DNA of 64,000 nucleotides from a bacterium 0.1xD8-71. Lineage in GTDB: Bacteria; Bacillota; Clostridia; Lachnospirales; Lachnospiraceae. The stretch spans positions 1 to 64,000 of the forward strand of contig RAYR01000018.1 in NCBI GenBank assembly GCA_003612405.1, given 5' to 3'. The position numbers and the translations under genes are program-made. Shown in pieces: positions 1-64,000 of the stretch. Below the pieces are notes generated by a model, which did no database searches, was not told the origin of the DNA, and was given only the letters and a program-made list of their open reading frames with translations. Numbering within the stretch: position 1 is the first letter of the stretch; each line of letters starts with the position of its first letter.

Positions 1-128
1 ATCTTACCGTGTATCCGAGGCCGCGAAGCGGAACTCGCAAAGTAATTTGCAGAGCAAAAAGAAATCTTACCGTGTATTCGAGGCCGCGAAGCGGAACTCG
101 CAAAGTAATTTGCAGAGCAAATTACTTT
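1..128. repeat. Two tandem copies of a twin-hairpin interspersed repeat
   Basis: Two near-identical copies, period 63 nt, begin at 1 and 64. Each has a GC-rich hairpin (CCGC-GAA-GCGG core inside a CGAG/CTCG stem; 16-37 and 79-100) followed by an AT-rich hairpin. In copy 2 the AT-rich hairpin is complete (stem 102-113 with 117-128, loop AGA); in copy 1 it is cut off after the loop. Related elements lie at 39592-39641 and 52150-52256 in the opposite orientation on the + strand. Seen directly; function unknown. Confidence 0.85.
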
Positions 129-318
129 TGTGTAAATTGTCTAAAGGTCTAAAATGTGAAAAAACAGTGATTTTTTTAAAAAATACACAAAAAAGACATG
201 AATACAGGTAGATTTTTTTGTAAATATAGATTAAAATAGAATCTGGATTTTGTATTTTGCTAGAAAAAGAAGGGCGGATACTTGTGTAAATTGCTATAAA
301 ACGATAAGAGGTGGGGGT
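129..318 (+). other. AT-rich leader, no gene
   Basis: AT-rich non-coding stretch between the repeat array and the regulator at 319. TAAAAT at 232-237 could be a -10 box, but no convincing -35 lies 16-18 nt upstream. The ribosome-binding site GAGGTGGGGG is at 308-317. I see no structured RNA. Confidence 0.4.
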
Positions 319-1407
319 ATGATTTCAAATCAGATTTTGCAAAATACGATCGAAGGGTTAAAAGCGATCGCAAGGGTAGAGTTGTGCGTTATGGATGTGG
401 ATGGAAAGCCGGTGGCCATGACGGCGGACGAGATGGAGAAGTGCGGAAAGCCGGCGGCGGAATTTGCCAAGTCTCCGGCAGATTCCCAGGAAATCCAGGG
501 GTATCAGTACTTTAAGATTTTTGACGAACAGCAGTTGGAGTATATCCTGATTGCCGGGGGCGTTGGAGAAGATGTCTATATGGTTGGCAAGATGGTTGCC
601 TTTCAGATTCAGAATCTCCTGGTAGCTTACAAGGAGCGGTTTGATAAGGATAACTTTATCAAGAATCTGCTTCTGGATAATCTGCTTCTGGTGGATATCT
701 ACAGTCGTGCGAAGAAACTTCATATCCAGACAGATGTGAAAAGAGTGGCGCTGATCATTGAGACGGAAAATGCCAAGGACAGCAATGTGCTTGAGACCAT
801 GCGTACTTATTTTGGTACGAGCAGTAAGGATTTTATTACGGCCGTGGACGAGAACAATGTCATTGTGGTGAAGGATCTGTCTGAGGGTGACAGTATGCGG
901 GATATTGACAGAAGCGCCGCGGGCGTGGCAGGATATCTGCGTAAAGAGAACTATAAGAATGTCCGGATTGCATACGGTACGGTGGTTGGAGAGATCAAAG
1001 AGGTGAGCCGTTCTTACAAGGAGGCCAAGATGGCTCTCGATGTGGGTAAAATCTTTTTTGATGAACGGGATATCATTGCCTACAGTGAACTGGGTATCGG
1101 CCGTCTGATTTATCAGCTGCCCATTCCGCTGTGCAAGATGTTCATTAAGGAGATTTTTGACGGCAGAAGTCCGGATGAGTTTGATGAGGAGACACTGACA
1201 ACAATCAATAAGTTCTTTGAGAATTCCCTGAATGTGTCGGAAACTTCGAGGCAGCTTTTTATCCACAGAAATACGCTGGTCTATCGTCTGGATAAACTGC
1301 AAAAGAGTACGGGACTGGATCTGCGGGTGTTTGAGGATGCCATTACCTTTAAGATTGCCCTCATGGTCGTAAAGTACATGAAGTACATGGAAAGTTATGA
1401 ATTTTAA
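319..1407 (+). CDS. PucR/CdaR-type helix-turn-helix transcriptional regulator
   Basis: Predicted DNA-binding regulator of 362 aa. The last ~60 residues hold the PucR/CdaR-type helix-turn-helix (NVSETSRQLFIHRNTLVYRL, then DKLQKSTGLDL), the family's most conserved segment. The middle (about 160-260) resembles the GGDEF-like domain of CdaR proteins; the N-terminus looks like a small sensory domain. Start chosen at ATG 319, directly after GAGGTGGGGG; an in-frame extension to 250 has no ribosome-binding site. It lies 29 nt upstream of ftsE and is probably co-transcribed with it, so it may influence cell-wall genes; this is inference and the ligand is unknown. Confidence 0.8.
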   Translation: MISNQILQNTIEGLKAIARVELCVMDVDGKPVAMTADEMEKCGKPAAEFAKSPADSQEIQGYQYFKIFDEQQLEYILIAGGVGEDVYMVGKMVAFQIQNLLVAYKERFDKDNFIKNLLLDNLLLVDIYSRAKKLHIQTDVKRVALIIETENAKDSNVLETMRTYFGTSSKDFITAVDENNVIVVKDLSEGDSMRDIDRSAAGVAGYLRKENYKNVRIAYGTVVGEIKEVSRSYKEAKMALDVGKIFFDERDIIAYSELGIGRLIYQLPIPLCKMFIKEIFDGRSPDEFDEETLTTINKFFENSLNVSETSRQLFIHRNTLVYRLDKLQKSTGLDLRVFEDAITFKIALMVVKYMKYMESYEF

Positions 1408-1436
1408 TATCAAGAGAAAATACAGGTGGTGAAAAC

Positions 1437-2168
1437 GTGGCAGCAAAAAAAAGAAAAAAGAGTACAGCGGCGGAGAAAGAGATCATTACGTTGACAAATG
1501 TCTGTAAGGCATATTCTACAGGTGCCCCGGCATTAAAGGATGTGAATCTACATATCAGCAGAGGAGAATTTGTCTTTATCGTGGGAGACAGTGGCTCCGG
1601 TAAATCGACACTGATCAAACTTCTGCTTCGTGAACTGACGATCACGAGTGGATATATCAATGTGATGGGGTATGATCTTTCCAAGATCAAACATCGCAAG
1701 ATTCCGAAATTCAGAAGAAATCTGGGAATTGTGTTCCAGGATTTCCGGCTGTTAAAGGATCGGAATGTCTATGACAATGTGGCCTTTGCCCAGAGAATCA
1801 TACAGAAATCCAATAAGGAGATTAAAAAGAACGTTCCCAGTATCCTTGCGATTGTAGGGCTGGCCGGCAAGTATAAGGCAAAGCCCAAGCAGCTCTCCGG
1901 AGGAGAACAGCAGAGAGTGGCGCTTGCCAGGGCACTGATCAATCAACCCACAATCCTTCTGGCGGACGAGCCTACCGGTAATCTGGATCCGAAGAACTCC
2001 TGGGAAATCATGAAGCTTCTTGAGCAGATCAATGAAAATGGTACGACAGTTATTGTGGTGACGCATAACAGGGAGATTGTCAATGCCATGCAGAAGCGGG
2101 TGGTTACCTTAAAGCGCGGCGTCATTGTCAGCGATGAGGAAAAGGGAGGATATATCGATGAGGATTAG
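1437..2168 (+). CDS. ftsE: Cell division ATP-binding protein FtsE
   Basis: ABC ATPase of the FtsEX complex, which couples ATP hydrolysis at the membrane to activation of peptidoglycan hydrolases outside the cell. 243 aa, with a lysine-rich N-terminal extension of about 15 residues. Visible motifs: Walker A GDSGSGKST, signature LSGGEQQRVALARAL, Walker B ILLADEPTGNLDP, and the switch histidine in VVTHNREIV. GTG start at 1437, preceded by GGTGGTGAAAAC. The end overlaps ftsX by 11 nt (translational coupling), and a coiled-coil M23 peptidase follows, as expected for a FtsEX-hydrolase module. Confidence 0.95.
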   Translation: MAAKKRKKSTAAEKEIITLTNVCKAYSTGAPALKDVNLHISRGEFVFIVGDSGSGKSTLIKLLLRELTITSGYINVMGYDLSKIKHRKIPKFRRNLGIVFQDFRLLKDRNVYDNVAFAQRIIQKSNKEIKKNVPSILAIVGLAGKYKAKPKQLSGGEQQRVALARALINQPTILLADEPTGNLDPKNSWEIMKLLEQINENGTTVIVVTHNREIVNAMQKRVVTLKRGVIVSDEEKGGYIDED

Positions 2169-3054
2169 TTCATTTTTCTATACGCTCAGACAGGGCTTCC
2201 GTAATCTTTTCAGGAATAAACTGTTTACGCTTGCGTCCATTGCGACGATTGGGGCGTGTCTTTTCCTGTTTGGTCTTTTCTATGCGATTGTGACAAACTT
2301 TGAGCATATCGTCAGAACCGCGGAAGAAGGCGTGTCTGTGTGGGTCTTTTTTGATGAGGGACTGGAAGATATCAGGATTCAGCAGATCGGTGATATGATT
2401 GCCAAGAGACCGGAAGTCTCCGACATTAATTTTGTGTCTGCGGAGGAAGCCTGGGAAGGGTTTAAGGCAGAATACCTTGGGGAGTACGGTGATGGATTTA
2501 CAGAGAATCCGTTGGAGAATTCCGCCAACTATCAGGTCTACTTAAATGATGTATCCATGCAGTCGGCACTGGTGACTTATCTGGAATCTGTGGAAGGGGT
2601 ACGGCAGGTTAACCGTTCGGAACTGGCAGCAACTACACTGACGGGTGTCAATGCTTTGATTGCTTATGTGTCTGTGGGTATCATTGCAATCCTGCTGGCA
2701 GTATCGATTTTCCTGATCAGCAACACGGTTACCATCGGTATCTCTGTGCGTAAAGAAGAGATTAATATTATGAAATATATTGGGGCCACGGACTTTTTTG
2801 TCAGATCGCCGTTTGTGGTGGAAGGTATGTTGATCGGACTGATCGGGGCGGCAATTCCACTTGGATTTATTTATACTTTGTATAATGTAGTGCTTTCCTA
2901 TGTGATGGAGCGGTTTTCCATGCTTTCTTCCCTTTTGAGTTTCGTGACAGTGGAAGAAGTGTTCCGCGTGTTAGTGCCGATTTCATTGGGCCTGGGTGTG
3001 GGCATTGGATTTCTGGGCAGTTTTACAACAGTGAGAAAACATCTGAGAGTATAG
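2158..3054 (+). CDS. ftsX: Cell division protein FtsX
   Basis: Membrane partner of FtsE, 298 aa. N-terminal cytoplasmic stretch rich in Arg/Phe, TM1 around residues 23-45, an extracellular domain of about 120 residues, then three C-terminal TM segments with the family's cytosolic sequence VRKEEINIMKYIGATDFFVR. Start set at ATG 2158 because GGGAGG at 2144-2149 precedes it; this gives an 11-nt overlap with the ftsE stop. The extracellular loop is the likely docking site for the coiled-coil hydrolase encoded next door (known for FtsX-PcsB, inferred here). Confidence 0.93.
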   Translation: MRISSFFYTLRQGFRNLFRNKLFTLASIATIGACLFLFGLFYAIVTNFEHIVRTAEEGVSVWVFFDEGLEDIRIQQIGDMIAKRPEVSDINFVSAEEAWEGFKAEYLGEYGDGFTENPLENSANYQVYLNDVSMQSALVTYLESVEGVRQVNRSELAATTLTGVNALIAYVSVGIIAILLAVSIFLISNTVTIGISVRKEEINIMKYIGATDFFVRSPFVVEGMLIGLIGAAIPLGFIYTLYNVVLSYVMERFSMLSSLLSFVTVEEVFRVLVPISLGLGVGIGFLGSFTTVRKHLRV

Positions 3055-3091
3055 CAGCGTGGGGGAAACTGTATTGACATGGAGGATTGGC

Positions 3092-4297
3092 ATGTTGAAA
3101 TATAGGAAAAAACTGATATGTCTGATGCTTTGTCTGGTGGTTATGTGCACATGTATGCCTCCCGTACAGGCAGCTTTGACTAACGATAGTATCCGTCAGA
3201 AGGAAGCAGAGATTAAGAAGGCGAAGGAAGAAGTCTCCGGCTTGAAATCTAATCTGACGGATGTGGAAAAACTCAAAAAACAGCTGGAACAGTCCAAGAC
3301 GGACCTGGCTGCTTATGTGACACAGCTGGATCAACAGTTAGTCAGCATACAGGAGAAAATACAGCAATATAATACAATGATTACCGAAAAAGAGGAGCAG
3401 ATTGAGGAGACCGGCAGGGAACTGGAGGCAGCTATTGTGCAGCAGGATGAACAATATGCAGCGATGAAGAAGCGTATTCAGTTTATGTACGAAAGAGGCG
3501 ATTCTTTTTATCTGGAAATGCTTCTGGCAGAAGGAAGCTTTGCCGATATGGCCAACAGAGCTGATTATATTGAGTCTCTGTCCAGATATGACCGCAAAAA
3601 GCTGGATGAATATGTGGAGACCAGGGAGTATGTGGAACTGTGTAAACAGGAACTGGAAGCGGAGCATGAAGTGTTAAATGAGGCCAGAGAAGCAGTTAAG
3701 CAGGAGGAAGCAAATGTTAACAGCCTTCTGGCAGAGAAAGAGGCACAGATTGTGTCTGTTTCTGCGGATATTACGAATAAAGAAGCAGCAATCAAAGAAT
3801 ATGAGGCGATGATTGAGCAGGAGAATGAGGAAATCGCTGCACTGGAAAAGGCGGTGGCAGAGGAAAGAGCGCGGTTGGCGGCAGAAAATGCACGTGTCTA
3901 CAACGGCGGTATGTTCGCATGGCCCTGCCCGGGATATAAAAGAATATCGGATGAATATGGCAACAGGGTTCATCCGATTCTGGGAGTGCAGAAATTCCAT
4001 AACGGCCTGGATATGGCGGCTCCCGGCGGTACGGCAATTCTGGCGGCCTATGATGGAGATGTGGCAGCGGCGGCATACAGCAGCAGTATGGGCAACTATA
4101 TTATGATCAATCATGGCAGCGGCCTGTATACGATTTATATGCATTGTTCCGCATTGTATGTATCCAAGGGACAGTCCGTGTCCAAAGGACAGACGATTGC
4201 GGCGGTGGGGAGTACCGGACGGTCCACCGGTAATCACCTGCATTTCAGTGTGCGCTTAAACGGTAATTATGTGAGCCCGTGGAATTATCTAAAATAA
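3092..4297 (+). CDS. Secreted coiled-coil M23 (LytM) peptidase, EnvC/PcsB-like
   Basis: 401-aa secreted murein endopeptidase or hydrolase activator. Signal peptide at residues 1-28 (ends near MPPVQA). A long coiled coil occupies about 30-265 and includes RIQFMYERGDSFYLEMLLAE, typical of PcsB-type coiled coils. The C-terminal M23 domain has Zn ligands in HNGLD and HLHF, so the catalytic residues look intact. Start at ATG 3092 with GGAGG about 6 nt upstream. Position directly after ftsEX suggests that FtsX controls it. The coiled coil is closely related to that of the SleB-type protein at 48491. Confidence 0.9.
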   Translation: MLKYRKKLICLMLCLVVMCTCMPPVQAALTNDSIRQKEAEIKKAKEEVSGLKSNLTDVEKLKKQLEQSKTDLAAYVTQLDQQLVSIQEKIQQYNTMITEKEEQIEETGRELEAAIVQQDEQYAAMKKRIQFMYERGDSFYLEMLLAEGSFADMANRADYIESLSRYDRKKLDEYVETREYVELCKQELEAEHEVLNEAREAVKQEEANVNSLLAEKEAQIVSVSADITNKEAAIKEYEAMIEQENEEIAALEKAVAEERARLAAENARVYNGGMFAWPCPGYKRISDEYGNRVHPILGVQKFHNGLDMAAPGGTAILAAYDGDVAAAAYSSSMGNYIMINHGSGLYTIYMHCSALYVSKGQSVSKGQTIAAVGSTGRSTGNHLHFSVRLNGNYVSPWNYLK

Positions 4298-4317
4298 GAG
4301 GTAGGAGATGAATCGTA

Positions 4318-5682
4318 GTGAATCAAAGCGGAGATAACAATTACTATAATCAGGACTATCATAACAATGGCTATGGCGGGCCAAATCCCTATTACAGCCA
4401 GCCACAGCCTCCTCTGCACCCGGTACAGCCGCAGCCTCCCCGTAACGGGAATCAAGGCGGCGGCTCATTTCTGTTAGGGCTTCTGCTTGGTGTGATTCTG
4501 ACGACGTTGATTGCCGGTATTACGGCCGCAGGTTTCAAAATATACGATGTGGTCAGGGAAAATAATGCAAAGCAGGTGAACGGCGGTTCCAGCGGTGCAG
4601 AGAGTGTCCTGAATGAGGATACGGAAAAGAAGCTGTCTACCATAGAAGAAGTAATTGACGAATATTATTATAAGGATGAAGATATTGATACAGATTTAAT
4701 GATCGAGGGTATGTATTCCGGTATGGTGGATGCCCTGGGAGACCCATATTCTGTTTATTATACGGCGGAAGAGTGGAATCAGCTGATGCAGGAGACGGAA
4801 GGTATTTATTACGGCATCGGCGCCTATATCAGTCTGGATCCGGCAACGGGTTACGGCAAGATTAACGGTGTGATTCCTGATACACCGGCACAGGAGGCGG
4901 GACTTCGGGAGAATGACATTATTTATCTGATTGATGGTGAGAGTTCACAGGGAATGGATCTCTCGGAGATCGTGTCAAGAGTAAAAGGCGAGGAAGGCAC
5001 TACAGTTCATCTGACCATATATCGTGAAGGAGAGACAGACTATCTGGAGATTGATGTGGAACGGCGTAAGATTGAGAGCCCTACCGTCAATTATGAAATG
5101 TATGACAATGGGATTGGCTATATTCAGATTACCGAGTTCGATGATGTGACCACTGACCAGTTTACCGAGGCTTTGGCAGTGATCAAAGGGTCCAAGGCCA
5201 AAGGGCTGATTCTGGATCTGCGCGGTAATCCGGGAGGCAGTCTGCCTGTGGTAGTGGATATTGCCCGAATGATTCTGCCAAAAGGACTGATTGTCTATAC
5301 AGAAGATAAATATGGTGAACGGGATGAGTATACCTGCGATGGAGAACACGAACTGGACCTTCCCCTGGTGGTACTTATGAACGGCAATTCTGCCAGTGCA
5401 TCTGAGATCCTGGCGGGAGCGGTCAAGGATTATAAGAAAGGAACGCTGATCGGCACCACGACTTTTGGAAAAGGAATCGTACAGCGCGTCATGCCTTTAA
5501 GCGACGGTACGGCACTGAAGCTTACCATCAGCGCATATTATACGCCGAATGGCAATAATATTCATGGCGTAGGTATTGAACCGGATATTGAGTGCGAATT
5601 TGACAGTGATGCCTACTATGAGGAAGATGTGGATAATCAGCTGCAGAGAGCCATACAGGAAATTGAGAAAATGACCAGGTAA
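4318..5682 (+). CDS. S41 family C-terminal processing protease (CtpA-like)
   Basis: Membrane-anchored serine protease, 454 aa. A Pro/Gln/Asn-rich cytoplasmic tail (1-45) precedes one TM segment (about 50-72). Then come the S41 helical part, a PDZ domain (about 160-245), and the protease core with the nucleophile Ser in GNSASASEILAGAV and Lys in TTFGKGIVQ. GTG start at 4318, 10 nt after GGAG; an upstream ATG at 4308 is in another frame. It follows the M23 peptidase by 20 nt. CtpA proteases degrade or process envelope proteins; control of the neighbouring hydrolase is plausible but inferred. Confidence 0.92.
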   Translation: MNQSGDNNYYNQDYHNNGYGGPNPYYSQPQPPLHPVQPQPPRNGNQGGGSFLLGLLLGVILTTLIAGITAAGFKIYDVVRENNAKQVNGGSSGAESVLNEDTEKKLSTIEEVIDEYYYKDEDIDTDLMIEGMYSGMVDALGDPYSVYYTAEEWNQLMQETEGIYYGIGAYISLDPATGYGKINGVIPDTPAQEAGLRENDIIYLIDGESSQGMDLSEIVSRVKGEEGTTVHLTIYREGETDYLEIDVERRKIESPTVNYEMYDNGIGYIQITEFDDVTTDQFTEALAVIKGSKAKGLILDLRGNPGGSLPVVVDIARMILPKGLIVYTEDKYGERDEYTCDGEHELDLPLVVLMNGNSASASEILAGAVKDYKKGTLIGTTTFGKGIVQRVMPLSDGTALKLTISAYYTPNGNNIHGVGIEPDIECEFDSDAYYEEDVDNQLQRAIQEIEKMTR

Positions 5683-5733
5683 AAGATTTCAGAAGGAGCG
5701 GATCGCAGTAAACGCTCCGGAATGGAGATTAGC

Positions 5734-7053
5734 ATGAATATCGTATTGTTGTCAGGAGGATCCGGCAAACGTCTGTGGCCCTTATCCAACGATACCAGAT
5801 CCAAACAGTTTATCAAGATATTTAAGACAGCGGCCGGTGATTATGAATCCATGGTACAACGGGTGTACCGTCAGATTCTTTCGGTGGATCAGGACGCGGC
5901 GGTGACGATTGCCACCTCTAAATCCCAGGTGTCGGCCATCCATAATCAGTTGGGGGAAGGCGTGGGAATCAGTGTGGAACCCTGCCGCAGGGATACTTTT
6001 CCGGCGATTGCGTTGGCGGCGGCCTATCTTCATGATGTGCTGGGAGTTGCTGTGTGTGAGCCGGTGGTAGTCTGTCCGGTGGATCCTTATGTGGAGCAGG
6101 ATTATTTCGAGGCCCTGCAAAGACTCAGCGGCCGTGCGGCAGTCAGTGAGACCAATCTGGTACTGATGGGGATAGAACCCACCTACCCAAGTGCAAAGTA
6201 TGGTTATATCATTCCGGAGAATACGGAGAATATCAGCAGGGTCTCCATGTTCAAGGAGAAGCCGGATGAAGATACCGCCAGAGAATATATGAGACAGGGT
6301 GCTTTGTGGAATGGCGGTGTATTCGCCTTCCGCCTGGTTTATGTATTACAGCGGGCCCATGAGCTGATTGATTTTACAGATTACAAGGATTTATATGCAA
6401 AATACGAGACCCTGACGAAGATCAGTTTCGATTATGCGGTGGTGGAACATGAGCCCTCGATTGAGGTGATGCGGTTTGGCGGCATGTGGAAGGATATGGG
6501 TACATGGAACACATTGACAGAGGCTATGGAGAGTGCAGCCATAGGCAAGGCAATCCTTAATGATACCTGTGAAAATGTGCATGTGGTTAATGAACTCGAT
6601 GTGCCGGTACTGTGTATGGGTCTGAAAGATGTGGTGGTGTCTGCGAGCCCTGAAGGGATTCTGGTATCCGATAAGGTACAGTCGAGTTATATCAAACCCT
6701 ATGTGGATGAAATAGACCAACAGATTATGTTTGCGGAGAAATCCTGGGGAAGTTTCCGGGTGATTGACATCGAAGAGGGAAGCATGACGATTAAGGTCAC
6801 GTTGAATCCAGGCCATAGGATGAATTATCACAGCCATGAGCACAGGGATGAAGTTTGGACAGTGGTTGCCGGGGAAGGACGCACCATTGTGGACGGCGTA
6901 GAGAGTAAAGTCACAGCCGGGGATGTGGTCAGGATGCCTGCGGGGACGCCTCATACGATCATAGCCGACACACCTTTGCAGGTGATAGAGGTGCAGATTG
7001 GTGAGGAGATCAGTGTGCAGGATAAGAAGAAATTGAAAATACATTTACAGTAG
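5734..7053 (+). CDS. manC: Mannose-1-phosphate guanylyltransferase with C-terminal cupin (ManC type)
   Basis: Makes GDP-mannose for polysaccharide or glycan synthesis; 439 aa. N-terminal nucleotidyltransferase with LSGGSGKRLWPLS and the phosphomannose-site sequence MFKEKPD; C-terminal type II mannose-6-phosphate isomerase cupin with PGHRMNYHSHEHRDEVWTVV, so it may be bifunctional. Start at ATG 5734 (GGAG 6 nt upstream) gives the canonical MNIVLLSGG; ATG 5722 would add four residues and lacks a good ribosome-binding site. A small hairpin (5695-5700 with 5713-5718) lies in front of the gene. No glycan cluster is nearby. Confidence 0.92.
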   Translation: MNIVLLSGGSGKRLWPLSNDTRSKQFIKIFKTAAGDYESMVQRVYRQILSVDQDAAVTIATSKSQVSAIHNQLGEGVGISVEPCRRDTFPAIALAAAYLHDVLGVAVCEPVVVCPVDPYVEQDYFEALQRLSGRAAVSETNLVLMGIEPTYPSAKYGYIIPENTENISRVSMFKEKPDEDTAREYMRQGALWNGGVFAFRLVYVLQRAHELIDFTDYKDLYAKYETLTKISFDYAVVEHEPSIEVMRFGGMWKDMGTWNTLTEAMESAAIGKAILNDTCENVHVVNELDVPVLCMGLKDVVVSASPEGILVSDKVQSSYIKPYVDEIDQQIMFAEKSWGSFRVIDIEEGSMTIKVTLNPGHRMNYHSHEHRDEVWTVVAGEGRTIVDGVESKVTAGDVVRMPAGTPHTIIADTPLQVIEVQIGEEISVQDKKKLKIHLQ

Positions 7054-7131
7054 TAGTTCCTTGTAGTAGAATTTCGTTATCTATATTTTATCGAGGAGTA
7101 AGATACGAATGACAAGGGATGAGTGGCAAGA

Positions 7132-7690
7132 ATGGTGGCAGGCCTTTTTGAAAAAAAGCTTCAGGGAATAGTTGGGGAGCTTGATGAAGTAGATTGCATA
7201 AATGGCAATGAACCTAAGCCCCAAAAGATTTGATAAGTACCCTTGGGCAGTTGGAACAGGTGCATTTGCAAAGTGGGCGGGTTAAAAGAAAAGATAGCCT
7301 GATTGAAAAATAATTCGGAAGAGACATGAATATATTAGGTCACAGACAAGAAGTTACGCTCGTCTGGATAGTAGTAATTATGCCGATATCATAACAGATT
7401 TAGCAGGGATCAGATTGATTGTAAATTATCGCGGAAAATGGCAGGATATTCATAATGAAATTATAAAGGAATTTCCCATTAAGAGATTGGAATTATATAG
7501 AGGAGTAGAGCATTTACCACATGTTAAGGGTGAGAGATTTTTGGCAGAAATTCCCACTGTATATTATGCTGAAGGGGATTCGATAGCACAATATTCGGGA
7601 TTCAATCTTATAACAAAGCAGCATCCACGTGGATATCGAAGTATTCATTATGTGATTAGTTATAACGAATGTAGCAAATGATATAGGAGA
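7132..7690 (+). pseudogene. Decayed RelA/SpoT-domain (ppGpp synthetase-like) gene
   Basis: Pieces of a RelA/SpoT nucleotidyltransferase domain lie in order but in three frames. A start-like MVAGLFEKKLQGIVGELDEV begins at ATG 7132. SGRVKRKDSLIEK follows near 7269-7307 in a second frame. In a third frame, from about 7309 to 7681, are YADIITDLAGIRLIVNYR and HPRGYRSIHYVISY, which match the conserved (I/D)D(I/F)AGIR(I/L) and GYRS(I/L)H motifs. At least two frameshifts and a missing C-terminus show that it is non-functional as read. A TTG at 7415 opens an 88-aa remnant. Base composition is AT-richer than the flanking genes, consistent with decay or transfer. Confidence 0.75.
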
Positions 7691-7694
7691 TAAT

Positions 7695-8199
7695 ATGCAT
7701 GATATTTTCATAGAGAACAGGTTTTCGTACGCGGAAGGAGATATTTGGATGGCTTCTTCATATAAGACAGAATAAGTATGAGGACAGAATCATTATCTGC
7801 CAAAGTATTATTGAACATATTGTCATTGATTATTTTGTAGACATTGACCGGCTTAAGGACTTCCAGGAAATTGAGTTTGTCAATGAGACCAAAATATATG
7901 CTTACTTGTCTTATTGGATACTGAGGCATAAACCCTTACAGATAACTACCTGTGATGATCAGGATGATCTGGTATTTGTCAATGAAGAATGTGTAGCAGA
8001 TTTTCTCTGTAGTTTTCTCTTTACACAGCCGGACAATGTTCCCTTTATATCGGAGCAGAAGCCGCGGATTGATGAGTTTGTTAAAACACTGAGATACTAT
8101 TTTGCTTATCGGGGGTATTCTGCACAAAATATTGAATTGATGTTATTGGCTTTTAATGCAGGAAGAGGATATCAGTATTCTGTAGACTATCAACAATAA
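7695..8199 (+). pseudogene. Unknown conserved-looking protein interrupted by one extra base
   Basis: A good ribosome-binding site (AGGAG, 7685-7689) precedes ATG 7695 (MHDIFIENRF), which runs out of frame. Removing one T from the TTTT run at 7722-7725 joins it to an open frame that continues through EIFGWLLHIRQNKYEDRII and ends at 8199, giving 167 aa. Without the correction the longest piece starts at TTG 7906 (97 aa). I do not recognise the family; it is rich in aromatic and acidic residues and shows no TM segment. It could be a pseudogene, a phase-variable gene at a homopolymer, or a sequencing error. A terminator follows at 8212. Confidence 0.65.
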
Positions 8200-8211
8200 A
8201 GCGATTGTTGG

Positions 8212-8246
8212 AAAACACCTGTGGAATTATTCCATGGGTGTTTTTT
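8212..8246 (+). terminator. Rho-independent terminator
   Basis: Perfect-looking stem AACACC-TGTGGAA with TTCCATG-GGTGTT closed by a short loop, followed by TTTTTT. It separates the decayed patch from uvrB. Confidence 0.85.
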
Positions 8247-8274
8247 GCGGCCTCAACGTAAATATTGAGAACAA

Positions 8275-8286
8275 GAACAAATGTTC
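8275..8286 (+). promoter_or_regulatory. LexA (SOS) operator of uvrB-uvrA
   Basis: GAACAAATGTTC is a full match to the Gram-positive LexA core GAAC-N4-GTTC. It sits 9 nt upstream of the -35 box of the uvrB promoter, where repressor binding would hinder RNA polymerase. Confidence 0.85.
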
Positions 8287-8295
8287 TAAAAACGC

Positions 8296-8324
8296 TGTAC
8301 AAAATAAATTGGGTATGCTATAAT
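8296..8324 (+). promoter_or_regulatory. Sigma-A-type promoter of uvrB
   Basis: -35 TGTACA (8296-8301), 17-nt spacer, -10 TATAAT (8319-8324). The predicted transcription start is about 50 nt ahead of the uvrB ATG. Confidence 0.8.
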
Positions 8325-8379
8325 CAAAACTGCTTTTGAACTGACAACAGGGTACTAATAAATGGAGGTGTTTTTCCCG

Positions 8380-10368
8380 ATGCCGTTTAAACTGCATAGT
8401 GAATATCAGCCCACCGGCGACCAGCCGCAGGCAATTGCGGAACTGGTAGAGGGATTCCGGAAAGGCAATCAATTTCAAACCCTTTTAGGAGTGACAGGTT
8501 CCGGTAAGACTTTTACCATGGCAAATATTATTCAGGCACTTGATAAACCAACCCTGGTAATTGCCCATAATAAGACGCTGGCCGGACAGCTCTACGGTGA
8601 GTTTAAAGAATTTTTCCCGGAAAACGCGGTAGAATATTTTGTCTCCTATTATGATTATTACCAACCGGAAGCCTATGTACCTTCCACGGATACTTACATT
8701 GCCAAGGACTCATCGATCAATGACGAGATTGACAAGCTCAGACTGTCCGCCACGGCCTCGCTGACGGAGCGCCGGGATGTGGTGGTGATTGCCAGCGTAT
8801 CCTGTATTTACGGTCTGGGGAGTCCGGAGGAATATGCGGGTATGAGTATGTCCCTTCGCCCGGGTATGTGTAAAGACCGTGACGAGGTGATCCGCGGTCT
8901 GATTGAAATGCAGTATGACCGCAATGATCTGGATCTGGACAGATGCTGTTTCCGGGTGCGCGGGGATGTAGTGGAGATTTATCCGGCACAGGGCGGGGAG
9001 TATCTGATTCGTATAGAGTTTTTTGGAGATGAGATAGACCGGATCGCCCAGACGGATCCTCTTACGGGCCAGGTGCATGCTACATTGGAGCATGTGATGA
9101 TATATCCCGCATCCCATTATGTGGTGGCGCAGGAGAAGATCACTGCGGCATGTAAAGAGATTGAGAAAGAGATGGAAGGCAGGATAAAGTATTTTAAGAG
9201 TGAAGACAAGCTGCTGGAGGCCCAGAGAATTTCGGAGCGGACGAACTTCGATATTGAAATGCTGCGGGAAACGGGATTCTGTTCCGGCATCGAGAATTAT
9301 TCCCGGCATTTAAACGGTATGGCGGAGGGGGAACCGCCCTTCACACTGTTAGATTATTTCAAGGATGATTTCCTGATTATCATAGATGAGTCGCATATGA
9401 CGATTCCGCAGATACGGGGTATGTTTGCTGGAGACAGATCCCGGAAGAATACACTGGTGGATTATGGTTTCCGTCTGCCGTCGGCGTTGGATAACAGACC
9501 GCTCTGCTTTGAGGAGTTCGAGCAGCATATCGACCAGATGCTTTTTGTGTCGGCCACGCCTTCCGATTATGAGGCTGCACATGAACTGTTCCGTACGGAG
9601 CAGATTATAAGACCCACGGGCCTGTTGGATCCGGAAGTGGATGTGCGGCCGGTAGAGGGGCAGATTGATGACCTGATCTCGGAAATCAACAAAGAGGTGG
9701 CGGAGCACAATAAGGTACTGGTAACCACGCTCACCAAGCGGATGGCGGAGGATCTGACGGCTTATATGAATGATGTGGGCATCCGGGTGAAATATCTGCA
9801 CTCCGATATTGATACGCTGGAACGGGCCCAGATTATCCGGGACATGCGGCTGGATGTGTTTGACGTACTGGTGGGTATCAATCTGCTGCGAGAGGGACTG
9901 GACATTCCGGAGATATCGCTGGTGGCGATTCTGGATGCGGACAAGGAGGGATTCCTGCGTTCCGGGACTTCTTTGATTCAGACTATCGGACGGGCGGCGC
10001 GTAACGCGAAGGGACATGTCATCATGTACGCGGATGATATGACGGATTCCATGCGCACGGCTATCTCGGAGACCAACCGCCGGCGTAAGATTCAGCAGGC
10101 GTACAATGAGGAACACGGCATCACACCGCAGACCATTCAGAAGGCTGTCCGTGATCTGATCAGTATATCCAGGACCATTGCCAAAGAAGAGATGAAGTTT
10201 GAGAAAGATCCTGAATCCATGAGCAGACAGGAACTGGAGAAACTGATCAAGGATGTGGAGAAGCAGATGAAGAAAGCGGCGGCGGATCTCAACTTTGAAG
10301 CGGCGGCAGAGCTGCGCGACAGGATGGTGGATTTGAAAAAGAAGCTGAGGGATCTTGATGCGGATTAA
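8380..10368 (+). CDS. uvrB: UvrABC system protein B (excinuclease subunit)
   Basis: DNA-damage verification helicase of nucleotide excision repair, 662 aa. Starts with the canonical [19 protein letters not shown]; Walker [14 protein letters not shown]; beta-hairpin region [12 protein letters not shown]; helicase motifs DESHMTIPQ and [10 protein letters not shown]-terminal UVR domain ([13 protein letters not shown]) for UvrC contact. Start set at ATG 8380 because GGAGGTG (8364-8370) lies 9 nt upstream; ATG 8362 overlaps that site. Controlled by the LexA box at 8275. uvrA follows 65 nt later. Confidence 0.97.
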
Positions 10369-10433
10369 TATAGTGAACGATAGTGGAAAAGATAAATCAA
10401 TAAAAGTTACATTGACAGAACGGAGATTACAGG

Positions 10434-13298
10434 ATGGAAGATACGATTAAGATGCGCCCGCGGGATTATATCAAAATCCGCGGTGCCAGCGAACATAACC
10501 TAAAGGGGATAGACATTGATATTCCACGAAATGAATTTGTGGTGTTGACGGGATTGTCTGGTTCCGGCAAATCTTCCCTGGCCTTTGATACCATCTATGC
10601 GGAGGGGCAGAGACGTTATATGGAGTCCCTGTCTTCTTATGCGAGACAGTTCCTGGGGCAGATGGAGAAGCCCAATGTGGAGCGGATAGACGGGCTTTCC
10701 CCGGCCATATCCATTGACCAGAAATCCACCAACCGCAATCCCAGGTCAACTGTGGGTACGGTGACAGAGATTTATGATTATTTCCGTCTGCTTTATGCAC
10801 GCATCGGGATTCCCCACTGTCCGAACTGCGGCAAGGAGATTAAAAGGCAGACCATAGACCAGATTGTGGATCAGGTCATGGAACTGCCGGAGGGAACGAA
10901 GATACAGCTCCTTGCGCCTGTAGTAAGGGGCAGAAAGGGCGAACATGCCAAGGTGTTTGACCGTGCCAAGAAAAGCGGTTATGTGAGAGTGCGTGTGGAC
11001 GGTAATCTTTATGATTTGTCTGAGGAAATTAAGCTGGAGAAGAATATCAAGCATAACATTGAGATTATCGTAGACCGCCTGGTGGTCAAAGAGGGAATTG
11101 AGAGACGACTGACTGATTCGGTGGAGAATGTGTTTGCTTTGGCGGAAGGGCTGATGATCCTGGACATCATCGGCGGCGAACCTGTGAATTTCAGTCAGAG
11201 TTTTGCCTGTCCGGATTGCGGCATCAGCATCAGCGAGATAGAGCCCAGAAGTTTTTCCTTCAATAATCCCTTTGGTGCCTGTCCTGAATGTTTTGGTCTT
11301 GGCTATAAGATGGAATTTGATGTAGATCTGATGATTCCTGACAGGAGTGTCAGTTTAAAGGATGGAGCCATTGCCGTACTGGGATGGCAGTCCAGTGGAG
11401 ATACTGGCAGTTTTACCAATGCGGTTTTGCAGGCGCTTGCCAGAGAATATAAGTTCAGCCTGGAGACACCTTTTGAGGAACTTCCGGAGAAGGTTCAGGA
11501 TATCATCATCAATGGAACGGACAAGCAGGTAGATGTGTACTATGAAGGCCAACGCGGCAAAGGTGTATACCCCATTACGTTTGAGGGCGTGATCAAGAAT
11601 GTGGAGCGAAGATACCGGGAGACCGGGTCTGAGTGGAGCAAGCAGGAGTATGAGAGCTTTATGCGGATTACGCCCTGTAAAGAGTGTAAGGGTATGCGCC
11701 TGAAGAAGGACTCTCTGGCGGTGACCATCTGTGATAAGAATATTTATGAGATTACTTCCCTATCCATTGCCAAACTGCATGAATTTATCGGGGAAATGAA
11801 ACTGACGCCCACACAGGAATTGATCGGGAAACGTGTGTTAAAAGAAATCCGTGCCCGGGTGGGATTCCTGATGGAGGTGGGATTGGATTATCTCTCTTTG
11901 TCCAGAGCCACGGGGAGTCTCTCCGGCGGAGAGTCGCAGCGTATCCGTCTGGCAACCCAGATTGGTTCCGGGCTGGTGGGTGTCTGCTATATTCTGGACG
12001 AGCCCAGTATCGGTCTGCATCAGAGAGATAATGACAAGCTGATTGCGGCCCTTAAGAATTTGAAAGACATGGGCAATACTCTTCTGGTGGTGGAACATGA
12101 TGAGGATACCATGCTGGCGGCGGATCATATTGTGGATATCGGACCGGGCGCAGGCTCTCACGGCGGAGAAGTGGTAGCCCAAGGAACGGCACAGGAGATC
12201 ATGCAGGTGGAGGAGTCCATTACAGGACAGTATCTGAGCGGCAAGCTGACAATCCCTGTGCCGAAGATGCGCAGGAAACCTACCGGATATCTGGTGGTAA
12301 AGGGTGCGGAGGAAAATAATCTCAAGAAAATAGATGTGAAGATTCCTACAGGGATTATGACCTGTGTGACCGGTGTGTCCGGTTCCGGTAAGAGTTCCCT
12401 GGTCAATGAGATTCTCTATAAGCATCTGGCCAGAGACTTAAACAGAGCCAGATGTATTCCGGGAAAGCATAAGGGAATAGAGGGGATAGAGCAGCTGGAT
12501 AAGGTCATAGACATCGACCAGTCACCCATCGGCAGGACGCCCCGCTCCAACCCGGCTACTTACACAGGCGTATTTGATCAGATAAGGGATCTGTTTGCAT
12601 CCACTCAGGATGCGAAAGCAAGAGGGTATAAGAAGGGCAGGTTCAGCTTCAATGTAAAGGGCGGACGCTGTGAAGCCTGCGGCGGCGACGGCATCATTAA
12701 GATTGAGATGCATTTCCTGCCGGATGTCTATGTGCCCTGCGAAGTCTGCGGTGGCAAGCGCTACAACAGGGAGACGCTGGAAGTAAAATACAAGGGCAAG
12801 AGTATCTTCGACGTACTGGATATGACGGTGGAGGAGGCGGTGCCTTTCTTTGAGAATCTGCCGTCCATCCGCAGAAAGATTGAGACCCTTTATGATGTGG
12901 GACTTTCCTATGTGAAACTGGGACAGCCTTCCACCACTCTTTCCGGTGGTGAGGCGCAGCGCATTAAGCTGGCCACGGAACTGAGTAAACGCAGTACCGG
13001 CAAGACCATCTATATCCTGGATGAGCCTACCACAGGTCTGCATTTCGCCGATGTCCATAAGTTGGTGGATATTCTGCATAAGCTTGCGGAAGGCGGCAAT
13101 ACGGTGGTGGTCATCGAGCATAATCTGGATGTGATCAAGACAGCCGATTACATCATAGATATGGGACCGGAAGGCGGCGACGGCGGCGGCACCGTGATTG
13201 CGGAGGGGACGCCGGAAGAGGTGGCGAAGAATAAGAAGTCCTATACGGGTATTTATGTAAAGAAGATGCTGGAGAGAGCGACGAAGCATCAAGGGTGA
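10434..13298 (+). CDS. uvrA: UvrABC system protein A
   Basis: Damage-recognition ATPase of nucleotide excision repair, 954 aa. Two ABC modules: Walker [13 protein letters not shown] near residue 40 and [12 protein letters not shown] near 650; signature sequences [12 protein letters not shown] and [12 protein letters not shown]. Zn modules are visible as [13 protein letters not shown]...CPEC and the C-terminal CEACGGDG...CEVCGGKR. Start ATG 10434 preceded by GGAG about 10 nt upstream. No separate promoter or SOS box is evident in the 65-nt gap, so it is probably co-transcribed with uvrB. I see no clear terminator after it. Confidence 0.97.
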
Positions 13299-13467
13299 TG
13301 TTTTCGTGTCTAAATCCCTCGGAATACTTTATGCAATCTGATAAGTTGGAACCGAAATAAATTATGCAAAAATTAAAGTTGTTTTCGAGAGTGATTTAGA
13401 ACAAGAAAGGGAGCGACCACGTAAATCAAATGAAAGAAAATAATAACTTGTGAATTACCTGAGAATA
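13299..13467. other. Intergenic stretch between uvrA and the DUF4143 ATPase
   Basis: AT-rich 169-nt gap between convergent genes. One open frame on the + strand (about 13351-13440) reads as a charged peptide ending SDLEQERERPRKSNERK but has no start or ribosome-binding site; it may be a gene remnant. No terminator hairpin that I trust. Confidence 0.3.
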
Positions 13468-14760
13468 TCAAAGCAACTCCCTAGTCCTCCGCGCAAGATA
13501 CAAAGGCAGATTGGTAATAGCCCCATCCTTCCGATAACCGCGCTTTGAGAAACGAATCGCATGTTCAGGCTGATGGTCGGCAATATATTTTTTGAAAGAC
13601 GGGGCGGATTTATCTTCCCCGCTTTTTACTTCAATGGGGATAATCTCAGTGCCGTTCTGCAACACAAAATCAATTTCACTATTTTTGTCAGAGAAATAGC
13701 GGGGAGCGATTTCAAACTGCCCACGAAGCTGTTGCAAACAGTAGTTTTCAGCCAGAGCTCCTTTGAACTGGTAGTCAGTCTTCAAAAGGATTGCGCTGTT
13801 GTCGATACCGGCCATGTGCTTGAGAAGTCCGGTGTCGAATACGAAAAGTTTGAACTGATCCAGTCTGTCAAAGGCCGAGAGAGGATGTTCCGTTTTGGAG
13901 ACATTATAGACCCGGCCCAGCATACCGGCTGAGACAAGCCATTCAATAGCCTCTTCAAAATCACGCGCCCTGCCGCCTTCCCGGACAGCGCCGTACATAA
14001 ACTTTTCGTTGGGTTTGGCGAGCTGCGTAACAATACTGCGGAAGACCATGAGGATGCGTCCGCTGTTCACTTTGCCGTTATGTTTTGAAAAATCATTTTC
14101 GTAGACTTCTATAAGCTCATGCTGTATCCGGGATATCTTCATCGGATCCTTGTACTGAATCCACGAGGCAACACATTCCGGCATACCACCGATGATAAGA
14201 TAGTAGTTATATGCTTCAAGAAGACGATTGTGGAAAATATCTTCGATCTGCTGGTTCTTCTGAATGTTTATATAATAGTCATAGAGAGTCGGATCAACTG
14301 CGCAAAGGAACTCGTCAAATGTCAGTGGATAGACGTCAAGCAGGTTGACCATACCAACCGGATAAGACTTTGGCTTAGCAAGAAGTGTTCCAAGCAGACT
14401 GCCGGCAGCAATGACATGGTAGTCATTGGCTTTTTCTTTGAAATATTTAAGTGTGTTCAGAGCCTCCGGACATTCCTGAATCTCATCGAAAATAATGAGT
14501 GTTTCTTCCGGAAGAATTTTTTCTCCGGCAATCATGGAAAGAAGGTCGATGATTCTGTGGGGATTTTTATTGGTTTCAAAGATGGATTTCAATTCCTCTT
14601 CTTCGTCGAAGTTAAAGTATACAAAGCTGTCATAACAGTTTTGTCCGAATTCTTTCATAAGCCATGTTTTGCCGACCTGACGGGCTCCTTTTAATACAAG
14701 CGGTTTTCGGTTGTCGCTGGATTTCCAGTTTATCAAGTCCTGAATAGCATTGCGTTTCAA
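13468..14760 (-). CDS. AAA ATPase with C-terminal DUF4143 domain
   Basis: 430-aa P-loop ATPase of the AAA_14/DUF4143 family. N-terminal ATPase domain has Walker A LKGARQVGKTWLM (near residue 25), Walker B TLIIFDEIQECPEAL (near 90) and sensor-like VIAAGSLLG. The C-terminal DUF4143 half contains a nuclease-like ENYCLQQL...SEIDFVLQ...IPIEVKSG segment, reminiscent of the PD-(D/E)XK fold (family knowledge; activity unproven). Ribosome-binding site GGAGGG precedes the ATG. The gene is a loner between uvrA and an unrelated ATPase; such genes are frequently acquired horizontally. Direct repeats lie just upstream. Confidence 0.85.
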   Translation of the reverse strand: MKRNAIQDLINWKSSDNRKPLVLKGARQVGKTWLMKEFGQNCYDSFVYFNFDEEEELKSIFETNKNPHRIIDLLSMIAGEKILPEETLIIFDEIQECPEALNTLKYFKEKANDYHVIAAGSLLGTLLAKPKSYPVGMVNLLDVYPLTFDEFLCAVDPTLYDYYINIQKNQQIEDIFHNRLLEAYNYYLIIGGMPECVASWIQYKDPMKISRIQHELIEVYENDFSKHNGKVNSGRILMVFRSIVTQLAKPNEKFMYGAVREGGRARDFEEAIEWLVSAGMLGRVYNVSKTEHPLSAFDRLDQFKLFVFDTGLLKHMAGIDNSAILLKTDYQFKGALAENYCLQQLRGQFEIAPRYFSDKNSEIDFVLQNGTEIIPIEVKSGEDKSAPSFKKYIADHQPEHAIRFSKRGYRKDGAITNLPLYLARRTRELL

Positions 14761-14798
14761 TTGAAATCCCTCCTTTTGGTGCGGTCAATATTAGTATT

Positions 14799-14873
14799 GC
14801 ACATTTTTCTTAAATTTACAAACAAAATTCACACATTTTTCTGAGATTTACAATTAAAAATCGCACATTTTTT
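14799..14873 (-). repeat. 32-bp direct repeats upstream of the DUF4143 gene
   Basis: On the + strand GCACATTTTTC (14799), ACACATTTTTC (14831) and GCACATTTTTTC (14863) begin repeat units spaced exactly 32 bp apart. The first two units are similar along their whole length (next block TTACAA-rich); the third is truncated by the end of the neighbouring gene. In the direction of the DUF4143 gene the units read AAAAATGTG... and end about 38 nt before its start. They look like iterated protein-binding sites, perhaps for autoregulation (inference). Confidence 0.8.
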
Positions 14874-14882
14874 CAAAAATCA

Positions 14883-16544
14883 TCACAGCATCCGATACCT
14901 TGCCAGACATGCCAGAATCTCCTGACGTCTCACATAGGCGGCGGGGCCTGTCCCGTAGTTTCTGGGCGTCAGGGCAAGAATCCCTTCTTTTTCCAGTTTG
15001 TCGGAAGCCTCTTTTGCCAGCTGGGGAATGGTTTTCTTTCCGTCCGCCAGTCGGTCCAGGGCATACTGCATGATATAGGCCAGAGCGGCGGTCTGGCTTT
15101 CTCCTACAATCTGTTCCAGATAGCGTAGGTCAATCTCGTTTTTGTCGAGGCTGATCGTGTCCCAGCCGTGGGTTCTTGCTTTCTCAATCTGTTTTTTGCG
15201 GACGGATTTTTTTACCCAGGCGTTCTTCTGTACCTTTTCTTCGATTAACTCTGCGGCCAGTTCCTTGGCCCGTGCGGTCACATCTTTTGTCTCATAGCAG
15301 TCCATCTGCAATACCGTATTGGCCACGGAAAGGTAGTCGCCGGAACTTCCCGCAACTAATATGGTAGAAATGCCCAGATCCTGATAGAGACTTCTGATCT
15401 TTCGGATAAAAGGCGTGATAGGTTCCTTTTCGTCGGAGACCAGTCTGGCCATGCGGGTGTCGCGCACCATAAAGTTGGTGGCGGAAGTGTCCTCGTCAAT
15501 CAGAAGGACTGTACTTCCGGAAGCCAGAGCCTCCACGGTATTGGCGGCCTGGGAGGTGCTTCCGCTGGCGTTTTCCGTATGGAAACGGGTGGTGTCCGAT
15601 TTCATTGGCAGGTTATTGATAAACATGGAAATATCCGTCTCGTGAATACAGCGGTTTTCTTCGGCTCGCAGTTTGAAGGCGGTTTCATCGGTAATGACAA
15701 GCTCTCTGCCGTCCCCGGCGATATGGTTGTATACGCCCCGTTCCAGTGCCTTTAACAGGGTGGACTTTCCGTGAAAACCGCCGCCTGCAATGACCGTGAT
15801 TCCCCGGCGGATTCCCATGCCGCGCACTGCACCTTTGTGGGGCAGGTTTAAGGTGATTGCCAGAGAGTCGGGGCTTTTGAAAACAACGGCCTCCTTTAGG
15901 GGCCTTTGCGACACGCCGCTTTCCCTGGGCAGAATGGAGCTGTCCGCTACAAAAGCCGCAAGGTTGTGTTCGCAGAGGGCTTCCCGGATAAACTGCTGGT
16001 CATCCGCGAGGGCCGTTACCTTATCCAGGTCCTGTTTCATGCGGGGCTCTATGCGGAAACATTTCTGGGCCAGATCAGGAAGCTGACGGAAAAGAATCTG
16101 GGACAGTTCTTCCGCGGCGATGGTGCGCCCGAAGGCGGGGAAGCCCACTTCAATCCGCGCTTCAATCGCCTCTTTGCTGATGTGCATGGCGGTGGTTTCC
16201 AGAATTTCCTGTCCTACCCGGCAGGCTGTCACAAGCCCGCTCTTGCCGGAACCTTTCGCGGCTCTGCCGTCCCCGTTTCTGAGAGTCCGGTGCAGACAGC
16301 GGAGCAGATAATCCTCCACCGCGATTCTGCGGTGTTTTGTCTCAAAATATTGTCCTGGTATATTTCCATGATTCCTATATACAATCCGTACCCGGGAAGG
16401 TGTTGCAAAGGGATCTCCCTGCACATGGTCGATGCAGAGGCGGTAGACCCCGAAATCATACTCCCCTTCCAGAACTTTATAGGCCTTATAGCCTTTGTGG
16501 TCAATCTGCCTTAACTGTGTCCGTAACTCTGCCTGTGTTTTCAT
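14883..16544 (-). CDS. Predicted ABC-class ATPase (PF09818-type)
   Basis: Soluble 553-aa ATPase of the 'ABC_ATPase' family, whose cellular role is not established. Central P-loop in VIAGGGFHGKSTLLKALERG (about 250-270), Walker B-like GSTVLLIDEDTSATNFM, and VAGSSGDYL downstream match the family. Length is near the usual 550-570 aa. No TM segments. Ribosome-binding site AAAGGAA upstream of the ATG. It is oriented like the DUF4143 gene but separated from it by the repeat array, so I do not infer an operon. Confidence 0.85.
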   Translation of the reverse strand: MKTQAELRTQLRQIDHKGYKAYKVLEGEYDFGVYRLCIDHVQGDPFATPSRVRIVYRNHGNIPGQYFETKHRRIAVEDYLLRCLHRTLRNGDGRAAKGSGKSGLVTACRVGQEILETTAMHISKEAIEARIEVGFPAFGRTIAAEELSQILFRQLPDLAQKCFRIEPRMKQDLDKVTALADDQQFIREALCEHNLAAFVADSSILPRESGVSQRPLKEAVVFKSPDSLAITLNLPHKGAVRGMGIRRGITVIAGGGFHGKSTLLKALERGVYNHIAGDGRELVITDETAFKLRAEENRCIHETDISMFINNLPMKSDTTRFHTENASGSTSQAANTVEALASGSTVLLIDEDTSATNFMVRDTRMARLVSDEKEPITPFIRKIRSLYQDLGISTILVAGSSGDYLSVANTVLQMDCYETKDVTARAKELAAELIEEKVQKNAWVKKSVRKKQIEKARTHGWDTISLDKNEIDLRYLEQIVGESQTAALAYIMQYALDRLADGKKTIPQLAKEASDKLEKEGILALTPRNYGTGPAAYVRRQEILACLARYRML

Positions 16545-16690
16545 GCTCTTTTAGTTCCTTTCCTGTATTCGCTCGATTTATTATAGTAAAAGTAAACCGG
16601 CTTTTCAACTTGAATTCGCAAAAGGTCTGCCGGGATATGTGTTTCTGTGGTAGAATATCATAATAGAAGCTTTTGGAAAGGATGATACAT

Positions 16691-17251
16691 ATGATAGAAT
16701 CATTACTGCATCTGGACGGGAACATATTGCTTTTTATTCAGGAGTTTCTGCGCAATCCGCTGTTGACGCCGATTATGAGAGTCATCACAACGCTTGGCAA
16801 CAGCGGAGCAATCTGGATTGTGTTTGCACTTCTTCTGCTGGCAATTCCAAAGACCAGAAGAGTGGGATGTATGCTGGCGGCAGCGCTGCTTGGCACCCTG
16901 CTGATCAATAATATGGTGCTCAAGAACCTGGTGGCCAGAACCAGGCCCTATGAAGTGATAGAGGGGCTTACTTATCTGGTGAAAACGCCCACGGATTTTT
17001 CCTTTCCCTCAGGACATGCAGGATGCGCCTTTGCGGCGGCGGGTATCATGTTCCGCAGGCTTCCGGGAAAGTATGGCGTACCTGCCTTGATTCTGGCAAT
17101 CCTGATATCGCTCTCCCGTCTGTATGTGGGTGTGCATTATCCAAGTGATGTGCTGTTTGGTGTGATCAGCGGTATTGTGATCAGTTATATGGCGGAGGCG
17201 CTTATAGCCAGGTTGTGGAAGGAGCCGGAAAATTTTGGCGAAAGAAAATAG
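16691..17251 (+). CDS. PAP2-family membrane phosphatase
   Basis: 186-aa integral membrane phosphatase, probably acting on undecaprenyl-diphosphate or another lipid phosphate. All three PAP2 motifs are present: KNLVARTRP, FPSGHAG and SRLYVGVHYPSDV. About five TM segments. Start at ATG 16691, 9 nt after GGAAAGG; two in-frame alternatives at 16682 and 16673 (TTG) overlap the ribosome-binding site. A terminator follows at 17323. Substrate cannot be read from sequence. Confidence 0.88.
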   Translation: MIESLLHLDGNILLFIQEFLRNPLLTPIMRVITTLGNSGAIWIVFALLLLAIPKTRRVGCMLAAALLGTLLINNMVLKNLVARTRPYEVIEGLTYLVKTPTDFSFPSGHAGCAFAAAGIMFRRLPGKYGVPALILAILISLSRLYVGVHYPSDVLFGVISGIVISYMAEALIARLWKEPENFGERK

Positions 17252-17322
17252 TTTTTTGGGGTTAAGGAATCGCGCTGCTGTTCCGATACATATTCTGAAG
17301 AAGGCACGGATGCCGAAAATGG

Positions 17323-17357
17323 GAACGGATGGAACCGTTCTGTTTTTGGCGTTTTTT
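17323..17357 (+). terminator. Probable terminator after the PAP2 gene
   Basis: GAACGG/CCGTTC six-bp stem followed by two T-runs (TGTTTTTGG and GTTTTTTATTTTTTT). Confidence 0.6.
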
Positions 17358-17386
17358 ATTTTTTTCAAAAAAATTTACAAAAACCT

Positions 17387-17414
17387 TTGAAAAACCATTT
17401 CATTAGGTTATAAT
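17387..17414 (+). promoter_or_regulatory. Promoter of the mbl-flagellar gene group
   Basis: -35 TTGAAA (17387-17392), 16-nt spacer, -10 TATAAT (17409-17414); about 100 nt upstream of the gene. Confidence 0.75.
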
Positions 17415-17522
17415 ATATCCAGCATACTGCGCTTTTTGTGAAATGACATTTGTATGATTGTTTAGTTTGACAGTATTTGGAAATTATTATAGAGAGACCA
17501 AGGGAAAGGGGATCGAAGGGAA

Positions 17523-18515
17523 ATGCAGTACACGGACATTGGAATAGATTTGGGAACAGCCAGTATTTTAGTATACATCAGGGGAAAGGGTGTTGTGCTC
17601 AAGGAGCCTTCTGTTGTAGCTTTTGATAGAGATACCAATAAGATTAAGGCAATAGGTGAGGATGCCCGTCTGATGCTTGGCAGGACGCCGGGCAATATTG
17701 TGGCGGTAAGGCCATTAAGACAGGGCGTTATTTCGGATTATCAGGTCACAGAGAAGATGATGAAGTATTTTATTCAGAAAGCTCTGGGCAAAAAGACATT
17801 CCGCAAACCCCGTATTGCAGTGTGTGTGCCGAGCGGCGTCACCGAGGTGGAGAAGAAAGCCGTAGAAGACGCTACTTATCAGGCAGGCGCCAGAGAGGTA
17901 TCCATTATTGAAGAGCCCATTGCAGCAGCCATTGGTGCGGGAATTGATATCTCCAAACCCTGTGGCAATATGATTGTTGATATCGGCGGAGGTACTTCCG
18001 ATATCGCGGTGATTTCCCTGGGCGGCACGGTAGTCAGCGCTTCCATTAAGATTGCCGGGGATGATTTTGACGAGGCAATCGTGCGTTATATGCGTAAGAA
18101 ACATAACCTGCTGATCGGTGAGCGGACTGCGGAGGATTTGAAGATTAAGATTGGTTCCGCGTTCAAAAGACCGGAAGTGGATTATATGGATGTCAGAGGA
18201 CGTAATCTGGTGACGGGCCTTCCCAGAACTGTGAAAGTTTCTTCCGAGGAGACCGAGGAAGCGTTACATGAGACCACAGTGCAGATTGTGGAGACAATCC
18301 ATAGTGTTCTGGAAAAAACACCGCCGGAACTGGCAGCGGATATTGCGGACAGAGGCATTGTTCTCACAGGCGGCGGCAGTCTTTTACGGGGACTGGAAGA
18401 TCTGATTGCGGCTAAGACCGGTATTAATACCATGACCGCAGAAGATCCGATGACAGCGGTGGCAATCGGCACCGGTAAATATGTGGAATTTTTGGCGGGA
18501 TACCGCGAGGATTGA
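17523..18515 (+). CDS. mbl: MreB/Mbl family actin-like cell-shape protein
   Basis: 330-aa bacterial actin that organises lateral wall synthesis at the membrane. Actin-fold motifs: phosphate 1 IGIDLGTASILVY, phosphate 2 MIVDIGGGTSDIAVISLGG, adenosine motif GIVLTGGGSLLRGLEDLI. Assigned Mbl rather than MreB because it is not next to mreC/mreD and is followed by two FlgG-family genes, the order known in Bacillus subtilis (mbl-flhO-flhP). Sequence alone does not separate the paralogues securely. Ribosome-binding site AAGGG just upstream of ATG 17523. Confidence 0.85.
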   Translation: MQYTDIGIDLGTASILVYIRGKGVVLKEPSVVAFDRDTNKIKAIGEDARLMLGRTPGNIVAVRPLRQGVISDYQVTEKMMKYFIQKALGKKTFRKPRIAVCVPSGVTEVEKKAVEDATYQAGAREVSIIEEPIAAAIGAGIDISKPCGNMIVDIGGGTSDIAVISLGGTVVSASIKIAGDDFDEAIVRYMRKKHNLLIGERTAEDLKIKIGSAFKRPEVDYMDVRGRNLVTGLPRTVKVSSEETEEALHETTVQIVETIHSVLEKTPPELAADIADRGIVLTGGGSLLRGLEDLIAAKTGINTMTAEDPMTAVAIGTGKYVEFLAGYRED

Positions 18516-18533
18516 TAAAGAGAGGGAATACGG

Positions 18534-19394
18534 ATGCTCAAAGGATTGTATACGGCGTATACGGGGATGCTGAATGAACAGCACAGAATGGATGTGCTGG
18601 CAAATAATCTGGCAAACTCTACGACGAATGGCTACAAAAAAGAAGGCACTACCAGCCAGGCGTTTGATAATGTGCTGGCCTATAAGATTAAAGACTTGTC
18701 GGAGCCGGGAAATCTTCCCAGATCCCTTGCCAGGAACAGGGCAGTGGATCAGAATGAGTTAAACAATCCCGATAATGAAGATTATCTGGAGCGCAGAGTC
18801 AGGAGAACGGGTTTAAATCTGGGTGTCAAGATTGGTGAAAACTATGTGGATTACTCGGAGGGCCCCATCAAGGAGACGGGGAACCCCTTTGACCTGGCAA
18901 TATCGGACAGAGGCTTCTTTGCGGTGGAATACACGAACAAAGCAGGGGAAACCTCTACCAAGTATACAAGAGACGGTAATTTTACCATGAATTTACAGGG
19001 GTATTTGGTAACCCAGGACGGGGACTTTGTACTGGATGAAAATGGACGCCGGATTCGGATGGAGACAGAGCTTCCGGTGAGTATTGACCGAAACGGCAAT
19101 GTAACCCAGAATGGTGCCTTTGTGGCGACCATAGGGCTTACAGACTTTGAGGATTATGATTATCTGGAGCGTTTTGGGGAGAATTATTTCCAGCCGATAG
19201 AGGGAGCGGAAGAGACGGACGAGGTGGCGTCGCAGATTTACGCCGGTTATCTGGAAATGTCCAATATCTCCGTGGTGACAGAGATGGTCAATATGATAAC
19301 ATTACAGAGACAGTATGAGAGCAACCAGAAAGTGATTACTACATATGATGACACACTTGATCAGGCAGTGAGTCAGATAGGCAGATTGAACTAA
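18534..19394 (+). CDS. flhO: Flagellar hook-basal body (rod) protein, FlhO/FlgF-FlgG type
   Basis: 286-aa axial flagellar protein, exported by the flagellar type III system to build the distal rod. N-terminal signature MDVLANNLANSTTNGYKKEG and C-terminal helix EMVNMITLQRQYESNQKVIT are the coiled-coil-forming ends shared by all rod and hook proteins. 18 nt after mbl, with AGAGGGAA before the ATG, so probably co-transcribed. A longer insert after the N-terminal helix resembles FlhO more than standard FlgG. Confidence 0.88.
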   Translation: MLKGLYTAYTGMLNEQHRMDVLANNLANSTTNGYKKEGTTSQAFDNVLAYKIKDLSEPGNLPRSLARNRAVDQNELNNPDNEDYLERRVRRTGLNLGVKIGENYVDYSEGPIKETGNPFDLAISDRGFFAVEYTNKAGETSTKYTRDGNFTMNLQGYLVTQDGDFVLDENGRRIRMETELPVSIDRNGNVTQNGAFVATIGLTDFEDYDYLERFGENYFQPIEGAEETDEVASQIYAGYLEMSNISVVTEMVNMITLQRQYESNQKVITTYDDTLDQAVSQIGRLN

Positions 19395-19418
19395 GCAGGT
19401 GTACAGGAGGCGGTAAAA

Positions 19419-20237
19419 ATGGTTAGAAGTTTATGGTCAGGCGCGACCGGCATGAACGCACAGCAGACAAATGTAGATACGATAGCAAATAACCTTGCCA
19501 ACGTCAATTCCGTGGGATATAAGGCACAGGTGACACAGTTTAAGTCATTGTTATATCAGAATCTTCAGACTGTAACGACGACGGCTAATGGAGATCCGAA
19601 ACCGACCAGTTCCCAGGTGGGACTTGGCGTGCGTACATCTTCCATTAACTCCATCTTTACCCAAGGCAGTCTTCTGGATTCTGACAGTGATACGGCTTTT
19701 GCCATTGAAGGAGAAGGCTTCTTTGCAGTACGCGGCGAGGATGGCAATAACTATTACACAAGAAACGGTGATTTTACATGGGCGCTTGCCAGTGATAACC
19801 GTATGACACTGACCAATGCGGACGGTCTTCCGGTTCTGGATTCTCAGGCCCGCGCGATTGTACTGCCGAGGACATACGTTGCAAGCAGATTATCCATCAA
19901 TGAGGACGGGGAAATCTGTTATCCGGATGAAACCAACAGCCCGGTACCCATTGGTACAAGAATCGGCACTTTCCAGTTCAGTAATCCCGGCGGTCTCAAC
20001 AGAGTAGGAGATACCCTTTTTGCGCCGACTGATGCCAGCGGCCGTGTTATCAACGAGGATACCAATGCAGAGGTAGAGAAGAGCAGAATCGTACAGGGAT
20101 ATCTGGAAGGCTCCAATGTACATGTAGCGAATGAAATGGTTAATCTGATCGTAGCACAACGTGCCTACGAGATGAACTCCAAGTCCATAACCACCTCCGA
20201 TTCCATGTTGGAAGTGGCTAACAACTTGAAGCGTTAG
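19419..20237 (+). CDS. flhP: Flagellar hook-basal body (rod) protein, FlhP/FlgG type
   Basis: 272-aa paralogue of the preceding gene. N-terminal NVDTIANNLANVNSVGYKAQ and C-terminal NEMVNLIVAQRAYEMNSKSI are the conserved rod-protein ends; the middle is the FlgG-like beta domain (FAIEGEGFFAV). AGGAGG precedes ATG 19419. The tandem pair with mbl matches flhO-flhP of Bacillus; functionally these correspond to distal rod subunits. Confidence 0.88.
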   Translation: MVRSLWSGATGMNAQQTNVDTIANNLANVNSVGYKAQVTQFKSLLYQNLQTVTTTANGDPKPTSSQVGLGVRTSSINSIFTQGSLLDSDSDTAFAIEGEGFFAVRGEDGNNYYTRNGDFTWALASDNRMTLTNADGLPVLDSQARAIVLPRTYVASRLSINEDGEICYPDETNSPVPIGTRIGTFQFSNPGGLNRVGDTLFAPTDASGRVINEDTNAEVEKSRIVQGYLEGSNVHVANEMVNLIVAQRAYEMNSKSITTSDSMLEVANNLKR

Positions 20238-20242
20238 CATGA

Positions 20243-20294
20243 GCAGTGCTAAAATGTAAGCTGACAAACCGAAGGTTTTCGAGTGAAGCACTGC
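20243..20294 (+). other. Hairpin in the flagellar operon
   Basis: GCAGTGCT (20243-20250) pairs with AGCACTGC (20287-20294) around a 36-nt loop that itself contains AAACC/GGTTT. No T-run follows, so it is more likely an mRNA processing or stability element than a terminator. Confidence 0.5.
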
Positions 20295-20329
20295 ATTATA
20301 AAACAGACTAATAACACGAGGACAACACT

Positions 20330-20680
20330 ATGAGTGATTTGACAGGATTATCCAATTATACAGATTATATGACCGATGCCAATCGTGTGGCTACGGAAAA
20401 TCTGCAAAAGCAGCTTGAAGAGTCGGCGAAAGCGAAGGAAAACGAAGCCCTTTTCGATGCCTGTAAACAATTCGAGGCTTATCTGTGGGAGCAGGTTTAC
20501 AAGGAGATGGAAAAGACGGTGGATCTCTTTGGCGATGACGATGACGGCTACGCTTCCAATATGGTTAACTTCTTTAAGGATTCTGTTATTCAGGATATTT
20601 CACAGCAAACCGCTTCTCAGGGTTCTAATTCCCTGGCGCAAATGTTATATGAACAGGCGAAACGCAACTACAATCTCTGA
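20330..20680 (+). CDS. Rod-binding protein (FlgJ N-terminal domain type)
   Basis: 116-aa protein corresponding to the rod-capping domain of FlgJ (PF10135-type): NEALFDACKQFEAYLWEQVY and LAQMLYEQAKRNYNL are typical. The muramidase domain of proteobacterial FlgJ is absent, as is usual in Firmicutes, so wall digestion must come from another hydrolase. Position after the two rod genes supports the assignment. ATG 20330 preceded by CGAGGACAA. Confidence 0.82.
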   Translation: MSDLTGLSNYTDYMTDANRVATENLQKQLEESAKAKENEALFDACKQFEAYLWEQVYKEMEKTVDLFGDDDDGYASNMVNFFKDSVIQDISQQTASQGSNSLAQMLYEQAKRNYNL

Positions 20681-20700
20681 CAGTAGTTACAGATAATGCG

Positions 20701-20732
20701 ACGGACTGCTTTGAAAGGCAGTCCGTTCTTGC
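20701..20732 (+). terminator. Hairpin, possible terminator after the flagellar genes
   Basis: ACGGACTGC (20701-20709) pairs perfectly with GCAGTCCGT (20718-20726); only a weak T-rich tail (TCTTGC) follows, so termination may be partial. Confidence 0.5.
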
Positions 20733-20784
20733 GTATAAGGCACCCTGCTACGTTGCCGTACAGGGAAGAGGGCAAGAATACTTT

Positions 20785-23019
20785 ATGGAGACAATCAAGG
20801 GGTTTATAGAACACATTATATACCGCAATCATGATAATGGATATACTGTACTGAATCTGATGGGTGATGGGGAAGAGATTACCTGTGTGGGATTTTTTAA
20901 GACCATGGATCAGGGAGAAACGATTGAAGCCCAGGGAGAATATATTACACATCAGGTTTATGGCAGGCAGTTCAAAATAGAGCATTATAAGATACTGCCG
21001 CCGGATGATGTGGTGAGTATAGAGCGTTATCTTGGTTCCGGTGCCATAAGGGGTGTGGGAGAAGCTCTGGCGGCGCGGATCGTGAAGATGTTCGGTGCGG
21101 ATACCTATCGTATTATTGAAGAGGAACCGGAGCGGCTTGCCGAGGTGAAAGGGATCAGCATACGCAAGGCGCGGGAGATTGCAGTCACGGTCTATGAGAA
21201 GAGAGATGCCAGAGAGGCGATGACTTTCTTACAGACTTATGGGATATCCAACACCCTGGCTATTCGGATTTATGAGACTTATGGGCTGAATCTGTATGGT
21301 ATCATGAAAGAGAATCCCTATCAGCTGGCGGAGGATATCCATGGGATTGGTTTCAGGATTGCGGATGAGATTGCTGCCAGGATCGGTATTCACACAGATT
21401 CGGATTACCGCATCCGAAGCGGGATTCTCTATACACTACAGCAGGCCGGTGCTGATGGGCATTGTTATCTGCCGGAGAGCAGGTTGCTGGCGAGGGCAGG
21501 CGAACTGCTGGAGATTGCGCCGGAACTGATGGAACCGCAGCTACAGAATCTGGCGATGGATAAGAAGCTGGTTATTAAAATGCCGGAACATGGGGAGCAG
21601 GAGCGTAAAGTCTATGCTTCCAATTATTATTATGCAGAATTGAACTGTGCAAAGATGCTGCATGATCTCAATATTACAGAAGAATTATTACCTGCCGAGG
21701 AGGCTGCTGTTCTGTCGAAAATCGATCAGGTGGAGGCAGACCTTGAAATCGAGCTGGATGAACTGCAAAAACGGTCGGTGTTAGAGTGTATCCGGAACGG
21801 TATCTTTATCCTGTCCGGGGGCCCCGGCACGGGAAAGACTACCACGATCAATGCCATCATACGGTATTTTCTGTCTCAGAAGATGGATATCTTTTTGGCG
21901 GCGCCCACAGGCAGGGCGGCCAAGCGTATGACGGAGGCCACCGGATATGAGTCCCGCACAATACATCGGCTTCTGGAGCTGAATGGTGCCGTTTCCGAGG
22001 AGGCCAGGGCGGCTCGTTTTGAACGAAATGAAGAGAATCCCCTGGAAGCGGATGTGATCATTGTGGATGAGATGTCCATGGTGGATATTTTCCTTTTCCA
22101 GGCACTTCTGAAAGCAATTCCGGTGGGAACGAGACTGATCATGGTGGGGGATGTAAATCAGCTTCCGTCGGTAGGGGCAGGACAGGTCCTGCAGGATCTG
22201 ATGCAGAGCGGCTGCTTTGAGACAGTGGTGCTGGAAAAGATATTCCGGCAGGCCAAAGAGAGTGATATCGTGCTAAATGCCCACAGGATTCATGGCGGGG
22301 AGGATTTGGTGCTGGATAACAAAAGCAAGGATTTCTTTTTTTTGGAAAGAAATGACACGGATGTTATCTATAAACATATGATACAGTTAATATTAGATAA
22401 ACTGCCGCCTTATGTGGGGACACAGTCTTATGAAATCCAGGTGCTGACTCCCATGCGGAAAGGGAAACTGGGAGTAGAGGTTTTAAACGGTATTTTACAG
22501 AAATATCTCAATCCGCCTTCTCCCGCGAAAAAGGAGTGCCAAGTGGGGGATACGCTGTTCAGAGAGCAGGATAAGGTCATGCAGATTAAGAATAATTACC
22601 AGCTGGAATGGGAAGTTGTCAGCAGATATGGCATCCCCATTGATAAAGGAAGCGGTATTTTTAACGGGGACATCGGCATTATTCTGTCCATTGATGACTA
22701 TGCCCATGAGGTGGTGATCGAGTATGATGAGCATCGCCGCGTGACCTATCAGTATGCGCAGCTTGACGAGATAGAACTGGCTTATGCTGTTACGATTCAT
22801 AAATCCCAGGGCAGTGAGTATCCGGCTGTAATTATGCCGCTTCTATCCGGGCCGCGTATGCTGTTTAACCGCAATCTCCTCTATACCGGAGTGACACGTG
22901 CCAAAAACTGTGTTACGATTCTGGGCAGCCGGGAGACCCTTCGGGAGATGGTGGCAAATAACTATCAGAATCGCCGGTTTACAGGGCTTTCAGATCGGAT
23001 CAGGGAAGTCATTCTGTAG
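20785..23019 (+). CDS. recD2: RecD2-type ATP-dependent DNA helicase
   Basis: 744-aa superfamily 1B 5'-3' helicase. The N-terminal part contains helix-hairpin-helix-like segments (YLGSGAIRGVGEALAARIV; NTLAIRIYETYGLNLYGIM) typical of RecD2 rather than RecBCD-bound RecD. Helicase motifs: Walker A LSGGPGTGKTTTIN, motif II IVDEMSMVD, motif III GDVNQLPSVGAGQVL, and the C-terminal VTIHKSQGSEYPAVI. Probable role in replication or mismatch-repair-associated DNA unwinding. The ribosome-binding site (AGAGGG) lies rather far from the ATG. Confidence 0.92.
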   Translation: METIKGFIEHIIYRNHDNGYTVLNLMGDGEEITCVGFFKTMDQGETIEAQGEYITHQVYGRQFKIEHYKILPPDDVVSIERYLGSGAIRGVGEALAARIVKMFGADTYRIIEEEPERLAEVKGISIRKAREIAVTVYEKRDAREAMTFLQTYGISNTLAIRIYETYGLNLYGIMKENPYQLAEDIHGIGFRIADEIAARIGIHTDSDYRIRSGILYTLQQAGADGHCYLPESRLLARAGELLEIAPELMEPQLQNLAMDKKLVIKMPEHGEQERKVYASNYYYAELNCAKMLHDLNITEELLPAEEAAVLSKIDQVEADLEIELDELQKRSVLECIRNGIFILSGGPGTGKTTTINAIIRYFLSQKMDIFLAAPTGRAAKRMTEATGYESRTIHRLLELNGAVSEEARAARFERNEENPLEADVIIVDEMSMVDIFLFQALLKAIPVGTRLIMVGDVNQLPSVGAGQVLQDLMQSGCFETVVLEKIFRQAKESDIVLNAHRIHGGEDLVLDNKSKDFFFLERNDTDVIYKHMIQLILDKLPPYVGTQSYEIQVLTPMRKGKLGVEVLNGILQKYLNPPSPAKKECQVGDTLFREQDKVMQIKNNYQLEWEVVSRYGIPIDKGSGIFNGDIGIILSIDDYAHEVVIEYDEHRRVTYQYAQLDEIELAYAVTIHKSQGSEYPAVIMPLLSGPRMLFNRNLLYTGVTRAKNCVTILGSRETLREMVANNYQNRRFTGLSDRIREVIL

Positions 23020-23036
23020 AAAGGAATAATTTTATA

Positions 23037-23759
23037 ATGAGTTTCATACAATCACTTCGGGATCTTATTCTGGATCTCCTGTTTCCCAGGCGGTGTCCTG
23101 TCTGCGACCGTCCTGTCGCACCTTTTGGACGCCTTATCTGTACCTCATGTGAACAGATTTTTACATACATTAAACAACCATACTGCCTTAAATGTGGCAA
23201 GCCGCTTGTGCATGAAGAGCAGGAATACTGTCAGGATTGTACTATACGCAGGCATTTGTTTGACAGGGGGCGGGCAGTATTTGAATATAAAAGCATATCG
23301 GATTCGCTGTATCGTTTTAAGTATAAGGGAAGGCAGGAATATGCCGCTTATTATGCTTCCTGTATGGCGGATAAGATGCGGGATTTTATCGCAGGGTGCC
23401 ATGCAGATGCACTTGTGCCCGTCCCCATTCACAAAAGCAGGAGGTATCAGAGGGGATACAATCAGGCGGAGGTGCTTGCAAGGGAACTTTCCGTGCTGAC
23501 AGGCATCCCTTTGGTCACAAATTTGATCCTGAGAGTACACAAAACAGTACCTATGAAAGACTTATCTGTAAGAGAGAGACAAAATAATTTGAAAAAGGCT
23601 TTCAAAATCTGCCGTAATGATGTAAAATTAAGTACGATTATAATTATTGATGATATCTATACCACAGGAAGCACCATAGATGCCATGAGTTATGAATTGA
23701 GAAAAGCAGGGGTAGAACGAATTTATTTTATGTCGCTTGCCATTGGCAGAGGGGCATGA
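23037..23759 (+). CDS. comFC: ComF family phosphoribosyltransferase-like protein
   Basis: 240-aa ComFC/GntX family protein, linked to DNA uptake in competent bacteria. N-terminal zinc finger CPVCDRPVAPFGRLICTSC plus a second CxxC pair (CLKCGKP...CQDC), then a PRTase fold with the PRPP loop IIIIDDIYTTGSTIDAM. It follows recD2 by 17 nt and precedes yvyF, an order like the Bacillus comF-yvyF region. Enzymatic substrate unknown. Confidence 0.9.
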   Translation: MSFIQSLRDLILDLLFPRRCPVCDRPVAPFGRLICTSCEQIFTYIKQPYCLKCGKPLVHEEQEYCQDCTIRRHLFDRGRAVFEYKSISDSLYRFKYKGRQEYAAYYASCMADKMRDFIAGCHADALVPVPIHKSRRYQRGYNQAEVLARELSVLTGIPLVTNLILRVHKTVPMKDLSVRERQNNLKKAFKICRNDVKLSTIIIIDDIYTTGSTIDAMSYELRKAGVERIYFMSLAIGRGA

Positions 23760-23788
23760 ACAAAAATTTGTCAGCAGGAGGATAAAGT

Positions 23789-24196
23789 ATGAATGTAAGA
23801 AATTGCAGAAAGTGTGGAAATCTTTTTAACTATGTATCCGGGCCACCGATCTGTATGGCTTGCAGGGATGCACTGGAGCAGAAATTCCAGGAAGTTAAGG
23901 CGTATATCCGGGATAATGCACACGCAACGATTCCCCAGGTGTCTGAGGATTGTGATGTGTCTACGAACCAGATTCATCAGTGGCTTCGGGAGGAGCGCCT
24001 GGAGCTGGCAGAGGGATCCAATATTTCCCTGAATTGTGAGAACTGCGGCGCTGTAATTCTGACAGGGCGTTTCTGTGCCAAATGTAAGAACAATATGGCG
24101 AATCAGCTCAATAGCAGCATCAAAAAACCGGAAGTGAAGAAACCGGAGCCGAAGAAGGATCAGAAAGAAAATCCTAAGATGAGGTTCTTAAACTAA
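23789..24196 (+). CDS. yvyF: Flagellar-region zinc-finger protein YvyF (TIGR03826 type)
   Basis: 135-aa small regulator-like protein. N-terminal Cys pairs CRKCG...CMAC, a helix-turn-helix-like middle (ATIPQVSEDCDVSTNQIHQW) and a second zinc ribbon CENCG...CAKC. The tail is rich in KKPE repeats. Matches the family found between comFC and flgM in Firmicutes; no flgM follows here. GGAGG precedes ATG 23789. Function undefined; association with flagellar expression is from genomic context. Confidence 0.8.
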   Translation: MNVRNCRKCGNLFNYVSGPPICMACRDALEQKFQEVKAYIRDNAHATIPQVSEDCDVSTNQIHQWLREERLELAEGSNISLNCENCGAVILTGRFCAKCKNNMANQLNSSIKKPEVKKPEPKKDQKENPKMRFLN

Positions 24197-24221
24197 ATCC
24201 GGTCAAACATTGGAGACTTGT

Positions 24222-24617
24222 ATGCTAAACGAAGAGAGAATCATCCTGATGACCCAGATGGCGTCTTATGAGGCTAACGAGGGAAAGAAAAACGTGGCCA
24301 TAGGAAGCTATTTTCGGAGTGATTATATAGGATGGCAGGTACTCAAATCCATTATAAGTGCAACCATCGCATTTGTAGTGGTTTTTGCTATGTACATTTT
24401 TTATGATTTTGAAATTTTTATGATGGAGATCTATAAGATGGACCTCCTGGAATTTGCGAAGGACGTTCTGTTCACATATTTAAAGTTTGTGGGCGTTTAT
24501 GCGCTTATTTCTTATTTGGTTTACTCATTCCGTTACAGCAGGGCGAGGAAGAGCCTGCGGCTGTATTATGCGAATCTGCACAAACTGGCAGGTATGTACA
24601 AAAGCGGAAGGTTTTAA
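24222..24617 (+). CDS. Unknown two-TM membrane protein
   Basis: 131 aa, not recognised. An N-terminal cytosolic stretch (1-38) is followed by two TM segments (about 43-65 and 86-108) separated by an acidic, Met-rich loop. The C-terminus is basic (RYSRARKSLRLYYANLHKL). Start set at ATG 24222 with GGAG upstream. It sits 12 nt ahead of another membrane protein and then cdaA, so it may be co-expressed with the c-di-AMP cyclase; this is context only. Confidence 0.7.
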   Translation: MLNEERIILMTQMASYEANEGKKNVAIGSYFRSDYIGWQVLKSIISATIAFVVVFAMYIFYDFEIFMMEIYKMDLLEFAKDVLFTYLKFVGVYALISYLVYSFRYSRARKSLRLYYANLHKLAGMYKSGRF

Positions 24618-24629
24618 CTGAGAGGATAA

Positions 24630-25604
24630 ATGATGACTACCTTACTTGTTGCAAAACAGATTTTGATGGCAATATACAGTAAATATGAAGTGTATATTAC
24701 GCCTCTTCTGAAATTTTTACTGGCGCTTGTGACGCTTCTCGTGATCAATTCCCGGCTGGGATACATGGAGAGCATTGACAAATTGACAGTGGTGTTGATT
24801 GTGTCTCTTATGTGTTCTTTCATGCCGATGAATTTTATCGTTGTAGCAGCGGCAGTGTTTACCATGCTCCATCTTTACAGTTTTAATTTAGAGACAGCAG
24901 TGGTGCTGGGAATAGGATTCTTACTGATGTTTTTGCTGTATCTGCGGTTTTCCCCGAAAGATACGGTGGTGATTGTTCTTTTGCCAATCTGCTTTTTGAT
25001 GAAGATTCCTTATGTGATACCCATTTCCATGGGATTGATTGGCACACCGGCTTCGGCGGTGTCTGTGGCCTGCGGCGTGATGGTTTATTACATGCTTCAT
25101 TATGTGGTGCAGAACACGACTGTGATTGCATCCATGGCAGATGAGGAGACCGCGGCAAAATTCAAGTTTATCATAGACGGTCTTCTTTCTAACCGGGAAA
25201 TGGTGATAACGATTGCAGCGTTTGGTATTACTGTAATTCTGGTATATATTATCAGAAGGCTGAGTATGGATTATGCATGGACAATTGCCATGACAGCAGG
25301 TGCTGTGGTAAATATCATGGTATTGCTGGTGGGAGATCTGATGTTTGATACGAATGTTGCGCTTTTTGGGGTGATCGTGGGGACGATCATATCCTTCCTG
25401 CTGGTGATGGTACTACAGTTTTTTGTATTTAATGTGGATTACAGCCGGACGGAAAAGGTGCAGTTTGAGGATGACGAATACTATTATTATGTGAAAGCCG
25501 TGCCCAAGGTAACTGTGGCAAGAGCAGAGAAAAAAGTGAAACAGATTAATACACAAAGAACTGCAAAACCGGTTCCAAGAACGAGAAGTACACACGAATC
25601 ATAA
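24630..25604 (+). CDS. Unknown polytopic membrane protein upstream of cdaA
   Basis: 324 aa, eight or so TM segments and a charged C-terminal tail (from about 270) containing an acidic patch EDDEYYYY and then a basic Arg/Lys stretch. I cannot assign a family from motifs. Ribosome-binding site GAGAGGA upstream of ATG 24630. The preceding gene ends 12 nt away and cdaA begins 26 nt after it. A role connected with c-di-AMP or envelope homeostasis is possible but not shown. Confidence 0.7.
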   Translation: MMTTLLVAKQILMAIYSKYEVYITPLLKFLLALVTLLVINSRLGYMESIDKLTVVLIVSLMCSFMPMNFIVVAAAVFTMLHLYSFNLETAVVLGIGFLLMFLLYLRFSPKDTVVIVLLPICFLMKIPYVIPISMGLIGTPASAVSVACGVMVYYMLHYVVQNTTVIASMADEETAAKFKFIIDGLLSNREMVITIAAFGITVILVYIIRRLSMDYAWTIAMTAGAVVNIMVLLVGDLMFDTNVALFGVIVGTIISFLLVMVLQFFVFNVDYSRTEKVQFEDDEYYYYVKAVPKVTVARAEKKVKQINTQRTAKPVPRTRSTHES

Positions 25605-25630
25605 AGCGTTAGAGGTAGGTGAAAGAAGGA

Positions 25631-26494
25631 ATGGAACAACTGAATAAGTGGATTGGGCCATATCTTTCCAACCTGCATATGCCCTCGATTCACTGGAACG
25701 ATGTAGCAGAAATAATCATCTTGACTTTTGTGGCTTACCATATCTTACTCTGGATTAAAAATACCAGGGCCTGGGCACTGTTAAAGGGTGTCATTCTGAT
25801 TTTGGTGTTTGTTCTGATCGCAGGATTTTGCAAGATGAATACGATCCTATGGATTGTGCCTAATATTTTCAGTGTCTGTGTGACTGCATTTATCGTGGTG
25901 TTACAGCCGGAACTTCGGGCGGCGCTTGAGGAGCTGGGACGTAAAAATATCTTTTCTTCCCTTCTGGATTCCGGTAAGCGGACTGACGGCCGTTTTTCCG
26001 ACCGGACGATCAATGAGATTGTGAAGGCATCTGTAGAGATGGGGAAGGCCAAGACAGGTGCATTGATCGTCATTGAGCATGATCAGCCGTTAAGAGAGTA
26101 TGAGAGAACAGGTATTGATGTGGATGGTATTATTTCAAGCCAGCTCCTCATCAATATTTTTGAGCATAATACGCCCCTGCATGACGGAGCCGTGATTGTG
26201 AGGGGCAACAGAGTTATCTCCGCCACCTGTTATCTGCCTTTGTCGGATAATATGGCACTCAGCAAGGATTTGGGAACCAGGCACAGGGCTGGGGTTGGTA
26301 TTTCGGAAGTGACGGACTCCCTGACCGTGATAGTTTCCGAGGAGACGGGTAAGATCAGTGTTGCCTATGGCGGACAGCTGGAAAGAGGACTTGATGCAGA
26401 CAGACTGCGGGCAAGGCTGTCGGATATCCAGGATAAACCGATGGAGGAGAAGAAGCGTAAACTCTGGAAAGGCAGGTCCGGGAATGAAGAATAA
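25631..26494 (+). CDS. cdaA: Diadenylate cyclase CdaA
   Basis: Makes the second messenger c-di-AMP from two ATP; membrane-bound, 287 aa. Three N-terminal TM segments (about 20-100) precede the DisA_N/DAC domain with HDGAVIVRGNRVI and GTRHRAGVGISEVTDSLTVI, both key for catalysis. Start at ATG 25631, with GGTGA about 8 nt upstream; GTG 25619 is an alternative adding four residues. The 3' end overlaps cdaR by 11 nt. Followed by cdaR and glmM, the standard Firmicutes module. Confidence 0.95.
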   Translation: MEQLNKWIGPYLSNLHMPSIHWNDVAEIIILTFVAYHILLWIKNTRAWALLKGVILILVFVLIAGFCKMNTILWIVPNIFSVCVTAFIVVLQPELRAALEELGRKNIFSSLLDSGKRTDGRFSDRTINEIVKASVEMGKAKTGALIVIEHDQPLREYERTGIDVDGIISSQLLINIFEHNTPLHDGAVIVRGNRVISATCYLPLSDNMALSKDLGTRHRAGVGISEVTDSLTVIVSEETGKISVAYGGQLERGLDADRLRARLSDIQDKPMEEKKRKLWKGRSGNEE

Positions 26495-27764
26495 GATCAC
26501 CAAAAACTGGGGACTCAAAATAGCCTCTTTCCTGTGTGCCGCCGGTCTGTGGCTTGTTGTGACCAATATCAATGATCCGGTAGTATCTTTCAGGGTCTCG
26601 GATGTGCCGGTCACAATCAGAAATGCCGGTCTGATCACGGACAAGGGACAGGTGTATGAGGTGTTGGACGGTACGGATATGATAGATGTGGTTACCATAT
26701 CGGCACCGCGTTCTGTGATTGATGCGTTGGATAAAAGTAATGTGGTGGCTGTGGCGGATGTGAATGATCTGACCAGCGTGGACACGATTCCCATCAAATT
26801 GTCCATCAATAAATATAATGACAAACTGGATACGATAAAGGGTAATATCGACAGTGTAAAACTGAGTATTGAAGAGAAGAAGACCAGGTCGCTGCCATTG
26901 CGCCCGAGTACTATCGGGGAAGTCAGAGATGGCTATATGATAGGAAATGTTAAGACGGATCAGAACCTGATCAGGATATCCGGTCCGCAGTCGGCGGTTT
27001 CCCAGGTCAGCAAAGCCCAGGCGGAAGTAGATATTTCCGGATTTGGCAGCAATATCGATACGGATGCTGATATCCGGCTCTACGATGAGGAAGGTAAGGA
27101 GATTAAGGCGGCCAATATCGAAAAGAGCATTTCCAAAGTGCGTGTCAACGTGGAAATTCTCCAGGTCAAAGAAGTACCGCTGATGTGTACAGTGACCGGC
27201 ATGGCATCGGAGGGACATCAGTTTACCGGAGAGATTGGGTATACAAGAAATACCATTCAGATAGCAGGCAGAAGTCAGACGCTGGAACATGTTAATGTGA
27301 TTGAAATTCCGGAGGGAGTTGTGGATATCACGGGTGCGGAAGAAAATGTCACAGTTCCGGTTGATTTGCATGATTATCTGCCGGAGGATGTGATTCTGGC
27401 CGATAAGGAGTTTAATGGACAGATAGAGGTCACTGCCCATGTTGAGCAGGAGACCCAGAGAAGCGTAAGGGTTCCGGTCAATAATATTGTATTTACAGGG
27501 CTGCCGGAGGAGTATGAGGCGGTCATTACGGAACCGGAGAATGAGTGCAGCATTATGCTGGTGGGTCTTGCTTCTAATCTGGAAACCGTTACAGCGGCAG
27601 ATGTCACTGCTGTCATAGATCTTGAATCCTGGATGGAAGATGAGGGAATGACGGAAGTGATAGAAGGCAGTTATTGGATTCCGGTGAAGACGATTATTGC
27701 TAATGATACTGTCAGACAGCGCGATGACACAGAAGTTCGTGTGCATATTATAGCGAAGAATTAA
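26484..27764 (+). CDS. cdaR: CdaR, YbbR-domain regulator of the diadenylate cyclase
   Basis: 426-aa extracytoplasmic protein with one N-terminal TM segment (about 8-26; GLKIASFLCAAGLWLVVTNI) and about four tandem YbbR domains, seen as repeats of VPLRP.../V.ISGP.SAV. It binds CdaA in the membrane and modulates c-di-AMP production. Start set at ATG 26484 inside the cdaA end, giving an 11-nt overlap; a much longer upstream open frame lies within cdaA and is not real. Not related to the CdaR-type transcription factor at 319, despite the shared name. Confidence 0.92.
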   Translation: MKNKITKNWGLKIASFLCAAGLWLVVTNINDPVVSFRVSDVPVTIRNAGLITDKGQVYEVLDGTDMIDVVTISAPRSVIDALDKSNVVAVADVNDLTSVDTIPIKLSINKYNDKLDTIKGNIDSVKLSIEEKKTRSLPLRPSTIGEVRDGYMIGNVKTDQNLIRISGPQSAVSQVSKAQAEVDISGFGSNIDTDADIRLYDEEGKEIKAANIEKSISKVRVNVEILQVKEVPLMCTVTGMASEGHQFTGEIGYTRNTIQIAGRSQTLEHVNVIEIPEGVVDITGAEENVTVPVDLHDYLPEDVILADKEFNGQIEVTAHVEQETQRSVRVPVNNIVFTGLPEEYEAVITEPENECSIMLVGLASNLETVTAADVTAVIDLESWMEDEGMTEVIEGSYWIPVKTIIANDTVRQRDDTEVRVHIIAKN

Positions 27765-27809
27765 TTCGCTTTATAATAAGATATGAATTTTAGGAAAGGA
27801 ATCAACACA

Positions 27810-29159
27810 ATGAGCAGATTATTTGGTACAGATGGAGTCCGTGGAGTCGCTAACGAGGAGCTGTCGCCGTTATTGGCGATGCAGCTGGGGCAGGCAGGAG
27901 CTTATGTCCTGACCAGGGAGAATGAGCACAAACCTACGATTATGGTGGGGTGTGATACGAGAATATCCGGTGATATGCTGGCAAATGCCTTGATGGCAGG
28001 TGTATGTTCTGTAGGAGCAAATGCTGTTTATGTGGGTGTGGTGCCTACTCCGGCAGTGGCGTATCTTACCAGAAAATATAAAGTGGATGCCGGTGTGGTC
28101 ATCTCAGCATCCCATAACACAGTGGAGTTTAATGGCATAAAGTTTTTTGACGGAAATGGTTATAAGCTGCCGGATTCTCTGGAAGATGAGATTGAGGAGC
28201 TAATCAGGAGTGATATGAAAGGGGTTAAATTTCCTACCGGAGCAAGTGTGGGTAAGATCAAATACCGCACCGACGCCAGAGAAGAATATATTAACCATGC
28301 GATGAAAGCAGTCAATGTAGATCTGCGGGGGTTAAAGATTGTGCTGGACTGCGCAGAGGGCGCAGCGTTCTATACCTCGGTGGAGACCATGAAGGAACTG
28401 GGTGCGGAGATAGTGGCAATCCATAATAATCCGGACGGTACAAACATTAATGCGAACTGCGGTTCCACACATATGGAGGAATTACAGGCGCGGGTGGTTT
28501 TTGAAAAGGCAAATATTGGTCTGGCTTTTGACGGAGACGCGGACAGACTGTTGGCGGTGGATGAACTTGGCAATATAGTGGACGGAGATCAGATTATGTC
28601 TATTGTGGGCACCCATATGAAGGCGCAGGGGAAACTCAATAAAGACACGATTGTGGCCACAGTCATGAGTAATCTTGGATTCTTCCTGATGGGGAAAAAC
28701 AACGGGATTCATATGGAGCAGACCAAAGTCGGCGACAGGTATGTGCTGGAACGTATGCGGGAAATCGGAGCGAGTCTTGGCGGTGAGCAGTCCGGACACG
28801 TAATCTTTCTGGACGAAAATACCACGGGGGACGGACTATTAAGCGCACTGCATCTATTGCAGGTGCTGGTGGAGACGGCTAAGCCTCTCTCGGAACTCAA
28901 GACGGTTATGGAAGTGATGCCGCAGGCACTTGTCAATGCCAAGGTGCCGAATCATAAGAAAGAGAAATATATGGACTATCCGGAAATAGCAGAGGCAATT
29001 GAAGTGCTGAACAAGAAGTTTGCGGGAGAGGGCCGTGTACTGATCAGGCCTTCCGGAACAGAGCCCCTTGTCAGAGTCATGATCGAGGGTAAGGATCAGA
29101 AGATGATTGATGAGGAAGCCCACAAGCTTGCGGAACTTATCCAGAATATTATGTTGTAG
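27810..29159 (+). CDS. glmM: Phosphoglucosamine mutase GlmM
   Basis: Interconverts glucosamine-6- and -1-phosphate for UDP-GlcNAc and peptidoglycan synthesis; 449 aa. The phosphoserine loop reads VISASHNTVEFNGIKFF; most GlmM proteins have Pro where Thr follows ASHN. Metal-binding loop FDGDADRLLAVDE and the C-terminal RPSGTEPLVRVMIEG are intact. Start ATG 27810 after AGGAAAGGAA gives the canonical MSRLFGTDGVRGVAN. CdaA is known to bind GlmM, which fits the operon. Confidence 0.96.
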   Translation: MSRLFGTDGVRGVANEELSPLLAMQLGQAGAYVLTRENEHKPTIMVGCDTRISGDMLANALMAGVCSVGANAVYVGVVPTPAVAYLTRKYKVDAGVVISASHNTVEFNGIKFFDGNGYKLPDSLEDEIEELIRSDMKGVKFPTGASVGKIKYRTDAREEYINHAMKAVNVDLRGLKIVLDCAEGAAFYTSVETMKELGAEIVAIHNNPDGTNINANCGSTHMEELQARVVFEKANIGLAFDGDADRLLAVDELGNIVDGDQIMSIVGTHMKAQGKLNKDTIVATVMSNLGFFLMGKNNGIHMEQTKVGDRYVLERMREIGASLGGEQSGHVIFLDENTTGDGLLSALHLLQVLVETAKPLSELKTVMEVMPQALVNAKVPNHKKEKYMDYPEIAEAIEVLNKKFAGEGRVLIRPSGTEPLVRVMIEGKDQKMIDEEAHKLAELIQNIML

Positions 29160-29162
29160 GAC

Positions 29163-29191
29163 TTGTGATAGTTCCAAAAAAATGTTATAGT
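29163..29191 (+). promoter_or_regulatory. Candidate promoter of HPr
   Basis: TTGTGA (29163-29168), 17-nt spacer, TATAGT (29186-29191). It begins just after the glmM stop and lies about 60 nt ahead of the HPr start. Confidence 0.55.
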
Positions 29192-29249
29192 AAATGTTAG
29201 ATTGTGAGCGTGGGGTTAGCAATTGGAATATAAGTTGGAGGAAAAGGGT

Positions 29250-29513
29250 ATGGTAAGCCAAAAGGTAGTCATCAAAAACCCGACAGGGCTACATTTAAGA
29301 CCAGCAGGCATCCTATGTAAGGAAGCGATGCAGTTCAAATCTTTAATAACTTTTACATTTCGTGAGAATACGGCGAATGCCAAGAGTGTTTTGAGTGTGC
29401 TGGGCGCATGTGTCAAGTGTGGCGATGAGATCGAGTTTGTATGTGATGGCGAAGATGAGGAGGATGCTCTTAAGGCACTGGTTGGTGCGATTGAGAGCGG
29501 ACTCGGAGAATAA
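29250..29513 (+). CDS. ptsH: HPr family phosphocarrier protein
   Basis: 87-aa phosphocarrier of the PEP:sugar phosphotransferase system. The active-site His is in PTGLHLRPAG (usual: GLHARPA) and the regulatory Ser region is TANAKSVLSVL, matching Ser46 of Gram-positive HPr, so both PTS transfer and HPrK control look possible. Start at ATG 29250 behind GGAGG; a TTG at 29223 would add nine residues that HPr proteins lack. No enzyme I gene is nearby; it could alternatively be an HPr paralogue such as Crh. Confidence 0.88.
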   Translation: MVSQKVVIKNPTGLHLRPAGILCKEAMQFKSLITFTFRENTANAKSVLSVLGACVKCGDEIEFVCDGEDEEDALKALVGAIESGLGE

Positions 29514-29526
29514 CGCTGTTTGTTGA

Positions 29527-29558
29527 GACCCGTTGTATTCAATGGGTCTTTATTTTTA
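29527..29558 (+). terminator. Rho-independent terminator after HPr
   Basis: GACCCGTTG (29527-29535) pairs with CAATGGGTC (29540-29548), loop TATT, followed by TTTATTTTTA. Confidence 0.88.
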
Positions 29559-29576
29559 TGGTAAGGAGGAGAGAAG

Positions 29577-31259
29577 ATGTTAAATTATAAAAGATATCAC
29601 AGAAATCCGGTGGAGGATTATCCGGAAAGAGAGTGGCCGAATAAACAGATAGAGAAAGCACCGGTCTGGTGCAGTGTGGATCTGCGGGATGGCAACCAGG
29701 CGTTGATAGATCCCATGATTGTTTCTGAGAAGATAGAGTTTTTTAATTACCTGATCAAGTTGGGATTTAAGGAGATCGAGATTGGATTCCCGGCGGCAAG
29801 TCAGATAGAGTTTGACTTTTTGCGTCAGCTGGTAGACCGCAGACTGATTCCGGACGATGTGGTGGTGCAGGTACTGACCCAGTGCAGAGAGGAACTGGTA
29901 GAGAGGACTTTTGAGTCCATTCAGGGATGTAAGCAGGCGATTGTGCACATTTATAATTCCACTTCCACTTTGCAAAGAGATGTGGTCTTTCACATGGATC
30001 GGGAACAGATCATCAATATTGCGGTGGAAGGCACGAAGATGGTCAAGAGACATGCTGAGAAATTCCCGGGCAAGATTATCCTGGAGTATTCCCCGGAGAG
30101 CTTTACCGGAACGGAGCTTGACTATGCTTTGGAGATTTGTACAGCCGTGCAGAGAGAGTGGGGGCCGACCAGGGAGAATCCCATGATTATCAATCTTCCA
30201 TCCACGGTGGAAATGACCACGCCCAATGTCTTTGCTGACCGGATTGAGTGGATGAATAAGCATTTTGAAAACCGGGAGAGCATTATTTTAAGCGTACATC
30301 CTCATAATGACAGAGGTACAGGGGTAGCCAGTGCGGAACTGGCGTTGTTAGCCGGTGCCGATCGTGTGGAGGGCACATTGTTTGGTAACGGTGAGAGAAC
30401 CGGTAATGTGGATATTTTAAACATTGCCTATAACATGTTTTCCCAGGGAATCGATCCGCAGCTTGCGATTGAGCATGTGAATGAGAGCATTGAAATATAT
30501 GAGAGATGCTGTAAGATTCCGGTTCATCCCAGACATCCCTATGCCGGGAAACTGGTATTCACCGCGTTCTCCGGTTCCCATCAGGATGCCATCAATAAGG
30601 GCGTAAAGGCATTGAAGGAGCGGGGCAGCGATATCTGGGAAGTACCTTATCTGCCCATAGATCCTGCCGATATTGGCAGAGAATATGAACCTATCGTGCG
30701 GATTAATTCCCAGTCCGGTAAGGGCGGCGTTGCATTTATTATGGATACTTATTTTGGATTTAAGCTGCCGAAGGGGATGCATAAAGAGTTCGCCAATGTG
30801 ATTCAGAAGATTTCCGAGGAACAGGGAGAGGTATCGCCGGATCAGATTATGGATAGTTTCCGGCAGGAATATCTAATGAAAAAAGAGCCCATTCATTTCC
30901 GCAGACTTCGTGTGGATGATCTGAGTGAGGAGACGGAATCCGAGTTTGATACCAAGGTGACGGTAATCTATACAAACGCAGGTGTGGAGAAGTCCTTTGA
31001 GGCTGTAGGAAACGGCCCTATTGATGCCGTGAAGCGGGGACTTCAGGAAGAACTGGATATCAATATCAAGATTCTGGATTATGAGGAGCATGCACTTCAG
31101 AGCGGTTCTAATTCTCAGGCAGCTGCCTATATTCATCTGCTGGATGCGGATAATGGTAGTGTGACCTATGGTGTAGGCGTCAGCTCCAATATCACAAGGG
31201 CTTCCGTACGGGCAATTTTCTCGGCGGTAAACCGTCTGGGATTAGGGGAAAGAAGGTGA
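29577..31259 (+). CDS. leuA: 2-isopropylmalate synthase
   Basis: First committed enzyme of leucine synthesis; 560 aa, the long LeuA type. TIM-barrel catalytic part has DLRDGNQALIDPM and the metal/HPHNDRG motif (SVHPHNDRGTGVA); the C-terminal part (about 440-560) is the regulatory LeuA dimer domain. AGGAGG precedes ATG 29577. No T-box or leader peptide is visible in the short gap after the HPr terminator, so regulation by leucine is probably allosteric. The sirtuin gene starts 4 nt after its stop. Confidence 0.95.
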   Translation: MLNYKRYHRNPVEDYPEREWPNKQIEKAPVWCSVDLRDGNQALIDPMIVSEKIEFFNYLIKLGFKEIEIGFPAASQIEFDFLRQLVDRRLIPDDVVVQVLTQCREELVERTFESIQGCKQAIVHIYNSTSTLQRDVVFHMDREQIINIAVEGTKMVKRHAEKFPGKIILEYSPESFTGTELDYALEICTAVQREWGPTRENPMIINLPSTVEMTTPNVFADRIEWMNKHFENRESIILSVHPHNDRGTGVASAELALLAGADRVEGTLFGNGERTGNVDILNIAYNMFSQGIDPQLAIEHVNESIEIYERCCKIPVHPRHPYAGKLVFTAFSGSHQDAINKGVKALKERGSDIWEVPYLPIDPADIGREYEPIVRINSQSGKGGVAFIMDTYFGFKLPKGMHKEFANVIQKISEEQGEVSPDQIMDSFRQEYLMKKEPIHFRRLRVDDLSEETESEFDTKVTVIYTNAGVEKSFEAVGNGPIDAVKRGLQEELDINIKILDYEEHALQSGSNSQAAAYIHLLDADNGSVTYGVGVSSNITRASVRAIFSAVNRLGLGERR

Positions 31260-31263
31260 TCAT

Positions 31264-31989
31264 ATGACACAGGCGAAACAGATAGAACAGCTTAACGGGT
31301 GGATAAAGAATACCGACAATATTGTCTTTTTTGGCGGGGCCGGTGTGTCTACGGAAAGCGGCATCCCGGATTTCCGCAGTGTGGACGGCCTGTATAACCA
31401 ACAGTATGATTATCCGCCGGAGACGATTTTAAGCCATACTTTCTATCGGAGGAATCCGGCAGAGTTCTATCGTTTTTATCGCGCGAAAATGCTCTGTCTG
31501 GATGCCAAGCCCAATGCAGCCCATCTGAAACTGGCGCAGTGGGAGCAGGAAGGGAAACTGAAGGCGGTGGTGACACAGAATATTGACGGCTTGCATCAGG
31601 CGGCAGGGAGTAAGGTGGTGTTGGAACTGCACGGTTCCGTGCTTCGTAATTACTGTGAGTCCTGTGGAAAATCGTATGATGCGGAATACATGCTTCATTC
31701 TGAGGGTGTGCCTGCCTGTACATGCGGCGGCAGCATTAAGCCGGACGTAGTTCTCTATGAGGAGGGCTTAAACCAGAAGACGCTGTCAGATGCAATACAT
31801 TTTATCAGCGAGGCAGATGTTCTGATTGTAGGGGGAACCTCCCTGGCAGTGTATCCCGCAGCAGGATTGTTGGATTATTATAATGGCAGTAAGCTGGTGC
31901 TTGTTAATAAGACGCCTACCCCCAGGGACTCCATTGCGGATCTGGTGGTGCAGGGCAGTATCGGAGAGATTTTCTCCCAGTTAGACTAA
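31264..31989 (+). CDS. NAD-dependent protein deacylase (Sir2 family)
   Basis: 241-aa sirtuin that removes acyl groups from lysines using NAD. Motifs: GGAGVSTESGIPDFRS, TQNIDGLHQAAG, catalytic His in ELHGS, zinc module CESCG...CTCGG, and GGTSLAVYPAA. The ribosome-binding site AAGGTGAT overlaps the end of leuA, implying co-expression. It could tune acetylation tied to acetyl-CoA metabolism; that is inference. Confidence 0.94.
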   Translation: MTQAKQIEQLNGWIKNTDNIVFFGGAGVSTESGIPDFRSVDGLYNQQYDYPPETILSHTFYRRNPAEFYRFYRAKMLCLDAKPNAAHLKLAQWEQEGKLKAVVTQNIDGLHQAAGSKVVLELHGSVLRNYCESCGKSYDAEYMLHSEGVPACTCGGSIKPDVVLYEEGLNQKTLSDAIHFISEADVLIVGGTSLAVYPAAGLLDYYNGSKLVLVNKTPTPRDSIADLVVQGSIGEIFSQLD

Positions 31990-32056
31990 TGCAGGAAATA
32001 TTCTGAATGTTGCGGATATCCTTTGTATAGCTTAGCGTACAGGAAAAGAGGCATAT

Positions 32057-32248
32057 ATGGATATACAGGTTGGTGATATTTTAAAATTAAAGAAACAGCA
32101 TCCCTGTGGATCTAAGGAGTGGGAGGTCCTGCGTATCGGTGCAGATTTTCGCCTGAAATGCAGGGGATGCGGTCACCAGATTATGATTCCACGCCCGCAG
32201 GCGGAGAAAAATGTCAGGGAGATTATCCGCCCGGAAAAGAAAGAGTGA
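32057..32248 (+). CDS. DUF951 family protein
   Basis: 63-aa small conserved Firmicutes protein of unknown function. N-terminal VGDILKLKKQHPCGSKEWEV and CRGCGHQIMIPR match DUF951, with three Cys that may bind metal. The family often lies next to rpsF, ychF or parB; here rpsF follows 148 nt later. Confidence 0.85.
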   Translation: MDIQVGDILKLKKQHPCGSKEWEVLRIGADFRLKCRGCGHQIMIPRPQAEKNVREIIRPEKKE

Positions 32249-32315
32249 AAGGATTCCACGAAGTGTAGGAAAATCCCTTGCACTTTGTGAACACATATGA
32301 TATTATAAATATCCG

Positions 32316-32324
32316 TGATATACT
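32316..32324 (+). promoter_or_regulatory. Extended -10 promoter of rpsF-ssb-rpsR
   Basis: TGATATACT: a TG dinucleotide one base ahead of TATACT, the extended -10 form that tolerates a poor -35. About 75 nt upstream of rpsF. Confidence 0.55.
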
Positions 32325-32329
32325 AATTT

Positions 32330-32396
32330 GGCCAAGAGCCATACATCCTTGCTCCTTCGTATGGGAGGGGCCAGAGACCAAAAGGAGGTAAGAAGC
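32330..32396 (+). promoter_or_regulatory. Structured leader before rpsF, possible S6:S18 binding element
   Basis: Nested pairing: outer GGCC with GGCC and inner CCATAC (around 32339) with GTATGG (around 32360), then an AAAGGAGG ribosome-binding site. Firmicutes rpsF mRNAs are known to carry an S6:S18-binding leader; I see a compatible fold but did not align it to the family. Confidence 0.45.
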
Positions 32397-32687
32397 ATGA
32401 ACAAATATGAGTTAGCCGTTGTTGTTAGTGCAAAGATCGAAGATGACGAGCGGGCTGCTACTTTAGAGAAAGCCAAGGCTTTGGTAGAGCGGTTCGGCGG
32501 ACAGATCACAAATGTTGACGACTGGGGTAAGAGAAGACTCGCATATGAAGTGCAGAAGATGAAAGAGGCTTTCTATTACTTTATTCAGTTTGAGGCAGAG
32601 AGTACCGCTCCCGTCGAGATTGAAAGCCGTATCCGTATTATGGACAACGTCATCAGATACTTGTGCGTTAGACAGGACGAGAAATAG
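32397..32687 (+). CDS. rpsF: Small ribosomal subunit protein bS6
   Basis: 96-aa ribosomal protein that pairs with S18 on 16S rRNA. Starts MNKYELAVVVSAKIEDDERA and contains the conserved DDWGKRRLAYEVQKMKEAFY. ATG 32397 has AAAGGAGG about 7 nt upstream; a longer in-frame extension is leader sequence. First gene of the usual rpsF-ssb-rpsR operon. Confidence 0.96.
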   Translation: MNKYELAVVVSAKIEDDERAATLEKAKALVERFGGQITNVDDWGKRRLAYEVQKMKEAFYYFIQFEAESTAPVEIESRIRIMDNVIRYLCVRQDEK

Positions 32688-32699
32688 AAAGAGGTATTT

Positions 32700-33143
32700 A
32701 TGAACAAAGTTATACTGATGGGACGTTTGACAAGAGACCCCGAGGTGAGATATTCCCAGGGGGAAAACGCGATGGCGATAGCCAGATACACATTGGCGGT
32801 AGACCGTAGATTCAATCGTAATAATGATGATCAGACAGCAGATTTTATAGGCTGTGTAGCATTTGGAAGAGCAGGAGAGTTTGCAGAGAAATATCTTCAT
32901 AAGGGCACTAAGGTTGTGGTTACCGGACGTATCCAGACTGGCAGTTATACCAATAAGGATGGTGTCAAGGTGTATACAACGGATGTGGTTGTGGAAGATC
33001 AGGAGTTCGCAGAGAGCAAGAACAGTTCTGCGGGCGACGGAAGCTTTGCCCCTGCCGGCAGAACAGCTCCGGCACCAGCAGCCGCCGGTGACGGTTTCAT
33101 GAATATTCCGGATGGAATCGACGAGGAACTGCCTTTTAATTGA
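32700..33143 (+). CDS. ssb: Single-stranded DNA-binding protein
   Basis: 147-aa SSB. The OB fold spans 1-105 ([38 protein letters not shown]); a short linker rich in Ala/Pro/Gly leads to the acidic protein-interaction tip DEELPFN. The normal tip ends in F; here one Asn follows. Co-transcribed between rpsF and rpsR. Confidence 0.96.
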
Positions 33144-33159
33144 TGAAGGAGGTAACATC

Positions 33160-33420
33160 ATGGCATTTAATAAAACAGACAGGCCGGATTTCCCTAAGAA
33201 AAAGGGCGGGATGCGCAGAAGAAAGAAAGTATGTGTATTCTGTGGTAAAGATAATGTGATAGATTACAAGGATACCAACAAGCTCAAAAGATATGTATCT
33301 GAGAGAGGCAAGATTCTTCCCAGAAGAATCACCGGCAACTGTGCAAAGCATCAGAGAGCGCTTACCGTAGCAATTAAGCGTGCCAGACACGTAGCACTTA
33401 TGCCTTACGTACAGGATTAA
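33160..33420 (+). CDS. rpsR: Small ribosomal subunit protein bS18
   Basis: 86-aa S18. [20 protein letters not shown] and [19 protein letters not shown] are diagnostic; the CxxC/C Cys positions fit the zinc-containing (C+) form. Start ATG 33160 behind AGGAGG. Last gene of the operon; a strong hairpin follows. Confidence 0.96.
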
Positions 33421-33436
33421 TTGATTTTGCATCAAC

Positions 33437-33470
33437 GAAGACCAATGGATTTTCCATTGGTCTTCTTCAA
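33437..33470 (+). terminator. Terminator after rpsR
   Basis: 13-bp perfect stem (33437-33449 with 33453-33465), three-nt loop, then TTCAAT: very stable hairpin with a short U-poor tail. Confidence 0.75.
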
Positions 33471-33532
33471 TATCCTGTCATTTTTGGACGAAAAAGATCT
33501 ATATATTGATGTGGCAGTATCTTACAAAAAAT

Positions 33533-33540
33533 GCTATACT
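33533..33540 (+). promoter_or_regulatory. Extended -10 promoter of gdpP
   Basis: TGCTATACT-type element (TG, one base, TATACT 33535-33540) about 38 nt before the gdpP ATG; no good -35 at 17 nt. Confidence 0.55.
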
Positions 33541-33577
33541 TATGTTAATATTAACTATAGAGATTTAAGAGGTTCAA

Positions 33578-35632
33578 ATGAAGAACAATGTGAAATTGAA
33601 GGGAAGACTGAAATCCTATTTACAGTCATCGCTTTATCTGGGATTTTTGTTAGTGGCAGTGGATGTTCTGATCTATATGATTGATTATAGGGCAGGGCTT
33701 GCTTTAAGTGCTTTTTTAATTCTTTATTTTGCTATTATTCTATCTATGATGTTTTATAATAAGCCCATTATCATGAATGAGCTGATCAGTTTTGCTACCC
33801 AGTATGGGCAGATACAGAGAAGGCTTTTGAGAGATCTGGAACTGCCACACGCGTTGCTTGATGATAGTGGGAAGATTATCTGGACCAATATAGCATTTGA
33901 GCGACTTGTTCATCAGGAGAAAGGATACCGCAAGTCTGTCACTTCTCTTTTTCCTTCTATCACAAAGGACAAGCTTCCCGGGGTGAATGAGGAGGATGAG
34001 GTTGAGTTTGATGTAGAATATGAGGCAGGTAATTATATTGCCAAACTGAAGAAGATATCTCTGAAAGAAATGGCACAGAACAGCGATATCATAGAGGCAA
34101 AAGGATATGACGGATATCTGATTGCCATGTATTTGTTTGATGAGACGGCCCTTAAGATTGCCTTGAAAGAAGTGGATGATCAGTCTCTGGCAGTGGGGCT
34201 TATCTATCTGGATAATTATGAAGAGGCTCTGGAGAGCGTGGAGGAAGTCAGACGTTCTCTGTTAATTGCACTGATCGATCGTAAGGTAAATAAATATATT
34301 GCCGCCATGGACGGTATCTGCAAGAAACTTGAGAAGGATAAATATCTGGTTATCATGCGCAAGCAGGCAGTCACACAGCTTCAGGAAAGCCGCTTTGATC
34401 TGTTGGAGGACGTAAAGACTGTTAATATCGGAAATGAAATGGCTGTCACGATTAGTATCGGTATGGGACTGAATGGCCTTACCTATGCGCAGAATTATGA
34501 ATTTGCACGAAATGCCATTGACGTTGCCCTGGGCCGCGGCGGTGATCAGGCAGTGGTAAAGGTGCCCGAAAATGTGATTTATTATGGCGGCAAGAGCCAG
34601 CAGGTGGAAAAGAGTACTCGTGTGAAGGCAAGGGTAAAAGCCCATGCTCTCAAGGAGATTATCTCCGTGAAAGACGATGTGTATGTGATGGGCCACCGTA
34701 TGGGCGATGTAGACAGTTTCGGCGCTTCTGTGGGTATCTACAGGATTGCCAAGACCATGGAAAAGAAGGCCCATATTGTGTTAAATGATGTGACCTCCTC
34801 CACACAGCCTATGGTGGACATGTTTCTGCATAATGAGGAATATGCCGAGGACATGATCATCAATAATATGCAGGCGCTCGAAATGGTGGGTAACAATGCA
34901 GTACTGGTTGTGGTTGATGTGAATAAACCCAGTATTACGGAGTGCCCGGAACTGTTAAAACGCTGTAAGTCCGTGGTGGTTCTGGATCATCACAGACAGG
35001 GCACGGAGGTTATTGAGAACGCAACTTTATCTTACATAGAAGCGTACGCCTCCTCGGCCTGTGAGATGGTATCCGAGATTTTGCAGTATATCAGCGACGA
35101 TCTGAAACTGAGGTCTGAGGAAGCAGACTGTATGTATTCCGGTATTATGATTGATACCAATAATTTCATGACCAAAACAGGCGTCAGAACTTTTGAAGCG
35201 GCGGCTTTTTTGCGCAGAAACGGCGCTGATGTGACTCGTGTAAGGAAGATTTTCCGGGATGATGCGGCAGAGTATAAGGCCAAGGCGGATGCGGTCAGTC
35301 AGGCGGAGATTTACAGGGATTACTATGCCATATCAGTATGTACCGGGGTAGATGTGGCAAGCCCTACAGTGGTGGGTGCGCAGGCGGCCAATGAACTCTT
35401 AAATATCCGGGGAATCAAGGCCAGCTTTATTCTTACCCCTTATAATGGAATCATTTATATCAGTGCACGTTCCATTGATGAGGTAAATGTGCAGGTGGTT
35501 ATGGAGAGAATGGGTGGCGGCGGTCATTTGAATATTGCCGGTGCACAGATTGAAAATGGTACACTGGAAGAAGGTATTGTGACGATTAAGAGGACACTTG
35601 ATGCGATGATTGCGGAAGGAGAATTGTCATAA
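33578..35632 (+). CDS. gdpP: c-di-AMP phosphodiesterase GdpP
   Basis: 684-aa membrane phosphodiesterase that degrades c-di-AMP made by CdaA. Two N-terminal TM segments (about 12-60), a PAS-like domain (about 80-170), a degenerate GGDEF domain (about 175-310), then DHH (GHRMGDVDSFGASVG; VVVLDHHRQG) and DHHA1 (RMGGGGHLNIAGAQ) domains. The canonical DHH-family metal ligands are present. It starts an operon-like run with rplI and dnaB, the common Firmicutes order. Confidence 0.95.
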   Translation: MKNNVKLKGRLKSYLQSSLYLGFLLVAVDVLIYMIDYRAGLALSAFLILYFAIILSMMFYNKPIIMNELISFATQYGQIQRRLLRDLELPHALLDDSGKIIWTNIAFERLVHQEKGYRKSVTSLFPSITKDKLPGVNEEDEVEFDVEYEAGNYIAKLKKISLKEMAQNSDIIEAKGYDGYLIAMYLFDETALKIALKEVDDQSLAVGLIYLDNYEEALESVEEVRRSLLIALIDRKVNKYIAAMDGICKKLEKDKYLVIMRKQAVTQLQESRFDLLEDVKTVNIGNEMAVTISIGMGLNGLTYAQNYEFARNAIDVALGRGGDQAVVKVPENVIYYGGKSQQVEKSTRVKARVKAHALKEIISVKDDVYVMGHRMGDVDSFGASVGIYRIAKTMEKKAHIVLNDVTSSTQPMVDMFLHNEEYAEDMIINNMQALEMVGNNAVLVVVDVNKPSITECPELLKRCKSVVVLDHHRQGTEVIENATLSYIEAYASSACEMVSEILQYISDDLKLRSEEADCMYSGIMIDTNNFMTKTGVRTFEAAAFLRRNGADVTRVRKIFRDDAAEYKAKADAVSQAEIYRDYYAISVCTGVDVASPTVVGAQAANELLNIRGIKASFILTPYNGIIYISARSIDEVNVQVVMERMGGGGHLNIAGAQIENGTLEEGIVTIKRTLDAMIAEGELS

Positions 35633-35710
35633 ATTTTCTTTACTTATGCTGACGCAGACAGTGGTTATGCAGATAATTCCGCAGGTTTGGAAAGGAGCAG
35701 GTTTATCAGA

Positions 35711-36160
35711 ATGAAAGTTATTTTGTTGGAGGACGTAAAGTCCCTGGGTAAAAAGGGTGAGATTGTGAATGTCAGTGACGGGTATGCAAGAAACTTTGTA
35801 CTGCCCAAAAAACTTGGTGTGGAAGCCAACGCCAAGAATATGAATGATCTGAAATTACAGAAGGCTAATGCTGAAAAGGTGGCACAGGAGCAGCTTGAGG
35901 CAGCGCAGGAACTGGCGAAGGTACTGGAAACGAAGGAAGTGGTTCTTAAGATGAAGTCCGGGGAGGGCGGCAGAGCCTTTGGTTCCGTCTCTTCCAAGGA
36001 GATTGCGCAGGCTGCTAAAGAACAGTGTGGATTGGAACTGGATAAGAAGAAGATACAGCTACCGGAAGCGATCAAGGCCCTGGGTGTTTATGAAGTAGGT
36101 GTGAAACTGCACACCAAAGTGATTGGCAAGCTGAAGGTTAAAGTGATAGAAGAAGTGTAG
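35711..36160 (+). CDS. rplI: Large ribosomal subunit protein bL9
   Basis: 149-aa L9 with the N-terminal rRNA-binding lobe ([32 protein letters not shown]), a long connecting helix and the C-terminal lobe. Start ATG 35711 gives the canonical N-terminus; an in-frame extension to 35687 is not conserved. Ten nt before dnaB. Confidence 0.96.
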
Positions 36161-36170
36161 GTGACAGACA

Positions 36171-37502
36171 TTGGAGGAATCTTTACTCAAGAGAATTTTA
36201 CCGCACAGTATGGAGGCGGAACAGTCTGTCATCGGTTCTATGATTATGGACAGGGAAGCGATCGTGGTAGCAGCTGAGATTGTGCTGGGAGAGGATTTTT
36301 ATAACAAACAGTACGGAACCCTCTTTGACGCGATGGTGGAACTCAACGATGAGGGTAAACCGGTAGATCTGGTGACGTTGCAGGATAGATTGAAAGAAAA
36401 GGATGTGCCCCCGGAGGTGAGCAGCCTGGAGTTTATCCGTGACCTGATTACTGCGGTGCCGACTTCCGCAAATATAAAATATTATGCCAATATCGTGGCG
36501 GAAAAAGCAACTCTTCGGAGACTGATCCGCATTAACGAGGAAATTGCCAATACCTGTTATGTGGGCAAAGAGAGCCTGGAAAATATTCTGGAGGACACAG
36601 AGAAACGGGTTTTTGATCTGATACAGCGAAGGAACAGTGATGAGTTTGTTCCCATCAGACAGATTGTCATGAACGCTATGGATAATATCGAGCGGGCATC
36701 CCATAATAAAGGCAATGTTACCGGTGTGGCAACCGGTTTCCTGGATCTTGATTATAAGACAGCCGGTATGCAGCCTTCCGATCTCATTCTGGTGGCTGCC
36801 AGACCATCTATGGGAAAGACGGCCTTTGTCTTAAATGTGGCTGAATACGTGGCATTTAAGCAGAATAAGACTGTGGCAATCTTCAGTTTGGAGATGTCAA
36901 AGGAACAGCTGGTCAACCGACTTTTTTCCATGGAGTCCCGCGTAGACTCCCAGCATCTCAGGACGGGTAACCTCTCTGATGTCGAGTGGGAAAAGCTGAT
37001 TGAGAGTGCGGCGGTGATTGGCAAGTCGAATCTGATTATTGACGATACGCCCGGTATCAGCATTTCCGAGATGCGCTCCAAGTGCCGTAAGTATAAATTG
37101 GAGCATAATCTGGAAATGATCATTATTGACTATTTACAGTTGATGTCCGGAAGCGGCAGATCTACAGATTCCAGACAGCAGGAGATTTCGGATATTTCCC
37201 GTTCCTTAAAGGCATTGGCCAGAGAGCTTCGAGTGCCGGTGATTGCGCTGTCACAGCTTTCCAGGGCAGTGGAGCAAAGACCGGATCACAGACCGATGCT
37301 GTCAGACCTGCGTGAGTCGGGGGCCATCGAGCAGGACGCCGATGTAGTCATGTTCATTTACCGGGATGATTATTATAACAAGGATACAGAGAAGAAGGGA
37401 ATTGCGGAGATTATTATTGCAAAACAGAGAAACGGACCAATCGGTACGGTAGAACTGGTATGGCTGCCGGATTATACCAAATTTGCGAATTTACAAAAAT
37501 AA
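36171..37502 (+). CDS. dnaB: Replicative DNA helicase DnaB
   Basis: 443-aa hexameric fork helicase (called DnaC in Bacillus). N-terminal primase-interacting domain (PHSMEAEQSVIGSMIMD), RecA-like motor with Walker A ARPSMGKTAFVLN and Walker B MIIIDYLQLMSG, plus the ARP-finger region near the end. The start is TTG 36171 behind AGGTGA; no in-frame ATG gives a full N-terminus. No intein is present in the P-loop, a frequent insertion site. Confidence 0.95.
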   Translation: MEESLLKRILPHSMEAEQSVIGSMIMDREAIVVAAEIVLGEDFYNKQYGTLFDAMVELNDEGKPVDLVTLQDRLKEKDVPPEVSSLEFIRDLITAVPTSANIKYYANIVAEKATLRRLIRINEEIANTCYVGKESLENILEDTEKRVFDLIQRRNSDEFVPIRQIVMNAMDNIERASHNKGNVTGVATGFLDLDYKTAGMQPSDLILVAARPSMGKTAFVLNVAEYVAFKQNKTVAIFSLEMSKEQLVNRLFSMESRVDSQHLRTGNLSDVEWEKLIESAAVIGKSNLIIDDTPGISISEMRSKCRKYKLEHNLEMIIIDYLQLMSGSGRSTDSRQQEISDISRSLKALARELRVPVIALSQLSRAVEQRPDHRPMLSDLRESGAIEQDADVVMFIYRDDYYNKDTEKKGIAEIIIAKQRNGPIGTVELVWLPDYTKFANLQK

Positions 37503-37519
37503 AATACACAGGCATTTAC

Positions 37520-37560
37520 AAAAGAGACGAGTCAGGAGTGGCGGCGTCTCTTTTATTATT
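37520..37560 (+). terminator. Rho-independent terminator after dnaB
   Basis: AAAAGAGACG (37520-37529) pairs with CGTCTCTTTT (37545-37554), followed by ATTATT. Confidence 0.8.
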
Positions 37561-37589
37561 AGAAATGATAACTGGAAAGGAGAAACAAT

Positions 37590-38336
37590 ATGGGAGAAAA
37601 CACAATTTACTACATATCGGAGGCTGCAAAAAAGGTACAGGTGGAAACACATGTGCTGCGCTATTGGGAGGACGAGCTGCAATTGGCCATTAAGCGCAAT
37701 GAGATGGGACATCGTTGTTATACCGCCGGAGATATCGAACAGTTACAACGGATTAAACTGTTAAAAGAACAGGGATTGCAGCTGAAGGCAATACGTACGG
37801 TCCTGCGGGGCGGCGGGGGGATTATTGCTGCGGCTGATAAATCCGGGCAGGAAAACATAGACGAGGTATTGACGAAAGAGCAGGTACCGGAAAAAAAGGA
37901 TCAGAATATGGAAAGACAAAAAGAAGAAAGTATGGAACATAAGGTGGAGGATATGGTCATGAAAAAGGCAAAGAAGTATATGGTTACCCTTTCTAAAGGG
38001 AAGGAGCCGATCATAGAGACACCAGGAGAAAGCCTGTCAGAATATACAGTACAGGAGGATATGGACAGAACGCAGAAGGCGGCGAGGCTGCAATATCTTT
38101 TGCAGCATATGGTTACGGAGGCTGTCAAGACGGCTAATCAGGAGATGTGCACAGAAATTAAGGAGAGTATCCTAAAAGAGTTGGATTATCAGTTCAGACA
38201 GCAGGAAGAACGGGATGAAGAGCATTGGAAACAGGAGGAGGAACACTATCGGAAGATTGATGAGATGATAAGACAAAGACACCTGATTAAGGAAAAACTG
38301 CCTAAAGGCAAAAGAAAATCCCCTATCAATCTTTGA
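37590..38336 (+). CDS. MerR-type regulator with coiled-coil tail
   Basis: 248 aa. The N-terminal winged helix (about 5-75; IYYISEAAKKVQVETHVLRY and RCYTAGDIEQLQRIKLLKEQ) is a MerR DNA-binding domain; the remainder is highly charged, Glu/Lys-rich helix likely to form a coiled coil, with no effector-binding Cys cluster. AAAGGAG precedes ATG 37590. The last codons and the stop lie inside the terminator hairpin at 38317. Target genes cannot be inferred. Confidence 0.82.
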   Translation: MGENTIYYISEAAKKVQVETHVLRYWEDELQLAIKRNEMGHRCYTAGDIEQLQRIKLLKEQGLQLKAIRTVLRGGGGIIAAADKSGQENIDEVLTKEQVPEKKDQNMERQKEESMEHKVEDMVMKKAKKYMVTLSKGKEPIIETPGESLSEYTVQEDMDRTQKAARLQYLLQHMVTEAVKTANQEMCTEIKESILKELDYQFRQQEERDEEHWKQEEEHYRKIDEMIRQRHLIKEKLPKGKRKSPINL

Positions 38337-38345
38337 TAGGGGATT
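38317..38345. terminator. Bidirectional terminator overlapping the merR stop codon
   Basis: Perfect 13-bp stem (38317-38329 with 38333-38345) and a 3-nt loop. Read on the minus strand it is followed by TTTTCTTTTG, a good tail for the ferredoxin gene. On the + strand the tail is poor. The merR stop TGA (38334-38336) is within the stem. Confidence 0.85.
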
Positions 38346-38354
38346 GTAGGATCA

Positions 38355-38525
38355 TTAACCCTGAGAGATAGAACCTGTCGGGCAAACACCTGCACAAGAT
38401 CCGCAATCGATGCACTTAGCAGGGTCGATCTCGAATTTGCCATCTCCCATGCTGATAGCGCCTACCGGGCACTGAGCCTCACATGCGCCGCATGATACAC
38501 AAGCGTCACTAATTACATATGCCAT
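38355..38525 (-). CDS. 2[4Fe-4S] ferredoxin
   Basis: 56-aa clostridial-type ferredoxin with two CxxCxxCxxxCP clusters: CVSCGACEAQCPVGAI and CIDCGSCAGVCPTGSI. A low-potential electron carrier for PFOR, hydrogenase or radical-SAM enzymes. AGGAGG lies upstream of the ATG at 38525. It has its own promoter and so is probably a separate unit from pflA, though it is a plausible electron donor to that radical-SAM enzyme. Confidence 0.95.
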   Translation of the reverse strand: MAYVISDACVSCGACEAQCPVGAISMGDGKFEIDPAKCIDCGSCAGVCPTGSISQG

Positions 38526-38560
38526 AACAATTATCCTCCTTGAAAATAAGACTGTTTGAA

Positions 38561-38621
38561 ATTGATATATATTTATCAATTACCTACATCTTATTCTAAT
38601 ATAAATGCAATAAATATACAA
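38561..38621 (-). promoter_or_regulatory. Ferredoxin promoter and palindromic leader
   Basis: On the minus strand: -35 TTGTAT (38616-38621), 17-nt spacer, -10 TAGAAT (38593-38598). Downstream, within the leader, AATTGATA and TATCAATT (about 38561-38582) form a perfect 8-bp inverted repeat with an AT loop, an operator or mRNA hairpin. Confidence 0.65.
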
Positions 38622-38668
38622 GGGTAAAGTGTGGAAACGGCCGTATAATTGCCGATTGATATTGTGCC

Positions 38669-39445
38669 CTACTCCTCGTGATGGTTCTTTATGCCAAGCT
38701 CCTCACGGCGTTTGCGGATACCGCCCAGAATGACTTTCTTTTTCTCTACCAGTTTATCCTTATCCATTTGCGGAACACCGGCAAGTTTGTATTTCATACC
38801 CAGTTTCTCATACTTCGATTCACCCATGGTGTGATAAGGAAGCGCGTCAAGGGCCTTTAAGTTGGTGAAGGCACCGATAAAATATCCCAGCTGGTAGAGG
38901 TATTTGTCATCATCTGTAATTCCCGGAACAATAACATGGCGAATCCACATATCAACCTGCTTCTCGTTCAGATATTCGGCAAAGGCCAGGATTCCCTCAT
39001 TGGGCTGAGAAGTAAGCTCCTTGTGCTTTTCCGGATCGATATGTTTGATATCAAGCATGACCAGATCTGTTAAGGTCATCAGCTTATCCAGTTTGGCAAG
39101 CCATTCGGGATTGGCATTTTTCTTGTATGCGATACCAGAGGAATCAATACAGGTATGCACGTTATTAGCCTTGGCGATGGTGAACAGGTCAATTAGAAAA
39201 TCTACCTGCATCAGAGGTTCTCCGCCGGTGACGGTAATGCCGCCGCCTTTGTAAAATGCCTCATTCCGTTTGTATTGTTCAAAAATATATTCCGGCTCCA
39301 TCAGTGTGCCGCCGTTCATTTCCCAGGTATCGGGATTATGACAGTAGGCACAACGCATAGGACATCCCTGGACAAAGACCACAAAACGCGTTCCGGGACC
39401 GTCTACGGTGCCAAAGCTCTCTAAAGAATGTATTCTGCCCTGCAT
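38669..39445 (-). CDS. pflA: Pyruvate formate-lyase activating enzyme
   Basis: 258-aa radical-SAM enzyme that installs the glycyl radical on pyruvate formate-lyase. The [4Fe-4S]/SAM motif is CPMRCAYCHNP (CxxxCxxC) near residue 30, preceded by the family's FGTVDGPGTRFVVF; GGEPLMQ and DLVMLDIKHID follow. Start ATG at 39445 with AGGCAGG upstream. It lies downstream of the split PFL genes but behind a terminator (39528-39565), so it probably has its own start site; TATACT is present about 40 nt before the gene. Its substrate glycine here is on the separate 80-aa protein. Confidence 0.95.
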   Translation of the reverse strand: MQGRIHSLESFGTVDGPGTRFVVFVQGCPMRCAYCHNPDTWEMNGGTLMEPEYIFEQYKRNEAFYKGGGITVTGGEPLMQVDFLIDLFTIAKANNVHTCIDSSGIAYKKNANPEWLAKLDKLMTLTDLVMLDIKHIDPEKHKELTSQPNEGILAFAEYLNEKQVDMWIRHVIVPGITDDDKYLYQLGYFIGAFTNLKALDALPYHTMGESKYEKLGMKYKLAGVPQMDKDKLVEKKKVILGGIRKRREELGIKNHHEE

Positions 39446-39527
39446 AATTATAACCTGCCTTTCTATCCATGATAACAATAGTATACTCTTTATAAAGACA
39501 AAAAACCAGACAGTTTGTAATTTTCAT

Positions 39528-39565
39528 AGAAAAAGGAGCCAACCGGAAGTCCGGTCAGCCCCTTA
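39528..39565 (-). terminator. Rho-independent terminator of the split PFL operon
   Basis: On the minus strand: AAGGGGCTGACCGG pairs (one bulge, two mismatches) with CCGGTTGGCTCCTT, loop ACTT, followed by a T-run. It separates the PFL genes from pflA. Confidence 0.8.
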
Positions 39566-39591
39566 AAGAATACTAGCTCTTACGCTTATCC

Positions 39592-39641
39592 CGAGTCCGC
39601 GAAGCGGAACTCGCAAGGTTAATTCCGCAGGAATTTACCTT
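39592..39641 (-). repeat. Twin-hairpin repeat after the PFL radical subunit
   Basis: In transcript order: AT-rich hairpin (AAGGTAAATTCC-TGC-GGAATTAACCTT, 39615-39641) beginning 3 nt after the stop codon, then GC-rich hairpin (CGAGTTCCGC-TTC-GCGGACTCG, 39592-39613). Same family as 1-128 and 52150-52256; stem sequences differ but pairing is kept. Confidence 0.85.
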
Positions 39642-39643
39642 TG

Positions 39644-39886
39644 TTAAACACTCTCATGGAATGTACGAGAGATAACGTCTGCCTGCTGTTCCGGTGTTAA
39701 CTTGATGAAGTTAACTGCATAACCGGATACGCGGATTGTCAACTGAGGATAGTTCTCAGGATGCTTCTGAGCATCTAATAATGTATCTCTGTTGAGTACG
39801 TTAACGTTAAGGTGATGGCCGCCTTTTGTTGCATAACCATCTAATAAAGAAACTAAGTTATCTACCTGAGCATTTGCTGCTGCCAT
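39644..39886 (-). CDS. Separate glycyl-radical subunit of pyruvate formate-lyase
   Basis: 80-aa protein equal to the C-terminal glycyl-radical domain of [12 protein letters not shown] near residue 10, [26 protein letters not shown] with the radical Gly at position 55, and a final helix [11 protein letters not shown]. It starts where the large PFL protein (40258-42297) stops, so together they restore a full enzyme (679 + 80 residues). It has its own AGGAGG site and ATG. It resembles GrcA/YfiD 'spare parts', but here the partner has no radical domain of its own, so it should be an essential subunit (inference). Hairpins flank it on both sides. Confidence 0.9.
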
Positions 39887-39921
39887 TGTTTTGTCCTCCT
39901 ATAATATAATTTGGTTATGGT

Positions 39922-39969
39922 ATTGAGCCATACACTCGTGAGCGCGTTGCTTCGCAACTATGGCTCAAT
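39922..39969 (-). other. Three-way-junction-like hairpin between small PFL genes
   Basis: An 11-bp perfect outer stem (39922-39932 with 39959-39969) encloses two small hairpins (CTC-GT-GAG and GTTGC-TTC-GCAAC). It starts 2 nt after the stop codon of the 66-aa gene on the minus strand. Not followed by a T-run, so probably a stability or processing element. Confidence 0.7.
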
Positions 39970-39970
39970 G

Positions 39971-40171
39971 CTATTTAAAATCATCCAGTCCCTCGTGGAG
40001 AGTTGGAACACTACAGGCCAATGGGGTACGGGAGCAATCCGTGCACCCCATGGTCTGAATATTTGATTCCTGCGCTTTGTCATCGACTTCCACATTCACA
40101 TGTCCGACACCCTGTGCCATCCCGGAATCCATCATCTTAACAAAGTCATCAATCATTTTTTTGTCATCCAT
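39971..40171 (-). CDS. 66-aa Cys-rich protein, partial homologue of the PFL radical subunit
   Basis: Not a known family to me. Residues 10-29 (FVKMMDSGMAQGVGHVNVEV) align without gaps to residues 11-30 of the radical subunit, sharing V, D, G, H, N, V, V. In place of the radical loop there is a tail with CTDCSRTPLAC (CxxC-x6-C), which could bind metal or form disulfides. AGGAGG 8 nt before ATG shows that it is translated. It lies between the two PFL pieces in the same operon. Possible roles: docking cap, assembly or protection factor for the large subunit (inference). Confidence 0.7.
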   Translation of the reverse strand: MDDKKMIDDFVKMMDSGMAQGVGHVNVEVDDKAQESNIQTMGCTDCSRTPLACSVPTLHEGLDDFK

Positions 40172-40196
40172 ATATTATTTCCTCCTTTTATATCTC

Positions 40197-40255
40197 TGGA
40201 AAAAAATCTGCCATATATGGATTTTTTTCCGATCAACGAAAAATATTCATTGATC
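40197..40255 (-). other. Two hairpins after the large PFL gene
   Basis: GATCAA/TTGATC (40231-40255), beginning 2 nt after the stop codon, then a longer AT-rich hairpin with GGAAAAAAAT/ATTTTTTTCC arms and an inner CCATA/TATGG stem (about 40197-40230). They precede the ribosome-binding site of the 66-aa gene. Possible attenuator or processing site. Confidence 0.65.
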
Positions 40256-40257
40256 AC

Positions 40258-42297
40258 TTATTTATTAAGATCCACTTCGATATCGCCTGCAAATACCTGA
40301 TCTTCTTTACCAAGAGCACCAGGAATGATGGTGAAGGTATTGGAGATACCATCCTGTGCATCGTTGAACGGAAGTTTGGATACAGAAGATAAGGAAGCAA
40401 CTGCACCATGAGTATCGCGTCCATGCATCGGGTTAGCACCAGGAGCAAAAGGCTGACCTTTCTTACGTCCGTCAGGGGTGTTACCTGTAGCCTTACCGTA
40501 AGTTACGTTGGAAGTAATGGTAAGGATGGAAGTTGTCGGAACACCTTCTCTGTAGGTGTGATGTCTTCTGATGGCGGTCATGAACTTGTGCACAATCTCC
40601 TGAGCAATTTCATCTACGCGGTCATCGTCGTTACCATATTTCGGGAACTCACCGGTGGTCTTGAAGTCAACGATGATACCGTCTTCGTCTCTGATAGGCT
40701 CAACCTTGGCATACTTGATAGCGGACAGGGAGTCAGCTACGATGGAAAGGCCTGCAACACCAGTTGCGAAGTAACGTTTAACGTTTCTGTCATGAAGAGC
40801 CATCTCTGCTCTCTCATAGCAGTATTTGTCATGCATGTAGTGGATAATGTTCAATGTGTTTACATATACATCTGCCTGCCACTCTAACATGTCAATAAAT
40901 TTATCCATAACGTCATCGTAATCGAGAACGTCACCGGTAACAGGACGATACTTAGGACCAACCTGTTTCTTGGTAACTTCATCAATACCACCGTTTAAAG
41001 CGTATAACAGACACTTGGCAACGTTAGCACGTGCGCCGAAGAACTGCATTTCTTTACCGATAACCATGGAAGATACGCAGCATGCGATACCGTAGTCATC
41101 ACCATGAGTCACTCTCATCAGATCATCGTTCTCATACTGGATGGAAGAAGTCTGGATGGACATCTTAGCACAGTATTTCTTCCATGCCTCAGGAAGCCTT
41201 GTGGACCAGAGAACTGTTAAGTTGGGCTCCGGAGAAGGTCCTAAGTTGGTTAATGTGTGCAGATAACGGAAGCTCATCTTTGTTACCATCGGACGACCGT
41301 CAACACCAACACCACCGAGAGACTCGGTTACCCATACCGGATCGCCAGCGAAAATCTGGTTGTACTCAGGTGTACGGGCAAATTTGATCAGTCTCAGTTT
41401 CATGATGAAGTGATCAACGAACTCCTGGATCTGCTGCTCTGTGAAGGTACCGTTAGCCAGATCTCTTTCAGCATAGATATCAAGGAAAGTAGATGTACGG
41501 CCAAGGGACATAGCTGCACCGTTCTGTTCTTTTACAGCGCAAAGATATCCAAAATAAGTAGCCTGGATAGCTTCCTGTACGTTAGAAGCGGGTTTGGAGA
41601 TATCGCAGCCATAAGAAGCAGCCATTTCTTTCATCAGTTTCAGAGCAACCATCTGCTCGGAAAGCTCTTCACGAAGACGGATTACATCATCTGTCATAAC
41701 ACGGCCTGTGGAATCCTTCTGATCCTGCTTATCCTCGATCAGTCTGTCGATACCATACAGAGCAACACGCCTGTAGTCGCCAATGATACGGCCACGGCCG
41801 TAAGCATCCGGAAGACCTGTGATGATGTGGGAAGAACGGCAGGCTCTCATCTCTGCATTATATGCATCGAAACAACCTGCATTGTGTGTCTTTCTGTGAG
41901 TGGAGAAGAACTCGCTGATCTCAGGATCAACTTCGTAACCATTGTCGGAACATGCTTTCTCAGCCATTCTGATACCGCCGTAAGGCTGAAGGGAACGCTT
42001 GAAAGGCTTATCGGTCTGGAAGCCTACGATTGTCTCCTTGCTCTTGTCCAGGTAGCCAGGGCCATGGGATGTGATGGTGGAAACCACCTTGGTGTCCATA
42101 TCAAGTACACCGCCAGCCTCACGTTCCTGTTTCTGTAATTCAAGAACCTGTGCCCATAAGTCTTTTGTGTTCTGTGTAGCTTCGGCTAGGAAGGACTCGT
42201 CACCATCATAAGGATGATAGTTCCTCTGGATAAAGTCACGGACATTGACTTCTTTGTCCCACTTACCGCCTACAAAATCTTTCCATTCTGGTCTCAT
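40258..42297 (-). CDS. pflB: Pyruvate formate-lyase large subunit lacking the glycyl-radical domain
   Basis: 679 aa; converts pyruvate and CoA to formate and acetyl-CoA in anaerobic fermentation. It carries the ten-stranded barrel with the catalytic Cys406-Cys407 pair ([11 protein letters not shown]), pyruvate-site residues in PYGGIRMAE and the usual [20 protein letters not shown] near the end. It stops after [20 protein letters not shown], where one-piece PFL (about 760 aa) continues into the glycyl-radical domain. That domain is supplied by 39644-39886. Clean stop, own downstream genes and ribosome-binding sites argue against a simple frameshift. AGGAGG precedes the ATG. Confidence 0.93.
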
Positions 42298-42644
42298 TTT
42301 GAAATAACCTCCTATTTAAAATTTTTTAATAATGTTTTGTGGTTAAAACATGCTTATCCAGTACCAATATTATATGTTATAGGAGCTGAAAGAGTCAATA
42401 CAGCCTTTGTACTTTTTCGCATACAAATGCCAAAAATTAACTTAAAATTTTGTGAAAATTGTATGTAAGAAATAAAGGGCACAAAATATTGATAGTCAGG
42501 ATGCAGAAGGGGAAATTTTCTATATTAAAAAGAGCAAGCGAGAAATTGCTTGCACAACATCTACATTCCTATTATAATCAACATGAATAGATTATGCCTA
42601 TTCTAACAGACTATTATTTGTAATGATAAATTGGAGGTGTAAAT
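42298..42644. promoter_or_regulatory. Divergent control region between pflB and the DUF1858 gene
   Basis: Minus-strand pfl promoter: -35 TTGACT (42393-42398), 18-nt spacer, -10 TATAAT (42369-42374), giving a leader of about 65 nt. The leader has a TGTTTT/AAAACA inverted repeat (about 42335-42352) that could be an operator. Toward the DUF1858 side a GCAAGC/GCTTGC hairpin (about 42533-42552) with a T-run on the minus strand insulates the region. The remaining sequence is AT-rich without genes. Confidence 0.65.
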
Positions 42645-42845
42645 ATGGCACAGATCAGTAAAGATACAACTATCGGTGAAGCGCTCAGGATTAATATGGA
42701 TATTGCCCCGGTTCTTATGGAGATTGGCATGCACTGCTTGGGATGTCCGTCTGCCCAGGGAGAGACTCTGGAAGAGGCTGCAATGGTACATGGTATTGCA
42801 ATTGAGGATTTAATGTCCAGGATTGATGCGGTTACAGGCGCGTAA
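42645..42845 (+). CDS. DUF1858 (hybrid-cluster-associated disulfide) protein
   Basis: 66 aa. [20 protein letters not shown] carries the family's CxxC pair, and [20 protein letters not shown] the preceding helix. The family is found with hybrid-cluster proteins and other anaerobic redox enzymes; the exact role is unknown. GGAGGTG before ATG 42645 and a terminator just after. It is divergent from the PFL operon, so a link to radical-enzyme redox homeostasis is only suggestive. Confidence 0.9.
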
Positions 42846-42869
42846 AAGAATACTGATTCATGAAAGATA

Positions 42870-42901
42870 AAACGCACGGGAACGATTTCCGTGCGTTTTT
42901 G
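42870..42901 (+). terminator. Rho-independent terminator
   Basis: AAACGCACGG (42870-42879) pairs with CCGTGCGTTT, followed by TTTGTG; ends the DUF1858 transcript and could also serve mecA on the other strand. Confidence 0.85.
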
Positions 42902-42908
42902 TGTGCCT

Positions 42909-43682
42909 TTATATCTGCGCTAAAACTTCTAAAGCATTATCTTTGATCAGGGGTTCGTAATGCTCCTCCAGATATGCGCTGGTGGCAACTGCGGTTTTTT
43001 CGGTTCTGGCGTATTCTGAAATCAGGCTGCATACGCGGTTGTATTCGTCAGCAGATAAGGAAGCCGGATCCAAAAGAAGAAGATATTTGTCGGATGCTTC
43101 ATCTTTATAAAGAGAATTCATATCCGGATAGGAAGAGGCTGCCACATGAGCCAGTCTTGTTACTTCACGCAGCGAAGGAAAAGAGAACAGTCTGCTAGTG
43201 ATCCTGACGGGGGTGGGTTCTTTGTCGGTTTTGGAAGTACGGCGGCCGGAATTTGAAGCGGATGGCTGTGACGTCTCCTCTGACAGTCCTGATCCGTTCA
43301 TTTTACGAAGCATATTGAGCACCTCATCTGCGCCGTCGGCAAAGCTTTCCATAAGTTCCTCCGTTTCTTCCGCGAATCCGTCCTCGTCATGAACGGAAGG
43401 TGCAAATTTGGAGAAACGGGTATCCAGTTCTTCGGGATCCTCCACTTTGGTGACAATCAGAACGATACACTCGGCATTTAAAGGAATCGCTTCGATCATC
43501 AGCGGGATATCTTCGGCTTCAAAGCCACATTCGTAGGCGGCCTGCTGCATCATATCACGGAAGAGACTCTTGGCTTTTTCGGTACCATAAGCCAGTTCGC
43601 TTATCTTTAACTCTCTGTTAAGCAGATCCTCCCGTGTGAGGGTGCAGCGGATCTGGTGTTCATTTACCTTTTCTATTTTCAT
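42909..43682 (-). CDS. mecA: Adaptor protein MecA
   Basis: 257-aa ClpC adaptor that delivers substrates for ClpCP degradation. N-terminal MKIEKVNEHQIRCTLTREDL binds targets; a Ser/Glu-rich linker (about 120-155) leads to the C-terminal ClpC-binding domain (FSFPSLREVTRLAHV). Start set at ATG (43682) behind AAGGATG; a GTG four codons upstream is less likely. Stands alone between two intergenic regions. Confidence 0.88.
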   Translation of the reverse strand: MKIEKVNEHQIRCTLTREDLLNRELKISELAYGTEKAKSLFRDMMQQAAYECGFEAEDIPLMIEAIPLNAECIVLIVTKVEDPEELDTRFSKFAPSVHDEDGFAEETEELMESFADGADEVLNMLRKMNGSGLSEETSQPSASNSGRRTSKTDKEPTPVRITSRLFSFPSLREVTRLAHVAASSYPDMNSLYKDEASDKYLLLLDPASLSADEYNRVCSLISEYARTEKTAVATSAYLEEHYEPLIKDNALEVLAQI

Positions 43683-43827
43683 TGAGATGTTCACATCCTT
43701 CTTTGTTATATATTATAAAGTAAATTCTGAAGGGATTTACTTTTTGCCATTATATTATACTTTGCGTCAGTTTTAGTCAATAGCGCGCGGAAAGTGTTTA
43801 AAAAATTTTAATAATTTTAGAAATTGC

Positions 43828-43856
43828 TTGCTTTTTTGTCAGATTATGGTTATAAT
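43828..43856 (+). promoter_or_regulatory. Promoter of the 6S-like RNA
   Basis: -35 TTGCTT (43828-43833), 17-nt spacer, -10 TATAAT (43851-43856); predicted start near 43863, with no ribosome-binding site and long ORF following. Confidence 0.75.
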
Positions 43857-43862
43857 CCAACT

Positions 43863-44060
43863 ACGAGATGTCTTCTGATAATCGGCAGCGAAGGGAGGCA
43901 TGCACAATTTCATAAATAATAACATCTGTTTCTCCGCGTTATTCAATCAGACGGAGAAAGTCTTATAGGCGATGTGCCTGGTCAGAAACCCAATCTTGTT
44001 CCCCTCTACATTCACAATTATAATTCACAAGGAATGAGTAGGTTATACAGTTATTTTTTT
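43863..44060 (+). ncRNA. ssrS: Probable 6S RNA (ssrS)
   Basis: A non-coding stretch of about 195 nt behind a strong promoter folds as a rod. Apical stem TTTCTCCG (43929-43936) with CGGAGAAA (43952-43959); flanking stem AGGCA (43896-43900) with TGCCT (43975-43979), leaving a large asymmetric central bubble; lower pairing GAAGGGA (about 43890) with TCCCCTC (about 44000). Parts resemble E. coli 6S (GAGATGT near the 5' end, CGGAGAAAGTCTTA versus CCGAGAAGCCTTA at the bubble). A T-rich run at 44049-44060 may be the 3' end. 6S RNA binds RNA polymerase holoenzyme. Ends are approximate. Confidence 0.6.
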
Positions 44061-44345
44061 ATTTTGCATGTCAGAGATATCTTCAGAACTATTTCCACCC
44101 CATATATCATATGCCGTTAGTATATCACAATTGATTATTTAAATTTCCTTTTGGCAGGTTAGATTCTGGTGTGGACGGTTACACTGTATGAGACAAAGTA
44201 TCTTCGATATTGATGTGTGTTATTCATTGCGCAAGGAAGTTCCCGCTTGCTGGCGTTTACGGATTCTATGTTGATATGGTGGGAGATTTTGGGACAGCGT
44301 TTTTCATTCATGCGAAAAAAAGCGAAAAAATGCGAAAAATATCAA
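44061..44345. other. Intergenic stretch with phased A-tracts
   Basis: No gene seen. Near its right end three units of GCGAAAAAA begin at 44312, 44322 and 44332, exactly 10 bp apart, so the A-tracts are in helical phase and should bend the DNA. They lie just upstream of the promoter at 44353. Confidence 0.65.
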
Positions 44346-44352
44346 AATCATA

Positions 44353-44381
44353 ATGACTGGAAAGAAATAGTTTGCTATAAT
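44353..44381 (+). promoter_or_regulatory. Promoter of the GH18 protein gene
   Basis: ATGACT (44353-44358), 17-nt spacer, extended -10 TGCTATAAT (44373-44381). Preceded by the phased A-tracts. Confidence 0.7.
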
Positions 44382-44409
44382 TAAGGACGGTCAGAAAGGA
44401 GCTGGATAA

Positions 44410-46101
44410 ATGAAAAAAGTGATTCCGGTGATAATTGCGATCGTCCTTATTATTGTGATCGCGGCAGCGGGGGTTGGAGCCAAGCTGTTGGAGAAATATT
44501 CCTATTCTAAAGAGAGAGCAGATTTGACAGAGTATTTTGGTGTCATGGGGGCCGGTGATGTACCTGTGATATTGCAGGATGAGCGGATAGAAGAACATGC
44601 CAGACTTTGGGACGGGGTGTGTTATTTTGATTTGGCTACGGTGCATAAATACTTTAATGATAGATTTTATGAAGACAAAAAGGAGGGGCTGCTTCTCTAT
44701 GCCCTGCCGGATAAGATTGTCAGAACTGAAATTGGAACCAGCACGTTGACCCGGGGAGGCGAAGAGGAGACAAGAGAATATGTGATTTCCAGGTATGAGG
44801 GGGACATGCTTTATATCGCGGCTGACTATGTAAAGGAATATGCGAACTTTTCCTATGAACTTTTTACGGCGCCTAACCGTATGCAGGTATATACGGAATG
44901 GAACGAGAGACAGACAGCCGTAATCGCCAAGGATACCCAGGTGCGTTATCAGGGCGGCATTAAGAGTGATATCCTGACGGATGTGCAAAAGGGCGATGAG
45001 GTCATTGTTTTAGAGGAGATGGAGAACTGGACGAAGATAAAGACCAGGGATGCCATTATGGGTTATGTGGAAAATAAGAGGCTGGAAGGGCATAAGACGC
45101 AGACACCCGTACCGGTGACAGATTACGTGGAGCCGGTCTATGAAGCAAACACCCGGGATTATAAAATAAATATGGCCTGGCACGGTATAGGAGGCGTAGA
45201 CGGAAATGAGACGCTTGATGCGATGCTTGGCGGTACAAAAGGTATCAATGTGATATCTCCGACCTGGTTTACTTTGGTAGGTAATCAGGGTGATTTCAGT
45301 AGTTTTGCGACCAAGACTTATGTGGACAAGGCCCATGAAAGAGGAATCGAAGTATGGGCGCTGGTAGGCAATGTGGAAAGCAAGGATGTGGATATGTATG
45401 AAGTGCTTGCGGGCACAACCAACAGGACGCATCTGATAGACGGTCTGATCAATACTGCACTGGAATATAAACTGGACGGTCTCAATATTGACTTTGAGAA
45501 TATCAGTCTGGATGCAGGGGAACCCTTTATCGAATTCATCAGGGAGCTTTCCATTCCCTGCCGGGAGCATGGCATTGTATTGTCTGTGGATAACTATGTG
45601 CCCATGGATCATACTGACCATTATAACCGGGCGGAACAGGGTCTGGTGGCGGATTATGTGGTGATCATGGGATATGATGAACACTACGGCGGAAGCAAAG
45701 AGGCCGGATCCGTGGCGTCTATTGATTTTGTGGAGAAAGGGATTGCCAACACCGTGGAACAGGTGCCGGCAGAAAAAATAATCAATGGCATTCCTTTCTA
45801 TACCAGAATATGGGAAACTGCGGGCACGAATGTATCCAGTCAGGCAGTAGGCATGGAGAAGGCCCAGGAATATATTACACAGCATGGCATTACAACCAGA
45901 TGGGACGAGGAGACCTGTCAGAATTACGGGGAGTATCAGTCCGAGAGCGGTTTTTGCCAGGTATGGCTGGAGGATGCCGAGTCAATCCGTGTGAAACTGA
46001 ATATCATGCAGAAGTATGGGATTGCAGGTGTGGCGGAATGGAAACTCGGCTATGAGGTGGATTCCATCTGGGATGTGATTGAAGAATATATGAATCAGTA
46101 A
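44410..46101 (+). CDS. Membrane-anchored GH18 family glycosidase with SH3 domain
   Basis: 563 aa. One N-terminal TM anchor (about 3-25), a stalk domain resembling copper-amine-oxidase N-terminal repeats (about 30-165), a bacterial SH3 domain (about 170-225; ILTDVQKGDEVIVLEEMENW), then a GH18 barrel. The catalytic DxxDxDxE-type motif reads LDGLNIDFENI near residue 360. Related proteins (YaaH/YdhD type) act on peptidoglycan, often cortex, so a cell-wall role is likely; substrate unproven. AAAGGAG precedes ATG 44410. Confidence 0.87.
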   Translation: MKKVIPVIIAIVLIIVIAAAGVGAKLLEKYSYSKERADLTEYFGVMGAGDVPVILQDERIEEHARLWDGVCYFDLATVHKYFNDRFYEDKKEGLLLYALPDKIVRTEIGTSTLTRGGEEETREYVISRYEGDMLYIAADYVKEYANFSYELFTAPNRMQVYTEWNERQTAVIAKDTQVRYQGGIKSDILTDVQKGDEVIVLEEMENWTKIKTRDAIMGYVENKRLEGHKTQTPVPVTDYVEPVYEANTRDYKINMAWHGIGGVDGNETLDAMLGGTKGINVISPTWFTLVGNQGDFSSFATKTYVDKAHERGIEVWALVGNVESKDVDMYEVLAGTTNRTHLIDGLINTALEYKLDGLNIDFENISLDAGEPFIEFIRELSIPCREHGIVLSVDNYVPMDHTDHYNRAEQGLVADYVVIMGYDEHYGGSKEAGSVASIDFVEKGIANTVEQVPAEKIINGIPFYTRIWETAGTNVSSQAVGMEKAQEYITQHGITTRWDEETCQNYGEYQSESGFCQVWLEDAESIRVKLNIMQKYGIAGVAEWKLGYEVDSIWDVIEEYMNQ

Positions 46102-46174
46102 AAAGTCCATACCCGCATTTTTGGGGCGATCCTTTCATATGCATTTATAAAGGCGTTGGTGTTAGGAATGAGAT

Positions 46175-46900
46175 ATGAAAGGGAACAAACCGCTAAATGG
46201 TGAGAGGATAATCCAGGGCGTTTTATGGGCACTTATGCTGTTCAGTATTTGTTTCGCTGTGCGCGGAGGCGTTAGGATGGCTTCTTCCGGGCAGGTGGAG
46301 ACGGCTGCCAAAAGGCCCTGTGTGGTCATTGATGCCGGGCACGGAGGGACAGATCCGGGTAAAGTTGGTGTAGACGGCAGTCTGGAGAAGGACATCAATC
46401 TGCAAATAGCAAGGAAACTTCAGAAGTTCCTTGTAATGGCGGATGTGGACGTCGTGCTGACCAGGGAGTCGGATGCAGGGCTTTATGATGAGAGTGCACC
46501 GAATAAAAAGGTGCAGGACATGAAGAACAGGGTAAGTATTATTGAGGAGAAAGAGCCTGACCTCACCGTAAGTATTCATCAGAACAGTTACCATGAAGAA
46601 TATGTACATGGTGCGCAGGTTTTTTATTATGCGGGCAGTGAAGAGAGTAAAGAGCTGGCGCAGAGGATCCAGCAGGTGATGACGGCTGATCTGGATCCGG
46701 ATAATACCAGACAGGCCAAAGCCAATGACAGTTATTATCTTTTAAAGAAGACTTCCTCCCCGATTGTCATTGTGGAATGTGGGTTTTTATCCAATTATGA
46801 AGAAGCGCAGAAGTTATCTTCTGATATTTATCAGGAAAAAGCCGCCTGGGCGATTCATCTTGCGATTTTACAACATTTGAACGACCAGAAAGGTAGATAA
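46175..46900 (+). CDS. N-acetylmuramoyl-L-alanine amidase (CwlD-like)
   Basis: 241-aa amidase_3 enzyme cleaving the MurNAc-L-Ala bond. N-terminal TM or signal anchor (about 10-32), then VVIDAGHGGTDPGKVG (Zn His), SLEKDINLQIARKL (Zn Glu), SIHQNSY (Zn His) and IVECGFLSNYEEAQKL (catalytic Glu). Size and order match CwlD, which makes muramic-delta-lactam in spore cortex; that would imply a spore former, but other amidases share the motifs. The next gene begins 15 nt downstream. Confidence 0.88.
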   Translation: MKGNKPLNGERIIQGVLWALMLFSICFAVRGGVRMASSGQVETAAKRPCVVIDAGHGGTDPGKVGVDGSLEKDINLQIARKLQKFLVMADVDVVLTRESDAGLYDESAPNKKVQDMKNRVSIIEEKEPDLTVSIHQNSYHEEYVHGAQVFYYAGSEESKELAQRIQQVMTADLDPDNTRQAKANDSYYLLKKTSSPIVIVECGFLSNYEEAQKLSSDIYQEKAAWAIHLAILQHLNDQKGR

Positions 46901-46915
46901 AGGAAGCATGCGGAT

Positions 46916-47968
46916 GTGAAGACCAGGATAGTACAGATAGATGAAAATAATATAGACGGGGAAGCAGTGCGGCAGGCCGGGGAAATCATACGTTCCGGCG
47001 GCCTGGTAGCTTTTCCTACAGAGACGGTGTACGGACTGGGCGGGGATGCCTTGAATCCGGCATCCTCCCGGAAGATATATGCAGCGAAGGGCAGACCATC
47101 GGATAACCCTTTGATCGTACATATTGCCAGATGGGAGGCGCTTGCGGCGATTGTCAAAAAGGTGCCGGCGGAGGCGGTGAAGCTGGCGGAGACTTTCTGG
47201 CCGGGCCCGCTTACTATGATTCTGGAGAAGTCGGATCTGGTACCTGGAGAGACTACAGGGGGACTTGATACGGTGGCAGTGCGCATGCCGTCCCATAAAA
47301 CGGCGCTTGCCTTTATTGAGGCGGCCGGCGGTTATGTGGCTGCGCCCAGCGCGAACCGTTCAGGAAGACCCAGCCCTACGGTGGCCAAATATGTAAGGCA
47401 GGATCTGGATGGCAGGATTGAGATGATTCTGGACGGCGGAGATGTGGAACTGGGGCTGGAGTCAACAATTGTGGATCTGACGGAGCAGGTGCCAACCATA
47501 CTGCGGCCAGGGTATATCACCGGACAGATGCTTAAGTCTGCTCTTGGACGGGTGGAGGAAGATGTGACCATACTTCGCAGTGACAGCGGACAGGCACCTA
47601 AGGCACCGGGTATGAAGTACAGACATTATGCGCCGAAAGGAGAATTGACGATTATCTCGGGGTCGGAGCAGCAGGTAGTGGATTATATTAATGCACAGTT
47701 GGATCAGTGGCGGGATGAAAATAAAAAAACAGGTGTTATTGCAACAGATGCTACGATTGGCGCATATCGGGCAGATGTGTGTAAGAACGCCGGAAGCCGT
47801 CTGGATGAAAGTGCTATGGCAAGGCGGCTGTACAGGATTTTAAGAGAATTTGATGATGAGGATGTAGAAATCATATATTCAGAGAGCTTTGAAGGAGCCG
47901 GTGTGGGACAGGCTGTGATGAACAGGCTGTTGAAAGCGGCAGGGCACAGAGTAACAGAGTTGAAATAG
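46916..47968 (+). CDS. ywlC: Threonylcarbamoyl-AMP synthase (Sua5/YwlC type)
   Basis: 350-aa long form that makes threonylcarbamoyl-adenylate for tRNA t6A modification. YrdC domain: GGLVAFPTETVYGLGGDALN, KGRPSDNPLIVHI and APSANRSGRPSPT; C-terminal Sua5 domain from about 215, joined by the APGMKYRHYAPKGEL linker. GTG start at 46916 after AGGAAG. Probably co-transcribed with the amidase and rpiB. Confidence 0.94.
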   Translation: MKTRIVQIDENNIDGEAVRQAGEIIRSGGLVAFPTETVYGLGGDALNPASSRKIYAAKGRPSDNPLIVHIARWEALAAIVKKVPAEAVKLAETFWPGPLTMILEKSDLVPGETTGGLDTVAVRMPSHKTALAFIEAAGGYVAAPSANRSGRPSPTVAKYVRQDLDGRIEMILDGGDVELGLESTIVDLTEQVPTILRPGYITGQMLKSALGRVEEDVTILRSDSGQAPKAPGMKYRHYAPKGELTIISGSEQQVVDYINAQLDQWRDENKKTGVIATDATIGAYRADVCKNAGSRLDESAMARRLYRILREFDDEDVEIIYSESFEGAGVGQAVMNRLLKAAGHRVTELK

Positions 47969-48043
47969 CGCGGATTTAGGTGTAAGATAACAATAGATTA
48001 ATTTATGATAATGATAAATGTCTCTTTGTGAAGGAGGAAGCAT

Positions 48044-48475
48044 ATGATAGCGATTGGCAGTGATCATGGCGGATTTGACTTAAAGCAGAAAGTGATGGCG
48101 CATTTGCAGGAGCGGGGATTGGAATATAAGGATTATGGCTGTGCGGATAAAAGTTCCTGCGATTATCCGGTTTACGGAGCTGCTGTGGCTAAAGCGGTGG
48201 CATCCGGGAAGTGTGACAGGGGAATTGTGATCTGTACCACGGGAATTGGTATTTCCATCACGGCAAACAAGGTGAAGGGAATACGCTGCGCGCTCTGTGG
48301 CGATCCGGTATCTGCAAGGCTTACAAGAGAACATAATGATGCAAACGTACTTGCCATGGGAGCCTCGATTATCGGGGAGAGTGTTGCACTTAATATTGTA
48401 GATATCTTTTTGGATACGGAGTTTTCCGGGGTGGAAAGACACCAGAGGAGGGTAGATCTGATCGAACAGTGTTAA
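48044..48475 (+). CDS. rpiB: Ribose 5-phosphate isomerase B
   Basis: 143-aa isomerase of the pentose phosphate pathway (ribose-5-P/ribulose-5-P). SDHGGFDLK, the catalytic Cys in IVICTTGIGISITANKVKGI, and ARLTREHNDANVLAMG are typical. AAGGAGG precedes ATG 48044. The sequence also fits LacA/RpiB relatives acting on other sugar phosphates, but the motifs favour RpiB. Fifteen nt before the next gene. Confidence 0.93.
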   Translation: MIAIGSDHGGFDLKQKVMAHLQERGLEYKDYGCADKSSCDYPVYGAAVAKAVASGKCDRGIVICTTGIGISITANKVKGIRCALCGDPVSARLTREHNDANVLAMGASIIGESVALNIVDIFLDTEFSGVERHQRRVDLIEQC

Positions 48476-48490
48476 GGTCGGAGGGAATAT

Positions 48491-49690
48491 ATGGAGAGAA
48501 AGCAAAAGCTGGCAGCTTGCCTTGCGCTTATTTTGCTGTGCAGTGTCATGCCCTTCTCCGTACAGGCCACGGAGGAGACCAGGGAGAAAATTCGTCAGGC
48601 AGAAAGAGAAAAGCAGGAGACGGAATCCAGACTTGATGAGACTGAGGAGAATCTGAAAAATCTGAATGAACAGCAGGATTCTCTGAAAGGTGCCCTGACA
48701 ACTTTGAATACGGAGCTGACTCAGGTAAGCAATAATCTGAGTGAACTGGAGCAGAATATAGTTGATAAGGAAGCTGAGATTGCGGTATTAGACGAGGAGA
48801 TTGAGCAAGTAAACGAAGAGCTTGAAGTAGCGATCACGTTAAAAGACGAACACTATGATGCGATGAAACATCAGATTCAGTTCATGTATGAACGTGGCAA
48901 CTTTCTGTATATGGAGCTCTTTTTTTCTTCTGGGAATTTTTCGGATTTTCTGAATAAGAATGATTATATTGAGCAGCTGTCATCATACCAGCAGAAGGTC
49001 TTGCAGGAGTATAAGGACTCCCAGGCCGCCATGGAACAGAAACAGGCGGAACTGGAATTAGCCAGACAGAAGCAGGAAGAAAATAAGGCAGAGCTCGATG
49101 AGTATAAGATTCAGGTTGTGGCGGAACAAAGCCGTGTGTCCGGGCTGGTCAGTCAGACATCCAATTCCATTCATGCCACGGAAAGTCAGATTTCCCAGGC
49201 AGAGGCGGAGGCTCTTGCTTATGAGCAGAGTATTAAGGAACAGGAAGCGAATCTGACTGCACTGCGGGCAAAACTGGCGGAAGAGATGCGAATGTCGGAA
49301 ATGGCGGCACAGTCCAGCTGGCGGGATATTTCTGAGGTGAACTTTTCGGAAGGAGACAGGTATCTTCTGGCCAATCTGATTTATTGTGAGGCCGGTGGAG
49401 AGCCCTATGCCGGTCAGGTGGCCGTAGGATCAGTAGTCATTAACCGTGTGTTGAGTTCGGTCTATCCTGATACAGTAACGGGAGTTATTTATCAAAATAA
49501 GCAGTTTTCACCGGTAGGCAGCGGAAGACTGGCACTGGCATTGGCGGAGGGCAGAGCGACAGCCAAGTGCTATCAGGCGGCAGATGAAGTGATGAGTGGG
49601 GCGACCAATGTGGGCAACTGTGTATATTTCAGGACACCGATAGACGGGATCACTCCCAAATACAGGATTGGCGGACATATTTTCTATTAA
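48491..49690 (+). CDS. Secreted coiled-coil protein with SleB-type cell-wall hydrolase domain
   Basis: 399 aa. Signal peptide ends near residue 25 (MPFSVQA). A coiled coil follows (about 28-260), including HQIQFMYERGNFLYMELFFS, close kin of the coiled coil in the M23 peptidase at 3092. The C-terminal Hydrolase_2/SleB domain (about 285-399) has the catalytic Glu in NLIYCEAGGEPYAGQVAV and ends GGHIFY. SleB enzymes are lytic transglycosylases acting on spore cortex; here the coiled coil suggests an FtsX-like partner. Its stop overlaps the opposing DUF402 gene. Confidence 0.9.
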   Translation: MERKQKLAACLALILLCSVMPFSVQATEETREKIRQAEREKQETESRLDETEENLKNLNEQQDSLKGALTTLNTELTQVSNNLSELEQNIVDKEAEIAVLDEEIEQVNEELEVAITLKDEHYDAMKHQIQFMYERGNFLYMELFFSSGNFSDFLNKNDYIEQLSSYQQKVLQEYKDSQAAMEQKQAELELARQKQEENKAELDEYKIQVVAEQSRVSGLVSQTSNSIHATESQISQAEAEALAYEQSIKEQEANLTALRAKLAEEMRMSEMAAQSSWRDISEVNFSEGDRYLLANLIYCEAGGEPYAGQVAVGSVVINRVLSSVYPDTVTGVIYQNKQFSPVGSGRLALALAEGRATAKCYQAADEVMSGATNVGNCVYFRTPIDGITPKYRIGGHIFY

Positions 49691-50166
49691 GTTACATATT
49701 GTTCAATGGGAGACTGTAATTGATTGAATCCACCGGCATAGATTATCTGTAGCAGATGGTTTAGGTTGAGAAGTGATTTTTTGAGCATATCATCAGTAAG
49801 CAGACCGGTTTCCTGTGCGGTCACAAGCTCATCAATATCAACGACCTTGACAAAGCCGTCCGGATAGACGATCACATCCACAAGAAGATCGGTGATGATG
49901 TATGTATCTGTATCGGTATCGTGGTCATAATCAACAATATCACAGTACCAGTACAGGAGTGAGTTGTCTTCCCGATAAAAGCGGCTCACTTTTATGCCTT
50001 CCTGCAGATAGTAGCAGGAGAAGCCATGATGGAGGTCCTTGCGGGGCTTTAAGGTATTCCAGCCGGTTACGATAATTTTCTCATCACGGTATAGGAGCCT
50101 GTCGTCCTTCAACAGCACACATTCATCCGGAATCAGTCTTTTACGGTATAAAATCGGACTTGCCAT
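49687..50166 (-). CDS. DUF402 family protein
   Basis: 159-aa member of the DUF402/FomD-like family, possibly a nucleoside-diphosphate phosphatase (some relatives hydrolyse NDPs). Conserved acidic sequence CDIVDYDHDTDTDTYIITDL and DLLVDVIVYPDG supply likely metal ligands. Start at ATG (50166) behind GGGAGG; a longer frame to 50202 lacks support. Convergent with the SleB-type gene, the two stop codons overlapping by 4 nt with no terminator between. Confidence 0.82.
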   Translation of the reverse strand: MASPILYRKRLIPDECVLLKDDRLLYRDEKIIVTGWNTLKPRKDLHHGFSCYYLQEGIKVSRFYREDNSLLYWYCDIVDYDHDTDTDTYIITDLLVDVIVYPDGFVKVVDIDELVTAQETGLLTDDMLKKSLLNLNHLLQIIYAGGFNQLQSPIEQYVT

Positions 50167-50294
50167 ATTACCTCCCCATAGGTAAAGAAAACGTGAAATC
50201 ATCTCTTACTCGTTACGTTACACTTACGGCGGTCAAAAGTCAATGTAAATTGTTTTAAATTCTTTGATTACTTATCTAATTTACACAATAATAC

Positions 50295-50323
50295 TGGACA
50301 TAAGTACCAAAAGTGGATATAAT
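50295..50323 (+). promoter_or_regulatory. Promoter of the ATP synthase operon
   Basis: -35 TGGACA (50295-50300), 17-nt spacer, -10 TATAAT (50318-50323), about 36 nt before the first gene. Confidence 0.8.
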
Positions 50324-50358
50324 TTTACTGTTAGGTTTTATTTGGAAAGGAATGTATT

Positions 50359-50637
50359 TTGAAATATAACAGAAATGTCTACCAGGCGCTGATGATGATA
50401 ACCCAGTTTGGCATTAACATGCTGGTTCCTATTTTACTATGTTCCTTTGTGGGTATGTTTATAGATCATAAACTGGGGACTTCTGTCTGGACAGTGGTGC
50501 TTTTTTTTGTGGGTGCACTGGCGGGATTCACCAATGTGTTCCGGTTCGCAAAGAAGATTTACGAGACGCCGGCCAGTACCCGCAGGCGAAGGACGGAGAA
50601 GGATTATGAAAAGAAAAATAGATCCGACATTGTTTGA
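50359..50637 (+). CDS. AtpZ/AtpI-type ATP synthase accessory protein
   Basis: 92-aa protein with two TM segments (about 10-32 and 42-64) and a basic C-terminus; resembles AtpZ, linked to Mg2+/Ca2+ transport or c-ring assembly in F-ATPase operons. TTG start at 50359, preceded by AAAGGAATG. Its end overlaps the next gene by 32 nt, so the two are translationally coupled. Confidence 0.78.
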   Translation: MKYNRNVYQALMMITQFGINMLVPILLCSFVGMFIDHKLGTSVWTVVLFFVGALAGFTNVFRFAKKIYETPASTRRRRTEKDYEKKNRSDIV

Positions 50638-51013
50638 GCTTTGTCTGGGGATTTTCTTATATGGTATTATTTTTGAGATGGTGCTGTTGTTTTTTTCAAC
50701 AGAGATATCCTATAGTCTTGGATTATGGATCGGTGTGATTCTTGCCATGGCAGGATCCGTTCATATGTGGTGGTCTTTAAACCGGGGTCTTGATATGCCA
50801 GAAAAGGATGCAGTAAAAAGTATGGGTGTCAACAATATCATACGGTATCTGGTTCTGGTGATCGTGATGGCGGTTCTCATTTATACGGAGTTTGCCAATC
50901 CGATTTTTACATTTTGCGGCTATATGGGGATGAAGTTATCGGCTTATTTTAATCCTCTTATACACAAAGTGTGCGGCGGGAAGGTACACAAACAGCCGGA
51001 TGATGTTGTATGA
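50606..51013 (+). CDS. atpI: ATP synthase subunit I (AtpI)
   Basis: 135-aa protein with four TM segments (about 10-30, 36-56, 81-101, 105-120), matching ATP synthase I chains that help assemble the c-ring. Start ATG 50606 after GGAGAAGG. Overlaps the preceding gene and lies 92 nt ahead of atpB. Confidence 0.75.
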   Translation: MKRKIDPTLFELCLGIFLYGIIFEMVLLFFSTEISYSLGLWIGVILAMAGSVHMWWSLNRGLDMPEKDAVKSMGVNNIIRYLVLVIVMAVLIYTEFANPIFTFCGYMGMKLSAYFNPLIHKVCGGKVHKQPDDVV

Positions 51014-51105
51014 AAATGTTATGATTGTCTGAAAGAACGCCTGACAGCGCTCTTTTTATAAAAGGTGTTATTTTAAAGAATAGATGTGTAGAAGGAGGTG
51101 AAAGT

Positions 51106-51828
51106 ATGGGACAGGGAATTTTATTATCTGCTGGTGCGGACATTGACTTTATGATCCATGGGGTATTCTCCTATGAACTGTTTGGACAGACAGTGTGGAT
51201 TACAACGACCCATGTGTGTGTGCTGATTGTCATGTTGGTAATCGTGGCGTTCAGCCTTGTGGCAAACCGTGCTATCAAACATGCATCGGATGTTCCGGGT
51301 ACTTTCCAGAATATTGTTGAACTGGTGGTGGAGATGCTGGACAAGATGATTGGCGGCGTTATGGGCAAATTCAGCCCCAAGTTTCGCAATTATATCGGCA
51401 CGATCTTCATCTTTATCCTGCTTAGCAATATTTCAGGATTGTTTGGCCTGCGGCCGCCGACCGCTGATTATGGAGTGACCTTTGCAATGGGTATCATGAC
51501 GTTTGTGTTGATTCACTATAATCAGTTCAAATATCAGAAGGTAAAGGGCGTCATTGCCAGTCTGTGTGATCCGTGGCCTGTCTGGGCACCGATCAACATG
51601 ATTGGTGAGATTGCAGTACCGATCTCATTGTCGCTTCGTCTGTTTGCCAATGTCTTATCCGGCACGGTTATGCTGGCGCTGGTGTATGCACTTTTGTCGA
51701 AGATTGCCATTATCTGGCCGGCAGCGCTTCATGTGTACTTCGACCTGTTTTCGGGGGCAATCCAGACATATGTGTTCTGTATGCTGACTATGACATACAT
51801 TACCAATGCCTGTACCACAGACGAGTAA
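51106..51828 (+). CDS. atpB: ATP synthase subunit a
   Basis: 240-aa ion-channel subunit of the F0 motor with about six TM segments. The essential Arg is in LSLRLFANVLSGTVML; GEIAVPISLS precedes it. Start at ATG 51106 with a perfect AGGAGGTGA 5-6 nt upstream; longer in-frame extension is not conserved. Works with the c-ring encoded next. Confidence 0.95.
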   Translation: MGQGILLSAGADIDFMIHGVFSYELFGQTVWITTTHVCVLIVMLVIVAFSLVANRAIKHASDVPGTFQNIVELVVEMLDKMIGGVMGKFSPKFRNYIGTIFIFILLSNISGLFGLRPPTADYGVTFAMGIMTFVLIHYNQFKYQKVKGVIASLCDPWPVWAPINMIGEIAVPISLSLRLFANVLSGTVMLALVYALLSKIAIIWPAALHVYFDLFSGAIQTYVFCMLTMTYITNACTTDE

Positions 51829-51870
51829 TTTTATTAAACAAACCATTTTAAATTTTGAAACACATATTAA

Positions 51871-52143
<273 letters not shown>

Positions 52144-52149
52144 GAAGTT

Positions 52150-52256
52150 GGAGCAAATTCCTGCGGAATTAGCTCCTCAAGGACCGCTTTGCGGCCTTGG
52201 AATAAGTTGAGAAGATTTTGCGGAATTAACTTCACGAGATCCGCTTCGCGGCCTCG
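52150..52256 (+). repeat. Twin-hairpin repeats between atpE and atpF
   Basis: In transcript order: AT-rich hairpin GGAGCAAATTCC-TGC-GGAATTAGCTCC (52150-52176), GC-rich hairpin CAAGGACCGC-TTT-GCGGCCTTG (52178-52199), then a second, decayed unit with AT-rich part (about 52205-52233) and intact GC-rich hairpin CGAGATCCGC-TTC-GCGGCCTCG (52235-52256). No T-runs follow, so transcription can continue into atpF. Confidence 0.88.
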
Positions 52257-52298
52257 GATACAATTTAGAGATAATTATAAGAAAGGGGGACGAAGGGC

Positions 52299-52859
52299 TT
52301 GAATGTAACAGCTACGGGTTTGGTGCTGGCATCCGCGGAGATGGCGCCGAGATTATTTGATCTTGACTTACAGCTTATCGCGGATTCCGTTTTGATGATC
52401 ATAGCCGTGTTCTCGCTGTTTTTGATCGCTTCCCATTTTCTGTTCAATCCTGTGAGGGATATGATGCAGAAGCGTCAGGAGAGAATCAAGAATGAACTTG
52501 ATACGGCTGCGGCAGATATGGAAAATGCCAGGGCACTGAAAGAAGAGTATGAAGCCAAGTTAAAAGATATTGATAAAGAGGCCGAGTCAATCCTTGCGGA
52601 AGCGAGGAAGAAGGCGTTGGCCAATGAGAACAAGATTGTAGCGGACGCAAAAGAAGAAGCTGCCAGAATTATTGAAAGAGCCGGCGTAGAGGCAGAACTG
52701 GAGAAGAAGAAAGCTGCCGACGAGGTAAAACGTGAAATGGTAGTATTGGCGTCCATGATGGCCGGCAAGGTTGTCAGTGCGGCAATCGATACGACTGTAC
52801 AGGACAGTCTGGTGGAAGAAACGTTGAAAGAAATAGGTGAGAGCACATGGCTAAGCTGA
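52299..52859 (+). CDS. atpF: ATP synthase subunit b
   Basis: 186-aa peripheral stalk protein: one TM segment (about 27-47) and a long Glu/Lys/Ala-rich helix. TTG start at 52299 chosen because GGGGG is about 10 nt upstream; ATG 52342 would lose part of the N-terminus. The end overlaps atpH by 13 nt. Expression relative to atpE may be lowered by the intervening hairpins. Confidence 0.92.
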   Translation: MNVTATGLVLASAEMAPRLFDLDLQLIADSVLMIIAVFSLFLIASHFLFNPVRDMMQKRQERIKNELDTAAADMENARALKEEYEAKLKDIDKEAESILAEARKKALANENKIVADAKEEAARIIERAGVEAELEKKKAADEVKREMVVLASMMAGKVVSAAIDTTVQDSLVEETLKEIGESTWLS

Positions 52860-53392
52860 TTTCAAAGACATACGGAGATGCGTTGTTTGAACTCGCGGTA
52901 GAAGAGAACAAGATAGATGTCCTGTTGGAAGAAATTGAACAGCTCCGGAAAATCCTTACGGAGAATGAGGATTTTGGCAGACTGATGAATCATCCGAAGA
53001 TTATCAAGGAGGAGAAGATCGAGGTTGCCAGAAATGTGTTTGCGGGAAGGATATCAGAGGAACTGTTAGGCTTTTTGACTATCATTATCTCGAAAGACCG
53101 TTATAAGGAAATTGACCAGATCCTGGATTATTTTGTTGCTAAGGTGAAGGAATATAAGGGAATCGGTATCGCAACGGTGACGACCGCAGCCCCGCTTAAG
53201 GAAGAGCAGTGCAAAAAGATTGAACAGAAACTGCTTGATACCACCAAATATAACTCGATGGAGATTCACTATGGATTAGATGAGTCATTGATCGGTGGTA
53301 TGGTAATCCGGATTGGCGACAGAGTTGTGGATAGCAGTGTCAGTACGAAATTAAATGAATTACAAAGAGATCTGCTGAAGGTGCAGATCTGA
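52847..53392 (+). CDS. atpH: ATP synthase subunit delta
   Basis: 181-aa stalk connector between alpha3beta3 and b subunits. Starts AKLISKTYGDALFELAVEEN; C-terminal GGMVIRIGDRVVDSSVSTKL is diagnostic. Overlaps atpF by 13 nt, typical of translational coupling. Confidence 0.94.
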   Translation: MAKLISKTYGDALFELAVEENKIDVLLEEIEQLRKILTENEDFGRLMNHPKIIKEEKIEVARNVFAGRISEELLGFLTIIISKDRYKEIDQILDYFVAKVKEYKGIGIATVTTAAPLKEEQCKKIEQKLLDTTKYNSMEIHYGLDESLIGGMVIRIGDRVVDSSVSTKLNELQRDLLKVQI

Positions 53393-53419
53393 AGAAATCT
53401 AGAAGAAAGGTGCGTATGA

Positions 53420-54928
<1,509 letters not shown>

Positions 54929-54950
54929 GTAGAAAGTAGAGGGTGACGCT

Positions 54951-55814
54951 ATGGCCTCAATGAGAGACATTAAAAGGCGTAAAGGCAGTATCCAGAGTAC
55001 TCAGCAGATTACCAAAGCCATGAAACTCGTCTCTACTGTGAAGTTACAGAGAGCGAAACAGCGCGCGGAACAGTCCAAGGCATATTTTAACTGCATGTAT
55101 GAGACAGTAACTTCCATGCTGGCTAAGACCAGCGGATTGAACCATCCTTATCTGAAAGCGGGAGAATCGAAGAAGAAGGCGGTCATTGTGATCACTTCCA
55201 ACAGAGGACTTGCGGGTGGATACAATTCCAATATTGTGAAACTGATCACAAAGGGAGATTTCAATAAGGAAGATCTGGAGATATACGCAATTGGTAAAAA
55301 GGGTAAGGATGCACTGCATCGTCATGGTTATCACATTGTGGAAGACAACCCTGATATTATTGAGGAGCCTTCTTATGTGGATGCCATGGTAATCAGTGAC
55401 AAACTGCTCAAATCCTTTGCGGCAGGGGAAATCGGAGAGATTTATCTGGCTTATACCAGATTTAAGAATACGGTAGTCCATGAACCGACACTCTTAAAGC
55501 TCCTTCCGGTAGAGCCGGCAGACAGTGCAGAAAGCGAAGCGGAGACAGGCAGTAAGGCGATGATGAACTTTGAGCCCGAGGATGACGAGGCGCTTGACAT
55601 GATCATTCCCAAATATGTTACGAGTCTGATCTACGGTGGCCTGGTGGAAGCGGTCGCAAGTGAGAACGGTGCAAGGATGCAGGCGATGGATTCCGCTACG
55701 AGCAACGCTGAGGAAATGATAGATCATTTATCTCTGATGTACAACAGAGCGCGTCAGGGATCTATTACGCAGGAATTAACAGAAATTATCGCAGGTGCAA
55801 ACGCTATCTCATAG
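54951..55814 (+). CDS. atpG: ATP synthase subunit gamma
   Basis: 287-aa central shaft. N-terminal helix SMRDIKRRKGSIQSTQQITKAMKLVSTVK and C-terminal helix with MQAMDSATSNAEEMIDHLSL...NRARQGSITQELTEI are conserved. Residues 180-210 contain a short Glu/Ser-rich insert. Ribosome-binding site AGGGTGA. Confidence 0.95.
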   Translation: MASMRDIKRRKGSIQSTQQITKAMKLVSTVKLQRAKQRAEQSKAYFNCMYETVTSMLAKTSGLNHPYLKAGESKKKAVIVITSNRGLAGGYNSNIVKLITKGDFNKEDLEIYAIGKKGKDALHRHGYHIVEDNPDIIEEPSYVDAMVISDKLLKSFAAGEIGEIYLAYTRFKNTVVHEPTLLKLLPVEPADSAESEAETGSKAMMNFEPEDDEALDMIIPKYVTSLIYGGLVEAVASENGARMQAMDSATSNAEEMIDHLSLMYNRARQGSITQELTEIIAGANAIS

Positions 55815-55876
55815 CATGAAGCAGGCATACTGCAATGTTATGGTGATTGTGATTGCACATAAATAAACATGAGTGA

Positions 55877-57292
<1,416 letters not shown>

Positions 57293-57331
57293 TAAGACAT
57301 GAATTGGAAGTTATATGAAAGCAGGTAGGAT

Positions 57332-57739
57332 ATGGCTGACGATAGAAATTTTATTTTAAAGATCATTACACCGGACAGGGTATTCTATGAGGAAGAAGTG
57401 TCCATGGTAGAATTCAATACGGTCGAAGGTGAAGTCGGTATCTACAAAGATCATATCCCGATGACTATGATTGTTGCGCCGGGGATTCTTACTATTACCC
57501 AAGGTGATGAGGTGAAAGAAGCAGCGCTTCATGCAGGGTTTAGTGAGGTTCTGCCTGATAAAGTCACGATTCTTGCAGAAATTATAGAGTGGCCGGGAGA
57601 GATTGATGTGGCCCGTGCGGAGGAAGCGAAATCACGTGCGGAGGAGAGAATCCGGGAACATGCACCGGGAACGGATATGAGGAGAGCTGAAATGTCCTTG
57701 AAACGTGCAGTTGCAAGAATTGAAGTGGTGAATGATTAA
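57332..57739 (+). CDS. atpC: ATP synthase subunit epsilon
   Basis: 135-aa rotor and inhibitory subunit. N-terminal beta-sandwich (LKIITPDRVFYEEEVSMVEF; GEVGIYKDHIPMT) and C-terminal helical hairpin (DVARAEEAKSRAEERI). Last gene of the operon, followed by a terminator. Confidence 0.95.
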   Translation: MADDRNFILKIITPDRVFYEEEVSMVEFNTVEGEVGIYKDHIPMTMIVAPGILTITQGDEVKEAALHAGFSEVLPDKVTILAEIIEWPGEIDVARAEEAKSRAEERIREHAPGTDMRRAEMSLKRAVARIEVVND

Positions 57740-57760
57740 TGGAAAGATGCAATACATTTC

Positions 57761-57791
57761 ATGAGGGAGCGGGAAACCGTTCCCTCATTTT
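57761..57791 (+). terminator. Terminator of the ATP synthase operon
   Basis: ATGAGGGAGCGG (57761-57772), loop GAAA, CCGTTCCCTCAT (57777-57788), then TTTTG; one G-U pair in an otherwise perfect stem. Confidence 0.85.
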
Positions 57792-57861
57792 GCATTGATT
57801 TCCCGGGCAGAGGCAAAACAATTTATTATAGTACGCATATGATAAGGTAAGACAATATAAA

Positions 57862-57885
57862 CCTGTGTACAAAAACATACACAGA
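57862..57885 (+). other. Inverted repeat before the hypothetical gene at 57898
   Basis: CTGTGTA and TACACAG form a 7-bp stem around an 8-nt A-rich loop directly upstream of the ribosome-binding site (GGAGAG). Could be an operator or a leader hairpin. Confidence 0.5.
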
Positions 57886-57897
57886 CTGGAGAGCAAT

Positions 57898-58344
57898 ATG
57901 AATCAATCGAGAATCTTGCCTTTTTATATGGCATATCCTCTTCCCTTGTATTATCAGGAAGAAGATACAGTGACCAGGGATCTGGAATATTTACAGCAGA
58001 TGTATCCGCTGGAAGCAAAGAAATATCAGAAAATCATTGTTGATACACTGGATCGGCTGGATTATGAGGGCAGTATGATTTATGATGAATACCCGGACAG
58101 ATGGCAGATTTACCGTCTTACACAGATCATTGTAGATAAGATTAAAAAGATGGAAAACCAGGAGGCTATGACATCACAGGAAGGGCAGAATAACGAAGGT
58201 ATGCCGGAGGAGATCATACGGGCACAGGCCAGTGCCGTACCAGAGAAAGACTGGAACCATATCACAGAGTTCATACAGGTGCTCTTAAGCTATGAGATTT
58301 ACAAGAAACGTCATTCCAACCGCAATGGAATTTTAAAATTTTAG
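57898..58344 (+). CDS. Hypothetical protein
   Basis: 148 aa, not recognised. Tyr/Pro-rich N-terminus (ILPFYMAYPLPLYYQEEDTV), helical middle and a short Gln/Glu-rich linker near 95-110; no TM segment. Start ATG 57898 after GGAGAG. Preceded by a possible operator and followed 66 nt later by a methyltransferase. Seems to be a conserved-type soluble protein because of codon use and a good start, but I cannot assign a role. Confidence 0.7.
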   Translation: MNQSRILPFYMAYPLPLYYQEEDTVTRDLEYLQQMYPLEAKKYQKIIVDTLDRLDYEGSMIYDEYPDRWQIYRLTQIIVDKIKKMENQEAMTSQEGQNNEGMPEEIIRAQASAVPEKDWNHITEFIQVLLSYEIYKKRHSNRNGILKF

Positions 58345-58410
58345 TTGTGGTTTTCCTGTAATCTTATTAAAATAATAACAGGGCGTAAATGGAAGCAGGG
58401 GACATACAGG

Positions 58411-59613
58411 ATGAATGAGCAGCTTAAGGTGCTTTTACAGGATACTGTGGACAGTGGACTTTATCAGATTATATTGAGTAATCCCAGACATAAGGGAGAG
58501 TCCGTTCCTTTCAAAGTAAAAATAAGACCGGTTCTGGTAAAAGAGAGGCTTCTTTTTCAGGAGACGGTGTATCAGGGGACAAAAGTTTTTCATGAAAATT
58601 ATGAAGATACCTCTATGATCAGCCGTATAGAAGAAAAGCTTACCCATGATTTCAAACAATGTGAGGTGGAACATAAGGCTTGCAGAGCGGTGGTACTGGT
58701 CAGCAAGAAGGGCAGGATGACCATAAGCAGGAGACAGCCGGCACAGAATGTGACACAGCCGGAAGAAATGCGGAAGATGCAGATGTCTCATAACCGGGTG
58801 AAGCGCTATATTCTGGAGGAGGGGATTCCGGTTCCCTTCCTGATCGATCTGGGTGTACAGACCCGGGACGGTAAGATTGTGCATGCCCGCTATGACAAGT
58901 TCAGGCAGATTAACCGGTTTTTGGAATTTATTGAGGATATTTTGCCCACACTTCCTAAGGAAGGGACCGTGCGGATTCTGGATTTTGGATGCGGCAAGTC
59001 GTATCTGACTTTTGCCATGTATTATTATCTGCATTGTCTGAAGAAATATGATGTGCAGATTACGGGACTTGATCTGAAAGAAGATGTAATAGAAAACTGC
59101 AATCGCCTCAGCAGGCAGTATGGCTATGATAAGCTTATGTTTCTAAAAGGGGACATTGCCGATTATGAGATGAGGGACAGGGTAGATATGGTGGTGACAC
59201 TGCATGCCTGTGATACGGCGACAGACTATGCGTTGTTGAAGGCAGTCAGGTGGAATGTGAAAGTAATCTTGTCAGTACCCTGTTGTCAGCATGAGGTAAA
59301 CAGGCAGATTCACAATAAGGAATTGGCATCTGTTCTGGGATATGGTATTATCAAAGAGCGCATGTCAGCATTGATTACAGATGCAGTCCGTGCTGAGCTG
59401 CTGGAGGCACAGGGATACGAAACCAGTATTTTGGAGTTCATTGACATGGAACACACTCCCAAGAACCTGTTGATCCGGGCAGTCAGACGGCCTGGAGAGC
59501 AGCCGCTAAAGAGTCTTGCAAAGATGGAGGAAGTGATTCGGTTAGCCGAGTTTTTACAGATAGAGCCAACCCTGCTTAAGCTGTTGTGTGACGGAAGCGA
59601 TAGAGAGGCTTGA
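58411..59613 (+). CDS. Class I SAM-dependent methyltransferase (Methyltransf_32-like)
   Basis: 400 aa. The N-terminal half (1-165) is of unknown fold; the C-terminal half carries the Rossmann methyltransferase: motif I VRILDFGCGKSYLTFAMYYY, motif II-like ITGLDLKEDVIENCNRLS, and VTLHACDTATDYALL followed by VPCCQHEVNRQI. The DTATD and CCQHE sequences recur in RNA-modifying relatives, but the substrate is unknown. Start ATG 58411 after GCAGGGG. Its stop is 19 nt upstream of the next gene. Confidence 0.8.
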   Translation: MNEQLKVLLQDTVDSGLYQIILSNPRHKGESVPFKVKIRPVLVKERLLFQETVYQGTKVFHENYEDTSMISRIEEKLTHDFKQCEVEHKACRAVVLVSKKGRMTISRRQPAQNVTQPEEMRKMQMSHNRVKRYILEEGIPVPFLIDLGVQTRDGKIVHARYDKFRQINRFLEFIEDILPTLPKEGTVRILDFGCGKSYLTFAMYYYLHCLKKYDVQITGLDLKEDVIENCNRLSRQYGYDKLMFLKGDIADYEMRDRVDMVVTLHACDTATDYALLKAVRWNVKVILSVPCCQHEVNRQIHNKELASVLGYGIIKERMSALITDAVRAELLEAQGYETSILEFIDMEHTPKNLLIRAVRRPGEQPLKSLAKMEEVIRLAEFLQIEPTLLKLLCDGSDREA

Positions 59614-59632
59614 CAGAGGAATCCTATATAGT

Positions 59633-62173
59633 ATGAAAAGAGCAATCATAAAGGGTGTTTTCCTGGGTATCATTTTTGCACTGGCATTGATGGTCTTGAG
59701 TACAGTGATGAATCAGGGGAACACTGATATGACAACCGAAATGGGAGAGGCGACATACCCTGTGGTGTCCATGTTTGTGGACGGACACAGGGTTAACAGT
59801 CTGCACGGATATACTGACAGTATGAGCAGTGCTTATCTGCGTGAGACCCTACAGCCGGTGGAAAATGACAGAAAGGTCAGTGTGCAGATTGATACCTATG
59901 GCAGGGAAATAGAATCCATTGCTTTTGAGGTACGAAGTCCGGATGGAGAGCGGCTTGTGGAGAATACACAGGTAGATGAATATGAGCTGAATGAAGACAC
60001 TGTTAATTTTCAGATCACGCTAAAGGATCTGATTGAAAACGATACGGAGTACATGCTGATATTTCTGGTCACACCGCAGGGAGCAGAACCGATACGTTAT
60101 TATTCCAGAATCATTATGAGCGATTCCCTGCATATTCAGGAAAAGCTGGACTATATTCTGGATTTTCATGAGCGCACCTTTGATAAGGAAGCAGCGGCTG
60201 AGCTGACCAAATATCTGGAGTCCAACGCGGAAGGGGACAATACTACCTTCCATAAGGTAACCATACATTCCAGTTTTGCACAGGTTACCTGGGGAGACCT
60301 GGCTGTGCGCAAGGTGACGGAACCGAGGATTCTGATCAAGGAACTGGCTGAGCAGACAGGCTCTTTTGTGATGGAATACGTGGTCAGTATCAAGGACGGC
60401 AGGGAGACCAATTATTATCGGGTTAAGGAATATTACAGAATCCGCTACACACCGGAAAGAATGTATCTGCTGGATTATGAGAGGGGTATGGAGCAGATAT
60501 TTAATGAGGATGCAGATGTCTATATCAATGATAAGATAGTGCTCGGCATCACTGGCGATCAGGTAACACTCCATGAAAGCGATGGAGGCAATGTGCTGGC
60601 TTTTACAGTGGCCGACAAGCTTTACAGCTATAATGTAACAGATAACAAACTGGCAAGACTTTTTAGTTTTTACGGGAATGTGGAACAGCTGCTGGATGAG
60701 CGCAGCGCTTATGACAGACATGATATTCAGGTACTGGGTGTGGATGAGACAGGTAATATCGCTTTTCTTGTCTATGGCTATATGAACCGGGGACGCCATG
60801 AAGGGAATGTGGGGGTGGCAGTTTACGGTTATAACAGCATGACAAACACTGTGGAAGAGCGGATTTACATTCCTTATGATAAATCCTATGAACTGTTAAA
60901 GACAGATATAGAGAAGCTTTCCTATGTAAACAGATCGGGCATCTATTATTTTATGATGGATGGGGCAGTGTATGCAGTTAATCTGGATACGCTTTCCTGT
61001 CAGGTTGTGGTCTCCGGGCTTCGGGAAGGCGGTTATCATGTATCGGATTCTAACAAGATGCTCGTGTGGCAGGAGGGGAGTGATCTCTATGCCGCTTCCA
61101 GCCTGGTACTGATGAATTTGAATATGCAGACCCAGACGCGGATTGATGCGGGTGCCGGAGAATATATTTCGGTGCTTGGATTTATGGAGGAAGATTTAAT
61201 CTATGGTCTTGCAAGAAAAAATGATGTGATAGTGAATCATGCCGGTATCACTACGTTCCCCATGTACCAGTTACGGATTCAGAGTGATGAAGGCAGTGTG
61301 TTAAAGACCTATCAGAAAGAAAACATCTTCGTGGTGGACAGTGAGATTCAAGAAAATCAGATTAACTTGTCCAGGGTGGTATTCGATGAGGAAAGCGGCG
61401 GCTATGATGCTGTCTCGGACGATCAGATTATGAGTACGGAAGAAGTAAAGATAGGTAGTAACACCATAGGATATGCGACTACGGAAACTTATGAGACAAT
61501 CTGCCAGATTGCGGTTAAAAACGATATAGACAGTAAGTCATTGCTGCATCTGACACCTAAGGAAGTGCTCTTTGAGGGCAGCCGTGCAGTTGAGACTCCT
61601 GGGATGAGCAGTACAGAGCCGCGGTTTTATGTGTATGGAAAGAACGGGATTGAAGGTATCTATGTCAATCCGGGTAAAGCAGTGGAACTGGCTTATCGTA
61701 CGGCAGGTGTTGTGGTGGATGACGATGGGGATTATATCTGGCGGCGGGAGACCAGGAGCAGCCGCAATCAGATTATGGCGATTACAGAGGATTCGATCAC
61801 AGAGTCCAAAGGCTCTTTGGCAGTCTGCCTGGATACAATCCTGCGGTTTGAAGGAATTTCCAGAAACACGCAGAGGCTTCTTAATCGCGGCAATACGATA
61901 TTTGATATTCTCAGAAATGATTTACAGGAGTATACCATACTGGATCTCTCGGGATGCAGTCTGGATGCCGTGCTGTATTATGTCAATAAGGATATCCCTG
62001 TGCTTGCAACGCTGGACGATGGCAATGCCGTATTGATTGTGGGATTTAACGAACTTAACATTGTGGTCATGGATCCGGTGGAGGGGACATTGGAGAAACG
62101 AGGCATGAACGATTCTACGGAATGGCTGAATGAAAATGGGAATCAGTTCATCGCCTATATCAGGAAAGAGTAA
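59633..62173 (+). CDS. Large extracytoplasmic protein with degenerate C39-like domain
   Basis: 846 aa. One N-terminal TM anchor (about 7-28) and a long, beta-rich extracytoplasmic body; SFYGNVEQLLDERSAYDRHD and following repeats suggest a propeller-like middle region. The last ~110 residues resemble the C39-like peptidase fold (ILDLSGCSLDAVLYYVNKDI; LIVGFNELNIVVMDPVEGTL), but the usual His before AVLIVG is Asn (DGNAVLIVGF), so it is probably not an active protease. Start ATG 59633 with AGAGGAA upstream. Family and function unknown; clearly cell-surface. Confidence 0.7.
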   Translation: MKRAIIKGVFLGIIFALALMVLSTVMNQGNTDMTTEMGEATYPVVSMFVDGHRVNSLHGYTDSMSSAYLRETLQPVENDRKVSVQIDTYGREIESIAFEVRSPDGERLVENTQVDEYELNEDTVNFQITLKDLIENDTEYMLIFLVTPQGAEPIRYYSRIIMSDSLHIQEKLDYILDFHERTFDKEAAAELTKYLESNAEGDNTTFHKVTIHSSFAQVTWGDLAVRKVTEPRILIKELAEQTGSFVMEYVVSIKDGRETNYYRVKEYYRIRYTPERMYLLDYERGMEQIFNEDADVYINDKIVLGITGDQVTLHESDGGNVLAFTVADKLYSYNVTDNKLARLFSFYGNVEQLLDERSAYDRHDIQVLGVDETGNIAFLVYGYMNRGRHEGNVGVAVYGYNSMTNTVEERIYIPYDKSYELLKTDIEKLSYVNRSGIYYFMMDGAVYAVNLDTLSCQVVVSGLREGGYHVSDSNKMLVWQEGSDLYAASSLVLMNLNMQTQTRIDAGAGEYISVLGFMEEDLIYGLARKNDVIVNHAGITTFPMYQLRIQSDEGSVLKTYQKENIFVVDSEIQENQINLSRVVFDEESGGYDAVSDDQIMSTEEVKIGSNTIGYATTETYETICQIAVKNDIDSKSLLHLTPKEVLFEGSRAVETPGMSSTEPRFYVYGKNGIEGIYVNPGKAVELAYRTAGVVVDDDGDYIWRRETRSSRNQIMAITEDSITESKGSLAVCLDTILRFEGISRNTQRLLNRGNTIFDILRNDLQEYTILDLSGCSLDAVLYYVNKDIPVLATLDDGNAVLIVGFNELNIVVMDPVEGTLEKRGMNDSTEWLNENGNQFIAYIRKE

Positions 62174-62206
62174 GAACACGCAGAAACAGACAGAATGAGG
62201 ATTGGC

Positions 62207-62890
62207 ATGAGCAGATATACAGATGCAGTGATATTTGATATGGACGGGGTTATCTTTGACAGCGAGAGACTGGTTCTTGCCTGTTGGAAAAAGGTCAGTG
62301 AAAAATATGGATTTCAGGGAATAGATGAGGTATTTATGCCCTGTATAGGCACCAATGCCACGAGGACGAAGGAAATCGTATTAGATTATTATGGGCCTGA
62401 TTTTCCATATGAGGATTTTAGAAAAGAGGCTTCTGTATTATTTCATGAACAGGTGGACTGTGACGGCCTGCCGGTGAAAGAAGGAGTACGGGAACTTCTG
62501 GACTATCTGAAAGAACAGGGTGTTCCTGCGGCAGTTGCTTCTTCTACTCGTCTGGAGGTTGTGGCGGATGAATTGAAACAGGCAGGATTGTATGAGTATT
62601 TCAGGGTGGTAATGGGAGGAGACCAGCTTAAAAGAAGTAAGCCGGAACCGGATATCTATCTGATGACCTGTGATAAAATGGATGTGATACCCGGCCGTGC
62701 CTATGCCATAGAAGATTCTTATAATGGAATCCGTTCGTCTTACAGCGCCGGCATGAGACCGATCATGGTGCCGGATATGCTCCCTCCTACAGAGGAAATG
62801 CGTCAAAAGAGCGTTGCTGTATTGGAAAATTTGCTGATGGTGCGAGAGTATCTGGAAGAAATACATAGACAGAACAACTTCCTGCAATGA
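62207..62890 (+). CDS. HAD-superfamily hydrolase (beta-phosphoglucomutase-like)
   Basis: 227-aa HAD phosphatase or mutase. Motif I FDMDGVIFDSERL (nucleophile Asp and acid/base Asp), motif II PAAVASSTR, motif III KRSKPEPDIYL, motif IV AIEDSYNGIRSSY. The cap domain type (C1) suits small sugar phosphates. Start at ATG 62207 (GAGG upstream) rather than ATG 62195. Substrate cannot be decided by sequence. Confidence 0.85.
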   Translation: MSRYTDAVIFDMDGVIFDSERLVLACWKKVSEKYGFQGIDEVFMPCIGTNATRTKEIVLDYYGPDFPYEDFRKEASVLFHEQVDCDGLPVKEGVRELLDYLKEQGVPAAVASSTRLEVVADELKQAGLYEYFRVVMGGDQLKRSKPEPDIYLMTCDKMDVIPGRAYAIEDSYNGIRSSYSAGMRPIMVPDMLPPTEEMRQKSVAVLENLLMVREYLEEIHRQNNFLQ

Positions 62891-62906
62891 AAATGAAAAG
62901 GAAGAT

Positions 62907-63575
62907 ATGATGAAGAAAAATATAAAAGAAATAGTGTTGCGGGTAATCATCTTATTGATTGGATTGACGATAGCACATCTGGGAGTGACGCTGTTTTTGC
63001 TGACTGATTTGGGAGCGGATCCCTTTAATGTGCTGGTGCAGGGAATATTCCGTACAGTAAGCAGTGTGACCGGAGCAGGGTGGCTGACCCACGGGTATAC
63101 CCATATTGCGATCTGTTTTCTGATTATTCTGGTACTTTTGATTGTGGACAGAAGTTACATCAAAATCGGGACAATCCTCTGTATGGTGTGCGGCGGGCCG
63201 ATCATTGATTTTTTTACAAAACTGCTTTCCTTTATCTTTGCACAGGAGAGAACGTTATGGTTTAAACTGCCGGTTCTTGCCCTGGGATGTGTAATCCTGG
63301 CATTTGGCATGACGATAGTCATCAAATCTGATGCCGGAACGGGCCCTAATGATCTGGTTGCGCTGGTAATCAGCGATAAATCCCATAAGAAATTTGGAAT
63401 TGTGAGGATTATTGTGGATGTATCTTTTGTGGTGGTTGGATTTGTTCTGGGAGGATCCCTGGGGATTGGCACCATTGTCTGCGCCTGCCTTGTAGGGCCT
63501 GTGGCAGGATTTTTCCTGCCACAGAGTGGAAAAATAGTAGAACATATCCTACATAGATTCTGTAATGGCTGCTGA
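62907..63575 (+). CDS. YczE/YitT-like integral membrane protein
   Basis: 222 aa with five TM segments, including RVIILLIGLTIAHLGVTLFL and the family's LTDLGADPFNVLVQGI and IKSDAGTGPNDLVALVISDK repeats. The conserved DLGADP and DAGTGPND are signature positions of YczE/YyaS-type proteins, whose function is not established. AAGGAAG upstream of ATG 62907. Confidence 0.8.
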   Translation: MMKKNIKEIVLRVIILLIGLTIAHLGVTLFLLTDLGADPFNVLVQGIFRTVSSVTGAGWLTHGYTHIAICFLIILVLLIVDRSYIKIGTILCMVCGGPIIDFFTKLLSFIFAQERTLWFKLPVLALGCVILAFGMTIVIKSDAGTGPNDLVALVISDKSHKKFGIVRIIVDVSFVVVGFVLGGSLGIGTIVCACLVGPVAGFFLPQSGKIVEHILHRFCNGC

Positions 63576-63595
63576 TGATAACAAGGATATGGGAA

Positions 63596-64000
63596 TTAAC
63601 GGATTCCGAATATTTTACCCTGATATTTTTGCAGTGCGGTCAACAGGATCATGCCTAAGATACCACAGGAGATGAATTCTCCGGCCCCTACGGTCAGGCA
63701 GTAATATCCGTAACATTGCAGGGTGCTCAGACCCTCTATGAGAAGTCCATAGCCATAGATCAGTACCAGAGGGACGATGAGTGTGTTGGCGATGATCGGA
63801 CATACCGGTGCGCACCATTTCCATTTGCGCAGGACATAAGTACCCACAGCACCGGCCAATGTTGCCAGACTGCCGAATACAATATCCGGCAAAGCACAGC
63901 CTGTCAGTATATTGCTCAACAGACAGCCGATAAAGAGGCCGGGAATGGCAGCCGGTGTAAAATATGGTAAGATGGTGAGTGCTTCCGAGAAACGGACTTG
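63596..64000 (-). CDS. queT: QueT-type transporter (5' end beyond the window)
   Basis: Minus-strand membrane protein running out of the right edge; at least 134 codons, no start inside the window. Reading begins VRFSEALTILPYFTPAAIPG, then LPDIVFGSLATLAGAVGTY, typical of QueT, a predicted queuosine-precursor transporter; TM segments continue to the stop at 63596. It is convergent with the YczE-like gene, 20 nt apart, with no terminator visible. QueT genes often carry a preQ1 riboswitch upstream, which would lie outside this window. Confidence 0.85.
   Translation of the reverse strand, partial: QVRFSEALTILPYFTPAAIPGLFIGCLLSNILTGCALPDIVFGSLATLAGAVGTYVLRKWKWCAPVCPIIANTLIVPLVLIYGYGLLIEGLSTLQCYGYYCLTVGAGEFISCGILGMILLTALQKYQGKIFGIR

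Follow-up and report, generated by a model that had tools for sequence, protein, structure and literature searches.

Pyruvate formate-lyase (PFL) lies on a central pathway by which many anaerobes convert sugar to acetyl-CoA and formate. The enzyme is vulnerable to oxygen, which cleaves it at the radical glycine. The closest described relatives of the locus reported here are the one-piece PflB (TIGR01255; PDB 1H16/2PFL) and the stand-alone glycyl-radical domains GrcA/YfiD (TIGR04365, 6OWR) and GrcA3 (NF038360). A two-chain PFL has also been engineered from E. coli proteins. In that study (PMC8683613), a PFL cut at residue 695, tPFL(1-695), no longer shows detectable binding of YfiD and is activated 32-fold less, and the two-chain enzyme is fully active once activated; the study describes residues 696-733 of E. 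coli PFL as a recognition element.

The window, by which we mean the whole stretch of 64,000 nucleotides that was analysed, encodes what is very probably a functional PFL that is normally built from separately made pieces, a catalytic and a radical subunit, as judged from sequence comparisons (Table 1). Its catalytic domain, Cys-Cys pair and active-site residues are like those of one-piece PflB, and the radical-domain sequence is complete once both chains are added together, but the radical domain is here the product of a separate gene. With GrcA/YfiD and GrcA3 the small subunit has in common that it is a stand-alone glycyl-radical domain. Unlike the setting of GrcA/YfiD, however, the window genome holds no PFL over the TIGR01255 cut-off other than the split one, and hence no one-piece PFL to repair. 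The engineered tPFL(1-695) and YfiD pair differs from the natural one in being artificial and in being cut 13 residues further on than the natural break, and its weak binding and activation represent a problem that a natural system would have to solve.

Table 1. Features of the split PFL locus and its surroundings in the window
Feature	Position	Strand	Remarks
PFL catalytic (large) subunit	40258..42297	(-)	679 aa, without glycyl-radical domain
Middle protein	39971..40171	(-)	66-aa ORF, own AGGAGG
Glycyl-radical (small) subunit	39644..39886	(-)	80 aa, RVSGYAV, Gly55
PFL-activating enzyme (radical SAM)	38669..39478	(-)	TIGR02493 289.2 bits, cut-off 231.75
4Fe-4S ferredoxin	38355..38579	(-)	NF058577 88.6 bits, cut-off 65
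Sigma-70-like promoter, TTGACT-18-TATAAT	42369..42398	(-)	11/12 consensus matches, upstream of large subunit
Intrinsic-terminator-like site	39533..39564	(-)	14-pair stem, then T run, 3' of small subunit
DUF1858 / hybrid-cluster-protein-associated redox disulfide protein	42645..42845	(+)	66 aa, CxxC, divergent from the PFL operon

Each of the large, middle and small genes has an ATG start behind an AGGAGG, in agreement with the separate starts and AGGAGG sites that the initial annotation of this DNA had given for the large and small genes, and the gaps between the three genes are 86 and 84 nt. That annotation had described the interval between the large and small genes as a structured spacer; its 371 nt instead contain the 66-aa middle gene. 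It had also let the large subunit stop at ...EDQVF, after which ten further residues follow, and the N-terminal start that it gave for the small subunit differs from the actual sequence. With a promoter match before the large gene and a terminator-like site after the small one, large, middle and small genes likely form one transcription unit. A promoter scan of the stretch returned 14 promoter-like sites versus 9.6 expected from shuffles, which is only somewhat more, so that the site upstream of the large subunit counts as a consensus match only. The activase gene is the next one after the small subunit but lies beyond the terminator-like site, and the ferredoxin is a possible electron donor for the activase. 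A relative of the divergently encoded DUF1858 protein was found somewhere in the locus at 49 of the 59 named loci with enough upstream sequence.

The large subunit scores 1088.9 bits against TIGR01255 (cut-off 994.2) and matches model positions 2-665 of 744 only; the C-terminal glycyl-radical domain is thus absent from this chain and is found in a separate gene, the small subunit covering positions 664-743 of the same model. Relative to E. coli PFL (1H16), profile positions 3-670 of the large subunit align to residues 9-682 and residues 9-79 of the small subunit to residues 683-758, which puts the chain break between residues 682 and 683. By alignment, the Cys406-Cys407 pair, which the initial annotation had rightly recognised as retained, falls at Cys418-Cys419, and R170, W322 and R423 fall at R176, W333 and R435. 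These residues are invariant across 35 aligned sequences, the window's included; we take them to be the catalytic cysteines and active-site or substrate residues. The assignment of the 80-aa product as a glycyl-radical subunit with Gly55 as its radical site also holds, as Gly55 falls on E. coli Gly734 and the protein passes the NCBIfam GrcA3 model (NF038360) with 161.2 bits (cut-off 158). It matches the GrcA structure 6OWR at E 1.9e-25 and stays under the cut-offs for GrcA (TIGR04365; 100.5 of 170) and GrcA2 (107.6 of 145). In contrast to YfiD, the window's small subunit has just 80 aa and lacks YfiD's N-terminal half, and it carries an N-terminal helix (E. coli 683-692) that is extra to YfiD's structured part; the large subunit for its part lacks the 696-733 element. 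Median dN/dS values of 0.034 for the large, 0.085 for the middle and 0.059 for the small gene (pairs with dS between 0.1 and 1.2) indicate purifying selection. The AlphaFold2 model of the large subunit, with a mean pLDDT of 40.2, was too poor for use.

The split is not peculiar to this genome. Within a sample of 120 genomes of the family, the window's own among them, 45 have a large subunit devoid of the radical domain with a stand-alone radical gene next to it, and two of these 45 (G085 and G119) are also listed with a one-piece PFL over the cut-off. A sample of the class (391 genomes, E <= 1e-42, a threshold that would miss more distant stand-alone genes) gave 25 matches, 23 of them stand-alone and two fused. 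Six of the stand-alone genes belong to the window's family and 17 to eight other families, which rules out a split confined to one family. In a phylum sample of 398 genomes, few of them from the window's class, just two of the matches at E <= 1e-28 scored over the GrcA3 cut-off, namely the window's small subunit and a second one from its family, and nearly all of the weaker ones fell within PFL-length open frames. Lineage-wide occurrence together with purifying selection rules out a local mutation or frameshift, and the initial annotation was therefore right to see a deliberate separation and no point frameshift. Its view that the two-piece form is the normal gene arrangement is likewise borne out by the sole TIGR01255 match over cut-off in the genome, where the one-piece PFL that it proposed to look for is absent by that measure, and by the frequency of the split in the family.

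Related strains with an intact fused gene, which had been suggested as a sign of local mutation, do exist, but their positions in a tree do not bear out that reading. A careful tree of 68 large-subunit cores (44 split rows and 24 fused) places all 44 split rows in one clade of 48 rows with support of 100/99; in its labels, G112, with an adjacent middle gene, and G002, whose middle gene is elsewhere, were placed in the rest group. Four fused PFLs lie inside this clade, one by itself (G096) and three as one group (G011, G074 and G108), and the other 20 fused rows lie outside it. This pattern is best explained by a single split, in one PFL lineage of the class, followed by at least two re-fusions. 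The loci concerned are L151 for G096 and L146, L147 and L152 for G074, G011 and G108. A quick tree built from additional rows adds a fifth fused PFL (G827, f158) to the G011 group; in it, one of the 23 stand-alone genes of the class sample (G694, f199) falls outside the main split clade and may represent a separate split. The labels of this quick tree miss the middle gene of several rows (for example G003, G100, G110, G341 and G780), and we draw no group counts from it.

The third gene of the locus encodes a small protein of composite appearance. In its N-terminal half it shares homology with the beginning of the glycyl-radical domain (PF01228), covering the helix and the GHVNV stretch, and its C-terminal half, CTDCSRTPLACSVPTLHEGLDD, carries the motif CxxC-x6-C; the radical glycine loop RVSGY is absent from the 28 aligned middle proteins. 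The homology emerges from a profile comparison, in which hhalign pairs residues 1-33 with the beginning of the radical subunit at a probability of 93.5% and E 2.3e-07, at a score of 40.0 versus at most 19.9 in 100 column shuffles. Through the small-subunit alignment, the middle protein reaches E. coli PFL residues up to about 713. BLASTP between the middle and small proteins gave no match; for the middle protein, Pfam and NCBIfam gave none over cut-off, PHROG none under E 0.1 (best 0.22), and the PDB none that was credible, with one chance-like hit at E 0.24. An AlphaFold2 model of the middle protein alone was poor, with a mean pLDDT of 54.9. A spurious or decaying reading frame was ruled out by its median dN/dS of 0.085, and the most constrained parts of the protein are its Cys half (pN/pS 0.10) and its N-terminal half (0.13), the linker standing at 0.39.

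Relatives of the middle protein at E <= 0.01 were found in 31 of the 120 family genomes. One of these matches (G102, E 0.0067, inside a 406-aa frame) is probably due to chance, and another comes from a genome that is 67% complete and in which no PFL was seen (G006). A scan of GTDB species genomes yielded 496 pattern matches, of which 452 encode middle-protein relatives; according to the record labels these come mostly from Lachnospiraceae, several of them with names of animal-gut samples, and a few come from other groups. In the best 80 loci of the 452, the large subunit lies upstream of the middle gene in every case (some cut by a contig end) and the small subunit downstream in 79, the exception being at a contig end, and all 80 of these close loci have the complete CxxC-x6-C. 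A more diverse set of 28 middle proteins shows near-invariance at the second and third Cys alone, and the frames of G012 and G026 stop directly after the CxxC. At L083 (G002:C64) the middle gene stands apart from the pfl operon; inspection by eye places it next to one that encodes an ATPase-like protein.

Split loci that lack the middle gene often carry cysteines elsewhere. Considering all 65 split loci, 35 have a middle protein (one of them off-operon), 25 have a large subunit with a Cys-bearing tail, and five have neither. The first 46 of these comprise 29 with the middle gene between the large and small genes, one (G002) with it elsewhere, and 16 with a Cys tail instead, defined as a large-subunit end with at least two Cys. 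Where the middle gene is adjacent (29 loci), the large-subunit tail never contains a Cys; middle gene and Cys tail are mutually exclusive. The remaining 19 loci, from the class sample, divide into five with the middle gene, nine with a Cys tail (in one of which, G706, the large gene is broken) and five with neither. A strict motif of the ACxxPTL type occurs in 13 of the 24 Cys-bearing tails without a middle gene, versus 32 of 24000 shuffled tails, and in 22 of the 25 middle proteins tested, with three failing to match; the latter count took 25 proteins instead of 29 under a stricter text rule. The other 11 tails miss the strict motif and are not clearly the same element. Among fused PFLs, one of 24 has at least two Cys in its linker, namely G096, and its three-Cys linker is likely a relic. 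Middle-gene and Cys-tail forms are interspersed in the careful tree, so that the two were probably swapped several times; a deletion that removed both the stop and the radical-like half would convert a middle gene into a tail. The five loci with neither form imply that the element is not essential everywhere, and in some lineages the large and small proteins may well manage on their own. Two loci without any Cys element, L259 and L260 (G859 and G756), have a split PFL in which the called frames of the large and small genes overlap, by 38 and 4 nt respectively.

The pieces most likely work together as follows. The large subunit provides the barrel together with the Cys-Cys pair, the activase places the glycyl radical on the 80-aa subunit, and this subunit docks on the large subunit where one-piece PFL has its C-terminal domain. 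The middle protein may have originated as a copy of the radical domain's first half that became detached and took on a new role; it would sit on the empty large subunit by means of its helix and strand copy, and its thiol motif may guard the site or help to recruit or license the radical subunit. Such a role in docking and as a thiol gate on the large subunit is one that we advance tentatively from the sequence relationships; what points to it as a candidate holder or loader of the site is that the middle protein has a copy of the anchoring helix and strand, with thiols in place of the glycine loop. If the Cys motif is the active part of the protein, this would explain why the motif alone survives as a tail. 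Extending this line of thought, PFL in these bacteria could be a three-protein enzyme, composed of a barrel, an exchangeable radical cartridge and a third protein that plugs or primes the empty site and gates loading, a reading that we consider possible but somewhat less likely than not. The third protein would then go back to a duplicate of the radical domain in which the glycine was lost and conserved thiols were acquired, and it would be the trans-acting counterpart of the recognition element proposed for E. coli PFL after cleavage by oxygen, its thiol part being fused to the catalytic subunit in several lineages. The extra N-terminal helix of the small subunit means, on the other hand, that the radical subunit may bind without help, this helix possibly being anchor enough.

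Several other explanations have to be weighed. The small protein falls into an NCBI family that is named autonomous glycyl radical cofactor GrcA3, and one could accordingly see in it an ordinary GrcA spare for another PFL, the large gene being a decayed PFL. Since the split PFL is the genome's sole match over the cut-off, the notion of a spare is largely refuted, and a decayed large gene is at odds with its median dN/dS of 0.034, with catalytic residues that are invariant in 35 sequences and with a split that is lineage-wide; we regard this explanation as highly improbable. A more serious rival concerns the middle protein. The two-piece PFL could be right and the middle protein could stand outside the assembly, as a protein that shares the operon, arose from a duplicated radical domain and works with thiols or metal, such as a redox sensor or an activase helper. 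That its motif is Cys-bearing, that the G002 gene is located on another contig beside other genes, and that five of the 19 class-sample split loci have neither form are all in favor of such a protein. What weighs against it is that 13 of the 24 Cys-bearing tails end the large subunit with a similar motif and that gene and tail exclude each other (0 of 29); we consider it possible, if somewhat doubtful.

The remaining alternative is that the split serves the expression ratio and not repair, with radical subunits produced in surplus or as needed and with the small free domain as the substrate of the activase. The initial annotation had proposed cheap exchange of an oxygen-damaged radical subunit, and genes for extra radical subunits bear on both ideas. 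Outside the operon, such a gene is present in six genomes of the family sample of 120 (G031, G041, G042, G064, G080 and G112), its product being 82-93% identical to the window's subunit, and three of the six lie downstream of a Crp-family regulator on the same strand (L103, L117 and L133). The count leaves out G097:C33, which is at a contig start before an activase gene and may belong to a second operon, and the window genome itself has no extra copy over the family cut-off. These off-operon genes are compatible with the swapping of oxygen-damaged subunits, for which they are circumstantial evidence. They fit production of radical subunits in excess as well, as do the small subunit's own AGGAGG and the ending of the unit at a terminator-like site. 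According to PMC8683613, however, E. coli YfiD in the absence of PFL is a poor activase substrate, which argues against an activase acting on the free domain, and on balance we think it unlikely that the expression ratio is what the split serves.

A PFL assembled from separate catalytic and radical subunits may already have passed through other hands. The best PDB matches of the large subunit are 38LB and 38LA, both entered as 'Formate acetyltransferase', and the small subunit matches neither. Their sequences differ from that of the window's large subunit. The 739-aa chain of 38LB has two Cys just past the part shared with the large subunit. The quick tree places it within the split clade, but its branch is long and the placement therefore unsure; 38LA ends at LGKED, which may be a natural end or that of a construct. 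By sequence, both chains look like split-type large subunits. Given these entries and the existence of the GrcA3 family, others have probably met split PFL before. No account of a natural split PFL was present among the matches listed in a search of the open-licence PMC literature, with subscription papers and most preprints outside its scope, and within that literature the distribution of the split, the re-fusions, the middle protein and its exchange with the Cys tail appear to be undescribed. The NCBI names 'formate C-acetyltransferase' and 'autonomous glycyl radical cofactor' mask the circumstance that the two products probably form one enzyme. By making the cleavable part a separate small protein, the arrangement amounts to a natural experiment on dismantling and reloading a glycyl-radical enzyme, and the middle protein offers a testable candidate for a step, recruitment, that work on E. 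coli had pointed to without being able to locate it.

Another split glycyl-radical enzyme, unrelated to the PFL, was encountered in G110, G111, G015 and G038 (L242:4110-6626 and L244:3103-6740; also L243 and L241). Its large protein of 745-757 aa is PFL2/glycerol-dehydratase-like, reaching about 590 bits against TIGR01774, below the cut-off of 678.2, with a match that stops at model position 708 of 786. At L242 and L244 the radical domain is encoded by a directly adjacent gene of 86-92 aa, and at L244 an activase is seen by eye alongside, with ABC-transporter genes around. L243 has a similar large protein, and for the radical domain a stand-alone frame is all that was seen at L243 and at L241. 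This enzyme breaks at the same domain boundary as the split PFL.
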